Assembly (NCBI RefSeq): GCF_020696975.1 | Contig: NZ_JAJGBK010000014.1 | Location: forward strand, 62,001-126,000 | Direction: 5' to 3' | Length of the DNA stretch: 64,000 bases | Source of the DNA: Methanoculleus sp. | GTDB taxonomy: Archaea > Halobacteriota > Methanomicrobia > Methanomicrobiales > Methanoculleaceae | Shown: positions 1 to 64,000 of the stretch, in pieces | How the letters are laid out: each line of letters begins with the position of its first letter | Position numbering within the stretch: position 1 is the stretch's first letter | Program-made: the position numbers and the translations under genes | Notes under the pieces: generated by a model | What the model was told of the DNA's origin: nothing | Database searches by the model: none | The model's input: only the letters and a program-made list of their open reading frames with translations

Positions 1-101
1 ATGAGGAAGACGACGGTCAGGACCAGGGAGGCGTAGAGGTACGACCGGAACTGCCGCGCCGGTCTGAACGCCTCTCCGATGCGGAGCGGGATGAGGGGCA
101 T
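1..101 (-). CDS. Membrane protein, N-terminal fragment (cut by window edge)
   Basis: Only the first 33 or so codons are visible, reading leftwards from an ATG at 99-101. The fragment begins MPLIPLRIGEAF, is basic, and then enters a hydrophobic stretch (LYASLVLTVVFLI) that looks like a first membrane helix with a cytoplasmic N-terminus. This layout is common in small bacterial PH-domain (YdbS/YdbT-like) membrane proteins, but too little is present to name a family. The rest lies outside the window. Confidence 0.5.
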   Translation of the reverse strand, partial: MPLIPLRIGEAFRPARQFRSYLYASLVLTVVFL

Positions 102-119
102 GATATCAGACCACCTATC

Positions 120-599
120 TCAATCCAGACGGATTAAGCCTTCCCCGCCGGCGAGGTCCTTTCTGAGGATGTGACGATCGGCCCCCTCGCCAAAGTAGGC
201 CGGACAGAAGTCGGTCTCACGGAACCCGTGCTTCTCGTAGAGCGCACGGGCGGGGCGGTTTCCCGGCGCAACCGAGAGGTAGACCTCCATCGCTCCCCGC
301 TCCCGGAGACTCTCGATGACCGCGGCAACCAGGCTCTCCCCGAACCCCCTGCGCCGGTGCTGCCCCGAGATCACCAGCCGGATGATCCACCCGGTCTCTG
401 GCCGGTGCTGCACGAGAGCCCCGATGGTGTAGCCGACGACCCTCCCGGCACATTCCGCGACGAGGAATGTATCGGCGAAGAGGACACCCGCCTGCCGGAC
501 GAAGACCCCGGGCTTGCACCCTTTCGGGCTGTTCTCCTGCTCAAGGCCGCACACAAGAGCATAATCCTCTTCACGGTATCTCCTGATGACGAGATCCAT
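120..599 (-). CDS. GNAT family N-acetyltransferase
   Basis: A 159-residue protein with the GNAT fold. The acetyl-CoA pyrophosphate-binding motif is QHRRRGFG (Q/R-x-x-G-x-G), preceded by the beta-strand WIIRLVIS and followed by an N-R-P-A-R-x-L-Y-x-K-x-G-F motif near the C-terminus that is typical of RimI-like members. I start it at the ATG at 597-599 (MDLVIRRYREEDY). The in-frame extension upstream to 728 has no acetyltransferase similarity and covers a hairpin-rich intergenic stretch. The substrate (protein N-terminus or small amine) cannot be told from the sequence. It lies 125 bp downstream of a small charged protein gene on the same strand. Confidence 0.85.
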   Translation of the reverse strand: MDLVIRRYREEDYALVCGLEQENSPKGCKPGVFVRQAGVLFADTFLVAECAGRVVGYTIGALVQHRPETGWIIRLVISGQHRRRGFGESLVAAVIESLRERGAMEVYLSVAPGNRPARALYEKHGFRETDFCPAYFGEGADRHILRKDLAGGEGLIRLD

Positions 600-638
600 A
601 CCGGAGTATTCGCCGTTAAGGTTTATACACCGGTGGTG

Positions 639-708
639 CACCCCGCGGGGTGAACGCAGCCGTTCAACCGCAAAAAAGAACCGGCCCGGAGGCGTCACGC
701 CCCCGGGC
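639..708. repeat. Cluster of short hairpins between two minus-strand genes
   Basis: Three adjacent inverted repeats fill most of this gap. 639-652 is a perfect palindrome with CACCCC/GGGGTG arms around GC. 652-665 is GAACG-CAGC-CGTTC. 684-708 has GCCCGG/CCGGGC outer arms enclosing GGCG-TCA-CGCC. A-rich sequence lies at 670-677. The cluster sits just past the stop of the 68-residue gene (minus strand), so part of it may be a terminator. It also resembles hairpin clusters seen at 16.25, 43.3 and 54.8 kb. Confidence 0.5.
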
Positions 709-724
709 GCCCCTGAACCCCGAC

Positions 725-931
725 TCACTTCTTCGCGCCGGCCTGGAGCATGTCGCGCGCCATCTTGTAGGTCTCGACCTTCTGCTGCATCAACTCAATC
801 CAGTGCTCTTTCATCTTGATGCGGTTCTCAACCATCCGGACCGTCAACTGCCGCATCTGGTCCTCGTCGAGAAGTTCGAACATCCGCTCAAGGAGCATCC
901 CGTGAGCACCGGGTCTAGCGCCATGTGTCAT
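725..931 (-). CDS. Small charged helical protein of unknown function
   Basis: A 68-residue protein that I do not recognise. It is strongly predicted to be helical, with long runs of charged and amide residues (MLLERMFELLDEDQ, RQLTVRMVENRIKMKEHW, QQKVETYKMARDML) and no membrane segment or Cys pairs. The leucine/methionine spacing would suit a coiled coil or a small helical bundle. Its start is ATG at 929-931. Codon use matches the neighbours, which argues for a real gene. It is followed by a hairpin cluster and then the acetyltransferase gene. Confidence 0.6.
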   Translation of the reverse strand: MTHGARPGAHGMLLERMFELLDEDQMRQLTVRMVENRIKMKEHWIELMQQKVETYKMARDMLQAGAKK

Positions 932-1029
932 CTCATAACCCCCTCACTGCGATCTGCCTTCCGGGCAGAACGGCACCCCTGTGCTCACCGGGTCATAAAA
1001 ATCTTATGGCGGATGTGGCTGCCCCGCGC

Positions 1030-1398
1030 TTAACCGGATGGCGCGAACGCCTCGCCGTGTTCGGCCCAGTTCTCGACGGGGGGCTCGTAGAGGACGATAT
1101 AGACGTCTTCAGGGCGAACACCCGCATCATGGGCGAGGTGCTCCACGATCGCCCGGTAAAGCCCCTGTTTCTTCTCGGGCCCGCGCCCCGGCATGAGCGA
1201 GACCTCGATCAGGACCGCGTCGCCGGACCGGCCGGGAGGTATCGGGAAGTTCTCCTCCTTTCGCTCGCAGATCCGGATCCAGAGGGCGGTCTCCGGGGTC
1301 TGCAGTGCGTCCACAAAAGCCTGGCGGAGGCTCTCGATAAGCGATTGCCGGTACTCGACGGATTTCCCGGTGCGGATCTCGACCTTTACAAGCGGCAT
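1030..1398 (-). CDS. Tautomerase-superfamily protein (4-oxalocrotonate tautomerase-like)
   Basis: A 122-residue protein starting MPLVKVEIRTGKS. The proline directly after the initiator Met is the catalytic base of the tautomerase superfamily, so removal of Met would expose Pro1. The rest fits the beta-alpha-beta fold: a long helix follows (QSLIESLRQAFVDAL), then a second beta-alpha unit (IEVSLMPGRG, EKKQGLYRAIVEHL) and the strand DVYIVLYEPPVENW. This is about twice the length of minimal 4-OT subunits, so one chain holds two copies of the fold unit, as in the tautomerase_2/MIF-size classes. The substrate is unknown. It is transcribed away from the nitrogenase-like gene upstream. Confidence 0.75.
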   Translation of the reverse strand: MPLVKVEIRTGKSVEYRQSLIESLRQAFVDALQTPETALWIRICERKEENFPIPPGRSGDAVLIEVSLMPGRGPEKKQGLYRAIVEHLAHDAGVRPEDVYIVLYEPPVENWAEHGEAFAPSG

Positions 1399-1487
1399 TC
1401 AGACCAACCTCCAGCAGCAGCCGGGGGTCCGGGCGAACCCCCGTTCTCCTGCATGAGTGCTCTGGCACCGGGAGTAATAACGCTTTC

Positions 1488-2654
1488 TTAGAAGAGGTCC
1501 GCGTTCTCGCTCTCCGGGCGCCGGTTCCGGTTTGCGCAGGCGTTGAGCACGTCGTCCATCAATTGAAGCGCCCCTTCAACCCCGGCAACCGCGCGGGAGG
1601 AGAGGAGGACCCTGCCCCGGAGCGGCGACGTCAGCCCGACGAACGCTGCGCCGGGAGCGACCGTCCGCTCGTAGGATGACCCGATGACCAGGTCCGGCTC
1701 GGCGTCACGGATCATCTCCCGGATGGCCGAGAAGTCGGTCGATGAGGTGGCGTCGCCGCTGCATCCGCCCGGAGCATTCCGGGCCGCGACGCAGGCGATA
1801 TCGGCCCCGAGGTAGCGGTCGAGGAGATCGCCGGCAAACGCGGCATACGCGTTCGATGCGGCGATCACCACCCGCGGGGGGTCGAACCTCTTGAGGTACT
1901 TCCCGCAGGCCTTCCGTATCCGGGCGTCAGCCCACGCAATCTCCTCTGCAACCGGCCGGGAATCGACGCCGTCGATTGCGGCTGAAAGCCTCTCGAAGGT
2001 CTCGCCGACGGCGTCAAGCCCGAGGAGCGAGCCGCACCACGTCCCGACGCCGCTTGCAAGGTCCGGGTTTGTCCCGACCGTGAAGGGCGCCGCCCGGTGG
2101 ACCGCATCGTACCGGTCCAGGCAGAAGGTGGTGGCGACCGGGGCGCCGGCGAGGCTGAGAAGGCGCCGCGCCTCGATGGCGTTTCCCCGGCAGAAGGGGT
2201 CGGTCCGGCAGACGCCGTCGATGTTGACGCCGGGAGTGCCAGTGTCCACCTCCGGCGCGATCGTATCGAGCGCCCGGCGGTAGCCGGCCTCAAGGTCGCC
2301 GAGGAACCCCGGGCTGTCGACGAAGAGGACCTGCCCGTCACGGGCAAGACCGGCGAGGTCCTCACCCATGATCGCCGGCACGCAGGTGTTGACAACGGCT
2401 ATCCGGGAGTATCGGCCGTCGAGTTCCCGGATCACCTCCGCGAGACGGGGCTCCGTCCCGAAGATGACCTCGCTCTCGACGAGGAACGTCCCGTGGATGG
2501 GGACCCCGACGAGCGACGCGGGGTAGAAGTAGCACCCGCTCGAACCGTGGACGACGACGGCGAGGTCCTCGAACCCCGAAAGACAGGCGACCGCCCCGGT
2601 CATTGCACAGGGCCAGAGCGGGTTCTCGCACGGCGTACGCTGGTCGTTTTGCAT
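1488..2654 (-). CDS. Nitrogenase component 1-like protein (NifD/NifK family), orphan
   Basis: A 388-residue protein of the nitrogenase component 1 (oxidoreductase) superfamily. Supporting features are the N-terminal cysteines C9, C16, C24 and C41 (VVVHGSSGC), the motif AVVNTCVPAIMGEDLAGL that matches the conserved TCvpeiiGdD block of NifD/NifK-type proteins, and later Rossmann-like segments (PPRVVIAASNAYAAF, PDLVIGSSYER). It is shorter than true NifD or NifK (about 450-550 residues). The N-terminus does not match what I recall of CfbD, the F430 biosynthesis subunit. No NifH-like reductase or second subunit is adjacent. The true substrate and metallocluster are therefore open. Confidence 0.75.
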   Translation of the reverse strand: MQNDQRTPCENPLWPCAMTGAVACLSGFEDLAVVVHGSSGCYFYPASLVGVPIHGTFLVESEVIFGTEPRLAEVIRELDGRYSRIAVVNTCVPAIMGEDLAGLARDGQVLFVDSPGFLGDLEAGYRRALDTIAPEVDTGTPGVNIDGVCRTDPFCRGNAIEARRLLSLAGAPVATTFCLDRYDAVHRAAPFTVGTNPDLASGVGTWCGSLLGLDAVGETFERLSAAIDGVDSRPVAEEIAWADARIRKACGKYLKRFDPPRVVIAASNAYAAFAGDLLDRYLGADIACVAARNAPGGCSGDATSSTDFSAIREMIRDAEPDLVIGSSYERTVAPGAAFVGLTSPLRGRVLLSSRAVAGVEGALQLMDDVLNACANRNRRPESENADLF

Positions 2655-2680
2655 CGGTCTAAAAGATCATGGCGGTGCGG

Positions 2681-2690
2681 AGATATAAAG
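2681..2690 (-). promoter_or_regulatory. TATA box of the nitrogenase-like gene
   Basis: Read on the minus strand, CTTTATATCT lies about 30 bp before the ATG at 2652-2654. It would place the transcription start a few bases upstream of the codon, giving a very short leader. The surrounding DNA is GC-rich, so this AT island stands out. Confidence 0.5.
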
Positions 2691-2726
2691 GACGGTCATT
2701 TCGGGAAAAATGAGGGAGTGACGGCC

Positions 2727-3848
2727 CTACACCGTCTTCACGAGCCCCGCGAGGTAGCGCCCGACCTCGCTCGTCTTCTTCGCCCCGCCCATATCCCGGG
2801 GCACATACCCATCAAGGATGCTCCGCTCGATCGCCCGGAGGACCGCCGCCGCCGCCTCGTGCTCGCCGAGGTGGTCGAGGAGCATCGAGCCCGCCCAGAC
2901 GGTGGCGAGCGGGTTTGCGACATCCTGGCCGCGGTACTTCGGCGCGGAGCCGTGGATCGGCTCAAACATCGATGTGCCGGAGGGGTTGATGTTCCCGCCG
3001 GGAGCAAGCCCGAGCCCGCCCTGGATCATGGCCCCGAGATCGGTGATGATGTCGCCGAACATATTCGGCGTGACGACGACGTCGAACCACTCGGGGTTCT
3101 TGACGAACCACATCGTGACGGCGTCGACGAAGTTGAACTCCGTTTTAACATCAGGGTAGCCGGCGGCGACATCGGTGAAGACATCACGCCAGAGGCCGTA
3201 GACGTCGGAGAGGACGTTTGCCTTGTCAACCGACGTGACCTTCTTCTCCCTCGCTGCGGCGAGGTCGAAGGCGTAGCGGATCGCCCGCTCGGCACCCGCC
3301 CGGGTGACGACGCCGATCTGGTAGGCGAGTTCCTCGGCATCGGTCTCGACGTCGAGGCCGAACCTGACGTTGTAGATGTCGCGGACGACCTCGAGGGTCT
3401 TTTTCTCGCGCTTCCCGGTGAGGCGCGAACCGATCCCGACGTAGAAGTCCTCGGTGTTCTCCCGGACGACGACGAAGTCGATATCCTCCGGGCCCTTGTT
3501 CGCAAGCGGCGTCGCGACCCCGTCGAGGAGTTTGATCGGCCGCAGGTTGATGAACTGGTCGAAGTGGAACCGGATGGCAAGCAGGATACCCTTTTCAAGA
3601 ATCCCGGGTTTCACCCGGTCGTCGCCGATCGCTCCGAAGTAGATCGCGGAGAACTTCGAGAGTTCCCGGATATCCTCCTCGGTCAGGAGTTCGCCGGTTT
3701 TAAGGTAGCGCTCCGCCCCGATATCGAACTCCGTCCACGCGATATCGAACCCGTAGCGCTCTCCTGCGGCATCAAGGACCTCTCTCCCTGCCGCCACGAT
3801 CTCGGGGCCGATACCGTCCCCGCCGATTGCGGCTACTCTGTGCTGCAT
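2727..3848 (-). CDS. leuB: 3-isopropylmalate (or homoisocitrate) dehydrogenase
   Basis: A 373-residue beta-decarboxylating dehydrogenase of the isocitrate/isopropylmalate family. It begins MQHRVAAIGGDGIGPEI, the nucleotide-binding N-terminus of LeuB. It contains VVRENTEDFYVGIGSR and the metal-binding signature NMFGDIITDLGAMIQGGLG, followed by EPIHGSAPKYRGQDVANP. The start is the ATG at 3846-3848, giving a 16-bp overlap with the dehydratase small-subunit gene. Together with the next two genes it forms a leuD/leuC-type operon. In methanogens this family serves leucine synthesis (LeuB) or 2-oxosuberate synthesis for coenzyme B (AksF), and sequence reading alone does not separate them. Confidence 0.88.
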   Translation of the reverse strand: MQHRVAAIGGDGIGPEIVAAGREVLDAAGERYGFDIAWTEFDIGAERYLKTGELLTEEDIRELSKFSAIYFGAIGDDRVKPGILEKGILLAIRFHFDQFINLRPIKLLDGVATPLANKGPEDIDFVVVRENTEDFYVGIGSRLTGKREKKTLEVVRDIYNVRFGLDVETDAEELAYQIGVVTRAGAERAIRYAFDLAAAREKKVTSVDKANVLSDVYGLWRDVFTDVAAGYPDVKTEFNFVDAVTMWFVKNPEWFDVVVTPNMFGDIITDLGAMIQGGLGLAPGGNINPSGTSMFEPIHGSAPKYRGQDVANPLATVWAGSMLLDHLGEHEAAAAVLRAIERSILDGYVPRDMGGAKKTSEVGRYLAGLVKTV

Positions 3849-4324
3849 GTCTCCACCCTCTCCAGGTCTTTCGCGTAGGCCACAAGCCCGCCGGCATCCA
3901 CGATCTCTTTGAGGAACCCGGGTATCGGCTCGACGGCGAGCCGCCGGCCGTCGACCTCGATGAAGCCGGCGGCGATATCCACGCTGACGGTCTCGCCGTC
4001 CCGGATCGTCTCCGCCTCCGGGCAGACCAGGGGCAGGAGCCCGGTGTTCACGGCGTTCCGGTAGAAGATCCGGGCAAAGGACTTCGCGACCACGACCTTC
4101 ACTCCGGCGCCGAGGAGCGCGAGCGGCGCGTGCTCGCGGGAGGAGCCGCACCCGAAGTTGGTTCCGGCGACGACGATGTCGCCCTCACCCGCCTCCTTTG
4201 CAAACGCATCGCGCGTCCCCTCAAACGCATGCTTTGCAAGTTCCGCCGGGTCGTAAATGGTGAGGAACCTCCCCGGTATGATTGCATCCGTATCGATATC
4301 GTTGCCGAACTTCCAGACTCGCAT
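3833..4324 (-). CDS. leuD: 3-isopropylmalate dehydratase / homoaconitase small subunit
   Basis: A 163-residue swivel-domain subunit of an aconitase-family hydro-lyase. It shows the N-terminal DIDTDAIIPGRFL segment, the GTNFGCGSSREHAP motif, and AKSFARIFYRNAVNTGLLP. The loop after IIPG reads RFLTIYDP. In Methanocaldococcus the residues at this loop separate isopropylmalate isomerase (YLVY) from homoaconitase (YLRT), and this protein has neither. It would pair with the large subunit encoded 3 bp upstream in the same operon. LeuD or AksE function cannot be decided here. Confidence 0.9.
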   Translation of the reverse strand: MRVWKFGNDIDTDAIIPGRFLTIYDPAELAKHAFEGTRDAFAKEAGEGDIVVAGTNFGCGSSREHAPLALLGAGVKVVVAKSFARIFYRNAVNTGLLPLVCPEAETIRDGETVSVDIAAGFIEVDGRRLAVEPIPGFLKEIVDAGGLVAYAKDLERVETCSTE

Positions 4325-4327
4325 GAC

Positions 4328-5581
4328 TCACACCTCCCTCGGGTCGGTGATCTCACCGTAGAGGGCGCTTGCCGCCGCCGTCGCCGGCGAGGAGAGGTAG
4401 ACCGACGCCTGCGCACTCCCCTGCCTCCCTCGGAAGTTCCGGTTCGACGTCGAGAGCGAGACCTCCCCGGGGGCGAGGAGGCCGAACGCCCCGCCCATGC
4501 AGGGGCCGCAGCAGGGCGCTTCCACAAGGGCTCCGGCCGCGACGAACCGTTCGATCAGGCCGCCCCGGAGGGCCTTGAGGTACTCCGTCCGCGAGGCGGG
4601 GATGACGATCACCCTTACACCGTCCGCGAAGCGGTCGGCGTTCCCCATCACCTCGGCCGCCTCGGCAAGGTCCTCGTAGCGCCCGTTCGTGCAGGAGCCG
4701 ATGAAGACCTGGTCGACCTTCGTCCCGGCGACCTTCGTTACGTCCACGACGTTGTCGACGTTATGGGGGACGGCGACCTGCGGGGCGAGGCCGGTGACGT
4801 CGTAGTGCCGGCGCTCCCGGTACTCCGCGTCGGGGTCGCCTGCAAGGTCGAACGGCTCGATATCGCGCCGGGCGGTGACATACTCCCAGGTGGCCGCGTC
4901 GGGGGTCACGATCCCGGCCTTCGCTCCCATCTCTATCGCCATGTTCGCGCAGGTCATCCGGCCCGCCATATTCATATCATGCATGGCCTTCCCGGTGAAC
5001 TCGAGCGCCATGTAGGTCGCGCCGTCGGCGCCGATGTCCCCGGCGAGCGAGAGGATGAGGTCTTTTGCCCCGACCCGCCGGTTAAACGCACCCTCGACTT
5101 CGACGAGGATGCTCTCCGGCACCCGGAAGTAGAGCGCACCGAACTTTAAGACGAACCCCATATCGGTCGACCCGATGCCGGTCGCAAACGCTCCCGCCGC
5201 GCCGTAGGTGCAGGTGTGGGAGTCGGTCCCGACGACGATCTCGCCGGGTGCCGCCCGCCCCTTCTCCATCACGACCTGGTGGCAGACGCCCTCAAGGAGG
5301 TCGTAGTTGTGGATCCCCTGCTCGTCAGCAAACTGCCGCATGAAGACGTGGTTCTCGGCAGCGGGTATTGAGTCGGCGGGCACCTGGTGGTCGAAGAGCA
5401 TGATGATCCGCTCCGGATCATACACGCGCTCTCCACCCATCTCGCGAAAGACCCGGACCGCGAGCGGGCCGGTGATGTCGTGGATCATCGCCGCGTCAAC
5501 CGGGGCCATCACCACATCGCCCGCGCGGACGGATCTCCCGCACTTTTGCGAGAATATTTTTTCTGCGATCGTCGCCGGCAT
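4328..5581 (-). CDS. leuC: 3-isopropylmalate dehydratase / homoaconitase large subunit
   Basis: A 417-residue aconitase-family large subunit. The three cysteine ligands of the [4Fe-4S] cluster are visible: one in [15 protein letters not shown] and two in [15 protein letters not shown]. It also contains [14 protein letters not shown] and the N-terminal [10 protein letters not shown] typical of the short archaeal type. It is the first gene of the minus-strand operon leuC-leuD-leuB and is divergent from mutS across 146 bp. It interconverts 2- and 3-isopropylmalate, or performs the equivalent steps on homocitrate homologues for coenzyme B. Confidence 0.92.
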
Positions 5582-5727
5582 AAAGTATCGTGTTCCTGGT
5601 ACGCGCTCCGGACGTATCTATTTTGCCGGGACCCGCCCGGGTGGTGCAGGAGATCCGGACCCATCGCGGCCGTTTTTGCGGGACAGTACCCTTATGTGAC
5701 TTTATGCGGATTCTATAAGGAGAAGCG
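5582..5727. promoter_or_regulatory. Divergent promoter region between leuC and mutS
   Basis: This 146-bp gap carries promoter-like AT islands for both directions. For mutS, ACTTTATGC (5699-5707) precedes a clear ribosome-binding site, AAGGAG (about 5719-5724), before the ATG at 5728. For leuC, a minus-strand AAAATAGATA-like box lies at about 5615-5625. No further structure was seen. Confidence 0.4.
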
Positions 5728-8346
5728 ATGAGCGACGGACCGACCCCGGCAATGCGGCAGTATTACTCAGTGAAGGCCCGGTACCCCGATGCCGTCCTCT
5801 TCTTCCGGATGGGGGACTTTTATGAGACGTTCGGGGAAGACGCCGGCGTGGTAGCCCGGGAACTCGACATAACCCTGACGGCCCGGGGCAGGGACAGGAA
5901 CGGCGACCGGATGCCGCTCGCGGGCGTCCCGCACCACGCCGCCGACGGCTACATCGCCCGCCTGGTGGGCAAGGGCTACAAGGTGGTGATCTGCGACCAG
6001 GTGGAGGACCCGAAGACCGCGAAAGGCGTCGTGAAACGGGAGGTCACGCGGGTGATCACCCCGGGAACCCTGATCGACTCCTCGATGCTCGGCTCGGCCG
6101 GGGCCCACTACCTGATGGCGGTCGCTCCCGACCAAAAAGAGACCTTCGGGCTCGCGTTCCTGGACGTCTCGACAGGGGAGTTCTTCGTCTCCTCCGGGAG
6201 CGGCGAGCGCGACTACGCCGATATCGTCTCGGAGGCGGTCAGGTACCGCCCAACAGAGGCGATCGTCCCGGAGAGCCTCAGCGGGGCGCTCCCCGGCCGG
6301 CTCGAGACCCTCGGGATGACAGTGAGCCGCTATCATGACGATGCCTTCGATACCGACGCGGCCTGCGAGCGCCTCTGCGAGCAGTTCGGGACGGCGACGC
6401 TCGACGGCTACGGGTGCGCAGAGATGCCGGGAGCAGTCGCAGCGGCCGGTGCGGCGCTCCGGTACGCCCAGGAGACCCAGCAGTCAGCCCTCCCCCACAT
6501 AACGGGGCTTTCGACCCGGGTTCCGTCGGGGACGATGGTGCTTGACGCGATCACGCTGCGGAACCTCGAGATCACGACGGGCATCCGCGGCGTTGGCGAC
6601 GGGAGCACCCTGCTTGCCGCGCTCGACGTCACGGAGACATCGATGGGGAGCCGGACGATGCGGTCGTTCCTGATCAGCCCCCTGGTCAGGAAGGACGCCA
6701 TTGAGAATCGGCTCGACGCCGTGGCGTGGTTCCTCGACCGCACCCTGGAACGGCAGGCGCTTCGCGCGAGCCTCGGCGACTTTGCCGATATCGAGCGGAT
6801 CGCGGGAAGGATCGCCTACGGGAACGCCGGGCCGCGGGATCTCGCGACACTCCGCGAGTCGCTGGAATCCATCCCGGACGTTAAAGCGCTCTTCTCCGGC
6901 GATCTCCCCGCCCTCGTCCGCGAGGCCCTCGACGCGATGGACGACCATCCCCGGGTCACGGACCTCGTCGGCAGGGCGATCGTGGACGAGCCCCCGGCGC
7001 TCGCAAAGTCCGGCGGGATGATCCGGGAGGGGTTCAACGAGAAACTCGACGAGCTCCGGCACCTCGCGACGACCGGGAAGGACTGGATCGCGGAGTTCCA
7101 GCAGCAGGAGCGGGAGAGGACCGGGATTAAGTCACTCAAGATCGGCTACAACCGGGTCTTTGGGTACTACATCGAGGTGACGAGACCGAACCTCTCCCTG
7201 GTGCCGCCGGAGTACGAGCGCCGGCAGACGACCGCGAACGGCGAGCGCTACACGATCCCCGACCTCCGGGAGAAGGAGGCGATGATCGCGACCGCCGAAG
7301 AACGCCTCGGGGCGCTTGAAGCGGAGATCTACGCCGAACTCGTCCGGACGCTCGCGGCGGAGGTCACCGGGCTCCAGGCGACCGCCCGGGCGGTGGGGCT
7401 GCTCGACGTCTACTCAGCCCTCGCGGAGGTCGCCGCCCGCTACGGCTACACCCGCCCCGTGATCGAGGAGAGCGGCCGGGTGGTCATCCGGGACGGCCGC
7501 CACCCGGTGGTGGAGCGGCACCTCCCGGTCCCGTTCGTCCCGAACGATACGGACCTTGACTCCACCGGCGACCAGATCATGATCATCACCGGGGCGAACA
7601 TGGCGGGCAAGTCCACCTACATGCGGGCGGTGGCGCTCTGCTGCATCATGGCGCAGATGGGAAGTTTCGTCCCGGCCCGCCACGCCACCGTCGGGATCGT
7701 CGACCGGGTCTTCACCCGGGTGGGGGCGTTTGACGACCTTGCCTCGGGGCAGTCGACGTTCATGGTCGAGATGCTCGAACTTGCAAACATCTTGAACAAC
7801 GCCACCGCAGCAAGCCTCGTCATCCTCGACGAGATCGGGCGCGGGACGAGCACGCTGGACGGGTGCGCCATCGCCCGGGCGGTGGTGGAGTTCCTGCACG
7901 GGAAGGCCTCCGCCGGTCCCCGGACCCTCTTTGCGACCCACTTTCATGACCTGATCGACCTTGAGGGGGCCCAGAAGCGGGTGAAGAACTTCCATTTCGC
8001 CGTGAGGGATACGGGGGAGGACGTCGTCTTCCTCCGTAAGATCATCCCCGGCGCGACCGACAGGAGTTACGGCGTCCACGTGGCGCACCTTGCCGGGGTC
8101 CCGAAGAAGGTGACCGACCGGGCGATGGAACTCTTAAAAGAGGCGTCGGCGCGGGAGATCCCGGCCGGCCCGCGGGCTCCCCGCTACACCCAGATGCTCC
8201 TCGTCGATCCCGGCGAGGGGGCCGTCCAGGAGAACCCCGCGGTCAGGGAGCTCAAAGACCTTAACCCGGACGAAATGACCCCGATCGAGGCGTTGAACAC
8301 CCTCTGCCGTCTCCGGAAGATGGCAAACGGGGGGAGGAGCGGATAA
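5728..8346 (+). CDS. mutS: DNA mismatch repair protein MutS
   Basis: An 872-residue full-length MutS1. The N-terminal mismatch-recognition domain has the Phe-x-Glu wedge (F31-Y32-E33 in RMGDFYETFG). The connector, lever and clamp regions follow, then the ATPase domain with the Walker A motif TGANMAGKST, Walker B LVILDEIGRGTST and the dimer histidine region FATHFHDLIDL. It starts 4 bp or so after an AAGGAG site and its stop overlaps the mutL ATG by one base, so the two are translationally coupled. MutS1 is scattered in archaea and usually interpreted as acquired from bacteria. Confidence 0.96.
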   Translation: MSDGPTPAMRQYYSVKARYPDAVLFFRMGDFYETFGEDAGVVARELDITLTARGRDRNGDRMPLAGVPHHAADGYIARLVGKGYKVVICDQVEDPKTAKGVVKREVTRVITPGTLIDSSMLGSAGAHYLMAVAPDQKETFGLAFLDVSTGEFFVSSGSGERDYADIVSEAVRYRPTEAIVPESLSGALPGRLETLGMTVSRYHDDAFDTDAACERLCEQFGTATLDGYGCAEMPGAVAAAGAALRYAQETQQSALPHITGLSTRVPSGTMVLDAITLRNLEITTGIRGVGDGSTLLAALDVTETSMGSRTMRSFLISPLVRKDAIENRLDAVAWFLDRTLERQALRASLGDFADIERIAGRIAYGNAGPRDLATLRESLESIPDVKALFSGDLPALVREALDAMDDHPRVTDLVGRAIVDEPPALAKSGGMIREGFNEKLDELRHLATTGKDWIAEFQQQERERTGIKSLKIGYNRVFGYYIEVTRPNLSLVPPEYERRQTTANGERYTIPDLREKEAMIATAEERLGALEAEIYAELVRTLAAEVTGLQATARAVGLLDVYSALAEVAARYGYTRPVIEESGRVVIRDGRHPVVERHLPVPFVPNDTDLDSTGDQIMIITGANMAGKSTYMRAVALCCIMAQMGSFVPARHATVGIVDRVFTRVGAFDDLASGQSTFMVEMLELANILNNATAASLVILDEIGRGTSTLDGCAIARAVVEFLHGKASAGPRTLFATHFHDLIDLEGAQKRVKNFHFAVRDTGEDVVFLRKIIPGATDRSYGVHVAHLAGVPKKVTDRAMELLKEASAREIPAGPRAPRYTQMLLVDPGEGAVQENPAVRELKDLNPDEMTPIEALNTLCRLRKMANGGRSG

Positions 8347-10100
8347 TGACGAAGATCCGGGTCCTCGACCCCGATACCGTGAACCAGATCGCCGCCGGCG
8401 AGGTCGTCGAGCGGCCGGCATCGGTGGCAAAAGAACTCCTTGAGAACGCCATCGATGCGGGTGCGACGAGCATCCTCGTCGACGTCACATCGGACATGGC
8501 CGCCGTCACGAAGATCCGGGTGACCGACGACGGCGAGGGGATGACGCCGGAGGAGGCGGTCCTCGCGTTTTCCCCCCACGCGACGAGCAAGATCCGGGAT
8601 ATCGCCGATCTCTCGGCCATCCATACCCTCGGGTTCCGGGGGGAGGCGCTCGCGAGCATCGCCGCCGTCGCGGAGGTGACGATGATCACCCGTCCGCGGG
8701 GCGCCGGGGCGCTCGCCGGGACCCGTGTGGTGGTCAGGGGCGGCGAGGTCGTGGAGAAGAGCGAGGTCGGTGCGCCGGAGGGGACGACGATCGTCGTGGA
8801 GCGTCTCTTCTACAACACCCCCGCCCGCCGGAAGTTCCTCAAAAGCAGGAACACCGAACTCGCCCACATCTACGCCGTTGTGGAGAACCTGGCCCTCGCG
8901 CACCGCGAGATTGCCTTTCGGGTGGTGCACAACGGCAAAGAGCGGATGGCGACCCAGCGGTCCGGGGAGGTTCTTGCCACCATCGCCGGGCTCTACGGCG
9001 CGGACCTTGCCCGGGCGCTCGTCCCGGTCGAGGGAAGGCTCCCGTTCATCCGCATAAGCGGTTACGTCTCCCGACCGTCGGAGAGCCGGGGGAACCCCTC
9101 GCAGGTCTTCGTGAGCATCAACGGCAGAAGCATCTCCTCCCGCCGGATCGCCGCCGCCGTCCGGGAGGGCTACGGCACCCTCCTCCCGAAGGACCGCTAC
9201 CCGGTGGCGTTCATCGATCTTACGATCGAGACCGATCTTGTGGACGTCAACGTCCACCCGACAAAGAGGGAGGTCCGTCTCTCCCGGGAGCGGGAGATCA
9301 CGGGGGCGATCGCGGCCGCCGTCGAGGAGGCCCTTGCCGGGCACGACCTCCTCGGTGACGGGGCGGCGGAACCGGTCCAGCAGCCGCTCGTGCCCTCAGA
9401 GCCCGCCCGGAATCCAGCCCCGGCGGCCGCCGAGCCCGAGGCGGCCTACGCGGTCGGGCACCGCGGTCTTGCCCGCTCTGATCGGCAACTCCGCCGGACG
9501 GAGACGGAGGGGCAGGAGAACCTCCTCCCCCCGATGGAGCCGATCGGGCAGGTTGCCGCGACCTACATCGTGGCGGAGGGGACCGACGGCACCCTCTACC
9601 TCGTCGACCAGCACGCGGCCCACGAACGGGTCCTCTACGACCAGGTCGCGGAGCAGCGCGATAAGGCGGCCGGGTCGCAGGAGTTGATCATGCCCGTCGT
9701 CCTCTCTCTCCCCCCGAAGGAGTCCGCCGCGCTCAGAGACGCCGTGCCCCTCCTCGCGGACGAAGGGTTCCTGGTGGAGGAGTTCGGCCGGGACACCTTC
9801 GCCGTCCGGGCGGTGCCGGTCGCTCTCGGCGCCGTCGAGGACCCCGGGAGAGTCCGGGAGACGATCGATGAGGTCCTCGCCGGGGAGGCCCGCACCGCTC
9901 CCGACCGGCGTGAGGCGGTCACCTGCATCGTCGCGTGCCGGGGTGCGGTGAAGGCCGGCGCCCTCCTCACCCCCGACCAGCAAAAGCGCCTCCTCATGCA
10001 ACTCGCCCGGACGAAGACACCCTGGACATGCCCGCACGGGAGGCCGACGGTCGTGGCGTTCGATAAACGGAAACTCGACGGGCTCTTTCGGCGGGGGTAG
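8346..10100 (+). CDS. mutL: DNA mismatch repair protein MutL
   Basis: A 584-residue GHKL-ATPase. Motifs are ENAIDAGATS (motif I), DDGEGM (motif II), GFRGEALASIA (motif III) and FYNTPARRKFLK. A proline/alanine-rich linker (about residues 335-385) leads to the C-terminal dimerisation domain. That domain has DQHAAHERVLYD starting at D421, which matches the MutL endonuclease motif DQHA-x2-E-x4-E except that the last Glu is Asp (D432), and also the accessory CPHGRP near the C-terminus. This supports a nicking MutL as in most bacteria lacking MutH. It is coupled to mutS. Confidence 0.95.
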   Translation: MTKIRVLDPDTVNQIAAGEVVERPASVAKELLENAIDAGATSILVDVTSDMAAVTKIRVTDDGEGMTPEEAVLAFSPHATSKIRDIADLSAIHTLGFRGEALASIAAVAEVTMITRPRGAGALAGTRVVVRGGEVVEKSEVGAPEGTTIVVERLFYNTPARRKFLKSRNTELAHIYAVVENLALAHREIAFRVVHNGKERMATQRSGEVLATIAGLYGADLARALVPVEGRLPFIRISGYVSRPSESRGNPSQVFVSINGRSISSRRIAAAVREGYGTLLPKDRYPVAFIDLTIETDLVDVNVHPTKREVRLSREREITGAIAAAVEEALAGHDLLGDGAAEPVQQPLVPSEPARNPAPAAAEPEAAYAVGHRGLARSDRQLRRTETEGQENLLPPMEPIGQVAATYIVAEGTDGTLYLVDQHAAHERVLYDQVAEQRDKAAGSQELIMPVVLSLPPKESAALRDAVPLLADEGFLVEEFGRDTFAVRAVPVALGAVEDPGRVRETIDEVLAGEARTAPDRREAVTCIVACRGAVKAGALLTPDQQKRLLMQLARTKTPWTCPHGRPTVVAFDKRKLDGLFRRG

Positions 10101-10257
10101 AAAGACCACCCTCCCCGGGGGACCCTTATCGCGCCCAAAAATCCCCATTTCTGGAATACCCGGAAAACCTGAGGAGATATCGGTCAAATCCCGTATCACA
10201 ATGGATTTATTCTTCGGGGATTAGAATGGCTATATGTCACAGGGGGGACTCCTCGCA
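10101..10257. other. Intergenic DNA after mutL with promoter-like sequence
   Basis: No gene is supported. The stretch holds AT islands at 10201-10212 (ATGGATTTATTC) and 10229-10238 (GCTATATGTC), either of which could act as a TATA element for the structured RNA candidate immediately downstream. A short open frame from 10234 lacks any protein-like features. Confidence 0.4.
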
Positions 10258-10506
10258 GACGAAAGGAATGAACCGCGTGACACTCCAGCAGATCCGCCTC
10301 TGACGAAGACTCAGTGCAGAGGGGGACTGTATCACGACCGTGCGAACGACCCGGTCATCGAACCCTGCTTCGATCTCTCTCCCGAAGCGATCCTCCCCGC
10401 GGGCACCCCGGGATCCCGCCGGGGGAGGTCAGGTGACGGGGCATCCGGGAAACGCCCTACCTGATGGATACCTCTCAACAATCTATGTTACCCCGTCACC
10501 TTTTTT
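10258..10506 (+). ncRNA. Candidate structured non-coding RNA
   Basis: There is no credible open reading frame, yet the DNA is rich in inverted repeats. The arms CCTCCCC (about 10392-10398) and GGGGGAGG (about 10421-10428) enclose a GC-rich stem. A perfect 10-bp pair, GGTGACGGGG (10432-10441) and CCCCGTCACC (10491-10500), is followed directly by six Ts (10501-10506), as in a terminator. TGTCAC (10235-10240) pairs with GTGACA further on (about 10277-10282). TATA-like sequence lies at 10229-10238. The next gene is convergent, so this is not a leader for it. The exact 5' end and the RNA class are unknown. Confidence 0.4.
10491..10506 (+). terminator. Terminator-like stem arm and oligo-T
   Basis: The 3' arm CCCCGTCACC of a perfect 10-bp inverted repeat is followed immediately by TTTTTT, the arrangement of an intrinsic terminator on the plus strand. 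It closes the candidate RNA described over 10258-10506. Confidence 0.5.
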
Positions 10507-10631
10507 GCAGACCGCCTTTGTCCCTCATGAGCCGTGCGTGTACCCGGGAATCGAAGAGAGAAGAATGCCCGACCGGGCAAGGACTGCGGGATAGGAGGAG
10601 TTGCATCCGGCCGCGGGCAGGAAAAAAGGGG
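10507..10631. other. Convergent intergenic DNA
   Basis: Nothing gene-like was seen. Six As at 10622-10627 read as TTTTTT on the minus strand just past the stop of the PsbP-like gene and would act as its oligo-T terminator. Confidence 0.4.
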
Positions 10632-11231
10632 TTAGAGGAACCGGAACGACTCCGCCGCCGGGGCCGCATCAACGTTGTAGACGTCGTACTCAGCGGGGAA
10701 TACCGTGTGCATGACCGAATACAGCGTATCATCCCTGATGGCATAGCGGATGACGAAGGTGTACCGGTCGTCCTCGACGATGGGGACGGAGAAGGTTGAC
10801 TCGTACCCCGGGACGCCGTCAAGGGAGATCCTCTCTGTGGATACCCATTCGGCCCCTATATCGGCTTTGAGATCCTCTGCATAGGTCGTGTTCAGGGCCA
10901 GCAGGATCTCGTCGTCGGAGGAGTTCTTGCTCGCGAGCGGGATTGCGTTCACCCGGACCTCCTCGTGCTTCACCGGCGAGGAGAACCATACGCTCTCCCC
11001 GGACTCGGTGTAGAACCATCCCTCCGGGCAGGTGAGGGCATAGCCGTAGGTGGTATTGGTGTAGGTGCCGTTCCCCGGGACGGGTGCCGGGGTCGAGGTC
11101 GGGACCGGAGCGGGCTCACCCTCTCCCGGGCCGGGCGGCTGCGGTGCGGAGAGTCCCGGCAGCAGTACTGCGAGGACGGCAAGCACGGCGACCACGAGAA
11201 CCCCGGTGATCAGCAGATGTCTTGAATTCAT
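10632..11231 (-). CDS. Membrane-anchored PsbP-like exported protein
   Basis: A 199-residue protein with an uncleaved signal anchor (residues 6-27, LLITGVLVVAVLAVLAVLL). A Pro/Ser/Thr-rich linker (about 28-54, with repeated PAPVP and TSTPAP) leads to an outer domain. The outer domain starts NTTYGYALTCPEGWFY and ends ESFRFL, which resembles the PsbP/DUF1795-like fold found in many exported methanogen proteins. It carries several N-x-S/T sites for N-glycosylation. A TATA-like GTATTTATG lies on the minus strand at about 11259-11267. The function is unknown; extracytoplasmic. Confidence 0.65.
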   Translation of the reverse strand: MNSRHLLITGVLVVAVLAVLAVLLPGLSAPQPPGPGEGEPAPVPTSTPAPVPGNGTYTNTTYGYALTCPEGWFYTESGESVWFSSPVKHEEVRVNAIPLASKNSSDDEILLALNTTYAEDLKADIGAEWVSTERISLDGVPGYESTFSVPIVEDDRYTFVIRYAIRDDTLYSVMHTVFPAEYDVYNVDAAPAAESFRFL

Positions 11232-11351
11232 AGGCTCCGGGTACGTGGCTCAGGAGACCATAAATACCTTCAGTTACGCCGTGCCGGCAGGGATCCCCGG
11301 GCCGTCGAACCGCACCGGGTCAGGCCGGCAAGAATGAACCTGTTCCCGGGG

Positions 11352-12221
11352 TCAGAGGGGCGTGGCCGTGGGGACCGTGGCAGGAGCACGGACGTCGACA
11401 AGCAGGTCGTCAATGGAGTCCGCGTACTCCACCCGGATACCGAGATGCTCCTCGATATACTCTTTTGCGTCGACGATCTCCGGCTGCTGCCTCGCTATCC
11501 TCAGCCCGCCGATCGACCGGACATCCTCACCGTATGTGACCACCCGGTCGTTTCCTTCCGGCAGGACCAGGAGGGTCTTCCCGCTCGCCGCGGCGGCCTC
11601 GGCCTTCTCGAGGACCCCGCTGACCGGGCCGATGCTCCCGTCCTCACCGATGGTTCCCGTCACGGTCACACTCTCGTTGAGTTCGAACTCCTCCAGCACC
11701 GAGAGGAGGAGCGTGACCATCAGCGCCCCGGCACTCGGGCCGTCGATCTCGGAGACCTCCTCGGGCCCCTGGATGCTGAAGATGATGTCGCTCTCCGTAA
11801 GGTCCACGCGGGAGTCGTTGGCGGCAAAGACGACCGCCCGGTTCGCGGTCTCCTGGAAGACCGTCCCCATCAGGGGCGTTGTCTGAACAAGCACCCGCCC
11901 TCTCCCGGGCACGACCTCGACCGAGACGGTCACCATCGTCCCCTCTTCGGCCACCTCCTCGTAGACGAACGGGCCCCGGCCGCGCTCGACCTCGACCCTC
12001 TGGAGGATAACCGGTGCCTGCATCGAGGCCGTACCGACCTCGGCCGCCTTCTCCGGGACGGGAGCGGAGATGGTTGCCGTCGGGAGGGGACTGGTCTCTT
12101 CCGGTTTGGAGAGAGCCGGGGAGGGGTCCTCTCCCGGCATGAGGACGGCAGCCAGGAAGAAGACATTTGCAAACAGCGATAGAAGAAGCAGAATTGTCAG
12201 AGTCTTCCCCCGTATGCGCAT
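11352..12221 (-). CDS. Membrane-anchored Lon-type (S16) serine protease domain protein
   Basis: A 289-residue protein with an N-terminal membrane anchor (LTILLLLSLFANVFFLAAVLM). A Pro/Ser-rich spacer leads to a single protease domain of the Lon S16 type, with no ATPase. The catalytic serine is in SEIDGPSAGALMV (S163) and the catalytic lysine in SGVLEKAEAA (K206). The 43-residue spacing equals that of E. coli Lon S679/K722. TGTIGEDGSIGPV matches the conserved S16 block. I start it at ATG 12219-12221, about 30 bp from a TATA box. The fold would face outside, so it may process exported or envelope proteins. Confidence 0.8.
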   Translation of the reverse strand: MRIRGKTLTILLLLSLFANVFFLAAVLMPGEDPSPALSKPEETSPLPTATISAPVPEKAAEVGTASMQAPVILQRVEVERGRGPFVYEEVAEEGTMVTVSVEVVPGRGRVLVQTTPLMGTVFQETANRAVVFAANDSRVDLTESDIIFSIQGPEEVSEIDGPSAGALMVTLLLSVLEEFELNESVTVTGTIGEDGSIGPVSGVLEKAEAAAASGKTLLVLPEGNDRVVTYGEDVRSIGGLRIARQQPEIVDAKEYIEEHLGIRVEYADSIDDLLVDVRAPATVPTATPL

Positions 12222-12247
12222 ATGGTGCCCGAATACCATTCGTTTGG

Positions 12248-12255
12248 ATATATAT
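12248..12255 (-). promoter_or_regulatory. TATA box of the S16 protease gene
   Basis: An ATATATAT core in the context AAAGATATATATCC (minus strand). It is centred about 30 bp upstream of the ATG at 12219-12221 and supports that start over an in-frame ATG 18 bp further upstream. Confidence 0.6.
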
Positions 12256-12276
12256 CTTTCCGAATATGGCTCCCCT

Positions 12277-12495
12277 GAAGGGGGGCGGGTCTATGCGATG
12301 CACCCGTCCTGGGATTTCGGGAGCCCCCGGTGGGTCCTCGGCCTGATGACGATCGCAAACGCCCTCCACCCGGACCTCTTCGCCTTCAGGGTCGAGGAAG
12401 AAGCAGACAGGTTCTACCGCCGGTTCTATGGGGTGCCCTACCGGACGGCCGCCGACAACCGCTCGTTCGCCCGTCCCGGGGCGGAGCGGCGGTAG
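12277..12495 (+). pseudogene. C-terminal remnant of an iron ABC-transporter binding protein
   Basis: About 73 codons of recognisable protein remain. GGRVYAMHPSWDFGSPRW, then VLGLMTIANALHPDLF, EEEADRFYRRFYGVPY and a stop. These blocks match the extreme C-terminus of Fe(III)/cobalamin-type periplasmic binding proteins (gSPr...gL..iA..lhPd.F......e..rFYG). The frame upstream of about 12277 has no such similarity and overlaps the promoter of the divergent protease gene. No permease or ATPase gene follows. This is best read as a decayed or deleted transporter gene. Confidence 0.65.
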
Positions 12496-12631
12496 GCCGG
12501 GGCTCCCGTCAATCCTATTTTCGGACCGCCCTGACCTCGAGGCGCATCATATCTCAGACATCCCGGCGAAGTGCGGGACCAGAAACCCCTTCCCGGGTTA
12601 ATCGAAAAAAGGTTGTCAAAGAACCCCGGGA
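12496..12631. other. Intergenic DNA between remnant and MATE gene
   Basis: No gene or clear repeat was seen. The stretch probably holds the 3' end of the MATE transcript, with TTTTTT on the minus strand at about 12605-12610. Confidence 0.3.
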
Positions 12632-14005
12632 TCAGTTTTCCCCGCCGAGGTTCAGTTTCTTTGTCTTCCAGGCTCCCTGCCTGTAGAAGAACAGGTCGCA
12701 GAGGAACACCACCACGGTGCCGCAGACCACCGCGAACCAGATGAACTGTAACGGCATGCCCATCGCCACAAAGACTGCACCAAGGCCCACCTGCACGATC
12801 AGCTGCCCCGCGATCGCCGCGTACATGCCGGGTCTCGTCATCCCCGCACCGTTCATCGCAAATCCCATCGTCATCGCCATAGCGATCACGAAGTACGACG
12901 TCGGGATGATCTGCATGAACAGGATGCCGTTTGCAAGCGACTCGCCTGTCGCGCCGAAGATCGCCAGGAGAGACTTCGCGTGCAGCAGATACAGGATACC
13001 CACCATCGCCATAAACGAAGCATTCACGATCATCGCGATCCTGACTGTTTTCTCCGCCCTCTCTACTTTTCCTGCTCCAAGATTCTGCCCGACCATCACC
13101 GCGACTCCCGTGCAGAGCCCCATCACGAAGATCAGGCCCAGCATATCCAGACGCTGGCAGATACCGTATGCCGCCACCGCCGCCGTGCCGTAGAGTGCCA
13201 CGATCGCCGTCATCCCCAGGAACGCAAAACTCCGGACCCCGCTCTGCACCGCTGACGGTATCATGATCTTCACGATATCCTTGATCAGCCGCGGTTCAAA
13301 CGTCCACTTCTTCGGGAACCTGACCGGTCCGTTCTTTCTGGAAGGCAGATACATCGCCCCGATCAGAAGCAGCACGCCGGTCGTACGCGATGCAAGGGAC
13401 GCATACGCGGACCCGGCTATTCCCAGTTCCGGGAAACCGCCAAGACCCGTGATCAGTGTCGGGTTCAGGATAATGTTCACGATATTCACTGCGATCATGA
13501 CAAACATCGGCGTTCTGGAGTCTCCCGTACTCTGGAAGACGGTCGTCAGGATCATCAGCGTGACGAAGACGAACATCCCTATCAGCATCGGGGAGAGGAA
13601 GCGTGCCCCCGTCACTGCGACCTCGCTCTCCGCTCCAAGGAGCAGGAGGAGGTCCTGTGACCAGAAGATGCCGATGACCATAAGGATCGCTGAAAAGGCG
13701 AGTGCCAGATAGAGCGAATGCGCGAGGATTACCGGGATACGCTCAAACCGCTCTGACCCGTATGCTCGCGAGACGAACGCGGCCGTTGCCGTCACGGTCC
13801 CGAAGATAACTGTTGTAAGCACCAGTATGACGGATATGCTCATCGCTCCGCCGGCGATCGGGACATCGCCGAGTTTCCCGATGAAATACATATCCACCAC
13901 CTCCAGGATGCTCGCGAGAAAATTGCTGATGATGATCGGAAGAGCCACAACCCAGAGGCCTTTTCCGACCGATCCTTCGGTGAGGAGATTATTGGAAGAG
14001 TTCAT
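12632..14005 (-). CDS. MATE family multidrug/Na+ exporter
   Basis: A 457-residue integral membrane protein with about 12 hydrophobic helices in two similar halves, the MATE architecture. The first helix is preceded by GSVGKGLWVVALPIIISNF and followed by EVVDMYFIGKLGDVPIAGGA, matching the conserved MATE N-terminal block. The second half repeats it as KIMIPSAVQSGVRSF and GAVFVAMGMPL. I start at the ATG 14003-14005 (MNSSNNLLTEG); an upstream in-frame start would overlap the promoter. Its substrate is unknown. A TTATTTG/CAAATAA inverted repeat flanks its promoter. Confidence 0.9.
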   Translation of the reverse strand: MNSSNNLLTEGSVGKGLWVVALPIIISNFLASILEVVDMYFIGKLGDVPIAGGAMSISVILVLTTVIFGTVTATAAFVSRAYGSERFERIPVILAHSLYLALAFSAILMVIGIFWSQDLLLLLGAESEVAVTGARFLSPMLIGMFVFVTLMILTTVFQSTGDSRTPMFVMIAVNIVNIILNPTLITGLGGFPELGIAGSAYASLASRTTGVLLLIGAMYLPSRKNGPVRFPKKWTFEPRLIKDIVKIMIPSAVQSGVRSFAFLGMTAIVALYGTAAVAAYGICQRLDMLGLIFVMGLCTGVAVMVGQNLGAGKVERAEKTVRIAMIVNASFMAMVGILYLLHAKSLLAIFGATGESLANGILFMQIIPTSYFVIAMAMTMGFAMNGAGMTRPGMYAAIAGQLIVQVGLGAVFVAMGMPLQFIWFAVVCGTVVVFLCDLFFYRQGAWKTKKLNLGGEN

Positions 14006-14022
14006 CGTCACGTTGTCACTTA

Positions 14023-14060
14023 TTATTTGAGGTGAGAGACAATAAACATTGACCAAATAA
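14023..14060. promoter_or_regulatory. Inverted repeat flanking the MATE promoter
   Basis: TTATTTG (14023-14029) and CAAATAA (14054-14060) form a 7-bp inverted repeat around a minus-strand TATA-like TGTTTATT (about 14041-14048). It sits just upstream of the MATE start codon, where a repressor operator would be expected. The remainder of the gap to 14309 is AT-rich with no gene. Confidence 0.35.
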
Positions 14061-14309
14061 TCCACCGGATTTTAGTCGGTAAATTTAGATAATAGTGCTT
14101 TTCCGGGGCCTATACGGGGTATCGGAAACACCCGCTCGACATGAACGTTTGGCCGGGGGCGGAGTGGCGGGAGGCAGGGCACCGGATCCCTGATTTTTAC
14201 CAAAAACGCCGGGGGGCAGCGATAATCAACATTAATTCGCTTAACGCAATTTCTATTCAAAAAGAACGTTTGAGAACTGTTTTATTCTATCCTGTTACAT
14301 GCAGAAGTA
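14061..14309. promoter_or_regulatory. AT-rich intergenic region with promoter of the C45 lipoprotein gene
   Basis: No gene was seen. TTTATTCTAT at 14281-14290 lies about 25 bp before the ATG at 14310, so the lipoprotein mRNA is probably leaderless or nearly so. The AT content is high for this genome. Confidence 0.45.
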
Positions 14310-16136
14310 ATGATTCAGGTACCTGAGCGCTTTTTGCGCGTATATCGGCCGGCGTGCATTGTCGGCGTACTGATCCTCATCATCGCCGTTGCGGGCTGCA
14401 CGAACACCGCCATCCCGGCCGGCGGGGATGCCATCTCCGGGAGGGTCACGGGAGACTATGCAGGGGGAACGATCTACATCGCGGCGATCGACGCCTCGGC
14501 GTATACCACGTCGGATCTCAGGGTCATGGAAACGGAGGGGCATCCCGAACGCTCACAGTATGTCAGCGGGTTTGCCACGCTCGATAAGCCGGGGGAGTAC
14601 GTCGTCTCCGGGCTTGCCCCCGGGAACTACACCGTTTACGCCTGGGCGGACACCGACGACAACGGCCGGATCGACCACCTCGACTACCGTGACCCGACCG
14701 GGTGGTACCGCACCCCGTCCCACCTCACCCCCGTCCGGGTCGCCGTTACCCCGGGGAACGTCACGACCGGGATCGATATCACCCTCGTCGCCCCGACACC
14801 CTATCCCGACGAGGAGACGAACGTCACCGTCGGCAACGGCGGAGGAAGGCTCACCGTCATGAATGGCTGCCATGTTCTCCAGCTCCGGGGAACACCGGAG
14901 GAGCGCGCGTACGCCTATGGCTACCTCTGCGCCCCGCAGATCCGGGACTGGATCGACTACGTCCTGATCGAATCATTCATGCAGTCGCCCGCCGAGTACG
15001 AAGACCTCTTCATCCCACATATCCGGGAGCGCATGGCGCCGGCGAACCCGACCTACATGGCCCAACTCGACGCCATGCTCGCCGGGATGGCTGCAAGCGG
15101 CACGGACCTCCATATCCCGTCGCTTTCGCGGGACGTCACCCGCTACGACCTCCTTGCCGAGAATACCTACGATTTCATGCTCTACTACAAACTCTACGGC
15201 CTCATGATGGGCGATCTCGGCATGGACCTCGCCACTACGGGTGACGCCGGCGTGTCGCCGCACCTCTGCACGAGCGCGATCGCCTGGGGCAACCTGACGG
15301 CAAACGAGGAACTTGCCGGCGGGGTGATCCACGGCAAGAACATGGACGGGGAGAACGACCTGCGGAAGGTCACGGTGAACAGCCTGCTCATCATCGCTAC
15401 CGACCCGGGTCCGGGCGCGAAACGCACGGTCGGGGTAGACTGGCCCGGGTTCATCGGGACGTTCAACGGCATGAACGAGGACGGCCTTGTGCTCGTGCCG
15501 CACTCGTCGCCGTCGATCCCGGACTGGAACGCGACCGACCTCGTGCCTACCAACTTCCTCTTCATGGACACGCTCAGAAACCAGAGCGACGTTGCCGGGG
15601 CATGGGCATACTGGCAGGTGGCGAACGGGACCCGGACCGGCGGGAACAACGCAGGGGTCTCGTCTCCCTACAGGAACGGCACGGGAAGCGTCCCGGCGGC
15701 GTTCGAAACGGACTCCTACGGCGGCGCGGCCCGCGGGCCGGGTGTCGTCGAGCCCGACGACCCCGACGGCCTCTTCATCACAAACAACTTCTATCTCTAC
15801 CAGGGCGCCCATCCTCCTGCGGTCGAGCGGGTGGACGGCTACCACACTGAGGTCAGGCCCACCGACTACCGCTACCGGAACCTGCTCGCTCTCCTCGATA
15901 GCTACCGGAAAGAGGGACGGACCATCGGCACGTCGGAGATGATCGCGCTCATGCAGGCGGCATCCGTCTCGGAGGAGTACCAGGGCACAACCGAGTACAC
16001 CTTCATCGCGTACCCGGATGCGGGCGCGTTCGCCCTGGCAAAAGAGGACCTCGCAGCGGGAATCCTGGATGCACCGTTTGCGAACTTCACGCACTTCGAC
16101 TTCGATGAAGTGTTCGAGCGGCCCTCTCCGGCGTGA
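14310..16136 (+). CDS. Lipoprotein with C45-type (Ntn-hydrolase) domain
   Basis: A 608-residue exported protein. The N-terminus has a hydrophobic signal and a lipobox ending at C30 (LIIAVAGCTN). Residues about 40-165 form a beta-sandwich domain like carboxypeptidase-regulatory or dockerin-adjacent repeats (GEYVVSGLAPGNYTVYAWADTD). The remainder resembles the peptidase C45 / acyl-CoA:6-APA acyltransferase Ntn-hydrolase family, with LCTSAIAWGN providing the candidate catalytic Cys320 and GGVIHGKNMDGE matching the following block. It has many N-glycosylation sequons. The likely activity is amide hydrolysis outside the cell, substrate unknown. The gene is monocistronic. Confidence 0.75.
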   Translation: MIQVPERFLRVYRPACIVGVLILIIAVAGCTNTAIPAGGDAISGRVTGDYAGGTIYIAAIDASAYTTSDLRVMETEGHPERSQYVSGFATLDKPGEYVVSGLAPGNYTVYAWADTDDNGRIDHLDYRDPTGWYRTPSHLTPVRVAVTPGNVTTGIDITLVAPTPYPDEETNVTVGNGGGRLTVMNGCHVLQLRGTPEERAYAYGYLCAPQIRDWIDYVLIESFMQSPAEYEDLFIPHIRERMAPANPTYMAQLDAMLAGMAASGTDLHIPSLSRDVTRYDLLAENTYDFMLYYKLYGLMMGDLGMDLATTGDAGVSPHLCTSAIAWGNLTANEELAGGVIHGKNMDGENDLRKVTVNSLLIIATDPGPGAKRTVGVDWPGFIGTFNGMNEDGLVLVPHSSPSIPDWNATDLVPTNFLFMDTLRNQSDVAGAWAYWQVANGTRTGGNNAGVSSPYRNGTGSVPAAFETDSYGGAARGPGVVEPDDPDGLFITNNFYLYQGAHPPAVERVDGYHTEVRPTDYRYRNLLALLDSYRKEGRTIGTSEMIALMQAASVSEEYQGTTEYTFIAYPDAGAFALAKEDLAAGILDAPFANFTHFDFDEVFERPSPA

Positions 16137-16294
16137 AGGGAGGACCCATTGCTCTTTTTACCGGGCATCAAGCCATCTGAGCCGGGTCGTCACTCACGCA
16201 GAGTCCAAAAAGAGAGAAGGGCATTTTACAGACTTCGCGTTCTTCGCGACTCGCACCTTCGGTGCTCAATGCGCGAGACCGTAATCTGCGAGCC
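16137..16294. repeat. Convergent intergenic region with short hairpins
   Basis: Between two convergent genes, CGCG-TTCTT-CGCG (16237-16249) and GCACC-TTC-GGTGC (16254-16266) form adjacent hairpins. The second is nested within CTCGC/GCGAG arms (16251-16277). The GCACC/GGTGC stem recurs at 43.3 and 54.9 kb. Confidence 0.45.
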
Positions 16295-16882
16295 TCACGC
16301 CCCCATCCGGCAGAGGTCCCGTGCCGCCCGGAGGACGTAGAGCCGCTCCCCCTCGATCGCCTGCTCGTCGACGATGAACGAGACGAACCCATGACGGGCG
16401 AAGACCTCCCGGACTTCGTCAACCCCGGTCAGGGACGAGACGAGGAGGAGGACCCTCCCGAAGGGCGCAAGCACTCTCCCCACATCCGCGATGAACCGTT
16501 CGATCACGACCCTCCCCGTCGGCCCGCCGTCGAGGGCATACTCCAGCCAGTCGTCAAGCCGCTCCTCCGGGAGGGTCGGAAGGTAGGGGGGGTTGAAGAG
16601 GATGAGGTCGAACGGGCCCGAGAGCCCCGCAAAAAGGTCGGTCCGGACCGCCGCCACGCCCCGGGCGCGGGCGCATGCCACCGCATGGGGGTTGATATCG
16701 GTCGCGAGAACCCTGGCCGCCCGGCCCATGAGCCCGGCCGCGACGTACCCGCTCCCGGTCCCGACTTCGAGCACCCGGTCGGTCGGGCGGACCTCCCGGA
16801 GCGCCGCCCGGAGGAGGAGAGCGGAGTCCTCGGCGGGGGGATAGACCTGGTCGGGGACCCCGCGGTCGCTCACCCTCAGCAC
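16295..16882 (-). CDS. HemK2-like protein (release factor) methyltransferase
   Basis: A 195-residue class I methyltransferase of the HemK2/Mtq2 type. The SAM-binding motif I is VLEVGTGSGYVAAGL, followed by ATDINPHAV. The catalytic motif FNPPYLPT is the NPPY that binds the target glutamine. Archaeal and eukaryotic members methylate the GGQ glutamine of release factor aRF1 with Trm112 as partner. The probable start is a GTG, with the first codons overlapping the upstream ksgA stop by 7 bp. It is the last gene of the long translation operon running from 26.9 kb. Confidence 0.85.
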   Translation of the reverse strand: MLRVSDRGVPDQVYPPAEDSALLLRAALREVRPTDRVLEVGTGSGYVAAGLMGRAARVLATDINPHAVACARARGVAAVRTDLFAGLSGPFDLILFNPPYLPTLPEERLDDWLEYALDGGPTGRVVIERFIADVGRVLAPFGRVLLLVSSLTGVDEVREVFARHGFVSFIVDEQAIEGERLYVLRAARDLCRMGA

Positions 16883-17649
16883 CCGCTCATCCGGTTTGCT
16901 ATCAGTGCGAACTCCTCAAGCGTCAGGTCCTCGGGCCGCCGCTGCAGGAGGTCGTCGGGGAGACCCGCGATCGTCCGCTCGAGGGTTTCCGGTGGAAAAG
17001 TGTCCTTACCGCTCCGGAGCCCCTTCCGGACGGTCTTACGCCGGTGGGAGAAGAGGACCCGGACCACACCGGCGTAGACCCGCCGGTCAGCGATCGGGTG
17101 CGGCGGCTCGTGGGGGGTGAGCCGGACCACCCAGGAGCGGACCTGCGGTTTCGGGCGGAAGGAGGAGGGGGAGAGATCCAGCAGGGGTTTCACGGAGGCG
17201 TAGGTCTGCACCATCACCGAGAGCCGGCCGACGTTCGACGTCCCCGGCGGCGCGATCATCCGCTGGGCAAACTCCTTCTGGTACATCAGAACGGCCACCT
17301 CAAACCCGATCTCAAGCAGCCGGAACGTGATCTTTGAAGAGACAGAGTACGGGAGGTTTGCGACGACGATATCGAACGGCGGGAGGTCCACCTTCTTTGC
17401 GTCACCAAAAACAATCTCAAGGCGACCATCGGCGATCTCGTCGGCAAACGTGATCTCGAGTTCCTCCACAAGAGCAGGATCGATCTCCACCGCAATCACG
17501 TTCGCGCCGCGGTCAAGGAGGGCGCGGGTGAGGACCCCTTCACCGGGTCCAATCTCGAGCACCCTCCGGCCCGAAACGTCGACAAAACCGGCAATCTTCT
17601 CGACGGCCCTCTGGTCGACGAGGAAATGTTGGTCCCGCGGAGCACTCAT
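16876..17649 (-). CDS. ksgA: 16S rRNA dimethyladenosine transferase KsgA/Dim1
   Basis: A 257-residue SAM-dependent rRNA methyltransferase. It opens DQHFLVDQRAVEKI, then has VLEIGPGEGVLTRALLDRG as motif I and the catalytic NLPYSVSSKI (NLPY, binding the adenine). It dimethylates two adjacent adenines near the 3' end of 16S rRNA during small-subunit assembly. It starts 4 bp inside the DUF655 gene and overlaps hemK2 downstream. The KsgA-HemK2 pair is a common euryarchaeal arrangement. Confidence 0.93.
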   Translation of the reverse strand: MSAPRDQHFLVDQRAVEKIAGFVDVSGRRVLEIGPGEGVLTRALLDRGANVIAVEIDPALVEELEITFADEIADGRLEIVFGDAKKVDLPPFDIVVANLPYSVSSKITFRLLEIGFEVAVLMYQKEFAQRMIAPPGTSNVGRLSVMVQTYASVKPLLDLSPSSFRPKPQVRSWVVRLTPHEPPHPIADRRVYAGVVRVLFSHRRKTVRKGLRSGKDTFPPETLERTIAGLPDDLLQRRPEDLTLEEFALIANRMSGC

Positions 17650-18209
17650 TTCGATGTGAAGATATGGTACTTCTCATCCGGATCCTCGATCTCGTGCAGG
17701 ATCCGGTTGATGATCATCCTATCCGGGTGAGGGAGCGACTTAATCCGCGCGGAGATATCGGCGAAGGTCTCGAACGGCTTCTTCTCCCGCTGCTGGATCA
17801 CCTCCCACATCAGTTTCTTCCCGATGCCGGGAAGCAGGTGCAGCATGTGGAACTTCGGCGTGATTGGGACGGACTTGTTGAAGAAGTCGACGAACCGCGC
17901 CTCATTCTCGCGGACGATCTGCTCGACCACAAACGGCAGTTCCAGTTTCGCCGTCGCCGTCAGGTCCTCGTAGCTGATCCGCCGCTTGACGCGCTCGATC
18001 TGCTTTCGTTCCGCATCACCGATGTAGACCCGGTCGTAGAGCTGGATATCCGCACCAGCCTTCGGGACGAGCTCGAGCAGTTTGAACTGGTCCATGCCGA
18101 CGGCCTGGACAACCGGTTCACGCCTGTAGGCCGGACGCTGGTCGCTCGCGTACCCCATGGGGAGAACATCGAGGACTACCGCGTTCTCCTCTTTCCTTTC
18201 GGTCTTCAT
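17646..18209 (-). CDS. DUF655 family RNA-binding protein
   Basis: A 187-residue archaeal protein of the DUF655 family. The N-terminal part (VVLDVLPMGYASDQRP, LLELVPKAGADIQLYDRVYIG) forms a small beta-rich OB/S1-like region. The C-terminal half has LLPGIGKKLMWEVIQQREKKPFETFADI, a helix-hairpin-helix signature. I start at the ATG at 18207-18209, six bases after GGGGTGGTG. It lies directly between ksgA and rpoF, as in many archaea. The biochemical role is not established; nucleic-acid binding is inferred. Confidence 0.85.
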   Translation of the reverse strand: MKTERKEENAVVLDVLPMGYASDQRPAYRREPVVQAVGMDQFKLLELVPKAGADIQLYDRVYIGDAERKQIERVKRRISYEDLTATAKLELPFVVEQIVRENEARFVDFFNKSVPITPKFHMLHLLPGIGKKLMWEVIQQREKKPFETFADISARIKSLPHPDRMIINRILHEIEDPDEKYHIFTSK

Positions 18210-18226
18210 TGACACCACCCCTTCAA

Positions 18227-18577
18227 TCAGAAGTGAGTCATTACCAGGTCAAGGATCTCGTCGAGCTCTTCCGTTGTAAGATTGAACCGTTCTTTGGCGT
18301 AGATTGCACGGAGTTCGTCCCGGGTCCGCGGCATCAGGTTTGCGATGCGGTAGGCGATATCCTCCTTCATCTTCTCGAGCTTCATGAGCTCGTCGACGAG
18401 GTCGCGGGCCTTCTCGGCTGACGTTTTTGCGAGGTGATTGGCATGCTCGATGCTCTTGCGGAGCTCGTAGGACATCTCATCTCCGGATTCGAGCCGGGCT
18501 GCCTCCACGGAAAGAAGTGTTTCACGCAATTCGGGGAGTAGCATCCGCTCTTCGCTGACGATTCGTTTTACCTTCAT
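18227..18577 (-). CDS. rpoF: RNA polymerase subunit F (Rpb4 homologue)
   Basis: A 116-residue protein. MKVKRIVSEERMLLPELRETL and the C-terminal LTTEELDEILDLVMTHF match archaeal RpoF, the Rpb4 counterpart that pairs with RpoE (Rpb7) in the polymerase stalk. The C-terminal helices form an HRDC-like fold. I use the ATG at 18575-18577. It sits between L21e and DUF655, a conserved euryarchaeal neighbourhood. Confidence 0.92.
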   Translation of the reverse strand: MKVKRIVSEERMLLPELRETLLSVEAARLESGDEMSYELRKSIEHANHLAKTSAEKARDLVDELMKLEKMKEDIAYRIANLMPRTRDELRAIYAKERFNLTTEELDEILDLVMTHF

Positions 18578-18598
18578 GCCAATCACTACTGTTGAGGA

Positions 18599-18892
18599 TT
18601 ATACCTTCTGCGCTTTTAGATGTTGCGGTCTCGCAATCACCTGTTTCATCGAATCTCCATCCCTGATTTCGAGCAGCCATGCGCGTCCGCGCTGTCCGAT
18701 GACCGTGCCGGTCTTCCCGTGGAATCTCCGGTGGGGCATGCCCTTCTGGACACTCGGCTCGACGACGACATGCACTTTCTGCCCGATCTCGAACTCCTGA
18801 ATCACCGAGGTGACCGGGGGGATACCGCGTTTTCGGAGGTCCTTCTTGAACTTATACCGCGTCTTCTTGCGTGGTCCATTGTGATGTGCCAT
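18599..18892 (-). CDS. rpl21e: 50S ribosomal protein L21e
   Basis: A 97-residue basic protein. The start MAHHNGPRKKTRYKF, the central IGQKVHVVVEPSVQKGMPH, and RFHGKTGTVIGQRGRAWLLEI are characteristic of archaeal and eukaryotic L21e. It follows pus10 by 2 bp and precedes rpoF. It is absent from bacteria. Confidence 0.97.
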   Translation of the reverse strand: MAHHNGPRKKTRYKFKKDLRKRGIPPVTSVIQEFEIGQKVHVVVEPSVQKGMPHRRFHGKTGTVIGQRGRAWLLEIRDGDSMKQVIARPQHLKAQKV

Positions 18893-18894
18893 GA

Positions 18895-20133
18895 TTACTC
18901 ACCATACTCGTTTGCTGTTTTGACCAGCATCACATCGAGGCTGACAACATTTGCGGTGCGCCCCAGGATCTGGGCAAGGCTGGGCTGGGTTCTGCCGCTG
19001 TCACCCGATACCAGTTCCTTGATGTAGAGGCCCGCTTCACCGACGACTTCGACCCAGTATCTGTCGTCTTGCCTGCCTGTACACTGGATATCGAGGACCT
19101 GCCGTTCCCGAACTTTATCTGCCCGTCGGTGTGACACCCGCTGGGGGGTGCGCTGTCGTATCGTTACACCTTTTAACTGATCGAGGGCCGCCCTGAGTTC
19201 ATCTGGGGCTACAGGACCGTCGATCTCGACCAGGATCCTGTATTTTTTATGCGCCTTGTCGGACTTAAGGCTTTGCACCGTCTTCCGATCAGCCCATCCG
19301 GTCAGGTGGACCGCCACCCGCCCTTCTGCGCTCCGGTTGATCTCTTCCTCAAGCGCCGCGAGGTCCACCGAGCGTTTCCTCGGCTCCTCGACCTCCATTA
19401 CGAAGGGGCGGCCCGACCCGAGCATCCGGGCGTCGATATCCTCCCGGCCGGCGCCGTGCAGGACGGCGTTCTCCGCGTCGAAGGCCTCGATCACCGGCCG
19501 GCCGATCAGTTCCTCGACGGAATCGACGTACTGTTTGCCGGTGAAGTTGCACTTCTCGCACCCGGCTCCGCGGCACGCCCGGCAGTCCCAGTGGGTCTGC
19601 GGGATGCCCCGCTCGTACTTCAGGTACCGGCCGAAGAAGAAGACCGGGTTGACCTGCACCTCGACCGAGTCTTCTGCAAGGTCGAGGATCGCCACGATGT
19701 CGGGTCGTTTCAGGTCGGCCGTCTTCCCGGTGAGGGCCGAGACGGCCTTCCCCACCTCCCGGTTCATCTCCGCCTTCATCGGTTCGGGGTCGCGGAGGGA
19801 GAGATCGCTCCAGACCATCTCCTCGCTCTCCGCCACAAGCGGCGGCACCTTCGTCCCGACGAGAAACGTATCAAACTCGATGCCGGCCAGGGTCTCGACG
19901 ACCCTCGCAGCCCAGACATCGGTCCGGGAGAGTTCGCCGCCGCAGATCCAGCAGGATCCCGGGTCCGCTTCATGGTGCGGCACGTTAGCCGCGATCTCGC
20001 GCGTGATCCGCAGAGCCCTGCCCCGTTCCTCGTTCGTCAGTCCAAACGACCGCTTGCCGAAGAACCGCCCGAGGCAGTGGTTGCAGGTCTCGCCATACAC
20101 AAGAATTGCTTCTACCTCTTCGATGATATCCAT
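18895..20133 (-). CDS. pus10: tRNA pseudouridine synthase Pus10
   Basis: A 412-residue archaeal Pus10, which makes pseudouridine at tRNA position 54 (and 55). The N-terminal accessory region binds zinc: C-x2-C in YGETCNHCLG and CWICGG. A further CRACRGAGCEKC cluster lies in mid-protein. The catalytic aspartate is in the GREDIDARMLGSGRPF block. The downstream VSHRRADKVRER also fits the family. It overlaps trmY by one base upstream and precedes L21e. With TrmY this gives a two-step modification of position 54. Confidence 0.93.
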   Translation of the reverse strand: MDIIEEVEAILVYGETCNHCLGRFFGKRSFGLTNEERGRALRITREIAANVPHHEADPGSCWICGGELSRTDVWAARVVETLAGIEFDTFLVGTKVPPLVAESEEMVWSDLSLRDPEPMKAEMNREVGKAVSALTGKTADLKRPDIVAILDLAEDSVEVQVNPVFFFGRYLKYERGIPQTHWDCRACRGAGCEKCNFTGKQYVDSVEELIGRPVIEAFDAENAVLHGAGREDIDARMLGSGRPFVMEVEEPRKRSVDLAALEEEINRSAEGRVAVHLTGWADRKTVQSLKSDKAHKKYRILVEIDGPVAPDELRAALDQLKGVTIRQRTPQRVSHRRADKVRERQVLDIQCTGRQDDRYWVEVVGEAGLYIKELVSGDSGRTQPSLAQILGRTANVVSLDVMLVKTANEYGE

Positions 20134-20702
20134 CAGGATTCCCTCCGGTCCATCTCGTTTAAGAGGACGGTGATAGTGTGATCGGCATGCAGCGACCGCG
20201 GCCCCACCGAGTAGCGGGAGTAGCCCTCGATGAGCGCCAGTTCCTCTGCGGTGAAGTTGTGGTGATCGGAGAGGAGGTAGGCCTCCGGGAGCGCCGGTGC
20301 GGTCCTGATATCCTCCCCCGCCTCGTCAAGAACGGCAAACGGGATCTCGGCGAGCAGCCGGGACAGCCCCCCGCGCCGGACGTAGACGCCCGGCGTCGAC
20401 TCCCGAAACTCGTCGCCGCAGGGGATCGAGAGCGCCTTCTTGATCAGGGCGGCGCTGCTTCGCTCGTCCGGCGAGAGGTAACGGACCTCACTACCCCGGA
20501 AGAGGACGGTCTTCTCGGGCCCGGGCTCTCCGCAGAGGATGAGGTAACACTCGACGTCGCGCCGGAGATCGTGCGAGAGGAAGAACGAGGAGTTGACACA
20601 GCGGCAGAGGACGTCCATCCTCCCGCCGCTGCCTGCAAGATCGTTGAGGCTGAAGGTGCCGCTCGTCGCGGCAAGGTGGCCCACGATGGCAAACCGCTTC
20701 AT
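20133..20702 (-). CDS. trmY: tRNA (pseudouridine54-N1)-methyltransferase TrmY
   Basis: A 189-residue SPOUT-family methyltransferase. MKRFAIVGHLAATSGTFSLNDL is the TrmY N-terminus, and the SAM-binding trefoil knot appears as AYLLSDHHNFTAEEL and YSVGPRSLHADHTITVLLNE. It methylates N1 of pseudouridine 54 in tRNA, the product of Pus10, which is encoded by the next overlapping gene. The stop codon abuts the SRP54 start. Confidence 0.92.
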   Translation of the reverse strand: MKRFAIVGHLAATSGTFSLNDLAGSGGRMDVLCRCVNSSFFLSHDLRRDVECYLILCGEPGPEKTVLFRGSEVRYLSPDERSSAALIKKALSIPCGDEFRESTPGVYVRRGGLSRLLAEIPFAVLDEAGEDIRTAPALPEAYLLSDHHNFTAEELALIEGYSRYSVGPRSLHADHTITVLLNEMDRRES

Positions 20703-22031
20703 CTACTGGGTCCTGCCGAACTTCTTCATCATGCGCTGCATGTTGAACTTGCCGCCGCCCATGCCCCGCATGCCCTTCAAGGCCCGCTGCATGATCTTGT
20801 AGTACTTGATGAGGTCCCGAACTTCGTCGGGGGACACACCGGCACCCCGGGCGATCCGCTGGACCCGGGAACCCCCGATGATCGAGGGGTCGTCGAGTTC
20901 CGGGGGTGTCATCGAGTCCATGATCACCTTGTAGCGCTGCATCTTGGTGCTGGTGATGTCATAGGCGTCGTCGGGGATCTGCATGCCCCCGAGGGGAAGC
21001 ATGCTCATGATCTGCTTTAAGGGGCCCATCTTGTTCACCGCTTCGAGCTGCTTGTACATATCCCGGAGCGTGAACTTCCCCTTGAGCATGGCGTTGACAT
21101 CGATATCCTCGGCCGAGACCGCCTCCTCCGCCCGCTCGACGAGGGCTTTTAAATCGCCCATCCCGAGCAGCCGGGAGATGAATCCGTCCGGGTCGAACCG
21201 TTCCAGGTCCTCGATCGTCTCGCCGCTCCCGATGAAGACGATGCCGCTCTGCGTCTCGGAGACTGCCGAGAGCGCACCGCCGCCTTTTGCCGTGCCGTCC
21301 ATCTTGGTGACCAGGACACCGTCGATCCCGATCGCCGCGTGGAACCGGCGGGCCTGCTCGCTCGCCTGCTGGCCGAGCGCCGCGTCGATCACGAGCCAGC
21401 GGTGGTCGGCATGCGAGATCTCGTTGATGTTGATGATCTCCTCGATCAGGTTCTCCTCAAGGGCGTGTCGCCCCTGGGTATCGATGATGATGACCTCGTA
21501 CTGCTTGCGGAACCTGGGGAGACCCTCCCGGACGATCTTGAGCGCGTCGGGCTCGTTCGGGTCCCCGTAGCAGGGAACACCGATCCGGTCGCAGAGCGTC
21601 TTTAGCTGGTCGTAGGCACCCGGCCGGAACGTATCGGCGCAGATCACCCCGACCCGCAGCCCCTTGCGCTGGAAGTAGCGGGCGAGTTTTGCGGTCGTCG
21701 TCGTCTTTCCGCTCCCCTGCAGCCCTGCCATCAGGATCGTCTGGGGTCCGAGCGCCACCTCACCGGGTTTGCCCATCAGCCGGACGAGTTCCTGGTAGAC
21801 AATCCGCAGAACGTGCTCGCGGACACCCATCCCTTTCGGGGGCTCCTCCTCGAGGGCACGCTGCTTGATCGCCTGGGAGAGTTGCATCACGAGTTTGACG
21901 TTGACGTCGGCGGAGAGGAGCGCCCGTTGCAGGTCGCGCACCAGTTCGTCGACCGCAGCCCGGTCGATCACCGTCTTGCCGGCGAGTTTCTTGACCGCGT
22001 CCTTCAAGGACGCACCGAGGTTATCGAGCAT
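20703..22031 (-). CDS. srp54: Signal recognition particle GTPase SRP54
   Basis: A 442-residue SRP54 with N, G and M domains in order. The P-loop is [26 protein letters not shown] is the specificity motif. The M domain carries [15 protein letters not shown] and the RNA-binding [11 protein letters not shown] region. The G3 motif, normally DTAGR, reads D184-T-Q-G-R here. The protein binds 7S RNA and signal peptides and delivers ribosomes to FtsY, which is encoded immediately upstream with a one-base overlap. Confidence 0.96.
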
Positions 22032-23110
22032 CAGGCCTCACCACCGAGGAGTTCGTCGACCACGAGCCGGGGGGAGAACGGCATGATGTCGTCATACCCC
22101 TGGCCGGTCCCGAGGAAGAGGATCGGCTTTCCGACGGTATGCGCAACCGATATCGCCGCGCCGCCCTTGGGATCCATATCCGCCTTCGTCAGGACGACCG
22201 CATCGGTGCCGACGGCCTTGTTGAACTCGTCGGCACGGATGACCGCGTCGTTGCCCGCAACCGCCTCGTCGACGTAGACGACAAGGTCGGGCTTCATGAC
22301 CCGCCGGATCTTCTCGAGCTGGCTCATGAGGTTGGCCCGGTTGTGGAACCGGCCGGCCGTATCGGCAAGGACGACATCGATCCCGTGCGCCTTCGCGTAC
22401 TGGACCGTGTCAAAGAGGACTGCGGAAGGGTCGGCGCCGGCCTGGTGCTGGATCGTCTTGATGCCGAGACGGTCCGCATGGGTCCGGATCTGCTCGATTG
22501 CACCCGCGCGGAAGGTATCGCCCGCCCCGATCACGACCGTAAACCCGCTCTTCTGGAGATAGTGGCCGACCTTTGCGACCGTCGTCGTCTTGCCGGTCCC
22601 GTTCACGCCCGTAAAGAGGATCTTCACGGGCCGCTCGTGCTCGCGGATATACTCTGAGAGGTCGAGGCCGTCACCCAGCACGCCGCAGAGCGCCGACCGC
22701 AGGGTGGAGGCGACCAGGTCGTCGACCGAGGCACCGATCTTCCTGTGCCGGCCGACAAGGTCGCTCCTCATACGGGCGATGATCTCGTCCGTGACCGGGA
22801 GTGCGACGTCGCTCTCGAGAAGGACCATCTCGAGCTCAAAGAGCGGCTCCTCGATATCCTTCTCCTGGAGGAGGACCTCCCGCTCCCGGACAAGGACTTT
22901 TAACCTGTTGAAAAAGGTGGGCTCCACCCGCTCCTCCGGCGTCTCCTCCACGGGGGCCGGGGGTTCGGGTGCCGCCAGAGGAGCAGGCTCCGCAGCCTCT
23001 GCTAGGAGAGGCTGCTCGGCCGCTGCCGGTTCGGGGCCGGCGACCTCCTCGATATTCGAGGCAAATTTGGTCCTGATATTCTGAAGTTTTTTCTTTAAGG
23101 AATCAAACAT
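22031..23110 (-). CDS. ftsY: SRP receptor FtsY
   Basis: A 359-residue SRP receptor GTPase. An acidic, Ala/Pro/Glu-rich N-terminal A domain (about residues 18-65) precedes the NG domain. The G1 motif is [15 protein letters not shown]3 is [14 protein letters not shown] (intact), and [12 protein letters not shown] is the guanine-specificity region. It docks SRP-ribosome complexes at the membrane. I start at the ATG at 23108-23110, directly after the prefoldin alpha stop, since an ATG two codons earlier would overlap it. It is a partner of the SRP54 gene next to it. Confidence 0.95.
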
Positions 23111-23112
23111 TA

Positions 23113-23568
23113 TCAACTTCCGCTCTGGCCTGCCGGGGCCTGCCGGGCTCCCCGGTAGGCCGCCTCAAGGCGCCGGGAGATCTCCCCTGCCTGCCCCTGC
23201 AGTTGCTCGACCGAACCTGCAACTTTCTTCCCGAGCGCCTCAAGTTCGGTTATCCGATCCCCGAGATACTCAACCGCATCAGTGGTGGCCCGCTCGACAG
23301 AGATGTCGGCCCCGACATTCACGAGGACATGCCCGGCGTCAAGCACCTTCACCCGGAGGAGAGCGCCGCCCCCGATGGGGAGAAGAACAGTGCTGTCCCC
23401 GTTCTCCTGGAGCGCCCGGAGCGTCTCAATGGCGGCGGCGGCCTCAAGCCGCTGCTGCTCGATCATCGAGAGCTGCTGCGTCAGGATCTCTATCTGCTGC
23501 CCGTACTCGTTCAAGTACATCTGAAGCGTCTGTATCTCGCGAGGATCTGCCTGGTCCACGTCATTCAC
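23113..23568 (-). CDS. pfdA: Prefoldin alpha subunit
   Basis: A 151-residue protein with the prefoldin alpha layout. An N-terminal coiled coil (EIQTLQMYLNEYGQQIEILTQQL...) and a C-terminal coiled coil (DRITELEALGKKVAGSVEQLQ) flank a central beta-hairpin segment (VLLPIGGGALLRVKVL, HVLVNVGADISVE). It forms the hexameric ATP-independent chaperone with PfdB. It overlaps the LX gene by 8 bp upstream and leads into ftsY. Confidence 0.93.
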   Translation of the reverse strand: MNDVDQADPREIQTLQMYLNEYGQQIEILTQQLSMIEQQRLEAAAAIETLRALQENGDSTVLLPIGGGALLRVKVLDAGHVLVNVGADISVERATTDAVEYLGDRITELEALGKKVAGSVEQLQGQAGEISRRLEAAYRGARQAPAGQSGS

Positions 23569-23752
23569 CAGCTACTACGTTAACCGACTCGATGGTGATA
23601 TAACTTCTCTTCAGGCGGTGTTTGCTCCCGATCTCAGTGAAAACCCTCTCTCTTGCCTGGTTCTCATTCGGGGCCCCGATGACCTTGCGGTACGGTTTCC
23701 ACTCGTTGTTGATCTTGCACGCGCCCACAACTTCAAACGTCTGGTTCTCCAT
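23561..23752 (-). CDS. rplX: 50S ribosomal protein L18Ae / LX
   Basis: A 63-residue protein starting MENQTFEVVGACKINNEW and ending YITIESVNVVAGE. This is the short archaeal LX (L18a/L20a) protein of the large subunit. The start is the ATG at 23750-23752; the longer open frame upstream overlaps aIF6 in another frame and is not protein-like. It is in the conserved order aIF6 - LX - pfdA. Confidence 0.92.
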   Translation of the reverse strand: MENQTFEVVGACKINNEWKPYRKVIGAPNENQARERVFTEIGSKHRLKRSYITIESVNVVAGE

Positions 23753-23759
23753 GACTGAT

Positions 23760-24422
23760 TCACTCCAAAAATCCAAAGACTTCCTCAATTCGTCCGAGCT
23801 CAAACCCGGTCGTAACGGACCCTGCGATGTATCCTTTGCTGTTTGCAAGAAGCCCGGTCCCGACGAGACCGCTTCCCATGTTGACCGACCCGAGGCCGAT
23901 CGGGAGGTCGACGACCCGCTCAAGGGCGGCGATCTCCGTGTCGTTGGCTCTCGAGTGGACGAGGATCCCCTTATTCGTCGCATGTCCGGCCATACCGACG
24001 GTCTTGATGCCCCCGAGCGAGAGCCGGATCACCGGCACTCCAAGGAACGACCCGATCTCCTCGGCGACACCGATCTCCATATCGGAATGGACGGCGGCAA
24101 CGTAGTCGTTTGCGAGGATCACGTTGCCCGCTGCATTCATGGAACCCTCGAGCAGGAGGATATCACGGTAATCCTTCAGGACCGCAAGTTCCTCATCGGA
24201 AGCGAGACCGCTGACGATCAGGCCCTGGCTGTTTCCCGCAACAAGCGACCCGATGATGCTGCTCCCCTGGATAGAGGTGGTTACGATATCGACATCGAGT
24301 TCCCGCGCGAGAGCCCCGGTGAACTCCTCGGGCGCCCCGGGATACACGATCGCGATATCCTCAAAGACGCGGGCGTAAACACCGATGTTCGGATCCCCGG
24401 CGAGATCGATCGTTCCTGTCAT
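23760..24422 (-). CDS. eif6: Translation initiation factor aIF6
   Basis: A 220-residue protein of the eIF6 family, a pentein-fold factor that binds the large subunit and prevents joining. Repeated short units are visible: [83 protein letters not shown]. The family's fivefold pseudo-symmetry is consistent with these. It is placed between L31e and LX, as usual in euryarchaea. Confidence 0.95.
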
Positions 24423-24423
24423 T

Positions 24424-24687
24424 TCACTCCTCGGCGAGCTCGGCCTGGACCTGCCCGTCCTCGAACTTCATCGCGCGGACGCGAATCTTTCGCGGGGGCT
24501 TGGAATTACCGTTCTCCCAGACCTTCTCGTTGATGCTCTTATCCAGTTTGACGTCCTCGCTCTTCATGTGCCGGACGAGGAACGCCCTGATGTCCTTGAT
24601 GGCGGTGTTGCCCCGCTTCCACCGGGGTGAACGCTTCACCTCGCGGAGAGGGATGATATAGATGTGCTCTTTCAATGCCTCTGCCAT
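24424..24687 (-). CDS. rpl31e: 50S ribosomal protein L31e
   Basis: An 87-residue basic protein. [39 protein letters not shown] and the [21 protein letters not shown] block identify archaeal L31e. It is located between L39e and aIF6 with only 1-4 bp gaps, so the genes are cotranscribed. Confidence 0.96.
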
Positions 24688-24691
24688 GGTT

Positions 24692-24844
24692 CTACACCTT
24701 TAAGCTGCTCCGTCTCCAGTTGCGCCGCTTCGGATGCGACGCGACTGCACGGTTGGTCCTGATCATCACCCATGCCGGCACGCGGCGGTTCTGCTCGCAT
24801 GCCTTCGCCAGCCGGATCTTCCGGCCCTTCATTAACTTGCTCAT
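24692..24844 (-). CDS. rpl39e: 50S ribosomal protein L39e (50 residues)
   Basis: A very short gene easily missed by length cut-offs. The ATG at 24842-24844 opens [18 protein letters not shown], followed by [13 protein letters not shown] and [14 protein letters not shown] before TAG at 24692-24694. This matches L39e, the smallest large-subunit protein, in length (about 50 residues) and in its PxWxxxRT and HPKRRxWRRxxLK motifs. It lies in the conserved position just before L31e. Confidence 0.95.
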
Positions 24845-24864
24845 AACTCTCACTCTTATACCTT

Positions 24865-25455
24865 TCAGGTCTCCCGCATCCCGACCACCAGCGACTGCAG
24901 GTGGCGGGGAGGAAAGAGTCTCGCCGGATCGATGCCGCGATCGAGGATGGCGCTCCGGATCTCCTGCTCGTAATCACCGTTCCCGATGCTGCCCGTCTCC
25001 CCGTAACGGACCACGAGCAGCCTATCCGCGAGGCGTTCCACCTCCGGTTTCCCGTAGCCGAGGAGCGGCCGGACGTAAGAGCGGCCGGTGGTCATCTCCA
25101 GGTGCTGCACCTCGGAGCGCTCGAGCCGGGGAACCCGGTCCTCCCGGCGGGTGCCGTCGCCGACAACCGCATACTCATGCATGAGGGTCTCGACGGCCGT
25201 CCGGTGGACCATGTTGATCGCGTCGTTCGGGTAGCCGCACGAGAGTGCCAGGTCCACGGCCTCACAAAGGAGGTCTCTTCCGAGCACCCTCTTCTTGAAG
25301 GGGAGGTTTAAGGCGGCCGCTGCAGCCTGCACCGCCGGGACCTCACGGTCGGGGTCGAATACACAGGCATTCAGTTCCACGTCGTAGTCGCGCGCGAGCA
25401 TGAGCGCCGCGAGCGAACTGTCTTTCCCTCCCGAGAAGAGCATACCCGCTTTCAT
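24865..25455 (-). CDS. PP-loop ATPase (N-type ATP pyrophosphatase)
   Basis: A 196-residue protein. The N-terminal PP-loop is [14 protein letters not shown] (SGGxDS, binding ATP for adenylation). Later segments include [24 protein letters not shown] and [15 protein letters not shown]. These features are shared with the archaeal PP-loop family often annotated alpha-hydrolase or asparagine-synthase-like (DUF7411). The substrate is not known; tRNA thiolation or amide formation are typical for the superfamily. It is inside the ribosomal gene block, 20 bp before L39e and overlapping PDCD5 by one base. Confidence 0.8.
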
Positions 25456-25793
25456 TACTTCCGCGTAATCCTGAACTCTTTTTTGGACGGCGTCAACTGG
25501 GTAAGCAGGGCCTTTAACTGATCGTCAGTGATCCGCTGCCGGATCCTGCCGCTCTGGGCCAGCATCACCAGTTGCTGCTCGACCGCTTTCGCAAACTCAG
25601 GCCGGGTCAACTTGATGGTATTGAGCCTCTCCCTCGCATCAGGTTCGAGGATCTCCATGAGCATGACGCGGATCTGTGAGTCGATCTGCCGCTGGCGTTC
25701 CGCCTCCTCCTCGACTGCCTGTTGATCCATCGCCTGCCGTTGCATCTGTTCCATCTTCCGGCGGCGGAGTTCCGCGAGTTCGTCGTCTACCAT
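25455..25793 (-). CDS. PDCD5-family DNA-binding protein
   Basis: A 112-residue protein matching the archaeal PDCD5 (TFAR19) family. It has a charged, Gln-rich N-terminal helix (ELRRRKMEQMQRQAMDQQAVEEEA), a core three-helix bundle including EILEPDARERLNTIKLTRPEFAKAVE, and ITDDQLKALLTQL near the end. It is found next to S19e in most euryarchaea, as here (19 bp gap). Its role, often described as DNA binding or chaperone-related, is not settled. Confidence 0.9.
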   Translation of the reverse strand: MVDDELAELRRRKMEQMQRQAMDQQAVEEEAERQRQIDSQIRVMLMEILEPDARERLNTIKLTRPEFAKAVEQQLVMLAQSGRIRQRITDDQLKALLTQLTPSKKEFRITRK

Positions 25794-25812
25794 CAGTCAT
25801 GCCCCCGGTCGA

Positions 25813-26262
25813 TCAGTATTTGGCAATGCCAGGTGCGGTCTCGGCTACCTGAGCCTTCAGGCCGTTCGCGATGTTGTCGAGGAACGATCTCCCCGCCGCG
25901 GTGACCGTGCGCCCCTCGCTACCGTGGGAGACGTACCCGGCTGCCTCGAGCTGCTGGAAGACCTTCCGGACAATCGAGCCGCTTCCCTTCCGGAACTGCG
26001 AGGGTGCCGAGCCGCGGTCACGCTTGCCGCCATAGGCGGAGCGCATCCTCTGGGCTCCCACCGGGCCGTCGGTATAGATACGCCGGAATACTGCCGCCGC
26101 ACGCACGTACCACCAGTCGTCATTCTCGGGGGGCATCTCTTTGTGTACCCCCGTCTTTGCAAAATTCGCCCAGTCAGGGGGCTGAATCTGCGCGTTTTTC
26201 TTGAGTTCTTCTGCCACCTGCCGGATGAACAGTTCGGCAGGGATGTCGTATACAGTCGTCAT
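25813..26262 (-). CDS. rps19e: 30S ribosomal protein S19e
   Basis: A 149-residue protein. TTVYDIPAELFIRQVAEELK, KEMPPENDDWWYVRAAAVFRRIY, and RKGSGSIVRKVFQQLEAAGYV identify S19e, which binds the head of the small subunit and is needed for 16S maturation. It sits between the YhbY-domain protein and PDCD5. Confidence 0.96.
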   Translation of the reverse strand: MTTVYDIPAELFIRQVAEELKKNAQIQPPDWANFAKTGVHKEMPPENDDWWYVRAAAVFRRIYTDGPVGAQRMRSAYGGKRDRGSAPSQFRKGSGSIVRKVFQQLEAAGYVSHGSEGRTVTAAGRSFLDNIANGLKAQVAETAPGIAKY

Positions 26263-26313
26263 AGATGAACCTCACTATCGCTAACAGTCTTTACATATTC
26301 GTCCAGTGATGTT

Positions 26314-26574
26314 TTATATATTTCGAGAATCTCGCCCGGGAGATCGGCTTCGCCGCTCCGCGAGGACGAGGGTCCGCCCGCGGACCTCGACGAGCGTCGC
26401 ACCGGCCGATGCCGCTATCTCTTCGGGATCGACCTCGGTGTTCCGGAGCCACCTGACCTTGACAATCTTGCGGTCTTTCAACTGGCGCCGGATCTCGTCG
26501 ATCATGACATCTGTTATACCACGCTTCCCCACCCAGATGGTGGGCTTGAGATCCTGATATGACTCTCTGCTCAT
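26314..26574 (-). CDS. YhbY/CRM-domain RNA-binding protein
   Basis: An 86-residue protein consisting of a single CRS1/YhbY (CRM) domain. LKPTIWVGKRGITDVMIDEI includes the conserved VGKxG loop. It is followed by DRKIVKVRWLRNTEVDPEEIA and the terminal strand GATLVEVRGRTLVLAERR. Members bind pre-ribosomal particles or structured RNA. It starts 4 bp inside the RNase P protein gene, so the two are coupled, a usual archaeal pairing. Confidence 0.88.
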   Translation of the reverse strand: MSRESYQDLKPTIWVGKRGITDVMIDEIRRQLKDRKIVKVRWLRNTEVDPEEIAASAGATLVEVRGRTLVLAERRSRSPGRDSRNI

Positions 26575-26888
26575 TCTTGAGGCCTCCCGACCGGATACCG
26601 TGACCGGTGCCCGCAGGCAAGACAGGTGACAACCACGTTTCCGCGGTGGATCCTGACCCGGGCATTCGACCCCGGGACCAGGTACGCGCTGCACCGGCGA
26701 CAGAACCGGCGTTTCAGCGGCCGCTCTATCCGCACCCGGTGGCGCATGCCTATCTTTCGCGCGAGCGCAACACACCGGTTGCTCCAGGCGGGGTTCTCCG
26801 GGTAAAACTCCGCTGCACGCGCAAAGAGGAGAGCGATTCTCTCCCGGGCGAGCCTTCTGGAGCCCGATCTTCGTGTAGTATCTGCCAT
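26571..26888 (-). CDS. rnp4: RNase P protein component 4 (Rpp21 homologue)
   Basis: A 105-residue basic zinc-ribbon protein. An N-terminal helical half (RERIALLFARAAEF, NRCVALARKIGMRHRVRI) precedes a C-terminal ribbon with C-x2-C (RRFCRRCSAYLVPG) and C-x2-C (VVVTCLACGHRSRYPVG) pairs. This is archaeal Rpp21, a protein subunit of RNase P that matures tRNA 5' ends. It is the first gene of the minus-strand translation block running down to 16.3 kb. Confidence 0.93.
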   Translation of the reverse strand: MADTTRRSGSRRLARERIALLFARAAEFYPENPAWSNRCVALARKIGMRHRVRIERPLKRRFCRRCSAYLVPGSNARVRIHRGNVVVTCLACGHRSRYPVGRPQE

Positions 26889-26953
26889 GATCCGTTCCAG
26901 TAGCGGGTCTTGAGGTTGGAGGCGAGAGAATAAATAAGGATTTGATGGAGAGG

Positions 26954-27589
26954 TCAGCGGATCCGCACCCGGCGGCCGGCGACCTCCAGGCGGTCCTCGC
27001 AGAAGAGTTTTACGGCGAGAGGGAGGGCCTGGTGCTCCTCGGCGAGGATCCGCTCGGCGAGCGTCGACTCGTCGTCGTCAGGGAGGACCGGGACGCAGCG
27101 CTGGACGACGATAGGGCCGGTATCCGTCCCCTCGTCAACGAGGTGGACGGTGCATCCGGCAACCTTCACCCCGTACTCGATCGCCTGCCTCTGCGCGTGC
27201 AGGCCGGCAAATGCCGGGAGCAGGGCGGGATGAATGTTCATCATTCTCCCCGAGAACTCGTGGACGATCCCGGCGCCCAGGATCCGCATGTAGCCGGCGA
27301 GGACGAAGAGGTCCGCCCGGCAGCCGCGCATCGCTTCAAGGAGCGCCTCCTCGTAGGCAGCTTTCGTCGGGAACCGCGCATACTCGACGACCGTCGCCGG
27401 GATGCCGGCAGCCTTTGCCCGCTCTATCGCGTACGCCCCGGGGTTGTCGGTGACGAGGCCGACACAGACCGCGGGGATCTCCCCGGACGCGATGGCATCG
27501 ATCACTGCCTGAAAGTTCGATCCTCGCCCGGAGGCAAGCACTGCAATCCGTTTTCTGTTATTCGGTCTCTCTGGATCCATAGGTACCAT
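26954..27589 (-). CDS. purN: Phosphoribosylglycinamide formyltransferase PurN
   Basis: A 211-residue 10-formyltetrahydrofolate-dependent GAR transformylase. IAVLASGRGSNFQAVID is the phosphate-binding N-terminus. The catalytic Asn-His-Asp set fits MMNIHPALLPAFAGLHAQRQAI and HLVDEGTDTGPIVVQRCVPV. Purine biosynthesis, third step. I keep the start at 27589 because a GGAG lies shortly upstream, although an ATG three codons in is possible. It follows the CorC-like gene by 12 bp. Confidence 0.94.
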   Translation of the reverse strand: MVPMDPERPNNRKRIAVLASGRGSNFQAVIDAIASGEIPAVCVGLVTDNPGAYAIERAKAAGIPATVVEYARFPTKAAYEEALLEAMRGCRADLFVLAGYMRILGAGIVHEFSGRMMNIHPALLPAFAGLHAQRQAIEYGVKVAGCTVHLVDEGTDTGPIVVQRCVPVLPDDDESTLAERILAEEHQALPLAVKLFCEDRLEVAGRRVRIR

Positions 27590-27601
27590 TCTCCCGACTC
27601 C

Positions 27602-28882
27602 TTACCGGGGTTCTCCCGGTCCCGCGGGGTGAGCAACAATCAGTTTCACCTTGACGATCCGCCGCCCCCGCATCTGCATCACCACCAGGGTGATGTTGCT
27701 CTCCTCGATCTTGACCACCTCGCCGCGGCGGGGAATATGGCCCAGCCGGTCGATGACAAGGCCGCCGACACTCTCGTACGAGTCCGTCAGCGGAAGGTTG
27801 AGATCCAGATCCTCGTTGAGGTGCTCCACCCAGGCCCGTGCGTCGACCAGGTAGACACCGTCCTCGAGTTGCTGCACCTCAGGCTCCTCCTCGTCGAACT
27901 CGTCCATGATCTCGCCGACCAGTTCCTCGAGCATATCCTCGACCGTCACAATCCCGGCAAACGATCCGTACTCGTCGAGGACGACAGCCATGTGCTGCTT
28001 CTTTACCTGGAGCTCCTTTAAGAGTTCGTCGATCTTCTTGCTCTCGGGGACGAAGTAGGGTTCATACATCAGGTCCCGGATCGTCGCGCTCGTCTGCTGG
28101 CGAAAGACCGCTGAAAAGACGTCTTTCACGTTCAGGAGCCCGATGACGTTGTCGATATGCTCGTGGTAGATCGGGATCCGGGAGAACCCCGTCTCGTTGA
28201 AGGTGGCAAGCGCGCTCTCAAGCGTGCCGGCATCCTCAATCATGATGACGTCGACACGCGGGGTCATCACCTCGCGAACCGTCGTGTCCCCGAAACGCAG
28301 AACGGAGTAGAGCATGTCCCGCTCCTCCTCCTCGATCGTCCCTTCCTCCTCGCCGACGTCAATCCAGCCCTTGATCTCCTCTTCGGTGACGACCGGCTCG
28401 GCGACACCGGGCCTGAAGGCGAACTGCTGCCTGATCCGGTCAGATACCCAGAGCACCGGGAAGAGCACCCTCGAGAAGAAGAGGATGGGCCGGGCGACAC
28501 GGAGCGCCAGATCCTCCATATGCCGCGAGGCATACATCTGCGGGCCGATCTCGCCGAAGACGAGCACCAGGACGGCCGCAACACCGATCGCCAGGGCGAT
28601 GCCGGGAACCCCATAGAGGGATATGCCGATCGCGGTTGCGAGCGATACTGCGGCCACATTGGCAATGGTGCTCCCGATCAGGGTGGTGATCTGGATGGCA
28701 TCGGTCGACCGCTTCAGCGTATCGAGAGCCTCCGCTCCCCTGCGGCCCTGGTTTAAGAGTGCATGGACTTTTGCCCGGGTGATCGAGACAAGGGCAACTT
28801 CGGAGCCTGAGAAGAAGCCCGAAAGGAACAAGCAGACAATAAAGAGAACAACTTCTATGGTGAGAATATCTACAACTACCAT
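27602..28882 (-). CDS. CNNM/CorC-type membrane protein (DUF21-CBS-CorC_HlyC)
   Basis: A 426-residue protein with the three-part hemolysin-family layout. A DUF21 transmembrane domain (about residues 1-190) includes LFLSGFFSGSEVALVSITRAK. A CBS pair follows: REVMTPRVDVIMI, FSRIPIYHEHIDNVIGLLNVKDV, HMAVVLDEYGSFAGIVTVED. The C-terminal CorC_HlyC domain contains GVYLVDARAWVEHLNEDL. Such proteins are Mg2+/divalent-cation transporters or regulators; the cargo is inferred. It may be cotranscribed with purN. Confidence 0.88.
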   Translation of the reverse strand: MVVVDILTIEVVLFIVCLFLSGFFSGSEVALVSITRAKVHALLNQGRRGAEALDTLKRSTDAIQITTLIGSTIANVAAVSLATAIGISLYGVPGIALAIGVAAVLVLVFGEIGPQMYASRHMEDLALRVARPILFFSRVLFPVLWVSDRIRQQFAFRPGVAEPVVTEEEIKGWIDVGEEEGTIEEEERDMLYSVLRFGDTTVREVMTPRVDVIMIEDAGTLESALATFNETGFSRIPIYHEHIDNVIGLLNVKDVFSAVFRQQTSATIRDLMYEPYFVPESKKIDELLKELQVKKQHMAVVLDEYGSFAGIVTVEDMLEELVGEIMDEFDEEEPEVQQLEDGVYLVDARAWVEHLNEDLDLNLPLTDSYESVGGLVIDRLGHIPRRGEVVKIEESNITLVVMQMRGRRIVKVKLIVAHPAGPGEPR

Positions 28883-28977
28883 TTACTCCACGCCGCATCG
28901 AGCGGCTGCATCCGGTATTGATTATTTGTTGAGGTTATATGGATTATGTTGCAGGCAGATGTTATAAAACCAGCGCT

Positions 28978-29802
28978 TCACGAGAATATCTTCTGTAACG
29001 TTTCCAATTCACGCGCGAGAAGCACAACCTTCTCTTCGGATGAGAGTGCCCCGGGAAAGACCATATCCTCGAGTTCCAGGGTGAGGTATCCGCCGTAACT
29101 TCGGTCGGCAAGTTCCTTAAGCACCTCCTGCGCAGAAGGACTGTCATGAATGGGGTGGTGGGGACGCCCGTTCCCGCCGAGTCCGCTGACGTGGACGTTT
29201 ACGATCCGTTCGATGCAGAGATCGATGAACCGGTCCACCTCGTCGCGGGAGGCCATCATGGCATGCCCCATATCGAGCGTGAACCAGAGCCACGGTTCCC
29301 GTTCGAGCACCTCGGCCGTATCCTCGGCCGTATAGAGCAGGGTATTGACCCGGGGCTCCAGGTTCTCGATAGCCACCTTCACCCGCGTCTCTTCTGCCGC
29401 CTCACGGAGCCGGGCGATGAAACCCTCAAACCGCCGGTAATCGTAGGCGCTCGGGTGCCGTTTCGCCGTCCGTCTCCCCGGGTGGACCGTGACGACGCCG
29501 GCACCCATCCGGTCGGCCATCTTTACCGCTTCGACGGCGTAATCGACGGATATCTCGGCGACCCGCGGGTTGATGGAGCAGGGGTTTAACTCAAGCGACG
29601 GGGCGTGGACGGTGATCGGCGAGAGTTCCGGGTGGTCGGCGATACACCCGACAAGTTCTTCTTCAGGAGCGCCGCGAAGCCAGAAATACGGGGTCTCGAC
29701 CCAGAACTCGATGCTGTCAAGCCCGGATTCGGCAACGTAGTCGAATATATGGTCGCAGGGGTACTCGTGGAAGAACATGGTCGAGACGGCGAAACGGCCC
29801 AT
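28978..29802 (-). CDS. Sugar phosphate isomerase/epimerase-like TIM barrel
   Basis: A 274-residue protein of the xylose isomerase-like (AP endonuclease 2) superfamily. MGRFAVSTMFFHEYP, DSIEFWVETPYFW, ITVHAPSLELNP, VVTVHPGRRT, VKVAIENLEPR, WFTLDMGHAMM, NVHVSGLGGNGRPHHPIHD and LTLELED give the barrel strands, with His, Glu and Asp residues placed as metal ligands. It could be an isomerase or an endonuclease IV-like enzyme; the former is more likely by length and motifs. The start is ATG 29800-29802. It is divergent from xseA by 36 bp. Confidence 0.8.
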   Translation of the reverse strand: MGRFAVSTMFFHEYPCDHIFDYVAESGLDSIEFWVETPYFWLRGAPEEELVGCIADHPELSPITVHAPSLELNPCSINPRVAEISVDYAVEAVKMADRMGAGVVTVHPGRRTAKRHPSAYDYRRFEGFIARLREAAEETRVKVAIENLEPRVNTLLYTAEDTAEVLEREPWLWFTLDMGHAMMASRDEVDRFIDLCIERIVNVHVSGLGGNGRPHHPIHDSPSAQEVLKELADRSYGGYLTLELEDMVFPGALSSEEKVVLLARELETLQKIFS

Positions 29803-29838
29803 AACACTACTTGATATAAACCATCGGTCTAATAGATT

Positions 29839-31089
29839 GTGATGATGCTCGGCGGTCATGCCACCGGTCCGGAACGGTTCGGGACCCCGGTCCTCGGGGT
29901 CTCGGAGGTCTCGGGGCTTATCTGCGACCTCCTGGACGATGCCCGCCTGCACGGGATCTGGGTGCGGGGGGAGGTGACGAACTACAAGGGCCACGCCTCC
30001 GGCCACCGCTACTTCTCACTCTCCGAGGGGACCGGACGGAGTTCCGCGCTGATCAACTGCGTCATGTGGCGCACGTACGCATCGGGGCTCGGTTTCGCGC
30101 CGAAAGACGGCATGGACGTTCTTGCCTTCGGGACCGTGGAGGTCTATGAGCCGCACGGGAGGTACCAGTTCATCGTCCGGGAGCTGCTCCCCGCGGGCAC
30201 CGGCGAGCGCCACCTCATGGTCGAGCGCTGGAAGCGGGAGCTTGATACCGAGGGGCTCTTTGCCCCGGAACGAAAGCGGCCTCTGCCCCTCTTCCCGCAC
30301 CGGATCGGCGTGGTCACCTCCCCGACCGGTGCGGCGCTCAAGGATATCCTCTCGGTCGTCTCCCGCCGGTACCCGGCCGAGGTGGTCCTCTCCCCGACGG
30401 CCGTCCAGGGCGAGGGGGCGCATGTCGAGATCGCGGAGGCGATCCGGCGGATCGACGGTCTCGTGGACGTGATCGTCGTCGGGCGCGGCGGGGGGAGTTT
30501 CGAGGACCTCTTCCCGTTCAACCACCCGGATGTAGTAAGGGCCGTCGCCGCGTGCAGAACACCGGTGATCAGCGCCGTCGGGCACGAGGTGGACACCGCC
30601 CTCTGCGACTTCGCCGCGGACCTCCGGGCCCCGACACCGTCCGCAGCGGCGGAACGCGCCGTCCCCGACCGGGCGGAGGTTCTCCGGGAGGTCGCCGGGT
30701 CCCGGGAGAGGATGGAAGCGCTCCTCCACAGCCGTCTTGCCGCCGCGCAGAGCGAGGTCGAGGACCTCCGGGGGCGGATGCATCCCCGGCGGCTCGCACG
30801 CCGCATTAACGAGCGGATGCAGCGCCTCGCCGAGCACGAGGAACTGCTCCGGCGGGCTGCGTTCGCCCGGGTGCAGAGGGAGCGGGCGGCGCTTGCGGAA
30901 GTCCGTGCAGGCCTCGCGGGACAGAACCCGCTCGCCGTTCTCGACCGGGGCTACTGTATCGTCGAGGCCGACGGGAGGATTGCACGGAGCGCCGCGAGCC
31001 TTGCGCCGGGCGAACGGGTGGTGCTCAGGATGAAGGGCGGACGGGTGAGAGCCGCTGTCGAGGAGATAACGTATGACAGAGACGTTTGA
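29839..31089 (+). CDS. xseA: Exodeoxyribonuclease VII large subunit
   Basis: A 416-residue XseA. An N-terminal OB fold (IWVRGEVTNYKGHASGHRYFSL) binds ssDNA. The catalytic domain has HRIGVVTSPTGAALKDIL, VIVVGRGGGSFEDLFPFN, and VISAVGHEVDTALCDFAADLRAPTPSAAAE. A long coiled-coil region (about 275-360) binds small subunits, and the tail has NPLAVLDRGYCIV. It overlaps xseB by 17 bp. Exonuclease VII is a bacterial enzyme that digests ssDNA from both ends; its presence in a methanogen suggests acquisition. Confidence 0.95.
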   Translation: MMMLGGHATGPERFGTPVLGVSEVSGLICDLLDDARLHGIWVRGEVTNYKGHASGHRYFSLSEGTGRSSALINCVMWRTYASGLGFAPKDGMDVLAFGTVEVYEPHGRYQFIVRELLPAGTGERHLMVERWKRELDTEGLFAPERKRPLPLFPHRIGVVTSPTGAALKDILSVVSRRYPAEVVLSPTAVQGEGAHVEIAEAIRRIDGLVDVIVVGRGGGSFEDLFPFNHPDVVRAVAACRTPVISAVGHEVDTALCDFAADLRAPTPSAAAERAVPDRAEVLREVAGSRERMEALLHSRLAAAQSEVEDLRGRMHPRRLARRINERMQRLAEHEELLRRAAFARVQRERAALAEVRAGLAGQNPLAVLDRGYCIVEADGRIARSAASLAPGERVVLRMKGGRVRAAVEEITYDRDV

Positions 31090-31258
31090 AGAGATGCTGG
31101 AAGAACTCAGGAAGATTGTCCGGAGACTGGAAGACGGGGAGACGAGCCTTGAAGAGAGCATCGCCATCTACGAGCGGGGTGCGCTCCTCGTGAAGCAGTG
31201 CGAGGACCTCCTCAGCTCGGCCGAGATGAAACTCACGGAACTCGGCCGCGACCGGTGA
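31073..31258 (+). CDS. xseB: Exodeoxyribonuclease VII small subunit
   Basis: A 61-residue XseB. TFEEMLEELRKIVRRLEDGETSLEESIAIYERGALLVKQCEDLL is the classic two-helix hairpin, including the E-x-G-x-x-x-L-E-E-S-x-x-x-Y-E-x-G motif. It is at the short end of the family range. It starts inside xseA and its last 26 bp overlap tail-to-tail with the histidine kinase gene. Confidence 0.93.
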   Translation: MTETFEEMLEELRKIVRRLEDGETSLEESIAIYERGALLVKQCEDLLSSAEMKLTELGRDR

Positions 31259-33185
31259 ACCGGTAGAACCCCGGCGGGATGCTGATCTCGAACCGCGCAC
31301 CCTTCCCGGCTTCACCGGTCTCCTGTATGGTGATATCGGTGATTGCAAGGATCTCCCGGGAAAGGAAGAGCCCGAACCCGGTCTTCCGTCCAAACCCCCG
31401 GGCAAACAGCCTCCCCTTCTCGGCATCGGGGATCCCGATGCCGTCGTCCTCGTAGACGACACGGACCCCCCGATCCGACTCCTCGGGATAGATACGTATC
31501 CGGGTGACGTTCCCCCCGTGCCGGAGCGAGTTGTCGACGAGGTTTGAAAACACCCGGACGATAAGGGGATCGGCATACACCTCCAGATCGTCCGCCTGCA
31601 CCTCGACGGAGACACCGCCCGGGTCGAGCCCCGCCATCGCTTCGTCGACGATCCGGGCGAGAGGCTGCCAGACCGGAGAGGCCACGCCGACGCCCTGGTA
31701 CTCCCTGGTGAAGGCCATGCAGCGCTCGATACCCTGGACGGCCTCCTCTTCTTTCCGGAAATACTCCTGCAACTCCGGGTCGTCCGTCTGCTCCCGGGAG
31801 AGAGCGAGGTATCCCGAGAGCACGTTGAGCAGGTTTAGGATGTCGTGCCGGGTCACGTCCGAGAGGAGGTTGAGTTTCCGGTTTGCGAGGAGGAGCGCCT
31901 CCCGGGCCATCCGCGCATCGGTGATGTCCCGGCCCACGGATTGATACTCGACGACGGATCCCTCGTCGTTGAAGAACGCCGTATCGGTCCACTGCTGCCA
32001 CCGGACCCCGCCTTCCGGCATGACGACCCGGTGTTCAACGGTCGATGCCGGGTGATCGGGGGTGAGGGAGGCGAGGTTCTGGCGGACCCGGGCCCGATCG
32101 TCGGCCAGGACGGTGGGGAGATGCCGTCGCCCGACGAGATCCTCGCAGGAGATGCCGATGCAGCGGCAGTAGGCGTCGTTTGCGAAGGTGATGGTGCCGT
32201 CGGGGAGCCAGCGGTAGATCAACTCGGTCTGGCTCTCCACGATCGCCCGGTACTCCTCTTCACTTCGCCGGAGGGCCTCCTCGGCATCGCGGCAGGCCGA
32301 GACGTCCTGGAGGTAGATGGAGATGCCGGTACGGGTGGGAACGGCACGCAGATCAAGGGTATGCTCCCTCCCGTGGAGAGTGAACCGGTACTCCCTCACA
32401 TCCGGCCGGCCGGTCTCCACGACCTCGCGGAGGAACCCGGCAACCTCGTCGGTCCGGAACTCAGGGAAGAGATCGTAGATGCTCGTTCCGACGCCCTCCT
32501 CTTCCGGGCGGCCCGAGAGGCGGGCGGCCGCCGGGTTCCAGAAGGTGACACAGCCGTCCGGGTCCAGGGCGAGGAAGGCGTCGCTGATGTTCTCGGCGAG
32601 TTCCCGGTAGCGCTCCTGGCTCTCCCTGAGGGACTCTTCAACCCCTGCCTGCCCCGCTTCCCGGAACACCCAGAGGAACTCGGCCGGGGCGCCGCCGGGA
32701 CCGCGCAAGGCCGCGACCGACGCCGCGGCCGGAACCGCGCTGCCGTCGGGCCGTCTGAGCAGAAACTCCTCTGCCGGAAGTTCCTCGCCACGAGCAAGGG
32801 CCGCAACTGCCGACCGGAAGGCCGGGAGGCTCTCCGGGTGGATGTGCGTATCAAGAGAGGAACCCTGCAGGCGCCCGGGAGAGAGATGGAAGAGGCTCCC
32901 TGCCTCCCGGTTCGCCTCCAGGATGACTCCCTCCGGGCCGGTGCAGATACACCCGGCCGGGAGGTGGAGAAATCGGTCGCGGTATCGCCGGTACTCAGCG
33001 TCAACGCTCCGGATGCCGGCAATCAGGGCGTCTACGAGGTCGTAGATCTCGGCAAGGTCCGACCTCTGCAGGAGCAGGGCCCCGCGGGGGTCTCCGACAG
33101 CACCCGCCCCGGGAGGGCGGAGACGACGGTCGAGGTCTTCCAGGTGTTCGAGGAGGTCTTCAAGCGCCGGGGCGAACTGTTGCAT
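31233..33185 (-). CDS. Cytoplasmic multi-PAS sensor histidine kinase
   Basis: A 650-residue protein with no membrane segment. A short N-terminal helical region is followed by three PAS domains (about 45-165, 190-305, 310-420; for example PEGVILEANREAGSLF, PDGCVTFWNPAAARLSGR, PDGTITFANDAYCRCIG). The phosphoacceptor region is TRHDILNLLNVLSGY (H447). The ATPase domain has FSNLVDNSLRHGG (N box), YEDDGIGIP (G1) and FGRKTGFGLFLSREI. This RHDxxN dimerisation motif is typical of methanogen kinases. No response regulator lies nearby. Confidence 0.9.
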   Translation of the reverse strand: MQQFAPALEDLLEHLEDLDRRLRPPGAGAVGDPRGALLLQRSDLAEIYDLVDALIAGIRSVDAEYRRYRDRFLHLPAGCICTGPEGVILEANREAGSLFHLSPGRLQGSSLDTHIHPESLPAFRSAVAALARGEELPAEEFLLRRPDGSAVPAAASVAALRGPGGAPAEFLWVFREAGQAGVEESLRESQERYRELAENISDAFLALDPDGCVTFWNPAAARLSGRPEEEGVGTSIYDLFPEFRTDEVAGFLREVVETGRPDVREYRFTLHGREHTLDLRAVPTRTGISIYLQDVSACRDAEEALRRSEEEYRAIVESQTELIYRWLPDGTITFANDAYCRCIGISCEDLVGRRHLPTVLADDRARVRQNLASLTPDHPASTVEHRVVMPEGGVRWQQWTDTAFFNDEGSVVEYQSVGRDITDARMAREALLLANRKLNLLSDVTRHDILNLLNVLSGYLALSREQTDDPELQEYFRKEEEAVQGIERCMAFTREYQGVGVASPVWQPLARIVDEAMAGLDPGGVSVEVQADDLEVYADPLIVRVFSNLVDNSLRHGGNVTRIRIYPEESDRGVRVVYEDDGIGIPDAEKGRLFARGFGRKTGFGLFLSREILAITDITIQETGEAGKGARFEISIPPGFYRFTGRGRVP

Positions 33186-33323
33186 ATCTCAACCCTTCCC
33201 CCGCACCGTGAATGCATAAACCTATCCCCGGCGGCATACCGGGGTGCAGGCGCGATCGGCGACCGGCCGTGATCGCGAACGCCATTCAAAACGCATATCC
33301 CGCAGAGCGGCGCACCATGCATC

Positions 33324-33512
33324 ATGCCAGACGAGAAGGCGTGGGCGATGATAACGGTCTTCGTTCTGGGCGTCGTCGCGGCCCTGGAATTCATCGGCAG
33401 AGCCCCGGTGGAAGTGATCCTGATCGTGGGGCTCTTTGCGATCGTCCTGCTCCTCGGGATCGGCGTCCTGGTGCTCTGCGATATCCGGGACGGCATACGG
33501 GACGCCCGGTGA
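33324..33512 (+). CDS. Small two-helix membrane protein
   Basis: A 62-residue protein. After a short MPDEKAW leader there are two hydrophobic helices (MITVFVLGVVAALEFIG and VILIVGLFAIVLLLGIGVLVL) separated by RAPVE and followed by the charged tail CDIRDGIRDAR. No family was recognised. The open frame is clean, hydrophobicity is well organised, and it fills an otherwise empty gap between divergent neighbours, so a real gene is likely but unproven. Confidence 0.5.
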   Translation: MPDEKAWAMITVFVLGVVAALEFIGRAPVEVILIVGLFAIVLLLGIGVLVLCDIRDGIRDAR

Positions 33513-33522
33513 CCGGGACCGC

Positions 33523-33957
33523 TCAGGAACCGTCGGGTATCTTCGCATCGAGTTCGACGACCAGGTCCTCTCCCCGCCGGAGCGCCTCGACGAACTCCCG
33601 GGGGAGGGTTGCCGCCACCCGGTCGGAGCGGACGCCCACGGTCCGGTCCGACACGAAGTCGCTGCGCCGCCAGACGAGGTCGGCGGGGTGGTCAAGGGTG
33701 AGCCCCGCGCTTCCCTTCGAGCGGACCTCGACGGTCTCGCCACCCGCGGTAAGACGGGTCGTGAGCACCGCCCGGTCGTCGGAGAGCAGCGCTTTGAGAC
33801 CGGGATCGAGGTCGGCAGCACCCTTGTCGGCGGCGACGCCGATGATGCAGTCGCCGGTCACGGTCAGCGTCTCGTCTTTTGTCACCTCAAACGTCGTCGG
33901 ATGGGTTGCCTGGACCAGCGGGTGCCCCCGCGCCCGCACGATATCCCTCGCCTTCAT
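33523..33957 (-). CDS. DUF371 family protein
   Basis: A 144-residue archaeal protein of the DUF371 family. The N-terminus RARGHPLVQATHPTTFEVTKDETLTVTGDCIIGVAADKGA is the conserved core. The region contains His, Asp and Cys residues that could bind a metal or nucleotide. The function is unknown. It starts at ATG 33955-33957, 33 bp from and divergent to the zinc-finger protein gene. Confidence 0.88.
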   Translation of the reverse strand: MKARDIVRARGHPLVQATHPTTFEVTKDETLTVTGDCIIGVAADKGAADLDPGLKALLSDDRAVLTTRLTAGGETVEVRSKGSAGLTLDHPADLVWRRSDFVSDRTVGVRSDRVAATLPREFVEALRRGEDLVVELDAKIPDGS

Positions 33958-33990
33958 GCTTAATTAGGAGAGGGACGCTATTGCTAATGA

Positions 33991-34581
33991 ATGATTAGCA
34001 TCGTTTGCCCCGTCTGTAAAGAGGAGTGCGAACACCAGGTTCTCCGGGAAGCCGCCGAACTGGTGGTGCAGTGCAGTGAGTGCGGGCAGGTCCACCGGAT
34101 ACCAAAGCCCCCCGAACCCGAGATCCTTACCATCAAGGCGATCGTGAGCCGGGAGACCGAGTCGATGGTCTGCAGCGTCGAGATGCTCGACGACGAGACC
34201 GTCTCTCTCGGGGACCAGATCGCCGCGGAGTGCGGCGACGAGGTCTTCGGGGTCGAGGTCACCGGGATCGAGGTGGGAGCCAGGCGGGTCCGCCACGCAA
34301 AGGCCGGCAAGGTGACGACCCTCTGGACGCGGGGGATCGAGCAGGTCGTGGTGAAGGCCTCGATCCACACCGGGCGCACGACCCTCCCGCTCTACCAGAC
34401 CGCCGAGGGCGAGGACGAGTTCGTCGTCGGGGAGACCTACACCTTCGGCGGCCGGCGGATCCGGATCTCGCACATCAAACTTCGCGACGGCCCGGTTATG
34501 CGCAAAGAAGGCTGGAAGACGGTAGCCCGGAGGGTAAAGAGGATCTACGGCTACCTTGATCGAGGGTACGACCGGCGGTAA
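33991..34581 (+). CDS. HVO_0476-type zinc-finger protein
   Basis: A 196-residue protein. An N-terminal zinc ribbon is formed by CPVCKEEC and CSECGQVHRIP. The rest is beta-rich (MLDDETVSLGDQIAAECGDEVFGVEVTGIEVG, LWTRGIEQVVVKASIHTG) and ends with a basic helix (KTVARRVKRIYGYL). This corresponds to the archaeal HVO_0476 zinc-finger family. The fold suggests RNA or protein binding; no role is established. Confidence 0.85.
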   Translation: MISIVCPVCKEECEHQVLREAAELVVQCSECGQVHRIPKPPEPEILTIKAIVSRETESMVCSVEMLDDETVSLGDQIAAECGDEVFGVEVTGIEVGARRVRHAKAGKVTTLWTRGIEQVVVKASIHTGRTTLPLYQTAEGEDEFVVGETYTFGGRRIRISHIKLRDGPVMRKEGWKTVARRVKRIYGYLDRGYDRR

Positions 34582-34704
34582 CACTCCCGCCACCATTCCC
34601 TTATTTTAAGACTTCACCCGATCCACGGTCATCGGTGCCGGGCGGTATGACCGGGGGAGTATCGGAGCCGAAATAGATCGGAGCGCCCCGACCGGGAGAC
34701 CCCC

Positions 34705-34983
34705 TCACCGCGGCAGGGGTTCTGGCAGGTGGCGGCGGATCGCAGCCTCGAGGTCTTCGCGGTGGACGAGCCCCACCATCCGCTCCCGGACCTCGCTGCC
34801 CTCGATGATGAGGGTCGTGGGGGTCACCCGGAGGTTATACTCTTTGATATACTCCGGATTCTTCACGGCATCGATCTCCTCGATCTCGATCCCGAGATCC
34901 TGCTCCACCTCGTGAAGGATCGGGGTCTGCTCCTCGCATCCCATGCACCCTTCCTGGTAGAAACTTATCACTCTCATCGCCAT
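34705..34983 (-). CDS. Thioredoxin-fold protein with CMGC active site
   Basis: A 92-residue thioredoxin-like protein. The redox site is C13-M-G-C16 in SFYQEGCMGCEEQT. The strand-helix unit DLGIEIEEIDAVKNPEY and the cis-proline segment RVTPTTLIIEGSEV follow, then GLVHREDLEAAI. It is near the minimal thioredoxin size. It could reduce disulfides in the cytoplasm; the partner is unknown. An ATG at 34977 is an alternative start. Confidence 0.82.
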   Translation of the reverse strand: MAMRVISFYQEGCMGCEEQTPILHEVEQDLGIEIEEIDAVKNPEYIKEYNLRVTPTTLIIEGSEVRERMVGLVHREDLEAAIRRHLPEPLPR

Positions 34984-35027
34984 GTACGGCAGAAAGCAGG
35001 GAGACTATAAAAAGTGAGGGGGTGCCG

Positions 35028-35726
35028 TCACCCCGTAATGCTGTTGAGCGTGACCTCGGCGCTGCCGTAGCGGTACATGATGACCAGCGTATCGGAGGTC
35101 TTATCGGTAACTTTTCCAAAGCGCAGCGCCGGAGTCTGGTTGGTCTCGTTGCCCACAGGGACGTCCGGGGAGGCCGTGAATCCGAGCGGAACCTGGTCGC
35201 CCACTTCCGTCTCTGTGAAGTTGAGGCCGATGCCGTCCGCATCCTCACGGCTCAGGTTTACCTCAAGGTCGTTTGCCCCGTAGGAGAAGGTGACGGCTCT
35301 CGTCTCCCCGGTCTGCATCCCGACGAGTCCTGCGGATATGGCGTTGGCCTCAAACCCCAGCAGGCCGAAGCCGTTGAACCCGGTGATCTCGGGGTACAAG
35401 ATAGGGACAGGAGCAACGTTCTCACCCGATATCTGGGCGCCGACGGGGATCTCTATCCCGCTCGTGAGGAGGACAAGGTTCCCCTTCTCGTATTCGCTTG
35501 TAAGGAGGTTCTGGTCGGTCGTGACGAGAGGCCGCCCGTCCTCAGCGCGGATGGTGTAGCCGATCAGCGCCATGCTTCCTATATCGGCGGTCTGCTTCTT
35601 CTCAAACATCGGGGCAAGGTAGGTCCCCACCATAGCCACCGCAACCAGCAGGGCGACTCCCACATAGGCCCACTTCATCCAGGGGGTATTCTCGTCTTTC
35701 GAACTCTTCTTCTGTGTCTGTTTCAT
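35028..35726 (-). CDS. Membrane-anchored FKBP-like protein
   Basis: A 232-residue protein with a short basic N-terminus (QTQKKSSKDENTPW), a single membrane anchor (about residues 17-40, YVGVALLVAVAMVGTYL) and an exterior domain. That domain starts ADIGSMALIGYTIRAEDG and contains GLVGMQTGETRAVTFSYGAND and TETEVGDQVPLG, resembling the SlyD-type FKBP insert-in-flap layout with loss of several canonical positions. Prolyl isomerase activity is therefore uncertain. A role in folding of exported proteins is inferred. Confidence 0.55.
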   Translation of the reverse strand: MKQTQKKSSKDENTPWMKWAYVGVALLVAVAMVGTYLAPMFEKKQTADIGSMALIGYTIRAEDGRPLVTTDQNLLTSEYEKGNLVLLTSGIEIPVGAQISGENVAPVPILYPEITGFNGFGLLGFEANAISAGLVGMQTGETRAVTFSYGANDLEVNLSREDADGIGLNFTETEVGDQVPLGFTASPDVPVGNETNQTPALRFGKVTDKTSDTLVIMYRYGSAEVTLNSITG

Positions 35727-35784
35727 TACGGTACAATCGCCTTTTGGGAAAATAAAATAGTATCGTTCTGGAGAGGGAAGATGC

Positions 35785-35826
35785 CTATAAACATAGATTC
35801 ATATCATTAAAGCACTACCTTAAGGT
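35785..35826 (+). promoter_or_regulatory. Promoter and palindrome upstream of hsp20
   Basis: CTATAAAC at 35785-35792 is a TATA box whose expected start site is near 35813-35816. A perfect 10-bp palindrome, ACCTTAAGGT, lies at 35817-35826, right at that start. This is the usual place for an archaeal repressor operator. A second inverted repeat, CGACGA/TCGTCG, is at 35833-35849 in the presumed leader. Confidence 0.45.
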
Positions 35827-35881
35827 TAGCCTCGACGACCCGATCGTCGCGGGGCTATATCAGAGGATAGGAGCGATTACG

Positions 35882-36352
35882 ATGGCAAGGATTGAACGAG
35901 GACCGTATCGCACGTTATGGCAGGACTTCGACGACCTCATGGCCGAGATGGAGGGCAGGTTCCAGTCCCTGCTCGGCGGGATCGGCTCACGGGGAGAAGA
36001 GGTCAGGGGCCGGGTCGTCCCGGCAGTCCGTGATTTCCGCGTGGATGTCCGGGACCACGAGGACGAGGTGATCGTCGTCGCCGATCTGCCCGGCGTAGAA
36101 AAGGAGAACGTCGTTGTCCGGCTCATCGACCCCCAGCACCTGGAGATCGTCAGCATGCGAACAGGTGAGACCGAGGAGGAGACCAGGGATTTCTTCATGC
36201 GGGAGCGGGTCTACGGCCAGATGAGCCGGACGGTCCTCCTCCCCGCCGAGGTGACCGAGGAGAACGCCGGTGCGTCGTTCAAGAACGGTGTTCTCGAGGT
36301 CCGGCTGAAGAAAGCGCCGACCGAGACCGGGACCACAATCCCCATAGAGTAA
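35882..36352 (+). CDS. hsp20: Small heat shock protein, Hsp20 family
   Basis: A 156-residue alpha-crystallin protein. An N-terminal arm (about 1-45) precedes the alpha-crystallin domain starting VRDFRVDVRDHEDEVIVVADLPGVEKENVVV. The domain continues through FFMRERVYGQMSRTVLLPAEV to the conserved ASFKNGVLEVRLKKAP. The tail IPIE is an I-x-I/V-type dock. It is an ATP-independent holdase. A ribosome-binding GGAG lies ahead of ATG 35882. Seven Ts at 36355-36361 end the transcript. Confidence 0.95.
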   Translation: MARIERGPYRTLWQDFDDLMAEMEGRFQSLLGGIGSRGEEVRGRVVPAVRDFRVDVRDHEDEVIVVADLPGVEKENVVVRLIDPQHLEIVSMRTGETEEETRDFFMRERVYGQMSRTVLLPAEVTEENAGASFKNGVLEVRLKKAPTETGTTIPIE

Positions 36353-36354
36353 CC

Positions 36355-36361
36355 TTTTTTT
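36355..36361 (+). terminator. Oligo-T terminator after hsp20
   Basis: TTTTTTT begins 3 bp after the hsp20 stop, the usual archaeal transcription end signal. No strong stem precedes it. Confidence 0.6.
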
Positions 36362-36416
36362 CGTGCCTTTGCCAATTTGAACCGAACAATTCATGTTGAG
36401 CCAGCGTGACACTACC

Positions 36417-37208
36417 ATGATGGATAAAAAGCGGGTCAAGGACTACATGACCTACGACGTCGTCACCGTCAGCGCCCACGGGACGGTCAGGGATGTCATT
36501 GAAACCATAAAGAAGACACACCATGACGGGTTCCCGGTTGTGGAGAACTCAAAGGAAGTGGTAGGCTACATATCGGCGCGGGACCTTCTCTTTGCCCATC
36601 CGTCAACACCCATAGACCAGGTGATGTCCCGCCACCTCATCGTCGCCGACCCGGATATGAGCGTGAACGACGCGGCCCGCGTCATCTTCCGTTCCGGTAT
36701 CCAGAAACTCCCGGTCGTCGACGAGAATAACGCCCTCATCGGGATCATATCGAACGCCGACGTCATCAGGTCCCAGATCGAGCACGTCTCGCCGGAGAAG
36801 GTCTTCAAGTTCATCGAGACCCTCAAGAAACTCTACGGGGTCGAACCGACGCTGAAGCGGGGCTCGGTCCCGATCAACGACCTCCTGCCCACCCAGTCGA
36901 AGATCTACGAGGATGAACTCGAAGGGCGGATGTATGAGATCAAGAAAGGGCTTGCCGAACCCCTGATCGTGGTCCGGCGGCCGGGCCGCTGGATCCTGGT
37001 CGACGGGCACCACCGGGCGATCGCGGCAAAGAGGCTCGGGATCACGAACCTCGACGCCTACATCATCGAGGTCCGGGAGAATATAGAGTTGGGGATGGAG
37101 CGGACGGCCCGGACGCTGAACTTAAAGACGCTCGACGACATCAAGGTCCTCGATTACGCCCGCCATCCCCTGGTCGCGCTGACGCACCGGCTTGTGCGGC
37201 ACGGTTAG
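36417..37208 (+). CDS. CBS-pair protein fused to ParB-like domain
   Basis: A 263-residue protein. Two CBS motifs fill about residues 1-125 (VKDYMTYDVVTVSAHGTVRDVI...GYISARDL and VMSRHLIVADPD...LIGIISNADVI). The C-terminal half reads LKRGSVPINDLLPTQSKIYEDELEGRM and EPLIVVRRPGRWILVDGHHRAIAAKRLG, the ParB/sulfiredoxin-fold core, with VDGHHR matching the DGnHR motif. Nucleotide sensing (ATP, AMP or SAM) by CBS would control the ParB-like part. I start at ATG 36417. It converges with the sugar nucleotidyltransferase gene by 4 bp. Confidence 0.85.
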   Translation: MMDKKRVKDYMTYDVVTVSAHGTVRDVIETIKKTHHDGFPVVENSKEVVGYISARDLLFAHPSTPIDQVMSRHLIVADPDMSVNDAARVIFRSGIQKLPVVDENNALIGIISNADVIRSQIEHVSPEKVFKFIETLKKLYGVEPTLKRGSVPINDLLPTQSKIYEDELEGRMYEIKKGLAEPLIVVRRPGRWILVDGHHRAIAAKRLGITNLDAYIIEVRENIELGMERTARTLNLKTLDDIKVLDYARHPLVALTHRLVRHG

Positions 37209-38383
37209 GACCCTTCGGTCCGGGTATCGTAGTCCTCGTTTAAGACGTGCTCTTTGACGACCGTCCCCTCCGGGATGATCACCTCCGGCCAGAGCCGGGT
37301 CCCGGAGTGGACGACGACGCCGCTCTTTAACACCGCATGCGGCCCGATGACGGTGTCATGCTCGATGTTGCACCCGCTGCCGATGAGCGTATCGTTGTCG
37401 ATGATGCTCCCGCTGATGGTGGTGTCCCGCCCGATCACCACCCGGTTGTAGATGGACGAGGAGAAGATCTTCGCACTGTTCTTGATGATGCACCCCTCCC
37501 CGATGCTTGTGTACGGCCCGATCACGACGTTCTCCTCGATGATCGTCCCGGCGCCGATCGAGACCGGCCCGATCACCCGGGAGTTCGCCGCAACCGAGAC
37601 GCAGCTCCCTATCTGTGCGGGACCGAGGATTCGGGCGCCCTTGATGTAGAGGTCGCCGGAGATGTTCGTGAACCCGATATCCTGCAGTTTCCAGCGTTCC
37701 GCCTCCCGTAGCGACCTCGGGCTCCCCACATCGGACCAGTTCCCGCGGGCAAGCCAGGCTTTTAAGGCGTAGCCCTCCTCCATCAGTTCGGGGAAGAGGT
37801 TGCGGGCGAAGTCGAACTTCTCGCCGGTCGGGATATGGTCGAATATATCGGGGTCGCAGACGTACATCCCGGTGCTTGCAAGGTTCGAGAAGATCTCGCC
37901 CGGGCTCGGCTTCTCCTTGAACCTCTTAATCTGGTAATTCGCATCAATCTCGGCGATCCCGTACTCGGTGGGGTCGTCGATGCTGATGAGCCCGATGGTG
38001 GTGATCGAGTCGTTATTGAGGTGCTCGCGGTAGAACTCAAGCAGGTTCAGGCCCACCACATGGTCACCGCCCACGACCAGGAACGGCTGTTCTTCAAGGT
38101 ATTTCTGGGCGTTCTTGACACTCCCCGCCGTCCCGAGTTTCGTCTTCTCGTGGACGTAGGTGACGTTGACCCCGAAAAGCGACCCGTCCCCGAGCGCCGC
38201 CTCGATGGCCTCGCTCATGTAGCCGAGCGTGATCACCACGTCGTTGAATCCCAGGTTTGCGAGGTGTGAGACGAGGTGCTGGATCGAGGGTTTGTTGACG
38301 ATTGGAATACACGGCTTGGGACGCCCGAATGTGAGGGGGCGGAGCCGTGTGCCCTCCCCTCCGCACATTATACACACCTTCAT
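37205..38383 (-). CDS. Sugar-1-phosphate nucleotidyltransferase with left-handed beta-helix
   Basis: A 392-residue protein. The N-terminal nucleotidyltransferase domain has MKVCIMCGGEGTRLRPLTFGRPKPCIPIVNKP, VVGGDHVVGLN and the NEXT-step acidic pair in ISTDDPTEYG-like ISIDDPTEYGIAEI. The C-terminal part is a hexapeptide-repeat left-handed helix (VSVAANSRVIGPVSIGAGTIIEENVVIGP...). It resembles archaeal mannose-1-phosphate guanylyl- or glucose-1-phosphate thymidylyl-transferases. Activated sugar supply for S-layer glycans or exopolysaccharide is likely. Start ATG 38381-38383. Confidence 0.88.
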   Translation of the reverse strand: MKVCIMCGGEGTRLRPLTFGRPKPCIPIVNKPSIQHLVSHLANLGFNDVVITLGYMSEAIEAALGDGSLFGVNVTYVHEKTKLGTAGSVKNAQKYLEEQPFLVVGGDHVVGLNLLEFYREHLNNDSITTIGLISIDDPTEYGIAEIDANYQIKRFKEKPSPGEIFSNLASTGMYVCDPDIFDHIPTGEKFDFARNLFPELMEEGYALKAWLARGNWSDVGSPRSLREAERWKLQDIGFTNISGDLYIKGARILGPAQIGSCVSVAANSRVIGPVSIGAGTIIEENVVIGPYTSIGEGCIIKNSAKIFSSSIYNRVVIGRDTTISGSIIDNDTLIGSGCNIEHDTVIGPHAVLKSGVVVHSGTRLWPEVIIPEGTVVKEHVLNEDYDTRTEGS

Positions 38384-38468
38384 GCCACTCCATTGTATGC
38401 GTATCGATTTAACCCTTGGGGCTCCTGTTCCCAACCTTTATCCTTTATTGCGCAAAGAATCTACAGGA

Positions 38469-38966
38469 ATGACGGCGTTTGAATGCACTCTCTGCGGGAA
38501 GTGCTGCATGCACGCGGGCGGCGAGCTCATCGAGGTCGAGAAGAGGCTCACCAGCCGCGACTTCCTCTGCCGGCAGAAGATCATCGGCGGCACGTTCCGC
38601 GCCCGGATTGAGGAGCGGTTCCTCGACGCCTTCAGGGACGCCTCCGAGAACAAAGCGCACCCCTCCTGGTGCCCGTTCCTGCGGGGTCTCCCGGGGGAGG
38701 AGGGAAAGTATGTCTGCACCATCCATAACAGCCGTCCGCTGATCTGCCGATCCTATACCTGCTGTGCCATGCGGATCTTCGGCCCCGACGGGCGGGAGGT
38801 CGGGAAGGTGAAAGGGAGGAGGAGCCTCGATACCGGGGACGCGGCCCTTCGCCGGTGCTGGGATGAATCGATTGCGCCGCTCACGACCGACGACGATATC
38901 GTCTGGCGGACCGAGGTTACCGGAACGCTCGAACGTGCCGGTTACCGGGTCGAGGCCTATGAGTGA
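38469..38966 (+). CDS. YkgJ-family cysteine cluster protein
   Basis: A 165-residue protein with a Cys-rich metal-binding core. The N-terminus is FECTLCGKCCMHAGGEL (C-x2-C-x2-CC), followed by WCPFL, YVCTIHNSRPLICRSYTCCAM, which together match the YkgJ (UPF0153) family proposed to bind Zn or an Fe-S cluster. The function is unknown. Start ATG 38469; the longer upstream frame overlaps the nucleotidyltransferase promoter. Its stop overlaps the next gene. Confidence 0.85.
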   Translation: MTAFECTLCGKCCMHAGGELIEVEKRLTSRDFLCRQKIIGGTFRARIEERFLDAFRDASENKAHPSWCPFLRGLPGEEGKYVCTIHNSRPLICRSYTCCAMRIFGPDGREVGKVKGRRSLDTGDAALRRCWDESIAPLTTDDDIVWRTEVTGTLERAGYRVEAYE

Positions 38967-39219
38967 GCCCCGGCGCCTTCCGGTCGTCGGGGGCCGGGTG
39001 CAATGCACGCCAAAAGAGCCGGTATCCCTCGACCGGTGCAGGTTCTGTGTTCATTCCGCCCGTGTCGTGGTCAACGGAAGAGAGATGCCGTCACCGGCAC
39101 GGGCCTACTGCACCCGGTGCCGGGAGACGCCTGATCTCGATATGGCGAAGGTCGAGGCGATCCTCTGCGACGATCTCGCCGGGGAAGGGTTCCGGAGCAT
39201 CACCAATATCATCAGTTAA
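38959..39219 (+). CDS. Small cysteine-motif protein
   Basis: An 86-residue protein coupled to the YkgJ gene (overlap 8 bp). It contains CRFCVHSARVVVNG and ARAYCTRCRE, two C-x2-C pairs that suggest a zinc ribbon, then DLDMAKVEAILCDDLAG. No family was recognised. Coupling to YkgJ suggests joint function. The ATG at 38959 is used. Confidence 0.65.
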   Translation: MSEPRRLPVVGGRVQCTPKEPVSLDRCRFCVHSARVVVNGREMPSPARAYCTRCRETPDLDMAKVEAILCDDLAGEGFRSITNIIS

Positions 39220-39224
39220 GAGAC

Positions 39225-39563
39225 CTACCTTCGCCAGAACTCCCAGGGACGCTTGGTCTGGAACGGAACGCCTTTCGCCTCCCTGCTCCAGTCGGCCTCG
39301 ATCGTGTGGTGGACCAGCCGGACCTCGTTTCGGAGTTCGGTGAGGACCGTCTTGACGTCCTCGACCTCACGCAGGAGCCGGTTCAGATCCTCAAACGAGC
39401 GGTGCTGCCGTACGGTCATCTTCCCGTTCTCCTTCCGGCAGGCAAGCCCGGTCTCGATCAGTTCAAGAATCGCCTCGTTCCGGTCGAACGCGTGATCCCT
39501 GGCAAATTGATCGATCTGATCCATCAGGTCGGGATCGAGCGCAAACGAACATCTCATCACCAT
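39225..39563 (-). CDS. Ribbon-helix-helix DNA-binding protein
   Basis: A 112-residue protein. MRCSFALDPDLMDQIDQFARDHAFDRNEAILELIETGL fits a CopG/Arc-like ribbon-helix-helix unit, with one beta-strand, helix A and helix B. The C-terminal part (NRLLREVEDVKTVLTELRNEVRLVH) is a coiled coil for oligomerisation. It is probably a transcription regulator. The target is unknown; it is convergent with the small cysteine protein gene. An ATG two codons in is an alternative. Confidence 0.75.
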   Translation of the reverse strand: MVMRCSFALDPDLMDQIDQFARDHAFDRNEAILELIETGLACRKENGKMTVRQHRSFEDLNRLLREVEDVKTVLTELRNEVRLVHHTIEADWSREAKGVPFQTKRPWEFWRR

Positions 39564-39740
39564 AGGTTATCTGCTCAGAATATTGTATCTGCTGAATATA
39601 GTGCCTCCGGTTCAGGCCGTCACGACGCAAATCTGCGACGATTCTCAAATCCTCATCGATACCGCCGTATACCGTCAGAGCAGCGGGGGAACGGCATCCG
39701 CTCCCGTTCTAACCATCATCTGCCTGTAAAAAGAGATTTT
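39564..39740. other. Intergenic DNA upstream of the RHH gene
   Basis: No gene was seen. The RHH promoter lies here (AT-rich at 39564-39600, minus strand). T-rich minus-strand sequence at 39728-39732 supports the terminator next to it. Confidence 0.35.
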
Positions 39741-39765
39741 CCCGGGTTCTCTATAAAGACCCGGG
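39741..39765 (-). terminator. Hairpin terminator of the SUI1 gene
   Basis: CCCGGGT (39741-39747) and ACCCGGG (39759-39765) form a 7-bp stem with an 11-nt loop, beginning at the base after the stop codon of the SUI1 gene. On the minus strand the stem is followed by A-rich then T-rich sequence (TCTTTTT). It looks like an intrinsic terminator. Confidence 0.6.
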
Positions 39766-40071
39766 TCAACTGATATTTTCCATGTTGTATCCTTTCTGGG
39801 CGAGCAGGTCTTTGACCCGTTCGCGATGGTTGCCCTGCAGCTCGATCGAGGAGTCCTTGACCGTGCCGCCACAGGCCAGCTTCGCTTTCAGGAACTTCGA
39901 GAGATCTTCGAGGTCGATATCGTAGGGGTCGAGGCCTTCGATGACCGTGACTTCCTTGCCATACCGCCGCTTGTTAATCTTTACGCTGATTCTCTGCTGC
40001 TCTTTAGCAACTTCTTCACAGATACACAGTTCCTTTGGCAGTCCGCAGGTCGGACATATCCCACCGTTCAT
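39766..40071 (-). CDS. SUI1/eIF1-family translation factor
   Basis: A 101-residue protein. The N-terminus carries a short zinc-binding set ([13 protein letters not shown]). The SUI1 domain follows: [52 protein letters not shown]. This matches archaeal aIF1 / YciH, which proofreads start-codon selection. It ends at a hairpin terminator and is monocistronic. Confidence 0.93.
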
Positions 40072-40112
40072 TGCATGTACCTTTCAGCTCTCGTTATATA
40101 TTAGTTGGCATG

Positions 40113-41759
40113 TCACCCGTCAATCTGACAGACGTCGCAGCCCTGCGAGAGTACCTGGTCCGGCCGGCTCCGGTAGCGGTAGATGGTGATCCCCTTGCAC
40201 CCGAGGTCGTGGGCGAGAGAGAAGACACGAGCGATATCGTCGACCGTCGCACTTTCGGGGAGGTTCACGGTCTTTGAGACGGCGTTGTCCACATGCTTCT
40301 GGAAGGCGGCCTGCATCCGGACATGGTGCTCCGGTGCGATCTCAAGAGCCGTCTTGAAGAGGTCCCGGGCATGGTCATCCAGGGGGAGGCCGGCAACGGT
40401 CCCGTATCGCCGGACGTGGTCCGCAACGTCCCTCCCGCCGGCAGTCTTCGGCAGAAATTCCAGGACGAGGTCGCTTGTGATCCTGACCGGCTGCCCGTCG
40501 ATCGTCCGGTTGTAGGCAAACGAGAAGACCGGCTCGATCCCGCTCGTCGTCCCGGCGATGAGGTGGATCGAGCCGGTGGGGGCGATGGTGGTGACGGTGG
40601 CGTTCCGCATCTCGCCCGAGAAGATAGAGCCCTCGATCGCCGGAAACGACCCCAGCTCCTCCCCGAGCTCCTCCGACCGCTCCCGGGCCCGGGCCTCGAT
40701 ACGCTCCATCAGGCTCCCGGCGAAACGCAGCGCCTCCTCTGATTCGTAGGGTATCCCGAGGCGTATGAGTGCCTCGCTAAATCCCATGACCCCGAGGCCG
40801 ATCTTTCGGGTTGCAAGGGTCTTCTCCCGGATCTCGGGGAGAGGGAAGCGGTTCACGTCGATGACCGCATCGAGGAAGTCGACACCGCACCGGACGGTTG
40901 CTTCGAGCAGGTCCATGTCGAGGTCGTTTTTGCGGACGCACCGGGCAAGGTTGACGCTTCCTAAGTTACAGCTCTCGTAGGGGTAGAGCGGCTGTTCCCC
41001 GCAGGGGTTGGTCGCCTCGATGGGGCCAAGGTGCGGGGTGGTGCTCCGCCGGTTGATCTCGTCGAGGAAGAGCATCCCCGGCTCGCCGGAGTCCCGGGCG
41101 GAGGCGGCGATGAGGTGCCAGAGCGACCGGGGATCGATGCTCCGCGGGACGCTGCCGTCACGGGGGTTCGTGAGGTCGTACTCGCGGCCCGTCGCAAGGC
41201 AGCGGAGGAACTTCTCGTCGATCCCGACCGAGATGTTGAAGTTCGAGAGGCCTCCCCCCTGTTTTGCGGTGACGAACTCCTCGATATCAGGGTGGGAGGC
41301 CGCAAGCACCCCCATATTCGCCCCTCTCCGCCGGCCTCCCTGCCGGACGGCATCGGTTGCCGCATCAAAGACCCGCATGAACGAGACCGGCCCGGTTGCA
41401 GCCCCCATCGTCCCGTTGACGATATCCCCGCGGGGCCGGATGCGGGAGAACGAGAACCCGGTCCCGCCCCCGGACCTGTGGACGAGCGCCATCCGGGTGA
41501 GGCTTCCGAAGATCCCCTCAAGGGTATCCTCGATCGGCAGGACGAAGCAGGCCGAGAGCTGCCCGGCGGGAGTGCCTGCGTTCATCAGGGTCGGAGAGTT
41601 CGGGAGGAAGAGGAGGCTTTTGAGGAGCGAGAAGAACTCGCGGGACCTTCTCGAACCGCCCACGGCGCCGGCGACCCGGGAGAAGAGGCCCCCGGGGGTC
41701 TCGCCGGGGAGGAGGTAGCGGCGTTCCAGGAGGAGGCGGCCTTGCGGGGAGAGCTCCAT
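40113..41759 (-). CDS. nrdJ: Adenosylcobalamin-dependent ribonucleotide reductase (class II)
   Basis: A 548-residue class II ribonucleotide reductase. SACFVLPIEDTLEGIF carries the first redox cysteine, ATNPCGEQPLYPYESCNLGSVNL contains the N-C-E catalytic motif and the other redox cysteine, and IGLGVMGFSEALIRLG and ATVTTIAPTGSIHLIAG are conserved. The C-terminal CDVC motif relays electrons. It is shorter than many NrdJ proteins but complete. It makes dNDPs or dNTPs without oxygen. It is divergent from cobQ across 47-59 bp, and needs the product of that pathway. Confidence 0.93.
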   Translation of the reverse strand: MELSPQGRLLLERRYLLPGETPGGLFSRVAGAVGGSRRSREFFSLLKSLLFLPNSPTLMNAGTPAGQLSACFVLPIEDTLEGIFGSLTRMALVHRSGGGTGFSFSRIRPRGDIVNGTMGAATGPVSFMRVFDAATDAVRQGGRRRGANMGVLAASHPDIEEFVTAKQGGGLSNFNISVGIDEKFLRCLATGREYDLTNPRDGSVPRSIDPRSLWHLIAASARDSGEPGMLFLDEINRRSTTPHLGPIEATNPCGEQPLYPYESCNLGSVNLARCVRKNDLDMDLLEATVRCGVDFLDAVIDVNRFPLPEIREKTLATRKIGLGVMGFSEALIRLGIPYESEEALRFAGSLMERIEARARERSEELGEELGSFPAIEGSIFSGEMRNATVTTIAPTGSIHLIAGTTSGIEPVFSFAYNRTIDGQPVRITSDLVLEFLPKTAGGRDVADHVRRYGTVAGLPLDDHARDLFKTALEIAPEHHVRMQAAFQKHVDNAVSKTVNLPESATVDDIARVFSLAHDLGCKGITIYRYRSRPDQVLSQGCDVCQIDG

Positions 41760-41771
41760 ACGATACACCAT

Positions 41772-41818
41772 GAAACCCCGCCCTTAATAATCCGTCGTGC
41801 CCAACTCTTCTGCCGGCA
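41772..41818. promoter_or_regulatory. Compact divergent promoter nrdJ/cobQ
   Basis: A gap of only about 47 bp separates the divergent genes. It holds one AT island, CTTAATAATC (about 41784-41793), which on either strand can serve as a TATA-like element. The two genes share a regulatory region. Confidence 0.4.
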
Positions 41819-43306
41819 ATGTCTCTTATCGTGCTCGGAACTGCATCCCACGTGGGCAAGAGCCTGACGGTCGCGGCGCTCTGCCGTGCCCTTTACCGGC
41901 GGGGAATCCCTGTTGCACCGTTTAAATCCCAGAACATGAGCCTCAACTCCTACGTCACCGCCGACGGGAGCGAGATCGGGATTGCCCAGGCCGTCCAGGC
42001 CTTCGCGGCCGGAGTCGAGCCGGAAGCCGATATGAACCCGGTCCTCTTGAAGCCAAAGGGGGACCAGACCTCGCAGGTGGTGCTCCTCGGCCGGCCATAT
42101 AAGGATGTGCAGATCCGGGACTACTATGCCGAGACGGATATGCTTCTTGCCGAGGCTGTTGCCGCGTTCGAGCGGCTAAAGAGACGCTTTCGGCACGTGG
42201 TGGTCGAAGGGGCCGGCGGAGCGGCGGAGGTCAACCTCTACGATCGCGATATCGCCAACATACGCCTCGCCCGGGCCCTCCGCCTCCCGATCGTCCTGGT
42301 CGCGGATATCGAACGGGGCGGGGTCTTCGCCCAGGTCTACGGGACGCTTGCCCTCCTCCCGGAGGATATCCGCCCGCTCGTAGCCGGGGTCATCGTCAAC
42401 AAGTTCCGGGGGGATCCGGGGCTCTTTGTATCGGGCGTCTCAAAACTCGAGGAACTCACGGGTGTCCGGGTGCTCGGGGTGGTGCCTTACGCCGACATCC
42501 CCCTCCCGAGCGAGGACTCGCTCTCGATCGCCGACAAGGGGCACCGGAAGACCGGAACACCGGTCAGGATCGCCGTCGTCCGCCTCCCCAGGATATCGAA
42601 CTTCACCGACTTCGAGCTCCTCGAACAGCACGCCGCGGTGGACTATGTCCCTCCGGGAAGACCGCTCGCGGGCTACGACTGCATCATCCTTCCCGGGACG
42701 AAGAACACCGTGGAGGACCTCGCGGCCCTCAACCGTGCCGGGACGGGTGAGGAACTCCGGCTCGCCCGCGAGAGGGGGGTCCCGATCATCGGGATCTGCG
42801 GCGGTTACCAGATGCTCGGGCGCCGGATCGTTGACGCCGGCATCGAGTCGGAATCCCCCGCGGAACACCCGGGGTTCGGGCTCCTTGACGTCGTGACGGC
42901 CTTTACCGGCTACCGGAAGACGACGGTGCAGGTCCGGCGCCGGGCAACCGGGCCAGGCCCCATCCTCCCGGCGATGGGGGAGGTGGAGGGCTACGAGATC
43001 CACATGGGCGAGACGGAGCGAGGAGATCTCCCCGAGGCGTTCGCCGGGGAGGGGGCGGCGAGCCCCGACGGCATGGTCTTCGGGACCTACATGCACGGCC
43101 TCTTCCAGAACCCCGGAGCGGCAAACGCCCTCCTCGCCTACCTCTCGGAGCGGCGGGGGGTGCCGTTTGAGCCGGTGGCGACGGAGAGCGGCGCTCTCGG
43201 GGTCGCGGCGGCCTACGACGACCTGGCCCGGCACTTCGAGGAGCATGTGGATATGGAGGCTATTCTGGAGTTTTTTATGGCGAGGGACGAAACGTCCAGA
43301 GCATGA
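41819..43306 (+). CDS. cobQ: Cobyric acid synthase CobQ (CbiP)
   Basis: A 495-residue glutamine-dependent amidotransferase of cobalamin synthesis. The DTB-synthetase-like N-domain has the P-loop [15 protein letters not shown] and [20 protein letters not shown], with VLLKPKGD. The C-domain is a class I-type glutaminase fold: [10 protein letters not shown] has the nucleophilic cysteine and GYEIHMGE the histidine. It amidates b, d, e and g side chains of adenosylcobyrinic acid a,c-diamide. It faces the cobalamin-dependent RNR. Confidence 0.96.
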
Positions 43307-43356
43307 GCACCGTCCCGGTGCTCAAACTCCGGATGCTCCATCCGTCGCGTTTCGCG
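43305..43356. repeat. Three consecutive short hairpins after cobQ
   Basis: GAGCACC-GTCCC-GGTGCTC (43305-43323) overlaps the cobQ stop. CGGATG-CTC-CATCCG (43330-43344) and CGCG-TTT-CGCG (43346-43356) follow. The stems are perfect with 3-5 nt loops. The gap to 43418 otherwise contains oligo-A/T at 43394-43400. It separates convergent genes, so terminators are one reading, but the layout resembles the 54.8-kb hairpin array. Confidence 0.5.
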
Positions 43357-43418
43357 TGCGGCCCTCCCCGAATACCTGCCGCCCGGCTTTTCACAAAAAA
43401 GAAACCCCGTCCCGGCCC

Positions 43419-44471
43419 TTATATGAAGAACCGGAACGCAATCCAGGCGATCAGAACCATGACAGCGGCATACTTCAGCCCCCCGAGCACCCGGCCCTCC
43501 CCCATGACGCCTGCCCCGAGCCCGGAGAAGAACCCCTGGATCAGTGCGGCGTGAGAGAAGAGCCGGTTGTAGAGGAAGAGGTCCACGGTCCCCATGAACG
43601 TCTGGCTCGATCCCGACGCCGCAACCGCCGCCCCCGCCTCCGCCATCGTGGTCAGGAAGGTGCTTGAGAGCACCCCTATGACGAAGAGGAAGACAAAGAA
43701 CGACATGACGATGATGATCATGTAGATCATCATACCGTTCCGCCGCTCCGACTTCAGGTTGAAGAACTCGTAGGCGTCGTGGGCCGCAGCCCGCAGAACC
43801 TCGCTCACGTCGCCGCCGGCCGAACTCGCATGGGCGATCAGGTCGACGCTCCGCTCGGTGAGCGGGGTGTTCACGGCCTTCCCGAACCGGCGGATGGCCT
43901 CCACGAACGGGACGCCCCAGGACATCTCGGTATCGAGTTTGCGGATGTGCGGGGTGAGCGCCCCGTACTCGCCCTCCGAGACGATATGGATGGCGTGCGG
44001 GAGCGTCATGCCCGAATCGTTCATCCCGGCCACGTCGCGGAAGAAGTTCGGAAGGGCGGCCTCGATGCTCGACACACGCAGTGTCTCCTTAAGATCGAGG
44101 ATCGCAAGCGGCACGATGGCGATGAGGAGCGAGAAGACAAAGATATCGTCGATCATCGTCGTCGTGAAGAGGACCCCGACGCCGTAGGAGAGGACCAGGC
44201 TCATAAACCCGCCGATGAGGAGGAGGAGTGCGACCGGGACGGAGATGAAGAGGACGGTGACGGGCTCCTCGATCATCACCCGGAGCGGGTGCTTGAGGAA
44301 CCGGTAAAACCCTTCCTGATACTTCCGCCAGTTCTCAATCCGCCCGAAGATCTCCTGCTCCTGCTCCTCGAACGTCCCGGGTCCCGGGGCATCCGCCACC
44401 GCCCTTTCTCGCGGCCGGACCGGGTCCGGCAACCGGTTCAGAAAGTCGTCGACAATCTCTTTGAATCCCAT
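43419..44471 (-). CDS. Type IV pilus/Tad-type platform protein (GspF/TadC-like) 2
   Basis: A 350-residue membrane protein of the T2SF/TadC family. An N-terminal cytoplasmic part (EEQEQEIFGRIENWRKYQEGF) precedes paired membrane helices (VTVLFISVPVALLLLIGG, VLFTTTMIDDIFVFSLLI). The T2SF domain follows (FRDVAGMNDSGMTLPHAIHIV...DTEMSWGVPFVEAIRRFGKAVNT), and two C-terminal helices close the protein. Together with the next gene it would form the inner-membrane platform turned by the ATPase. Start ATG 44469-44471, 1 bp after the previous stop. Confidence 0.88.
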   Translation of the reverse strand: MGFKEIVDDFLNRLPDPVRPRERAVADAPGPGTFEEQEQEIFGRIENWRKYQEGFYRFLKHPLRVMIEEPVTVLFISVPVALLLLIGGFMSLVLSYGVGVLFTTTMIDDIFVFSLLIAIVPLAILDLKETLRVSSIEAALPNFFRDVAGMNDSGMTLPHAIHIVSEGEYGALTPHIRKLDTEMSWGVPFVEAIRRFGKAVNTPLTERSVDLIAHASSAGGDVSEVLRAAAHDAYEFFNLKSERRNGMMIYMIIIVMSFFVFLFVIGVLSSTFLTTMAEAGAAVAASGSSQTFMGTVDLFLYNRLFSHAALIQGFFSGLGAGVMGEGRVLGGLKYAAVMVLIAWIAFRFFI

Positions 44472-44472
44472 A

Positions 44473-45396
44473 TCACACCTCCGGGGTCATGGAACTGATC
44501 AGGATGACGAACATCATGCTCCCGAACGGGATGATCAGGTAGATGATGATGTAGAGGAAGAACGGGTTTGAGTCCCCCGAGAGGATCGTCATCACCGACT
44601 GCAGGATGATCAAAAAGAGCATGCCCGCGACCATCGCGGTGACGTAGGACTCCGCGATCAATCCGAGCGTCTCCAAAAACGTCTTCTGCTGCTGGTTGTT
44701 CTCGAGCGTATACTGGTGAGCCTTGGTGCGGAAGTACTCCGTCAGGTTGCTCCCGCTTGAGATGCTCGCGACAGCCCCCTGCAGGAACTCCCGCATCCGC
44801 TCGCTCGGGGTCGCCTGCGAGACCGTTCGAAGGGCGTCAAGCAGGTCTTTCCCGAAGAAATCGGTCTCCCGGGCGACGTACCGCGCCTCAACGGCGCTCT
44901 CCCCGTATATCGTGCTCTGGCCGAGCAGCCGGAAGACCTCGTCGGGGGTGATCCCGGCCGACGACATGGCGGTGACGTAGTTGATGGCATAGGGGAGGGT
45001 GGCGTCGATGTTCCTCCGGCGCTCTCCGGCCTGTATACCGGGATAGAGGAGGAAGACCAGATACGATATCCCCCCGAAGATCAGCAGAGAGAGGGCCGTG
45101 ATGATGATGGTGCCGAGCAGGAGTTTGTAGTCGTTTAACGCGTAGAAGACCTCGGGGACCGCTCCGCGGTAGGTGATCATATCGGGGACCCGCAGGAGGT
45201 AGGTGAGGAGCCCGATGAGCGCAGCGGCGACCAGCCCCACGACGAGCGAGGAGACGTAAGCGGTCGCGAGATACGCCTCAAACGGCGTATTCATCCGGGC
45301 TCCCACGAGGTCGTTTCTGAGTTTGATGAACTCTCCCCGCTTCGCTTTCAGGTCACGGCCGATCAGGTTGAAGCAGAACCGCTCGTAACCGTTCAT
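44473..45396 (-). CDS. Type IV pilus/Tad-type platform protein (GspF/TadC-like) 1
   Basis: A 307-residue membrane protein. Three N-terminal-half helices (AYLATAYVSSLVVGLVAAALIG, KLLLGTIIITALSLLIFG) flank a short T2SF core with ATLPYAINYVTAMSSAGITPDEVFRLLG. Two final helices (TAMVAGMLFLIILQSVM, FLYIIIYLIIPFGSMMFVILISS) end it. It starts 4 bp inside the ATPase gene. Two TadC-like proteins per operon, one longer and one shorter, is the usual archaeal pilus pattern. Confidence 0.88.
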   Translation of the reverse strand: MNGYERFCFNLIGRDLKAKRGEFIKLRNDLVGARMNTPFEAYLATAYVSSLVVGLVAAALIGLLTYLLRVPDMITYRGAVPEVFYALNDYKLLLGTIIITALSLLIFGGISYLVFLLYPGIQAGERRRNIDATLPYAINYVTAMSSAGITPDEVFRLLGQSTIYGESAVEARYVARETDFFGKDLLDALRTVSQATPSERMREFLQGAVASISSGSNLTEYFRTKAHQYTLENNQQQKTFLETLGLIAESYVTAMVAGMLFLIILQSVMTILSGDSNPFFLYIIIYLIIPFGSMMFVILISSMTPEV

Positions 45397-47777
45397 GCGG
45401 CGTCACCCTCCCCGTAGAGGTCGGAGCGCACACGCTCGATGACCGACTCCGGGTCGCGGAAGTAGGAGACCAGGACCTTGCTCACGTCGCGGAAATAGCG
45501 GATCTTCTTGATACGCATCCATTCGAGCACCTCCTGGCGCCGTTTCAGTTCTTCCTGCATCCGCTCCTCGCTCCACCCCCGGTCCTCCATGATCTGTTCG
45601 AGGATGTAGGATTTGCCGGAATACCGGATCTCGTCGGTCGCCGGGTGCCACCGGAAGACCTCGTTCGTGATGAGTTCGTTCGTCCGGGGGTCGATGTCCA
45701 GGATCTCGATGAGCTGCTTGTTTCGCCGGATGCGCTGGCCCCCGATACGGGCCTGCACCTGGATGGACATCAGGGAGAGGGCGGAGAGCATGTTCCTCGG
45801 GACGTCGATCGGCGGGTTCTCCAGACGGTGGACGGCGCTCGCCACCGAGTCGGCGTGCATCGTCGCGTAGGTGACGTGCCCGGTGCTCATCGCCTGGAAG
45901 AGGGTCAGGGCTTCCTTGCCACGGACCTCGCCGACCAGGATGTACTCCGGACGCTGCCGGAGGGCGGCACGCAGGAGTTCGTACATATCGATCTCGCCCC
46001 GCCCGTCCTGCGAGAACGAGTCCCGGGTGATGCTCGGGATCCAGTTCGGGTGAGGAAGTTTTAACTCGCGGGTATCCTCGAGGGTGACGATCTTTGCGAG
46101 CGGCGGGATGAAGAGCGATATGGCGTTCAAGGTCGTGGTCTTCCCGGACGCCGTCCCGCCGGCAAATATGCAGGATTTGGCGTTCTCGACCGCGAGCCAG
46201 ATGAAGGCGATCCCGAGCGGCGAGAAGGTATGCCACTCGATGAGGTCAGTGGGCGTGATCGGCTCTTCACGGAACTTGCGGATCGTGAACGTCGAACCGT
46301 GGGCGGTAACCTCTGAACCGAGCGTCATCTGGATACGCGACCCGTCACTCATCGTGGCGTCCAGCATCGGCTCAGCGATCGATATGTACTTCCCGGCCCG
46401 CTGCGCGAGTTTGGTGACGAACGAGTCAAGTTCCGCGGCGTCCCGGTAGACAAGGCTCGTCTTCATCGATTCGTATGTCGTGTGGTAGACAAAGATGGGA
46501 CTGTTCACGCCGTCGCAGGAGATATCCTCGATGTACTTGTCGTGCATCACCGGGTCGATCAGTCCGTCGCCGAGGAACTCCTTCTCCACATGGTAGAGAA
46601 TCTTCTCCCGCCCGGGCGGCGCAAGGTGGATGCCGTAATCGGCGATGATCGTGTTCGCCGAATCGCGAAGCGCCTCCCTCGCCGCCTCCCGGGAGAGGTC
46701 GCGGGTGGTGATGTTGAGTGTCTCAAAGAGGCGTTCCTTGATCTCCATAAAGAGTTCCCGCTCTGCGGGGGTGAGCACGGGCTCAAGGACACAGTAGGTG
46801 TACTCATGGGTCGTGCCGTCGTAGGTCACCCGGACATAGGCGTACGGCTCGTTCACCGGGTAGAGCTCGATCTCTTCCAGCCCCGGGGAAGGCCGCATCG
46901 AGAGGTCGACGAGCGGCCCGTGGATGGCGGGGTTGTACTCCTCGATCGCAACCTCAGACCGCAGAGGCTGGAACTTCTGGAGGAACCCAAAGAGGGGTTT
47001 TTGGACCTCTTCAGCAGGAGCCGCCACCTGTGCCGCGGCCTCGGCAAGCGTGGCGGAGGAGAACGTCCTGGAGAAGAGGTCGTCGAACTCCGAGACGACC
47101 CGGGCGTTATCGACAAAGTCGAAGTGGTGCTCGTTTCGGTTGATGCTCAGTTCCTCGACCTCAAACGTCGCACTCTTCGGGAGGATCAGGTCCGCCAGGT
47201 TCCCGAGGTCATCGACGGATACCACCCCGGCAGCGAGGTCGTCGGGCTCGGGCTCGGGCTCGTCAACCGTCACCCCGGGACCGTCGGTCTCCCGCAACCC
47301 TTTCATCCGGTTGATAAGACCGAAAGGATCGTGGCGCTCCGGGAGAGAAAGCGGCGTTTCCGCTCCGGCCTCACCGCCAACCGATGATGGGGAGGTCGTA
47401 CTCCCCCTGCCCGTCCCTCTCCCGGATCCCTCGATCCGGTCGAGGAGCGCCCTGACGGGGTCCCCGTCACCGGGTTTGGGCTCTTCCCCGGCACCTTCCG
47501 GCCTCATCACCGAGTCGATGAGCGACCGGATGCCGGCCCTCTTCGGCGCCGGTCCGGAAGGGGGCTCCGGTTGTTCCTCCTCCCCGCCGGGATCGATACC
47601 CACGGCATCCAGAACCGCCTCCTGCGGCTCCTTTTTATCACCGGGTTTCGACGACGGGGGGGAACCTGACGGCTCCTCCACGGTTGCCCCGCCATCGCTC
47701 CGCGGTCTTGCGGATTGTGCAAGAAGATTCCTGACTGACGCTATAAACTCACATTCTTCATCTTCACCTGTTCTCAT
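45393..47777 (-). CDS. Type II/IV secretion (pilus assembly) ATPase with disordered N-terminal extension
   Basis: A protein of about 794 residues. The catalytic part (from about 330) is a GspE/TadA/FlaI-type ATPase: GDGLIDPVMHDKYIEDISCDG, the Walker A GGTASGKTTTLNA, TLEDTREL (Asp box), the His box YATMHADSVASAVHRLENPP and DIDPRTNELITNEVFRW. The first 170 or so residues are low-complexity Glu/Pro/Ser/Gly and look disordered. I use ATG 47775-47777; an earlier in-frame start at 47798 would overlap the upstream gene more. It powers pilus or related filament assembly at the membrane. Confidence 0.9.
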   Translation of the reverse strand: MRTGEDEECEFIASVRNLLAQSARPRSDGGATVEEPSGSPPSSKPGDKKEPQEAVLDAVGIDPGGEEEQPEPPSGPAPKRAGIRSLIDSVMRPEGAGEEPKPGDGDPVRALLDRIEGSGRGTGRGSTTSPSSVGGEAGAETPLSLPERHDPFGLINRMKGLRETDGPGVTVDEPEPEPDDLAAGVVSVDDLGNLADLILPKSATFEVEELSINRNEHHFDFVDNARVVSEFDDLFSRTFSSATLAEAAAQVAAPAEEVQKPLFGFLQKFQPLRSEVAIEEYNPAIHGPLVDLSMRPSPGLEEIELYPVNEPYAYVRVTYDGTTHEYTYCVLEPVLTPAERELFMEIKERLFETLNITTRDLSREAAREALRDSANTIIADYGIHLAPPGREKILYHVEKEFLGDGLIDPVMHDKYIEDISCDGVNSPIFVYHTTYESMKTSLVYRDAAELDSFVTKLAQRAGKYISIAEPMLDATMSDGSRIQMTLGSEVTAHGSTFTIRKFREEPITPTDLIEWHTFSPLGIAFIWLAVENAKSCIFAGGTASGKTTTLNAISLFIPPLAKIVTLEDTRELKLPHPNWIPSITRDSFSQDGRGEIDMYELLRAALRQRPEYILVGEVRGKEALTLFQAMSTGHVTYATMHADSVASAVHRLENPPIDVPRNMLSALSLMSIQVQARIGGQRIRRNKQLIEILDIDPRTNELITNEVFRWHPATDEIRYSGKSYILEQIMEDRGWSEERMQEELKRRQEVLEWMRIKKIRYFRDVSKVLVSYFRDPESVIERVRSDLYGEGDAA

Positions 47778-48402
47778 CCTCTGTGCCCCCAATATCAACA
47801 GACGTTTCTACCTGAGGATCATGGAATTCGATGATGCATCGCGTCCGCTCTCCGGTCCGGTCCGAGACCACGCACATGTAGCGCCCGTTCAGCAGCCGGA
47901 AGCAGACCTTCCCCGCGGAGTCCGTCACATCACTCGTGATGACAAGTTTGCCCTTCCGGATCGAGACGTGGGCCCCGGCAAGGGGCTCCCGTGCGTCGCG
48001 GACGGTCAGGCAGAGCACCCCTATCCGCTGCCGGGTAGGAGCACCGATGGTCGGGATATCGAGACGGCCGTTCTTCTTGATGTGGCTTTTTTCGAATATC
48101 CTGCACCGTGCCACCAGTGCATCAGCGATCAACGGCGCTACAAGGAAGAGGTCAAAATCTTCCCCTCCGACCAGGCGCAGGACAGCCGAGTCTCCAAAGA
48201 GTGTGCCCTTCTCGTCGACAAAGATGGCGCCGTTCGGTTCGCCCCCGGAGAGAACCAGGAAAAACGTATGCTTCTCCCCTTTGAAGACCCCCATCCCGGT
48301 CAGGGAATGAAGACTACTGTAGCGTAGCAGGTCGTCAAGAGTGAAGTGCCCCTCATACGTCGACTGTTCAAGGATCTCGCCCATAAGGTCGTTTATTTCC
48401 AT
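47764..48402 (-). CDS. Pilus-operon accessory protein of unknown function
   Basis: A 212-residue cytoplasmic-looking protein, first gene of the pilus operon. The N-terminal half (MEINDLMGEILEQSTYEGHFTL, KGEKHTFFLVLSGGEPNGAIFVDEKGTLF) resembles a roadblock/response-type alpha-beta fold; the C-terminal half (IGVLCLTVRDAREPLAGAHVSIRKGK, GKVCFRLLNGRYMCVVSDRTGERT) reads like a carboxypeptidase-regulatory beta-sandwich. No family was recognised with certainty. It overlaps the ATPase gene by 14 bp, and operon position suggests a role in pilus assembly or its control. Confidence 0.65.
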   Translation of the reverse strand: MEINDLMGEILEQSTYEGHFTLDDLLRYSSLHSLTGMGVFKGEKHTFFLVLSGGEPNGAIFVDEKGTLFGDSAVLRLVGGEDFDLFLVAPLIADALVARCRIFEKSHIKKNGRLDIPTIGAPTRQRIGVLCLTVRDAREPLAGAHVSIRKGKLVITSDVTDSAGKVCFRLLNGRYMCVVSDRTGERTRCIIEFHDPQVETSVDIGGTEDENR

Positions 48403-48759
48403 GCAAATCTTCAGGTATGGTATTTCTATGCCGGAAAGGGGATTTTACCCCCCTACCACAATATACCACATCACAATACTATTATTAATACCTTGGGGTG
48501 GTCCAAACCTGATTCTGGTAGATATACTGAAGAAAGTGCCGGATCCGGGGACTGGAAACCGACAGTTTGTAGACGACGACCCTCGGAGGATCCCGGAGGG
48601 CAAAAGCCACGGCCGGAACGCGATCCGGTGATCCGCCTCGACCGGCGGGAGGGGGAGAGGAGGCCTCACGCTCCCAAAGACCGCACCGAAACGATCGAGA
48701 TCCCCCGGGAAGTGATATCGCCAGAAATAAGAGATAAAAGGTGAATAGGGTACTGTCCC
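48403..48759. promoter_or_regulatory. Divergent AT-rich region between pilus operon and prepilin peptidase
   Basis: This 357-bp gap has no credible gene. Its left part is unusually AT-rich. TACCACA occurs as a direct repeat at 48454-48460 and 48464-48470, spaced one helical turn, overlapping a minus-strand TATA-like box (GGTATATTGTGG). The right part has GAGATAAAAG (48731-48740), about 28 bp before the peptidase ATG. GGGG-ATTTTA-CCCC (about 48439-48452) is a small hairpin. Confidence 0.45.
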
Positions 48760-49563
48760 ATGACCATTTCACTCGTGATCGCCATCCCGCTCATGGTTGC
48801 AGCGGCTGCAATAGGGATCACGCTCATATACGCGTCAGTCCTGGACGCAAGGGAGCGCCGGGTACCCCACAGGACCTGGCGGCCCGCACTCGCGATCGCG
48901 ATCCCGGCAGCCATCTGGATATACGCGCTGGTCTTCCTTGCAGACTGGCATGCGGCAGCAGGCTACCTCATCCTGGTCGCGGTCTTCTGCGGATTCTTCT
49001 ACCTCTTCCAGGCTGTGAACCTCTTTGGAGGAGCGGATGCGTACGCTCTCATCATCATCACCGCATGCATCCCGTTCTTCCCGTTCGACCCCTATCTCGG
49101 CACCCCGCCACTCGGGTTCTTCCCGTTCACCGTGCTCACGAACGCCGTGCTCATCAACATCGCGGCACCCATTGCAATACTCGCGAAGAATCTGCTTGAG
49201 GGGAACCGGGCTCCGCTACCCTGCCTCTTCCTCGGTTTTCCCGTCGACGGAAAGAGAATCCAGAACGAGTTCGGTTTTGTCATGGAAGATATCGAGGAAG
49301 AGGACGGCAGGCTTACCCGGCGGTTCATCGGGTTTACCGAGTCGCTTGGACGCATGGTGCGGGGAGAGCGGCGGCTATACACAAAAGATCTCAGGCTGCA
49401 CCCCGAAGACTACCAGAGGGAGCTTGCACTCTACCGGAAGGCCGGCAGGGTCTGGATATCCTACGGCATTCCGTTCATTATACCGATCACGGCGGGATTC
49501 CTGACCGCACTACTCATGGGTGATATCCTCTTTGTGATCATGAAGATCCTCGTAGGAATGTGA
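48760..49563 (+). CDS. A24-family prepilin/preflagellin peptidase
   Basis: A 267-residue integral membrane aspartic protease. The catalytic aspartates are D29 in YASVLDARERRVPHRTW and D93 in the GxGD-type FGGADAYALI. About six helices fill residues 1-165. A cytoplasmic domain (about 170-240, FGFVMEDIEEEDGRLTRRF) and a final helix follow, as in archaeal A24 peptidases with a C-terminal domain. It would cleave class III signal peptides of pilins. It faces the pilus operon and lies 6 bp before hisI. Confidence 0.88.
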   Translation: MTISLVIAIPLMVAAAAIGITLIYASVLDARERRVPHRTWRPALAIAIPAAIWIYALVFLADWHAAAGYLILVAVFCGFFYLFQAVNLFGGADAYALIIITACIPFFPFDPYLGTPPLGFFPFTVLTNAVLINIAAPIAILAKNLLEGNRAPLPCLFLGFPVDGKRIQNEFGFVMEDIEEEDGRLTRRFIGFTESLGRMVRGERRLYTKDLRLHPEDYQRELALYRKAGRVWISYGIPFIIPITAGFLTALLMGDILFVIMKILVGM

Positions 49564-49569
49564 ACCGAT

Positions 49570-49935
49570 ATGGAGATACAGTTCAAGGATGGATTGGTAC
49601 CTGTCATCGTGCAGGAGAGACGAACCCGTGAGGTCCTGATGCTTGCGTACGCAAACGCCGAAGCGCTGGACCTCACAAGACGCACCGGATACGCGCACTA
49701 CTACAGCAGGAGCAGGCAGAAGCTCTGGAAGAAAGGAGAGGAGAGCGGGCACACCCAGCGGGTCTCGCGCATACTCGTCGACTGCGACGCGGACGCGATC
49801 CTTTATGAGGTCGAACAGTCCGGCGCAGCCTGCCATACCGGCCACGCCTCCTGTTTCTATCGAACGGTCGAAGGTGAGGAGATCGCCGGATTGGTCTTTG
49901 ATCCGGAGAAGGTATACGCTAATAAGGGTGAATGA
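49570..49935 (+). CDS. hisI: Phosphoribosyl-AMP cyclohydrolase HisI
   Basis: A 121-residue His[48 protein letters not shown] and the metal-binding [28 protein letters not shown] are diagnostic: Asp, Asp and Cys residues bind Zn and Mg. Third step of histidine synthesis. HisE is not fused here. It lies close behind the prepilin peptidase gene (6 bp), likely cotranscribed. Confidence 0.95.
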
Positions 49936-49958
49936 CTTCATTACTATGGTGATTTTTT

Positions 49959-51845
49959 ATGAAAATTGTACCCGATACCAGCGTCGTAATAGACGGACGC
50001 ATAACATCGATGATAAAAACCGGGGAATATAAGGGCGCAACAATAATCATACCGGAAGCCGTCGTCGCCGAACTGGAGGCACAGGCAAATCAGGGACGGG
50101 AGATAGGGTTTTCCGGTCTGACCGAACTCCAGGAGCTCTTCCGGATGTCGGAGGATAAGGTTGTCGAGCTCCAGTTTGCCGGAGACCGCCCGAGCCTCGA
50201 CCAGGTGAAACTCTCCAGTGGAGGCGAGATCGACGCCCTGATCCGGAACGTGGCGATCGAGCATGACGCCCGGTTCATCACGAGCGACCTCGTGCAGGCA
50301 GAAGTGGCAAAGGCGAAAGGGCTCGACGTCACGTACCTGAAGCCACAGATAGGAGATTTTTCACCGCTCTCGATCGACCAGTTCTTCGATGAGGAGACGA
50401 TCGCGATCACCTTGAAAGAGCGTGCTCCGCCGGTGGCAAAGATCGGGAAACTCCGCGATATCCGCCTGGTCACCCTCCGGGATGCCCCGATGACCGAGTA
50501 CGAACTCCGGTCCATGGCGCAGGAACTCCTGGAGCGGGCAAAACGCGACCCGGACGGATTCATCGAACTTGAGAAGCGGGGGATCACGGTCGCTCAGATC
50601 GGGTCGCTCCGGATCTCGATCGCCCGCCGGCCCTTCTCCGACGGGATGGAGATCACGGTGGTGCGGCCGCTCGTGGACCTCTCGCTCGACGATTACGACA
50701 TGGCGCCCGAGATCAAGAAGCGGATCCTCGGGAGCCGCCGCGGCGTCCTGATTGCGGGTCCCCCGGGGTCAGGGAAGACCACGCTCGCCCAGAGCCTTGC
50801 GACGTTCCTTGCCGACCACGACTTCATCGTGAAGACGATGGAGGCGCCGCGGGACCTGCAGGTGCCCGACCACATCACCCAGTACACGGCACTGGACGGG
50901 AGCATGGTGAACACCGCCGAGGCCCTCCTGCTCGTCCGGCCCGATTATGTGGTCTTTGACGAGATCCGCAAGAGCGAGGACTTCGGCGTCTATGCCGACA
51001 TGCGCCTTGCCGGGATGGGCATGGTCGGGGTGGTGCATGCCATGGAGGTGCACGACTGCCTCCGGCGGTTCTGCGACCGCGTGGACTACAGCGTCCTGCC
51101 GCAGATCATCAACACTGTCATCTACGTCGTCCAGGGCGTGATAACGAAGATCTACGACCTCGAACTGGCGGTCAAGGCGCCGGAGGGCATGCCGGGCGAC
51201 ACGCACATCCGCCCGGTGATCATCGTCCGCGAACACTCCCGGCGGGAGCCCGAGATCGAGATCTTCCGCTACGATGGGGAGACCCTGGTGATGCCAATCA
51301 TCAAAACGAGCGTCGAGGAGCCACCTGTTGTTGCGGAGACGCCGATCAGCGAACCGGCAGCGGAGCCCGAGGAGAACGTCTCCTGGAAGGTTGCCGAGAA
51401 AGAGGTCCAGCGCGAGATCGGGCGCTACACGAGCGGCCCGGTCGAGGTCAGCATCATCAGCGATAACAAAGCCGTCGTCTACATCGACGACAAGGATGTC
51501 CCGGCGGCGATCGGGAAGGGCGGCAAGAACGTCTCGGCGATCGTGAACAAACTCGGTATCGGGATCGATATCCGGCCAAGGAGCGAACTCGAGGCAAAAC
51601 GGCCCGTCGAGGAGGAGATGCACCTTGCCGGCGGCATCAAGATCCGCATCGACAAGAAGCAGCTGACGATCATCTCCCCGGAGAACAAGGGCAAGATCGT
51701 CGACGTCTTCGCCGGGAAGGAGTATCTCTTCACGGCCACGGTGAACGATGAGGGCGATATCCTCCTCGCCAAGAACAGCACGATCGCCCAGGAGATGATC
51801 AAGCGCTACAACGAGGGCGAGACGATCCGGCTGCGGCCGGTATGA
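49959..51845 (+). CDS. PIN-domain, PilT-type ATPase with KH domain
   Basis: A 628-residue archaeal protein. The N-terminal PIN domain (about 1-135) starts IVPDTSVVIDGRITSMIKTGEYKGATI, with acidic residues for a nuclease site. The ATPase of the PilT/VirB11 superfamily (about 225-430) has GPPGSGKTTLAQS and VVFDEIRKSEDF. A KH domain (VYIDDKDVPAAIGKGGKNVSAI) and a C-terminal tail follow. The family is common in euryarchaea; RNA processing is inferred from the PIN and KH parts. It is unrelated to the pilus ATPase, despite the shared fold. Confidence 0.93.
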   Translation: MKIVPDTSVVIDGRITSMIKTGEYKGATIIIPEAVVAELEAQANQGREIGFSGLTELQELFRMSEDKVVELQFAGDRPSLDQVKLSSGGEIDALIRNVAIEHDARFITSDLVQAEVAKAKGLDVTYLKPQIGDFSPLSIDQFFDEETIAITLKERAPPVAKIGKLRDIRLVTLRDAPMTEYELRSMAQELLERAKRDPDGFIELEKRGITVAQIGSLRISIARRPFSDGMEITVVRPLVDLSLDDYDMAPEIKKRILGSRRGVLIAGPPGSGKTTLAQSLATFLADHDFIVKTMEAPRDLQVPDHITQYTALDGSMVNTAEALLLVRPDYVVFDEIRKSEDFGVYADMRLAGMGMVGVVHAMEVHDCLRRFCDRVDYSVLPQIINTVIYVVQGVITKIYDLELAVKAPEGMPGDTHIRPVIIVREHSRREPEIEIFRYDGETLVMPIIKTSVEEPPVVAETPISEPAAEPEENVSWKVAEKEVQREIGRYTSGPVEVSIISDNKAVVYIDDKDVPAAIGKGGKNVSAIVNKLGIGIDIRPRSELEAKRPVEEEMHLAGGIKIRIDKKQLTIISPENKGKIVDVFAGKEYLFTATVNDEGDILLAKNSTIAQEMIKRYNEGETIRLRPV

Positions 51846-51884
51846 GGCAGGGTAAGGAGAGAGAATCAGTATTGGAGGCATAGC

Positions 51885-54662
51885 GTGAGTGGATTAGATA
51901 TGCAAAGCAACGAACGGGAGTGCGTCGCCCGGTGGGAGCACGCGTTCGAGGCTGATCCAGCAGAGAAGGAGAAGTATTACCTGACCGTGGCATACCCGTA
52001 TCCGAGCGGGGCGATGCACGTCGGGCACGGGCGGACCTACATCGTTCCAGATGTTCTCGCCCGGTACCAGCGGATGAGGGGAAAACAGGTCCTCTTCCCG
52101 ATGGCGTTCCACGTCACCGGAACCCCGGTCATCGGGATATCAAAGAGGATCGCGAACGGCGACGCAAAGACGATCGGGCTCTACCGCGACCTCTACCGGG
52201 TGCCGCAGGACACCCTGGACCGGTTCGTCAACCCGATGGAGATCGTCCGGCACTTCTCGGAGGAGTACCGGCGGGTGATGCAGAAGTGCGGGCTCTCGAT
52301 CGACTGGCGGCGCCGGTTCATCACCGTCGACCCCCAGTACAGCAAGTTCATCGAGTGGCAGTACGCTCACCTGCACGAGGAGGAGCATGTCGTCAAGGGG
52401 GCCCACCCGGTCAAGTACTGTCCCCAGTGCGAGAACCCTGTCGGCGACCACGATCTGCTCGAGGGCGACAAGGCCGAGATCATCAAGTTCACCCTGGTGG
52501 TCTTCTCCTGGGGCGATGCGAAGATAGCGTGCGCAACCCTCCGGCCCGAGACGGTCTACGGGGTGACGAACCTCTGGGTGAACCCGGCCGTCACCTACGT
52601 GCGGGCGACGATCGACGGCGACGAGTGGATCCTGAGTGCGGAGGCGGCGGCGAAGCTCAGTCTGCAGGACCACGAGGTATGGGTGAAGGAGAACATCCCC
52701 GGAACGGCACTCATCGACCAGACGGTCTCCCACCCCTTCTCCGGCGAGGTCCCCGTCCTTCCGGCGACGTTCGTCGACCCGGACATGGGGACCGGGATCG
52801 TCATGAGCGTTCCGGCTCACGCGCCCTTCGATTACATCGCACTCCGCGACCTGCAGCAGCAGGGGAAGTACACGTCCATCCAGCCGGTCCCGCTCATATC
52901 CGTCGAGGGCTACGGCGAGATCCCGGCAAAGGACGCGGTCGAGCGGGCGGGCATCCGCGACCAGAACGACCCGGGGATGGAGGCGCTCACCCAGGAGATC
53001 TACAGCGCGGAGTTCTCCCGCGGAAAGGTCTTTGAGAAGTACGGCGGAAAGCCGGTCAGGGAGGCCCGGGACGACGTCGCGGCGCTGATGCTGGAACGTT
53101 ACGGCTCGATCCCGATGTACGAGTTCGACAACCGCCAGGTGATCTGCCGGTGCGGTGGGCGGGTCTTTGTGAAGATCCTCCACGACCAGTGGTTCCTGGA
53201 GTACAGCGACCCGTGCTGGAAGGAGCAGGTGAAGACCCAGCTCGAGCGGATGGCGCTCGTCCCGCCCGAGGTCAGGACCGAGTTCGACCGGACGGTCGAC
53301 TGGCTGAAGGACTGGGCCTGCACCCGGCGGGTGGGGCTCGGGACGAAACTGCCCTGGGACCCGACCTGGATCATCGAGCCGCTCTCCGACTCGACGATCT
53401 ACATGGCCTACTACACGATCGCCCATCACCTGAAAGCCATCCCGCCGGAGAGCCTGACGCCGGATGTCTTCGAGTACATCTTCAAGGGCGAGGGGAACCC
53501 GACCACGGTCGACCGCGAGACCCTCGACAGGATCAGGAGCGAGTTCCTCTACTGGTACCCCTACGACTACCGGTTCTCGGCAAAAGACCTCATATCAAAC
53601 CACCTCACGTTCCAGCTCTTCCACCACCGGGCGATCTTCCCGCAGGACCTGCAGCCGAAGGGCATGGTGGTCTTCGGGATGGGGCTCCTGAACGGGGCGA
53701 AGATGTCCTCAAGCAAGGGCAACGTCTTCCTGCTCGAGGATGCCATCGAGGAGTTCGGTGCCGATACCGTCAGGATGTTCCTTGTCGGGAGCGCCGAGCC
53801 CTGGCAGGACTTCGACTGGAGGAATGAGTTAGTCTCGTCGACGAGAAAGCAGATCGAGCGGTTCTGGAACACGGTTACGGAGACGAAGGATGCCGAGGGC
53901 GCCTATGACATCGACGCCTGGCTCGCGAGCAGGCTCCAGCGCCGCGTCGAGAGCGCCACGAGAGCGCTTGACGGGTTCCAGACCCGGCAGGCGCTGCAGG
54001 AGGCGTTCTTCGGTGTGGAGGCCGACCTGAAGTGGTACCGCCGCCGCCTGCCGGAGGGCGCAACCGGCGGGGCCGTGATGCAGGACCTCTGCCGCACCTG
54101 GGTCCGGCTGCTCGCCCCGATCGTCCCCTTCACCTGTGAATCGCTCTGGAGCGATATCGGCGGGGAGGGCATGGTCTCGTTCGCCCCCTGGCCGGAGGTG
54201 GACGAGGCCCGGATCAACCCCGAGATCGAGCTCGCCGAGGAACTCCTGGCGAGAACGGCCGAGGACATCGAGTCGATCAGGAAACTCATCCCGATGGAGC
54301 CCGCGTCCATCAGCCTCTTCGTCGCTCCGGCCTGGAAGCACGAGGCTTTCCGGATCATAGCGGCCTCGACCGACAAGACGAGGGTGATGCGCGAGATCAT
54401 GCAGGACCAGGATATGCGCAAGCGCGGCCGCGAGGCGACGGACGCCGCAAAGCAGATCACGAAACTCGTCCTGAAACTCCCGCCCGACCTCGTGAAGCAG
54501 CTCGCAGGGTCGACGCTTGACGAGCAGGCGGTTCTCGAGGGCGCACGGGCGTTCCTGGAGCGTGAGTTCGGCGTCCCGGTGACGGTCCAGAATGCTGAAG
54601 AGAGCACGCACCCGAAGGCGTCGGGAGCCCTGCCCTTCAAGCCGGCGATTGTGATTGAGTAG
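51885..54662 (+). CDS. leuS: Leucyl-tRNA synthetase
   Basis: A 925-residue archaeal/eukaryote-type LeuRS. The ATP site has YPYPSGAMHVGHGR (HIGH) and AKMSSSKGNVFLLED (KMSKS). The editing domain contains CATLRPETVYGVTNLWVNP and the conserved GTGIVMSVPAHAPFD. Zinc-binding CPQCENPVGDHDLLEG is seen. The likely start is GTG at 51885, six bases after GGAGG; ATG 51900 is the alternative. Oligo-T runs after the stop end the transcript. Confidence 0.96.
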   Translation: MSGLDMQSNERECVARWEHAFEADPAEKEKYYLTVAYPYPSGAMHVGHGRTYIVPDVLARYQRMRGKQVLFPMAFHVTGTPVIGISKRIANGDAKTIGLYRDLYRVPQDTLDRFVNPMEIVRHFSEEYRRVMQKCGLSIDWRRRFITVDPQYSKFIEWQYAHLHEEEHVVKGAHPVKYCPQCENPVGDHDLLEGDKAEIIKFTLVVFSWGDAKIACATLRPETVYGVTNLWVNPAVTYVRATIDGDEWILSAEAAAKLSLQDHEVWVKENIPGTALIDQTVSHPFSGEVPVLPATFVDPDMGTGIVMSVPAHAPFDYIALRDLQQQGKYTSIQPVPLISVEGYGEIPAKDAVERAGIRDQNDPGMEALTQEIYSAEFSRGKVFEKYGGKPVREARDDVAALMLERYGSIPMYEFDNRQVICRCGGRVFVKILHDQWFLEYSDPCWKEQVKTQLERMALVPPEVRTEFDRTVDWLKDWACTRRVGLGTKLPWDPTWIIEPLSDSTIYMAYYTIAHHLKAIPPESLTPDVFEYIFKGEGNPTTVDRETLDRIRSEFLYWYPYDYRFSAKDLISNHLTFQLFHHRAIFPQDLQPKGMVVFGMGLLNGAKMSSSKGNVFLLEDAIEEFGADTVRMFLVGSAEPWQDFDWRNELVSSTRKQIERFWNTVTETKDAEGAYDIDAWLASRLQRRVESATRALDGFQTRQALQEAFFGVEADLKWYRRRLPEGATGGAVMQDLCRTWVRLLAPIVPFTCESLWSDIGGEGMVSFAPWPEVDEARINPEIELAEELLARTAEDIESIRKLIPMEPASISLFVAPAWKHEAFRIIAASTDKTRVMREIMQDQDMRKRGREATDAAKQITKLVLKLPPDLVKQLAGSTLDEQAVLEGARAFLEREFGVPVTVQNAEESTHPKASGALPFKPAIVIE

Positions 54663-54671
54663 ATATCCTTC

Positions 54672-54698
54672 TTTTTAGCCCATTTTTGCACGTTTTTT
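54672..54698 (+). terminator. Three oligo-T tracts after leuS
   Basis: TTTTT at 54672-54676, TTTTT at 54683-54687 and TTTTTT at 54693-54698 lie 10-36 bp after the leuS stop. Repeated T-tracts are typical archaeal termination signals. Confidence 0.65.
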
Positions 54699-55156
54699 AC
54701 AGGACTCTGGCCCATTCGCGAGTCGAACTGGGGCAGGAATCTTCGATAGGGATGAAGACCTCGTGTGCAACTGAGACAACCAAATACGCCTGTAACCCCC
54801 ACCCCACCCGGCCTCCGGCCTCCTCCCCCGCCCCCTAGGGGGCGGGGGCAGTGCGGGGCGATAAGCGGCGTTCCGGTAGGAACGACTGTCCACAGGACAG
54901 GAGTTTGAGAAGCCATCAGGCTTCGAGGAACGGAGCTCGAGCACCGTCAGGTGCGCAGCCCGGTAGAAAGCCGTGCACTGGTTCGTGTAATTGACGGGAG
55001 AACAGAAGAAAGGCAGACGCAAAGTGATGAACAACCACGTTAGAACGCCGGATACATCCCCTCACACCTACTCCCGTTGCACCAAAAACCGGAATGAAGA
55101 GTGCGGTTCTGCCGCCCGCAAAAACGGGCGGTGCCGGACCGAGGAGAAAGATTCGG
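54699..55156. other. Long intergenic region with hairpin array
   Basis: No gene was recognised. Apart from the hairpin array at 54810-54954 it holds a 7-bp hairpin, CCGCCCG-CAAAAA-CGGGCGG (55112-55131). That lies on the 3' side of the minus-strand DUF5611 gene and may terminate it. The stretch 54955-55110 shows no clear feature. Confidence 0.5.
54810..54954. repeat. Array of six short perfect hairpins
   Basis: In order: GGCC-TCC-GGCC (54810-54820); CCCCCGCCCCC-TA-GGGGGCGGGGG (54825-54848); CGTTCC-GGTA-GGAACG (54869-54884); CTGTCC-ACA-GGACAG (54886-54900); GAAGCC-ATCA-GGCTTC (54909-54924); GCACC-GTCA-GGTGC (54941-54954). The last four stems all end in CC/GG around a 3-4 nt loop. The sequences of the stems differ, which separates this from a simple direct repeat. 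Their function is unknown. Confidence 0.6.
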
Positions 55157-55483
55157 TTATTCGCTTCCCTTCACTGCCTGCTGGGCCTTCTTCGCCCGCT
55201 CTTTCGCCGTATACCCGGTCACCTGCTGGAGGTAGTTCCTGAACCGGCGGTTGGTGTCGATGATCGTCTCGTCGTCGGCATCCTTATTCGCCTCGGTATC
55301 GACGATCAGTGTCTTGCCTCCTGCACCGCACCAGACCTCAAGGCGCCGGAGTGCTCCGTAGGTGACGGCATAATGGCCGTCCTCCGACGCTTCGGGTTCG
55401 GCCCCGAACTGGTCACGAAGACCCTGAACCATGGATTCTGCAAGTTGTTTCGTGTATCCGCGCTTGATCTGGTATTCCTGCAT
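55157..55483 (-). CDS. DUF5611-like small protein
   Basis: A 108-residue protein using the ATG at 55481-55483, which sits 7 bp or so from a start site expected from a TTAGTTTAACATAG box. An in-frame GTG at 55501 is less likely. MQEYQIKRGYTKQLAESM, HYAVTYGALRRLEVWCGAGGKTLIVDTEAN and a helical tail rich in Lys/Ala fit a small archaeal family seen in methanogens (DUF5611). The function is unknown. It is divergent from the PAC2 gene across 59 bp. Confidence 0.7.
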   Translation of the reverse strand: MQEYQIKRGYTKQLAESMVQGLRDQFGAEPEASEDGHYAVTYGALRRLEVWCGAGGKTLIVDTEANKDADDETIIDTNRRFRNYLQQVTGYTAKERAKKAQQAVKGSE

Positions 55484-55542
55484 AATATTTTTAAGGGACA
55501 CCCAGCTATGTTAAACTAATCCGAGAGTGAGTGATTGATCCC

Positions 55543-56256
55543 ATGGACGATATAAAGGTGATATCCAGAGCGCTTGTCGGCGCCGAAAAGACAGTGCTGA
55601 TCGGGTTCCCCGGCAGCGGACTCGTCGGGAGTATTGCTCTGCAGTACCTTGTCGAGCAGATGGAGTTCGAACAGATCGGGTCGATCACGAGCAAGTACTT
55701 CCCCCCGGTCGCTCTCATGACAAAAGGCGTGATCAACGCGCCCGTGCGCCTCTACGAGAAGGACCACCTCACGGCAATCGTCTCCGACGTCCCCATCCAC
55801 CCGATGATCTGCTACGAGGTGGCAAACGGCATCATCAACTGGCTCACCCAGTTCGACGTTCGGGAGATCGTCACCATTGCAGGGATCATCACGAACGAGT
55901 CGGAGAAGAGAGTCTTCGGGGTCGCAACCAGCAGCCAGACGCTGCAGCGCATTGAGGATCAGACGATCATCCTTCCCATGGGGAGCATATCCGGTATCGC
56001 GGCAAGCATCCTCACGGAGTGCAAGACGCGGGGCATCCCCGGGCTCGGACTCCTCGGGGAGACGGTGAACACCCCCGATCCGCGATCCTCCGCAGCCACG
56101 ATCGATGTCTTGAACAGGATCTACGGCCTCAACCTGGACATCAAACCCCTGCTCGAACAGGCGGTGGAGATCGAGGCGGCGATGTCCCAGATCGCCGAGC
56201 AGGTGCAGAAGACCGAGACTGCGCCCCGAAGAGAGCAGCTGCCGATGTACGGGTGA
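55543..56256 (+). CDS. PAC2-family (proteasome assembly chaperone-like) protein
   Basis: A 237-residue protein of the PAC2/DUF75 family. LIGFPGSGLVGSIALQYLVEQ, VIVSDVPIHPMICYEVANGIINW-like LTAIVSDVPIHPM, REIVTIAGIITNESEKRVFGVATS and GISGIAASIL are conserved blocks. Homologues in archaea and eukaryotes assist 20S proteasome assembly, though archaeal roles are inferred. I use the ATG at 55543; a GTG at 55531 is possible. DUF473 follows 5 bp downstream. Confidence 0.9.
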   Translation: MDDIKVISRALVGAEKTVLIGFPGSGLVGSIALQYLVEQMEFEQIGSITSKYFPPVALMTKGVINAPVRLYEKDHLTAIVSDVPIHPMICYEVANGIINWLTQFDVREIVTIAGIITNESEKRVFGVATSSQTLQRIEDQTIILPMGSISGIAASILTECKTRGIPGLGLLGETVNTPDPRSSAATIDVLNRIYGLNLDIKPLLEQAVEIEAAMSQIAEQVQKTETAPRREQLPMYG

Positions 56257-56261
56257 TAACC

Positions 56262-56651
56262 ATGAAGTATGCAGCGTTAACCGGAATATCGCCGTCGGTG
56301 ATTGCCGAACTCAAGAGCGGTAAGGCACGCACCCTCGAGTTGAACAGCGCCCACAATATCATCACCCTGACCGAGACCGCCCCCGGCGAGTGCGTCTTTT
56401 TAACATCGGTCAACGAGGAAGACCTCTCACCCGGCGACCCGGGGATCATGGTCGACCTTCTTGTCCTCAACATCAGTATGAAACGGCTCGAGTTTGCCAA
56501 CGCGTCCCTCGTCGAGGAGCGGGAACGGATGTCGGCCCGGATCAAGGTCCAGTTCCGCGGAACGACCATAGCCCGCGATGTAGAAGGGCGGAAGTGGGGG
56601 GACCCGACCAAGGTCGAGATCATCAGGTCGGCGTGTTACCGGGCCGGCTGA
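56262..56651 (+). CDS. DUF473 family protein
   Basis: A 129-residue protein of the archaeal DUF473 family. MKYAALTGISPSVIAELKSGKARTLEL, NIITLTETAPGECVFLTSVNEEDLSPGDPGIM and RMSARIKVQFRGTTIARDV are characteristic, and the beta-rich pattern suggests a nucleic-acid-binding fold. The start is ATG 56262. It follows PAC2 closely and precedes tRNA-Arg. Confidence 0.88.
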   Translation: MKYAALTGISPSVIAELKSGKARTLELNSAHNIITLTETAPGECVFLTSVNEEDLSPGDPGIMVDLLVLNISMKRLEFANASLVEERERMSARIKVQFRGTTIARDVEGRKWGDPTKVEIIRSACYRAG

Positions 56652-56740
56652 TACGATCTCTTTTTTCAACGAGTACTCAAAGGCCGGAGTCTCAAAGAGT
56701 TAATAAGTCCGGACGACCAAAATGTATGGGAATACCACAG

Positions 56741-56815
56741 GGGTCTGTGGCTTAGCCAGGACATAGCGCCGGGCTTCTAACCCGGATGCCGGGGGTTCGA
56801 ATCCCTCCAGGCCCG
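56741..56815 (+). tRNA. tRNA-Arg (anticodon UCU)
   Basis: A 75-nt cloverleaf. The acceptor stem GGGTCTG/CAGGCCC closes with discriminator G at 56815. The anticodon stem CCGGG/CCCGG holds the loop CTTCTAA, giving anticodon TCT for AGA. The T-arm contains GGGGGTTCGAATCCC. No encoded CCA is present (TTC follows), and no intron is visible. AT-rich DNA with GAGTTAATAAG lies at about 56694-56705 as the promoter. Confidence 0.93.
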
Positions 56816-56880
56816 CTTCTTCTCTTCTCGCACCGCATCACCCATAGTTTCAAATACAGGGTGACACCCAAAGGCTGCTC

Positions 56881-57411
56881 GTGAAATCGGGCCCCATCTC
56901 CACCGGAACAGCGACGGCCGGTGCCATTGTTCTGGCCACGGTGCTGATGACCGTTGTAGCCGCAGCCCTCCTGGTCCCGGGAGGGCAGATGGAGATTGCG
57001 GGCGCGACACTCTCCCCCGACACTCTGGTGGAGGTTGTTGCCGGGCACAGCGGGGCGCCGGTGATACGAATACTGAGCGGCGCCGACGAGACGATCAACC
57101 TCACAGAGTGCCGGATCTACCTCATCGACCCCAGAGGAACCCTCCATGGCGTGGATACCGCAGTTCTTGAGAACACAACGCTCAGCCAGGGGCAGAGCGC
57201 TTACATCTTCCACCTCAACCGAGAGAGCAGGGCCGCGTCCGGCTACTGGATCACCGACGAGCCCGATCTCGTCTTCACAGACACCTACCACCACGAAATC
57301 CACCCGTTCTCGCCCGGCGGGCAGTGGCGGGTCGTCGTCTACGATCCGGACTCGATGAAAAACAGGATTGACCGGGCCGTCCGGATCAACGGACCCGCGT
57401 CCCGGGGCTGA
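56881..57411 (+). CDS. Type IV pilin-like exported protein
   Basis: A 176-residue protein starting at GTG. The N-terminus is short and polar (MKSGPISTG), then a 22-residue hydrophobic helix ([21 protein letters not shown]), the pattern of archaeal pilins (Pilin_N), where A24 peptidase would cleave just before the helix. The rest is beta-rich ([38 protein letters not shown]) with N-glycosylation sequons. It could be a substrate of the peptidase at 48.8 kb. It converges on metG with a 26-bp overlap. Confidence 0.6.
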
Positions 57412-59380
57412 CCGGCCGGAGAGGAACCAGGAGGGAGGCCTCGTCGCCGGCGGCGAGGATCATCCCCCTGCTCTCGACACCGAAGATCTTTGCGGGGGCG
57501 AGATTTACGATCATCGCCACATCTTTGCCCACCAGTTCGTCGGGCTTGTAGAACTGGGCGATCCCGCTGACCACCTGGCGCTTCTCGCCGCCGAGGTCGA
57601 CGACGAGCCTGTAGAGTTTCTTTGAACCCTTGATCGGCTCGGCCGAGACGACCTTTGCGATCCGGATGTCGAGATTTCCGAACTCCTCGATTGAGACGGT
57701 GGGCATCTTGGGCTCCGCGGCCTCCTTTGCTTTCTGAACCCGGGCGTTGAGGGTCGCTTCAAGGGCGGCAATCTGGTCCTTCTCGATCTTCGTAAAGAGG
57801 GGGGAGGGCTTTTTGAGCGCGCGCGCCACCACCGGCGCCGTGGCCTCAGCTACGGGATGATCCGCAATCTCGTCCTCGTAGCCGAGCATCGTCCAGGCCC
57901 GCTGCATCGCGTCAGGCATCAGGGGCTGGAAGACGAGGGTGAGGGCTTTCACGATCTGGAGGCAGTCGGCGATCACCTGCTCTGCCGCCGCCCGGTCCTC
58001 CTTGATCAGTTTCCAGGGGGCGTTGTTCTGGATGTAGGCGTTCCCAAACGACGCTAAAGCCATCATCGCGTCGACGGCGTTCTTGAAGTCGTAGTCCCGC
58101 ATCCGGGCATCGACCACGGAGAGCGACCGCTCGATCTCCTCAATGATCTCCGGGCGCGGGGCAAGGTCGGGCACGCCGGAGAACTCCTTCTCGGCGAAGT
58201 ACATCGTCCGATAGACGAAGTTCCCGAGTGTGCCCACGATCTCGTTGTTCACCCGCTCGGCGTAGACCTTCCAGGAGAAGTCGAGTTCCTTCGTGTGGTT
58301 GGTGTAGGAGAGGAGGTAGTAGCGGAGGTAGTCCGCCGGGAGACCCTGGTCCAGGTAGTCGTCGTTCGTCCAGACGACGTAGCCGCGGGACTTTGAGAAC
58401 TTCTTCCCCTCGATCGTGACCATCCCGCTTGCGACCACCGCGTTCGGGAGGCCGTACCCCGCTCCTTTGAGGAGGGCCGGCCAGAAGATGCAGTGGTGGT
58501 AGATGATGTCCCCGCCGATGAAATGGGTAACCCCCGTCTCGTCGCCGCACCAGTAGTCCTTCCAGTCGGCTCCTGCAGCCTCGGCCCACTCCTTCGTGAA
58601 GGATATGTAGCCGATGGGCGCGTCGACCCAGACGTAGACGACGAGGTCGTCGTTCCCCGGGAATTTAACCCCCCAGTCGAGCGTCCGGGTGATGCACCAG
58701 TCGTGCAGGAGTTCTTTCACCCACCCGATGGCGTAGTTCCGGGCGGTGGACGTGCCCCGGAGGTTCGGGAGGTACTCGAGGAGGAAGTCGCGGAACGCCG
58801 AGAGCCTGAAGAAGTAGTGCTCCTGCTCCCGGTACTCCGCCTTCCCGCCGCAGACCTTGCAGACCGCGTCCCTGATCTCGCCGGGCTCAAGGTGCTGTCC
58901 GCACCCCTGGTCGCACTCGTCGCCCCGGGCAATCGCCCCGCAGTGGGGGCAGATCCCCTCCACGTAGCGGTCCGGTAGGAACCGTTCGCATTCCGGGCAG
59001 TAACTCTGGCTGACGGTCTCAGCGTAGACGTAGCCGTTCTCGATGAGCCGCTGCACAATCGAGCGGGTGGTCTCGTGGTTCATGGCGTCGTCGGTCATAC
59101 CGAACCGGTCGAAGACGACATCCATCCGCCGGAACGTCTTGTAGAAGTGCTCGTGATACCGCTCCGAGAGGGCGCGGGGGGTTGAGCCCTCCTGTTCGGC
59201 GCTGATCACGATCGGCGTCCCGTGATTGTCGGAACCACAAACAAAGACGACCTCCTCCCCGGACCGGCGCATATACCGCACGTAAAAGTCCGCCGGCACG
59301 TAGGTCCGCAGGTGCCCGATATGGCAGGGACCGTTCGTGTACGGGAGCCCGCACGTTACCAGCAACGGCTTACCACTCAT
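57386..59380 (-). CDS. metG: Methionyl-tRNA synthetase with C-terminal tRNA-binding domain
   Basis: A 664-residue MetRS. The HIGH motif is in [17 protein letters not shown] and KMSKS is [12 protein letters not shown]. Two zinc knuckles lie in [21 protein letters not shown] and [23 protein letters not shown]. The anticodon-binding helical domain follows, then a C-terminal EMAPII-like tRNA-binding domain (about 560-664, [27 protein letters not shown]...[18 protein letters not shown]). The C-terminal domain is commonly a dimer or tRNA-affinity module. Start ATG 59378-59380. Confidence 0.96.
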
Positions 59381-59422
59381 CCTTATCTACTCTGGTTGCG
59401 ATGCTAATAAAGATACCAGCGC

Positions 59423-60208
59423 ATGGCACGACGGATTACACTACCGGTCCGGTCCTTCGGCTCCGAGGTCGGGACGCCCACGGTCCCGGAGGTTGCAGAA
59501 TGGCTGAAAGGCATGAGAGGAGCGGAGGCGGACCTCACGACCTACCGGCTCAGCCGCTCGCTCGACGCCCAGGAGGGTGTCGCGGTGCCCGCAGCCGGGG
59601 GCGTCTTCTACGGCGAGCGGTGGCGGGAAGCCTTCCTCGGGATGAAGGACGGGGTGCTCGTCGGTGAGCCGGGCGTCGACCCGGCAGTGGTCGCCGGAGA
59701 CGCGCGCTTCGTCAGGACGAGGCAGAAAGACGCCTGGTTCTCTCTTCCGGCCCCCCACATGCTCCGGTTCCGGGACGGCTACATGGGAGACGCTGAGGAG
59801 TTCTCCGAGGCGATTGCGGACGGGTATGCCCGGCTTATGCGGGAGATGCGCGATCAGGGTGTGCGGGGGCATGTCCTGGTTGCGGACGAGGCGGACCCGA
59901 TCGAACTCGAGATGCTCGCGGGGAGGAAGATCCTCTTCTTCCCCCGGCGTCCGGAGAGGTTCGACCTCGATCTCCTGCTCGAGTACCAGGGCGACCTCAT
60001 CATCCCGGCAAAAGACCTCAACCGGGCAGGGGACCTGATGGAGCGGTTCCGTGTTAAGAGGATCACCCTCCTCGACCCGGACGCCGGGGACCTTGCGGCC
60101 ACCGCTACGTTCGCCGACCCGGATATGCTCGAGGTCGGCGGCTACTGCGAGGACGGTTGCCCGGACTACTGGAAACGTCTCATCGACCGGGCTTCTGTTC
60201 CGCGATAG
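59423..60208 (+). CDS. Conserved-looking protein of unknown function
   Basis: A 261-residue soluble protein that I do not recognise. It is arranged in alternating beta/alpha units: MARRITLPVRSFGSEVGTP, VPEVAEWLKGM, DLTTYRLSRSL, PGVDPAVVAGDARF, GYMGDAEEFSEAIADGYARL, GVRGHVLVADEADPIEL, GRKILFFPRRPERFDLDLLL, RVKRITLLDPDAGDL. The C-terminus has CEDGCPDYW, a possible metal site. Codon use matches neighbours. It converges on the DHH gene with a 29-bp overlap. It could be an alpha/beta regulator of DHH-type nucleotide metabolism, but this is a guess. Confidence 0.7.
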   Translation: MARRITLPVRSFGSEVGTPTVPEVAEWLKGMRGAEADLTTYRLSRSLDAQEGVAVPAAGGVFYGERWREAFLGMKDGVLVGEPGVDPAVVAGDARFVRTRQKDAWFSLPAPHMLRFRDGYMGDAEEFSEAIADGYARLMREMRDQGVRGHVLVADEADPIELEMLAGRKILFFPRRPERFDLDLLLEYQGDLIIPAKDLNRAGDLMERFRVKRITLLDPDAGDLAATATFADPDMLEVGGYCEDGCPDYWKRLIDRASVPR

Positions 60209-61169
60209 ACTCCGCGGTCTCCGCCAGACGGCGGTAATGGCGGTTCCGCTTGAAGAGCCAGAAGAGAAAGCGGTCGAGGAGGCTGAACGGAAACGTCCCC
60301 CCGGCCGCGTGGGGATGGCCGCCGCCAGAGAACTCCCGGGCGATGAGGTGGCTGATCGGGGGGACGGACCGGATGGAGATGCGGCCGTTTTCGGAGACGA
60401 TCACCTCGATATCGGTGCCGAGTTCTTCGCGGATGGCGTGAGCGGTCTCGCTCGGGTAGCCGTAGAGGGGGGCGAATGCTATCCGGTATCGGCCATCGGC
60501 TATGATGGTGGTCCGCCGGAGGCTCTTTTTGATATCCCGCTCCATCTCCCGGATGATCCGCTCATACTCGCCCTCCACCTTCGCATCGACGATCGTCCCC
60601 TGGACGAGGTTGTCGCGGACGTACTCCCGAAAGCCCTTCTGCATCACCACCTGGCCGAGCATCTTCGACCGGGGGTCCTGGTGCTTCCAGAGGTCGTAGT
60701 CGCAGACGACCCGTGCGATCTCCGCGGCCACCGGATCACCGTCGGCAAGGTCGCGGGCGACGATCCCGGTCGCACAGGTGGCGACGTCGATGTGGAGGAG
60801 GCTTGTCTTCGCATCAACGGCCCGGATCTCCTCGTCCTTCCAGCGATGGTGGTCGCGCCACTCGATCCGCCACCCGTTCGACCGCGCCTTCGCGAGCCGC
60901 TGCTCGACGCCCTGTTGGTAGCCGATATCCGATATGCTGAGAAGGTCGCCCCGCCCCGGAGAGCCGGCAACGGCGTCAAGAAGGGAGAGGAACTTGCCGA
61001 CCGGAGACCAGACGGTGAAGACGTCCCCATACTTCCTCCGGTGGATGGCGTCGCTCCCGACGGCGTCGAGGTCGTTGTGGGTGAGGTGTACGACGGTCTC
61101 CGTCCGCCCGGAGAGTGCCTGCATAAGGTTCGCGCCCCGGGTATCCGGTTTCTTATCGCTCCGGTCCAT
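60180..61169 (-). CDS. DHH-family phosphoesterase
   Basis: A 329-residue DHH/DHHA1 protein. Metal-binding motifs are VVHLTHNDLDAVGSDAIH (motif I), LLSISDIGY (motif II), WRDHHRWKD (the DHH-like motif III) and LHIDVATCATGIVA. The DHHA1 substrate-binding domain ends with IAREFSGGGHPHAAGGTFPF. Members hydrolyse cyclic di-nucleotides, nano-RNA or exonucleolytic ssDNA; the substrate cannot be fixed here. I use ATG 61167-61169. Confidence 0.9.
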   Translation of the reverse strand: MDRSDKKPDTRGANLMQALSGRTETVVHLTHNDLDAVGSDAIHRRKYGDVFTVWSPVGKFLSLLDAVAGSPGRGDLLSISDIGYQQGVEQRLAKARSNGWRIEWRDHHRWKDEEIRAVDAKTSLLHIDVATCATGIVARDLADGDPVAAEIARVVCDYDLWKHQDPRSKMLGQVVMQKGFREYVRDNLVQGTIVDAKVEGEYERIIREMERDIKKSLRRTTIIADGRYRIAFAPLYGYPSETAHAIREELGTDIEVIVSENGRISIRSVPPISHLIAREFSGGGHPHAAGGTFPFSLLDRFLFWLFKRNRHYRRLAETAESIAEQKPGR

Positions 61170-61246
61170 TGTCCAATAGTATCTGCACAGGACGAGATAA
61201 AAAGGCGGTTCAGGGCCCCTGCCGTCCTGCCGCCAGGCGAACATAG

Positions 61247-61255
61247 GATTTATTA
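61247..61255 (+). promoter_or_regulatory. TATA box of tRNA-Phe
   Basis: GATTTATTA in an otherwise GC-rich gap lies about 30 bp upstream of the first base of tRNA-Phe, at the distance expected for TBP-directed initiation. Confidence 0.5.
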
Positions 61256-61284
61256 GGGACGACAGACAACATTGTAAGGCAGAA

Positions 61285-61358
61285 GCCCCTGTAGCTCAGA
61301 CTGGGAGAGCGCCAGACTGAAGATCTGGTTGTCCCCGGTTCAAATCCGGGCGGGGGCA
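61285..61358 (+). tRNA. tRNA-Phe (anticodon GAA)
   Basis: A 74-nt cloverleaf. The acceptor stem GCCCCTG/CGGGGGC closes with discriminator A at 61358. The anticodon stem CCAGA/TCTGG carries loop CTGAAGA, giving anticodon GAA for Phe. The T-loop TTCAAAT is in place. CCA is not encoded, and no intron is present. Confidence 0.95.
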
Positions 61359-61500
61359 CTTCAAGCAACTTTCCTGATGAATTCCTTTGCAGCATGCGGC
61401 ACGAGCACCTGCGCATACGGCCGATCGTTCTCACAATCTGCCGTCGCGGCCTTTGAGCCCCTGAAAAGACCCTATCTGCCATAACAACAGAGAACATCTG

Positions 61501-62154
61501 ATGCGTATAAAGTTCTGTGGAACCGCCAGTCCTGCCGATATGCAGGCTGCAATCGATGCAGGTTGCGACGCGGTCGGGTTCATCATGGGCGTGACCCACA
61601 AGAGCAGCGATGTCGTAACGCCGCCGAAAGCCGCAAGGATGATACGCGAACTCCCGCCGTTCATCGAACCGGTCGCCGTCACCCACCTGCAGGAGACAGA
61701 AGACCTCATCAGGCTGGTGAGGGACTCGCACTGCACGACGTTGCAGATCCAGAACACCGTCGAGCCATCCGCGATAGACGTCATCCGCGACGCTCTTTCA
61801 TATATCAGGATCGTGAAAGCCGTTCACGTGATGGATGAGTCGGCCATCGAGACGGCAAAGCGCTACGAACCCTATGCCGACGCGCTCATCCTCGATACCA
61901 GGACGAAGGAGAAGATCGGGGGAACCGGGATCCCGCACGACTGGAACATCAGCGCAAAGATTGTGGCGAACACGGCAATTCCCGTGATACTCGCAGGGGG
62001 ACTCAGGCCGGAGAACGTCGCGGAGGCCATACGGAAGGTCCGCCCATACGGCGTCGATGTGCATACCGGCGTCAAGAAAGACGGTGTTCGCGATCGCGGG
62101 ATGACCCTGGCGTTTGCCCGCGAGGCAAGAGGTGCTCTGCCGGGACCGGAGTAA
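61501..62154 (+). CDS. trpF: Phosphoribosylanthranilate isomerase (TrpF family)
   Basis: A 217-residue TIM barrel. The N-terminal strand MRIKFCGTASPADM carries the catalytic Cys (C6). LILDTRTKEKIGGTGIPHDW has the catalytic Asp and substrate loop, and VILAGGLRPENVAEAI the phosphate site. Region 2 reads CDAVGFIMGVTHKSSDVVTPPKAARM, which diverges from the usual GFIFxxxSPRxV block. It converts PRA to CdRP in tryptophan synthesis. No other trp gene is adjacent, so it may be a stand-alone enzyme or a paralogue. Confidence 0.85.
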   Translation: MRIKFCGTASPADMQAAIDAGCDAVGFIMGVTHKSSDVVTPPKAARMIRELPPFIEPVAVTHLQETEDLIRLVRDSHCTTLQIQNTVEPSAIDVIRDALSYIRIVKAVHVMDESAIETAKRYEPYADALILDTRTKEKIGGTGIPHDWNISAKIVANTAIPVILAGGLRPENVAEAIRKVRPYGVDVHTGVKKDGVRDRGMTLAFAREARGALPGPE

Positions 62155-62271
62155 TCTGACCGCGCCGGGTCGGGCGGCCGGTTGTGCCGGAACCCATCCT
62201 GCCTACCTTTATCTGCGCATGCATCAGACCTACCCCTTGATACCGGAGAGACGCGGGAGACCGATCGCACC

Positions 62272-64000
62272 ATGCACGCAACGACACCTTCGATGCTGAC
62301 CGTCCCGGAGGCCGCCCATGACGGCTCCGACGAAGCCCTGCTCCTGCTCGATGCCGACAGAAGGGTCGTGCTGGTCAACCGGGCATTTCGCCGTCTCCTC
62401 TCGCTGCCTGACGACCGGGACCTCTCAGGGGCGGACGGGATGGCGCTCGTCCGCACCCATATCACACAGCATATCGCCGATCAGGAAGCAGCCGGGACGT
62501 TGCTTGCGGCGCTCCGGGCAGGAACGGCGCTCTCGAATCTTGAATGCCCGATCGCCCCCGGCCGGCGGATGGCGTGCTCGATCAGGGTCCCGGATGGTGG
62601 GATGGTGGCACTTCTGATCAGCGACATCACGGCGAGGGAGGAGAGCGAGGAGAAGCACCGTCGCCTTGAGCAGGAACTTGCTCACTACCGGGAACTCTTC
62701 GACCTCGCCCCCGACGGTTACTTCGTCTGCGACACCGGAGGGGTGATCCTCGACGTAAACAGGGCGGGAGCACGCCTTCTCGGCAGGGAGAGGGAGAGCC
62801 TGATCGGGACACCCGGCCAGTCTTACATCGTCCCGGGCTACAGGGAGGTCTGCCGGGACCTCATCGCACGCCTCGATCGCGGTGCCTCCGGTTCCCTGCA
62901 GGGGATCGAGGTATGGGTGCAGCCGGCGGCCGGGGAGCCCATCCCCGTCTCCCTCTCGGCCACGGCCGTCCGGGACGAATCAGGAAGTCTTACCGGGGTC
63001 CGGTGGCTCGCCCGGGACATCACCCGGAGAATTCAGGTGGACGCGGAGCGGGAGCGGCTGCTCGCCGAGAACCAGTCGCTCGCCGCCGACCTTGCAAAAG
63101 AGCGCGACATCCTCCGGACGGTCATGGAGCACACCGACGTCCACCTCGCCTATCTTGACACGGAGTTTCGGTTCGTTCGCGTGAACACGGCCTACGCGAA
63201 GGGGTCGGGGCACGCGAAGGAGGAACTTACGGGGCGAAGACACTTCGATCTCTTCCCGAACCCGGAGAACCAGGCGATCTTTGAGCGGGTGCGGGATACC
63301 GGAGAAGCGTTCAGAATTTACGCAAAGCCGTTTGTATACGAGAAGCAGCCTGAACGCGGGATGACCTACTGGGACTGGAGCCTCGTCCCGGTGAAGGGTG
63401 CAACCGGAGACGTTCAGGGGATGATCCTCTCGCTTGCCGACGTTACGGAGCGGATACGCGCAGAGGAGGCAGTCCGCACCCGGAACAAGAGGCTTGCCGT
63501 CCTGAACGCGGTCATCACGGCGTCGGCATCCGCGTTCACCCTGGACGAACTGCTGAATAACGCACTCGATGCGGTCCTCGATAACCTCTGGTTCGACGTC
63601 GGGCTGGTCTACATGCTGGAGGGGGAAGAGCATGGGCAGGCCGTCGCCCGGTGCCACCGGAAGGTCTCCGGGTTCACCCTGATGCATAACCAGACCCTCG
63701 ACGCCCGCAACCGGCCTTACAACCGGGTCTTCATCGCCGGCCGGCCCTGGTTCGTCGAGGGGGCGGAGGATGCCGAGAGCCGGGACCTGGACATACTCGC
63801 GGACTTCGGCGTCGCCTCCCTCGCCTTCATCCCGCTCGTCGCCGAGTCCTCCGTCGTCGGGGCGCTCGTGCTCGGGAGCACCGGAAGACAGGATATCCCG
63901 AAGGAGATCCGGCGGAGCCTTGAGGCGGTCGGCCGGGGGATCGGGGTCGGGGTTCTCCGGGGGATGCTGTACTCCCGGCTCGATGCAGCGAACCGGGAGG
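62272..64000 (+). CDS. Multi-PAS sensor protein (cut by window edge)
   Basis: At least 576 residues are present, running past the window end. It begins at ATG 62272 (MHATTPSML) and contains several PAS domains: about 20-115 (DEALLLLDADRRVVLVNRAF), 140-250 (PDGYFVCDTGGVILDVNRAGARLLGR), 285-405 (VHLAYLDTEFRFVRVNTAYAKGSGH). A GAF-like domain follows (from about 415, VITASASAFTLDELLNNAL). No membrane segment is visible. A kinase or output domain would lie beyond 64000. Similar methanogen proteins sense redox or ligands. Confidence 0.85.
   Translation, partial: MHATTPSMLTVPEAAHDGSDEALLLLDADRRVVLVNRAFRRLLSLPDDRDLSGADGMALVRTHITQHIADQEAAGTLLAALRAGTALSNLECPIAPGRRMACSIRVPDGGMVALLISDITAREESEEKHRRLEQELAHYRELFDLAPDGYFVCDTGGVILDVNRAGARLLGRERESLIGTPGQSYIVPGYREVCRDLIARLDRGASGSLQGIEVWVQPAAGEPIPVSLSATAVRDESGSLTGVRWLARDITRRIQVDAERERLLAENQSLAADLAKERDILRTVMEHTDVHLAYLDTEFRFVRVNTAYAKGSGHAKEELTGRRHFDLFPNPENQAIFERVRDTGEAFRIYAKPFVYEKQPERGMTYWDWSLVPVKGATGDVQGMILSLADVTERIRAEEAVRTRNKRLAVLNAVITASASAFTLDELLNNALDAVLDNLWFDVGLVYMLEGEEHGQAVARCHRKVSGFTLMHNQTLDARNRPYNRVFIAGRPWFVEGAEDAESRDLDILADFGVASLAFIPLVAESSVVGALVLGSTGRQDIPKEIRRSLEAVGRGIGVGVLRGMLYSRLDAANRE

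Follow-up and report, generated by a model that had tools for sequence, protein, structure and literature searches.

The 531-bp gap between mutL (8346-10100) and the next, convergent gene (10632-11231, minus strand) of a Methanoculleus genome raises the question of whether it holds a gene of its own and, if so, whether that gene works as an RNA, as the message for a protein, or as both. A preliminary description of the window (the whole 64-kb stretch of DNA analysed here) had given the gap as about 530 bp, in keeping with the 531 bp found between 10100 and 10632, and had taken a stand-alone structured RNA at 10230-10506 as its simplest reading. It had also held that the RNA could not be a riboswitch of the downstream gene, which is right, since that gene is convergent. 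The product of that gene is PsbP-like, an unexpected name for a methanogen protein, and its match to the family (PF01789) is barely over the cut-off (24.2 vs. 23.5 bits).

The unit and its ends

Searched by DNA, 29 of the 35 Methanoculleus genomes contain the block, which starts near 10186 and ends sharply at the T-tract; the conserved unit is accordingly the interval 10186-10506. With a covariance model of the leader the number rises to 30 of 35, always as a single copy, so that the conservation in related genomes for which the preliminary description had proposed a search is indeed present. The element lies directly 3′ of mutL in every copy examined, followed in most by the PsbP-like gene. 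The five remaining genomes fall into three sets: the element is truly absent downstream of mutL in two, the contig stops at mutL or within it in two more, and the search for the end of mutL was unsuccessful in the fifth. In two genomes the PsbP-like gene is absent along with the element. The covariance-model search gave no credible copy outside Methanoculleus; its lone match there (G104, from another family) lies antisense inside a histidine-kinase gene and is put down to chance. On these comparative grounds the interval is a genuine gene under selection, restricted to Methanoculleus methanogens, and the genus gains a gene of its own that had not been described before.

Near the 5′-end lies a promoter-like box, GTATCACAATGGATTTAT (10193-10210, plus strand), whose TTTAT core (10206-10210) is about 25-28 nt 5′ of the leader stem. 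Its mean identity among copies is 0.93-0.96, against 0.50-0.59 in the adjoining spacer, and the genome has no other copy with fewer than 3 mismatches. We infer that the box acts as a promoter. A sigma-70 style promoter and terminator scan was uninformative, the model not being archaeal. That the unit is conserved, with a promoter-like box and a 3′ U-tract of its own, supports this part of the preliminary reading. As for its proposed extent, the end at the T-tract stands, and the start has to be moved upstream of 10230, since the box already occupies 10193-10210.

At the 3′-end, the perfect 10-bp inverted repeat reported earlier, GGTGACGGGG (10432-10441) and CCCCGTCACC (10491-10500), is present with six Ts directly after it (10501-10506), and grows to a perfect 11 bp (AGGTGACGGGG, 10431-10441, and CCCCGTCACCT, 10491-10501). 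A perfect 10-bp repeat with a loop of at most 60 turned up in 119 of 3000 dinucleotide shuffles and one with a T-tract in just 1 of 3000; the repeat at 10431-10506 is the sole site of the latter kind across the 64 kb. The fold of the terminator segment has a z of -2.18 relative to shuffles, and that of the whole segment is mildly better than shuffles (z -1.85). The 5′ arm (10431-10441, plus strand) also holds the ancestral stop codon of the small ORF described below. The 3′ arm with its U6 (10491-10506, plus strand), where the conserved block ends, resembles an intrinsic terminator. The perfect stem is peculiar to the window; in relatives it usually has one or two mismatches. The terminal stem is missing from several copies; a U-rich tract is found in nearly all, including some that lack the stem. 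Archaeal termination is mainly U-tract dependent, and the retention of the tract where the stem is lost fits this dependence.

In the 5′ arm of the terminal stem, AGGTGACGGG is identical across the 13 aligned copies, and a conserved non-coding motif, AAACG(C/U)CCU(A/G)CC (10450-10461, plus strand), lies 3′ of the ancestral stop in almost all 30 copies. An anti-Shine-Dalgarno-like AUCACCUC was also considered in the 3′ domain and set aside, as it becomes AUUGUCUC in three copies. In the segment 10431-10501, AGGUGA has two possible partners, CACCU in the terminator arm and (U)CACCU between the arms, an attenuator-like layout; pairing of the anti-Shine-Dalgarno-like sequence with AGGUGA in the same RNA may be an alternative to the terminator stem.

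That no known RNA motif had been recognised here agrees with the Rfam scan. At curated thresholds it found no family in the interval, the window yielding just two tRNAs elsewhere, and under relaxed cut-offs all matches were eukaryotic and attributable to chance (best 16.8 bits vs. a threshold of 48). A literature search returned no report on Methanoculleus small RNAs.

A small protein and a probable structured leader

The middle of the unit in 16 genomes is an ORF of 51-65 aa that starts with GTG or TTG and has the protein core TLLQQIRLWM-TR--GKQYHD-END--IE-YFDISPEATL. Its identity at codon positions 1, 2, and 3 is 0.843, 0.923, and 0.734 (mutL: 0.883, 0.921, and 0.738), and the median dN/dS is 0.16. 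Judged by this pattern of substitution, the small protein is under purifying selection in the ORF-bearing relatives. In two sister-genus genomes an ortholog that begins with ATG and lacks the RNA flanks stands right after mutL; hence, the ORF is ancestral. In the MutL tree, of which several inner branches are weakly supported, the copies without the ORF are nested within ORF-bearing species, so that loss of the ORF is the derived state. The exception is L019 (from G016): it has no ORF, yet its MutL groups with an ORF-bearing species, and its leader matches that of L044, a conflict that may reflect a mixed metagenome bin or transfer. A stand-alone RNA is thus no longer the simplest reading, given that most relatives code for protein here, that the ORF is ancestral and that the window copy is broken. 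Among the findings that the preliminary description had said would count against its RNA was a clear protein-coding match, and the small ORF of the relatives supplies that part.

Searches of Pfam, NCBIfam, and PDB with the small protein gave no match, and in the wider order only weak relatives were seen. One of them is HQIKLWMKIHETCTKYRE (L115, in G206 from another family; E 0.0015), near a nucleotidyltransferase-like gene. A seventeenth copy, L042 (G046), has an intact-looking frame with dN/dS of about 0.14 and no GTG, TTG, or ATG at the usual start; its 3′ hairpin differs from those of other copies.

The leader preceding the ORF has two candidate stems. The inner pairs of P1 (GUCAC, 10236-10240, with GUGAC, 10277-10281, plus strand) form in 17-18 of the 18 copies; one of its pairs is A-U in 11 copies and G-C in seven. 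Its 3′ strand overlaps the remnant GTG start codon of the small ORF (10277-10279), a site that is GTG or TTG in all 16 intact ORFs. P2 (10241-10260, plus strand) is CAGCGGG/CCCGCUG in relatives and weakened in the window copy; 92% of its cells are paired and two of its pairs have changed on both sides. Taken together, P1 and P2 have 89% of cells paired (24-66% in slid controls) and three pairs changed on both sides (at most one in the controls), and they are the only part of the unit with such compensatory changes. The main two-sided change in P1 (seven cells) is probably a single event on a single branch. A rival fold, in which an extension of P2 replaces P1, has 91% pairing and less two-sided change. 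A tree-aware scan of all pairs for covariation found nothing significant, the best pair (E 0.83) not being complementary. Relative to shuffles, the leader fold has a mean z of -3.2 in the ORF-less group and -0.5 in the ORF group; its z is unremarkable in the window copy as in the ORF-bearing group.

Copies that have lost the ORF

Ten copies, nine of them distinct, no longer have the frame or the start codon, whose place is taken by ACG in most; no ORF on either strand is common to them all. The box, the leader hairpin, and the 3′ terminator domain of this group are kept at 86-96% identity, and the AAACG(C/U)CCU(A/G)CC motif is 0.96 conserved. The identity is 0.855 in the leader (0.7% gaps) and 0.860 in the 3′ domain, both above that of mutL fourfold sites (0.789), whereas the middle has fallen to 0.719 with 13% gaps; the spacers are at 0.59 and 0.56. 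As the leader and 3′ domain exceed the fourfold identity where there is no ORF, selection on the flanks does not require the protein. From this comparison we hold that the flanks are under selection independently of coding in the ORF-less group.

The same figures bear on the most serious alternative, that the gene is purely one for a small protein, its ends being ordinary UTRs and the window and ORF-less copies recent pseudogenes with flanks that have not yet decayed. Coding selection is clear, covariation is not significant, and in L025, the sister lineage of the window copy, the leader is eroding as well (identity 0.605); these observations speak for this account. Uniform decay, however, does not fit a group in which the ends alone are spared, above the mutL fourfold identity, and the middle is divergent and carries numerous indels; we therefore consider a gene for the protein alone unlikely, though well worth keeping in mind.

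The window copy itself is a broken remnant (10277-10436, plus strand) of the ORF of about 50 aa found in relatives. Compared with the 16 intact orthologs, a 3-nt and a 1-nt deletion near the start bring in a TGA at 10301-10303, and a second 1-nt deletion lies near 10411; the ancestral stop is the TGA at 10434-10436. A 76-aa ORF from the ATG at 10234 was dismissed, since neither that ATG nor its frame is conserved and the fusion is a product of the frameshift. Errors in an assembly of 33 contigs could in principle produce such frameshifts in a species that still makes the protein, and the rest of the ORF is still protein-like, with a fit to the protein model at residues 12-47 only. But there are three separate deletions (3, 1, and 1 nt), amino acids have changed at otherwise invariant sites, pN is doubled (0.186 vs. 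0.096) with dN/dS at about 0.5, and L025 also lacks most of the ORF, all of which makes assembly error improbable. The leader and box of the window copy still match the level of conservation of ORF-bearing copies fairly closely, at an identity of 0.83 for the leader (0.87-0.90 in ORF-bearing copies) and 0.95 for the box. That the unit is a structured RNA that codes in no lineage, the ORF pattern being incidental, would suit the flanks conserved without an ORF and the strong leader hairpin of the ORF-less group, and is very hard to credit in view of the codon-position pattern, the low dN/dS and the sister-genus ortholog, with its ATG start and no RNA flanks.

A small mRNA that may outlive its ORF

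We prefer the view, at a probability of roughly 0.6, that the unit is a gene for a small mRNA or dual-function RNA that has become RNA-only in some lineages. The interval 10193-10506 would be transcribed as a single unit of about 270 nt, 3′ of mutL and independently of it. Its ancestral state would be a small mRNA with the promoter-like box and a structured leader, the GTG or TTG start codon lying within P1, followed by an ORF of 51-65 codons and by a 3′ domain with a U-tract terminator at its end. The window genome and the derived species group have lost the ORF, with the leader and 3′ domain still selected; since these outlast the ORF under selection, the transcript itself most likely acts. 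That the unit is transcribed, that P1 sequesters the start codon, that transcription stops at the U-tract, and that the RNA regulates are all deduced from sequence. The further proposal, that an archaeal mRNA for a small protein has become a stand-alone regulatory RNA at its own locus, and on at least two occasions, losing its frame while selection held on to the leader hairpin and the 3′ domain, is more tentative, and we would not yet bet on it. Such a transition from mRNA to non-coding RNA is seldom visible at species-level resolution, and the species with the ORF, next to those that lack it, form a natural series for studying it in Archaea.

Structured leaders can hide a start codon, as in translational control hairpins. 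The GTG or TTG start within P1 would be of this kind, but P1, unlike such leaders, is kept even where the start codon is ACG. The unit shares hairpins and a terminator-like end with families in Rfam, none of which reaches its gathering score in the interval. In layout, the predicted transcript is also like the dual-function sRNAs of Methanosarcina mazei, a precedent for such RNAs, among them sRNA154 with its sORF of 20 aa: these too are short methanogen transcripts, restricted to a genus, that combine an RNA part with a conserved small ORF (PMC11456600). The Methanoculleus ORF differs in being larger and in having been lost in some lineages while its flanks persist.
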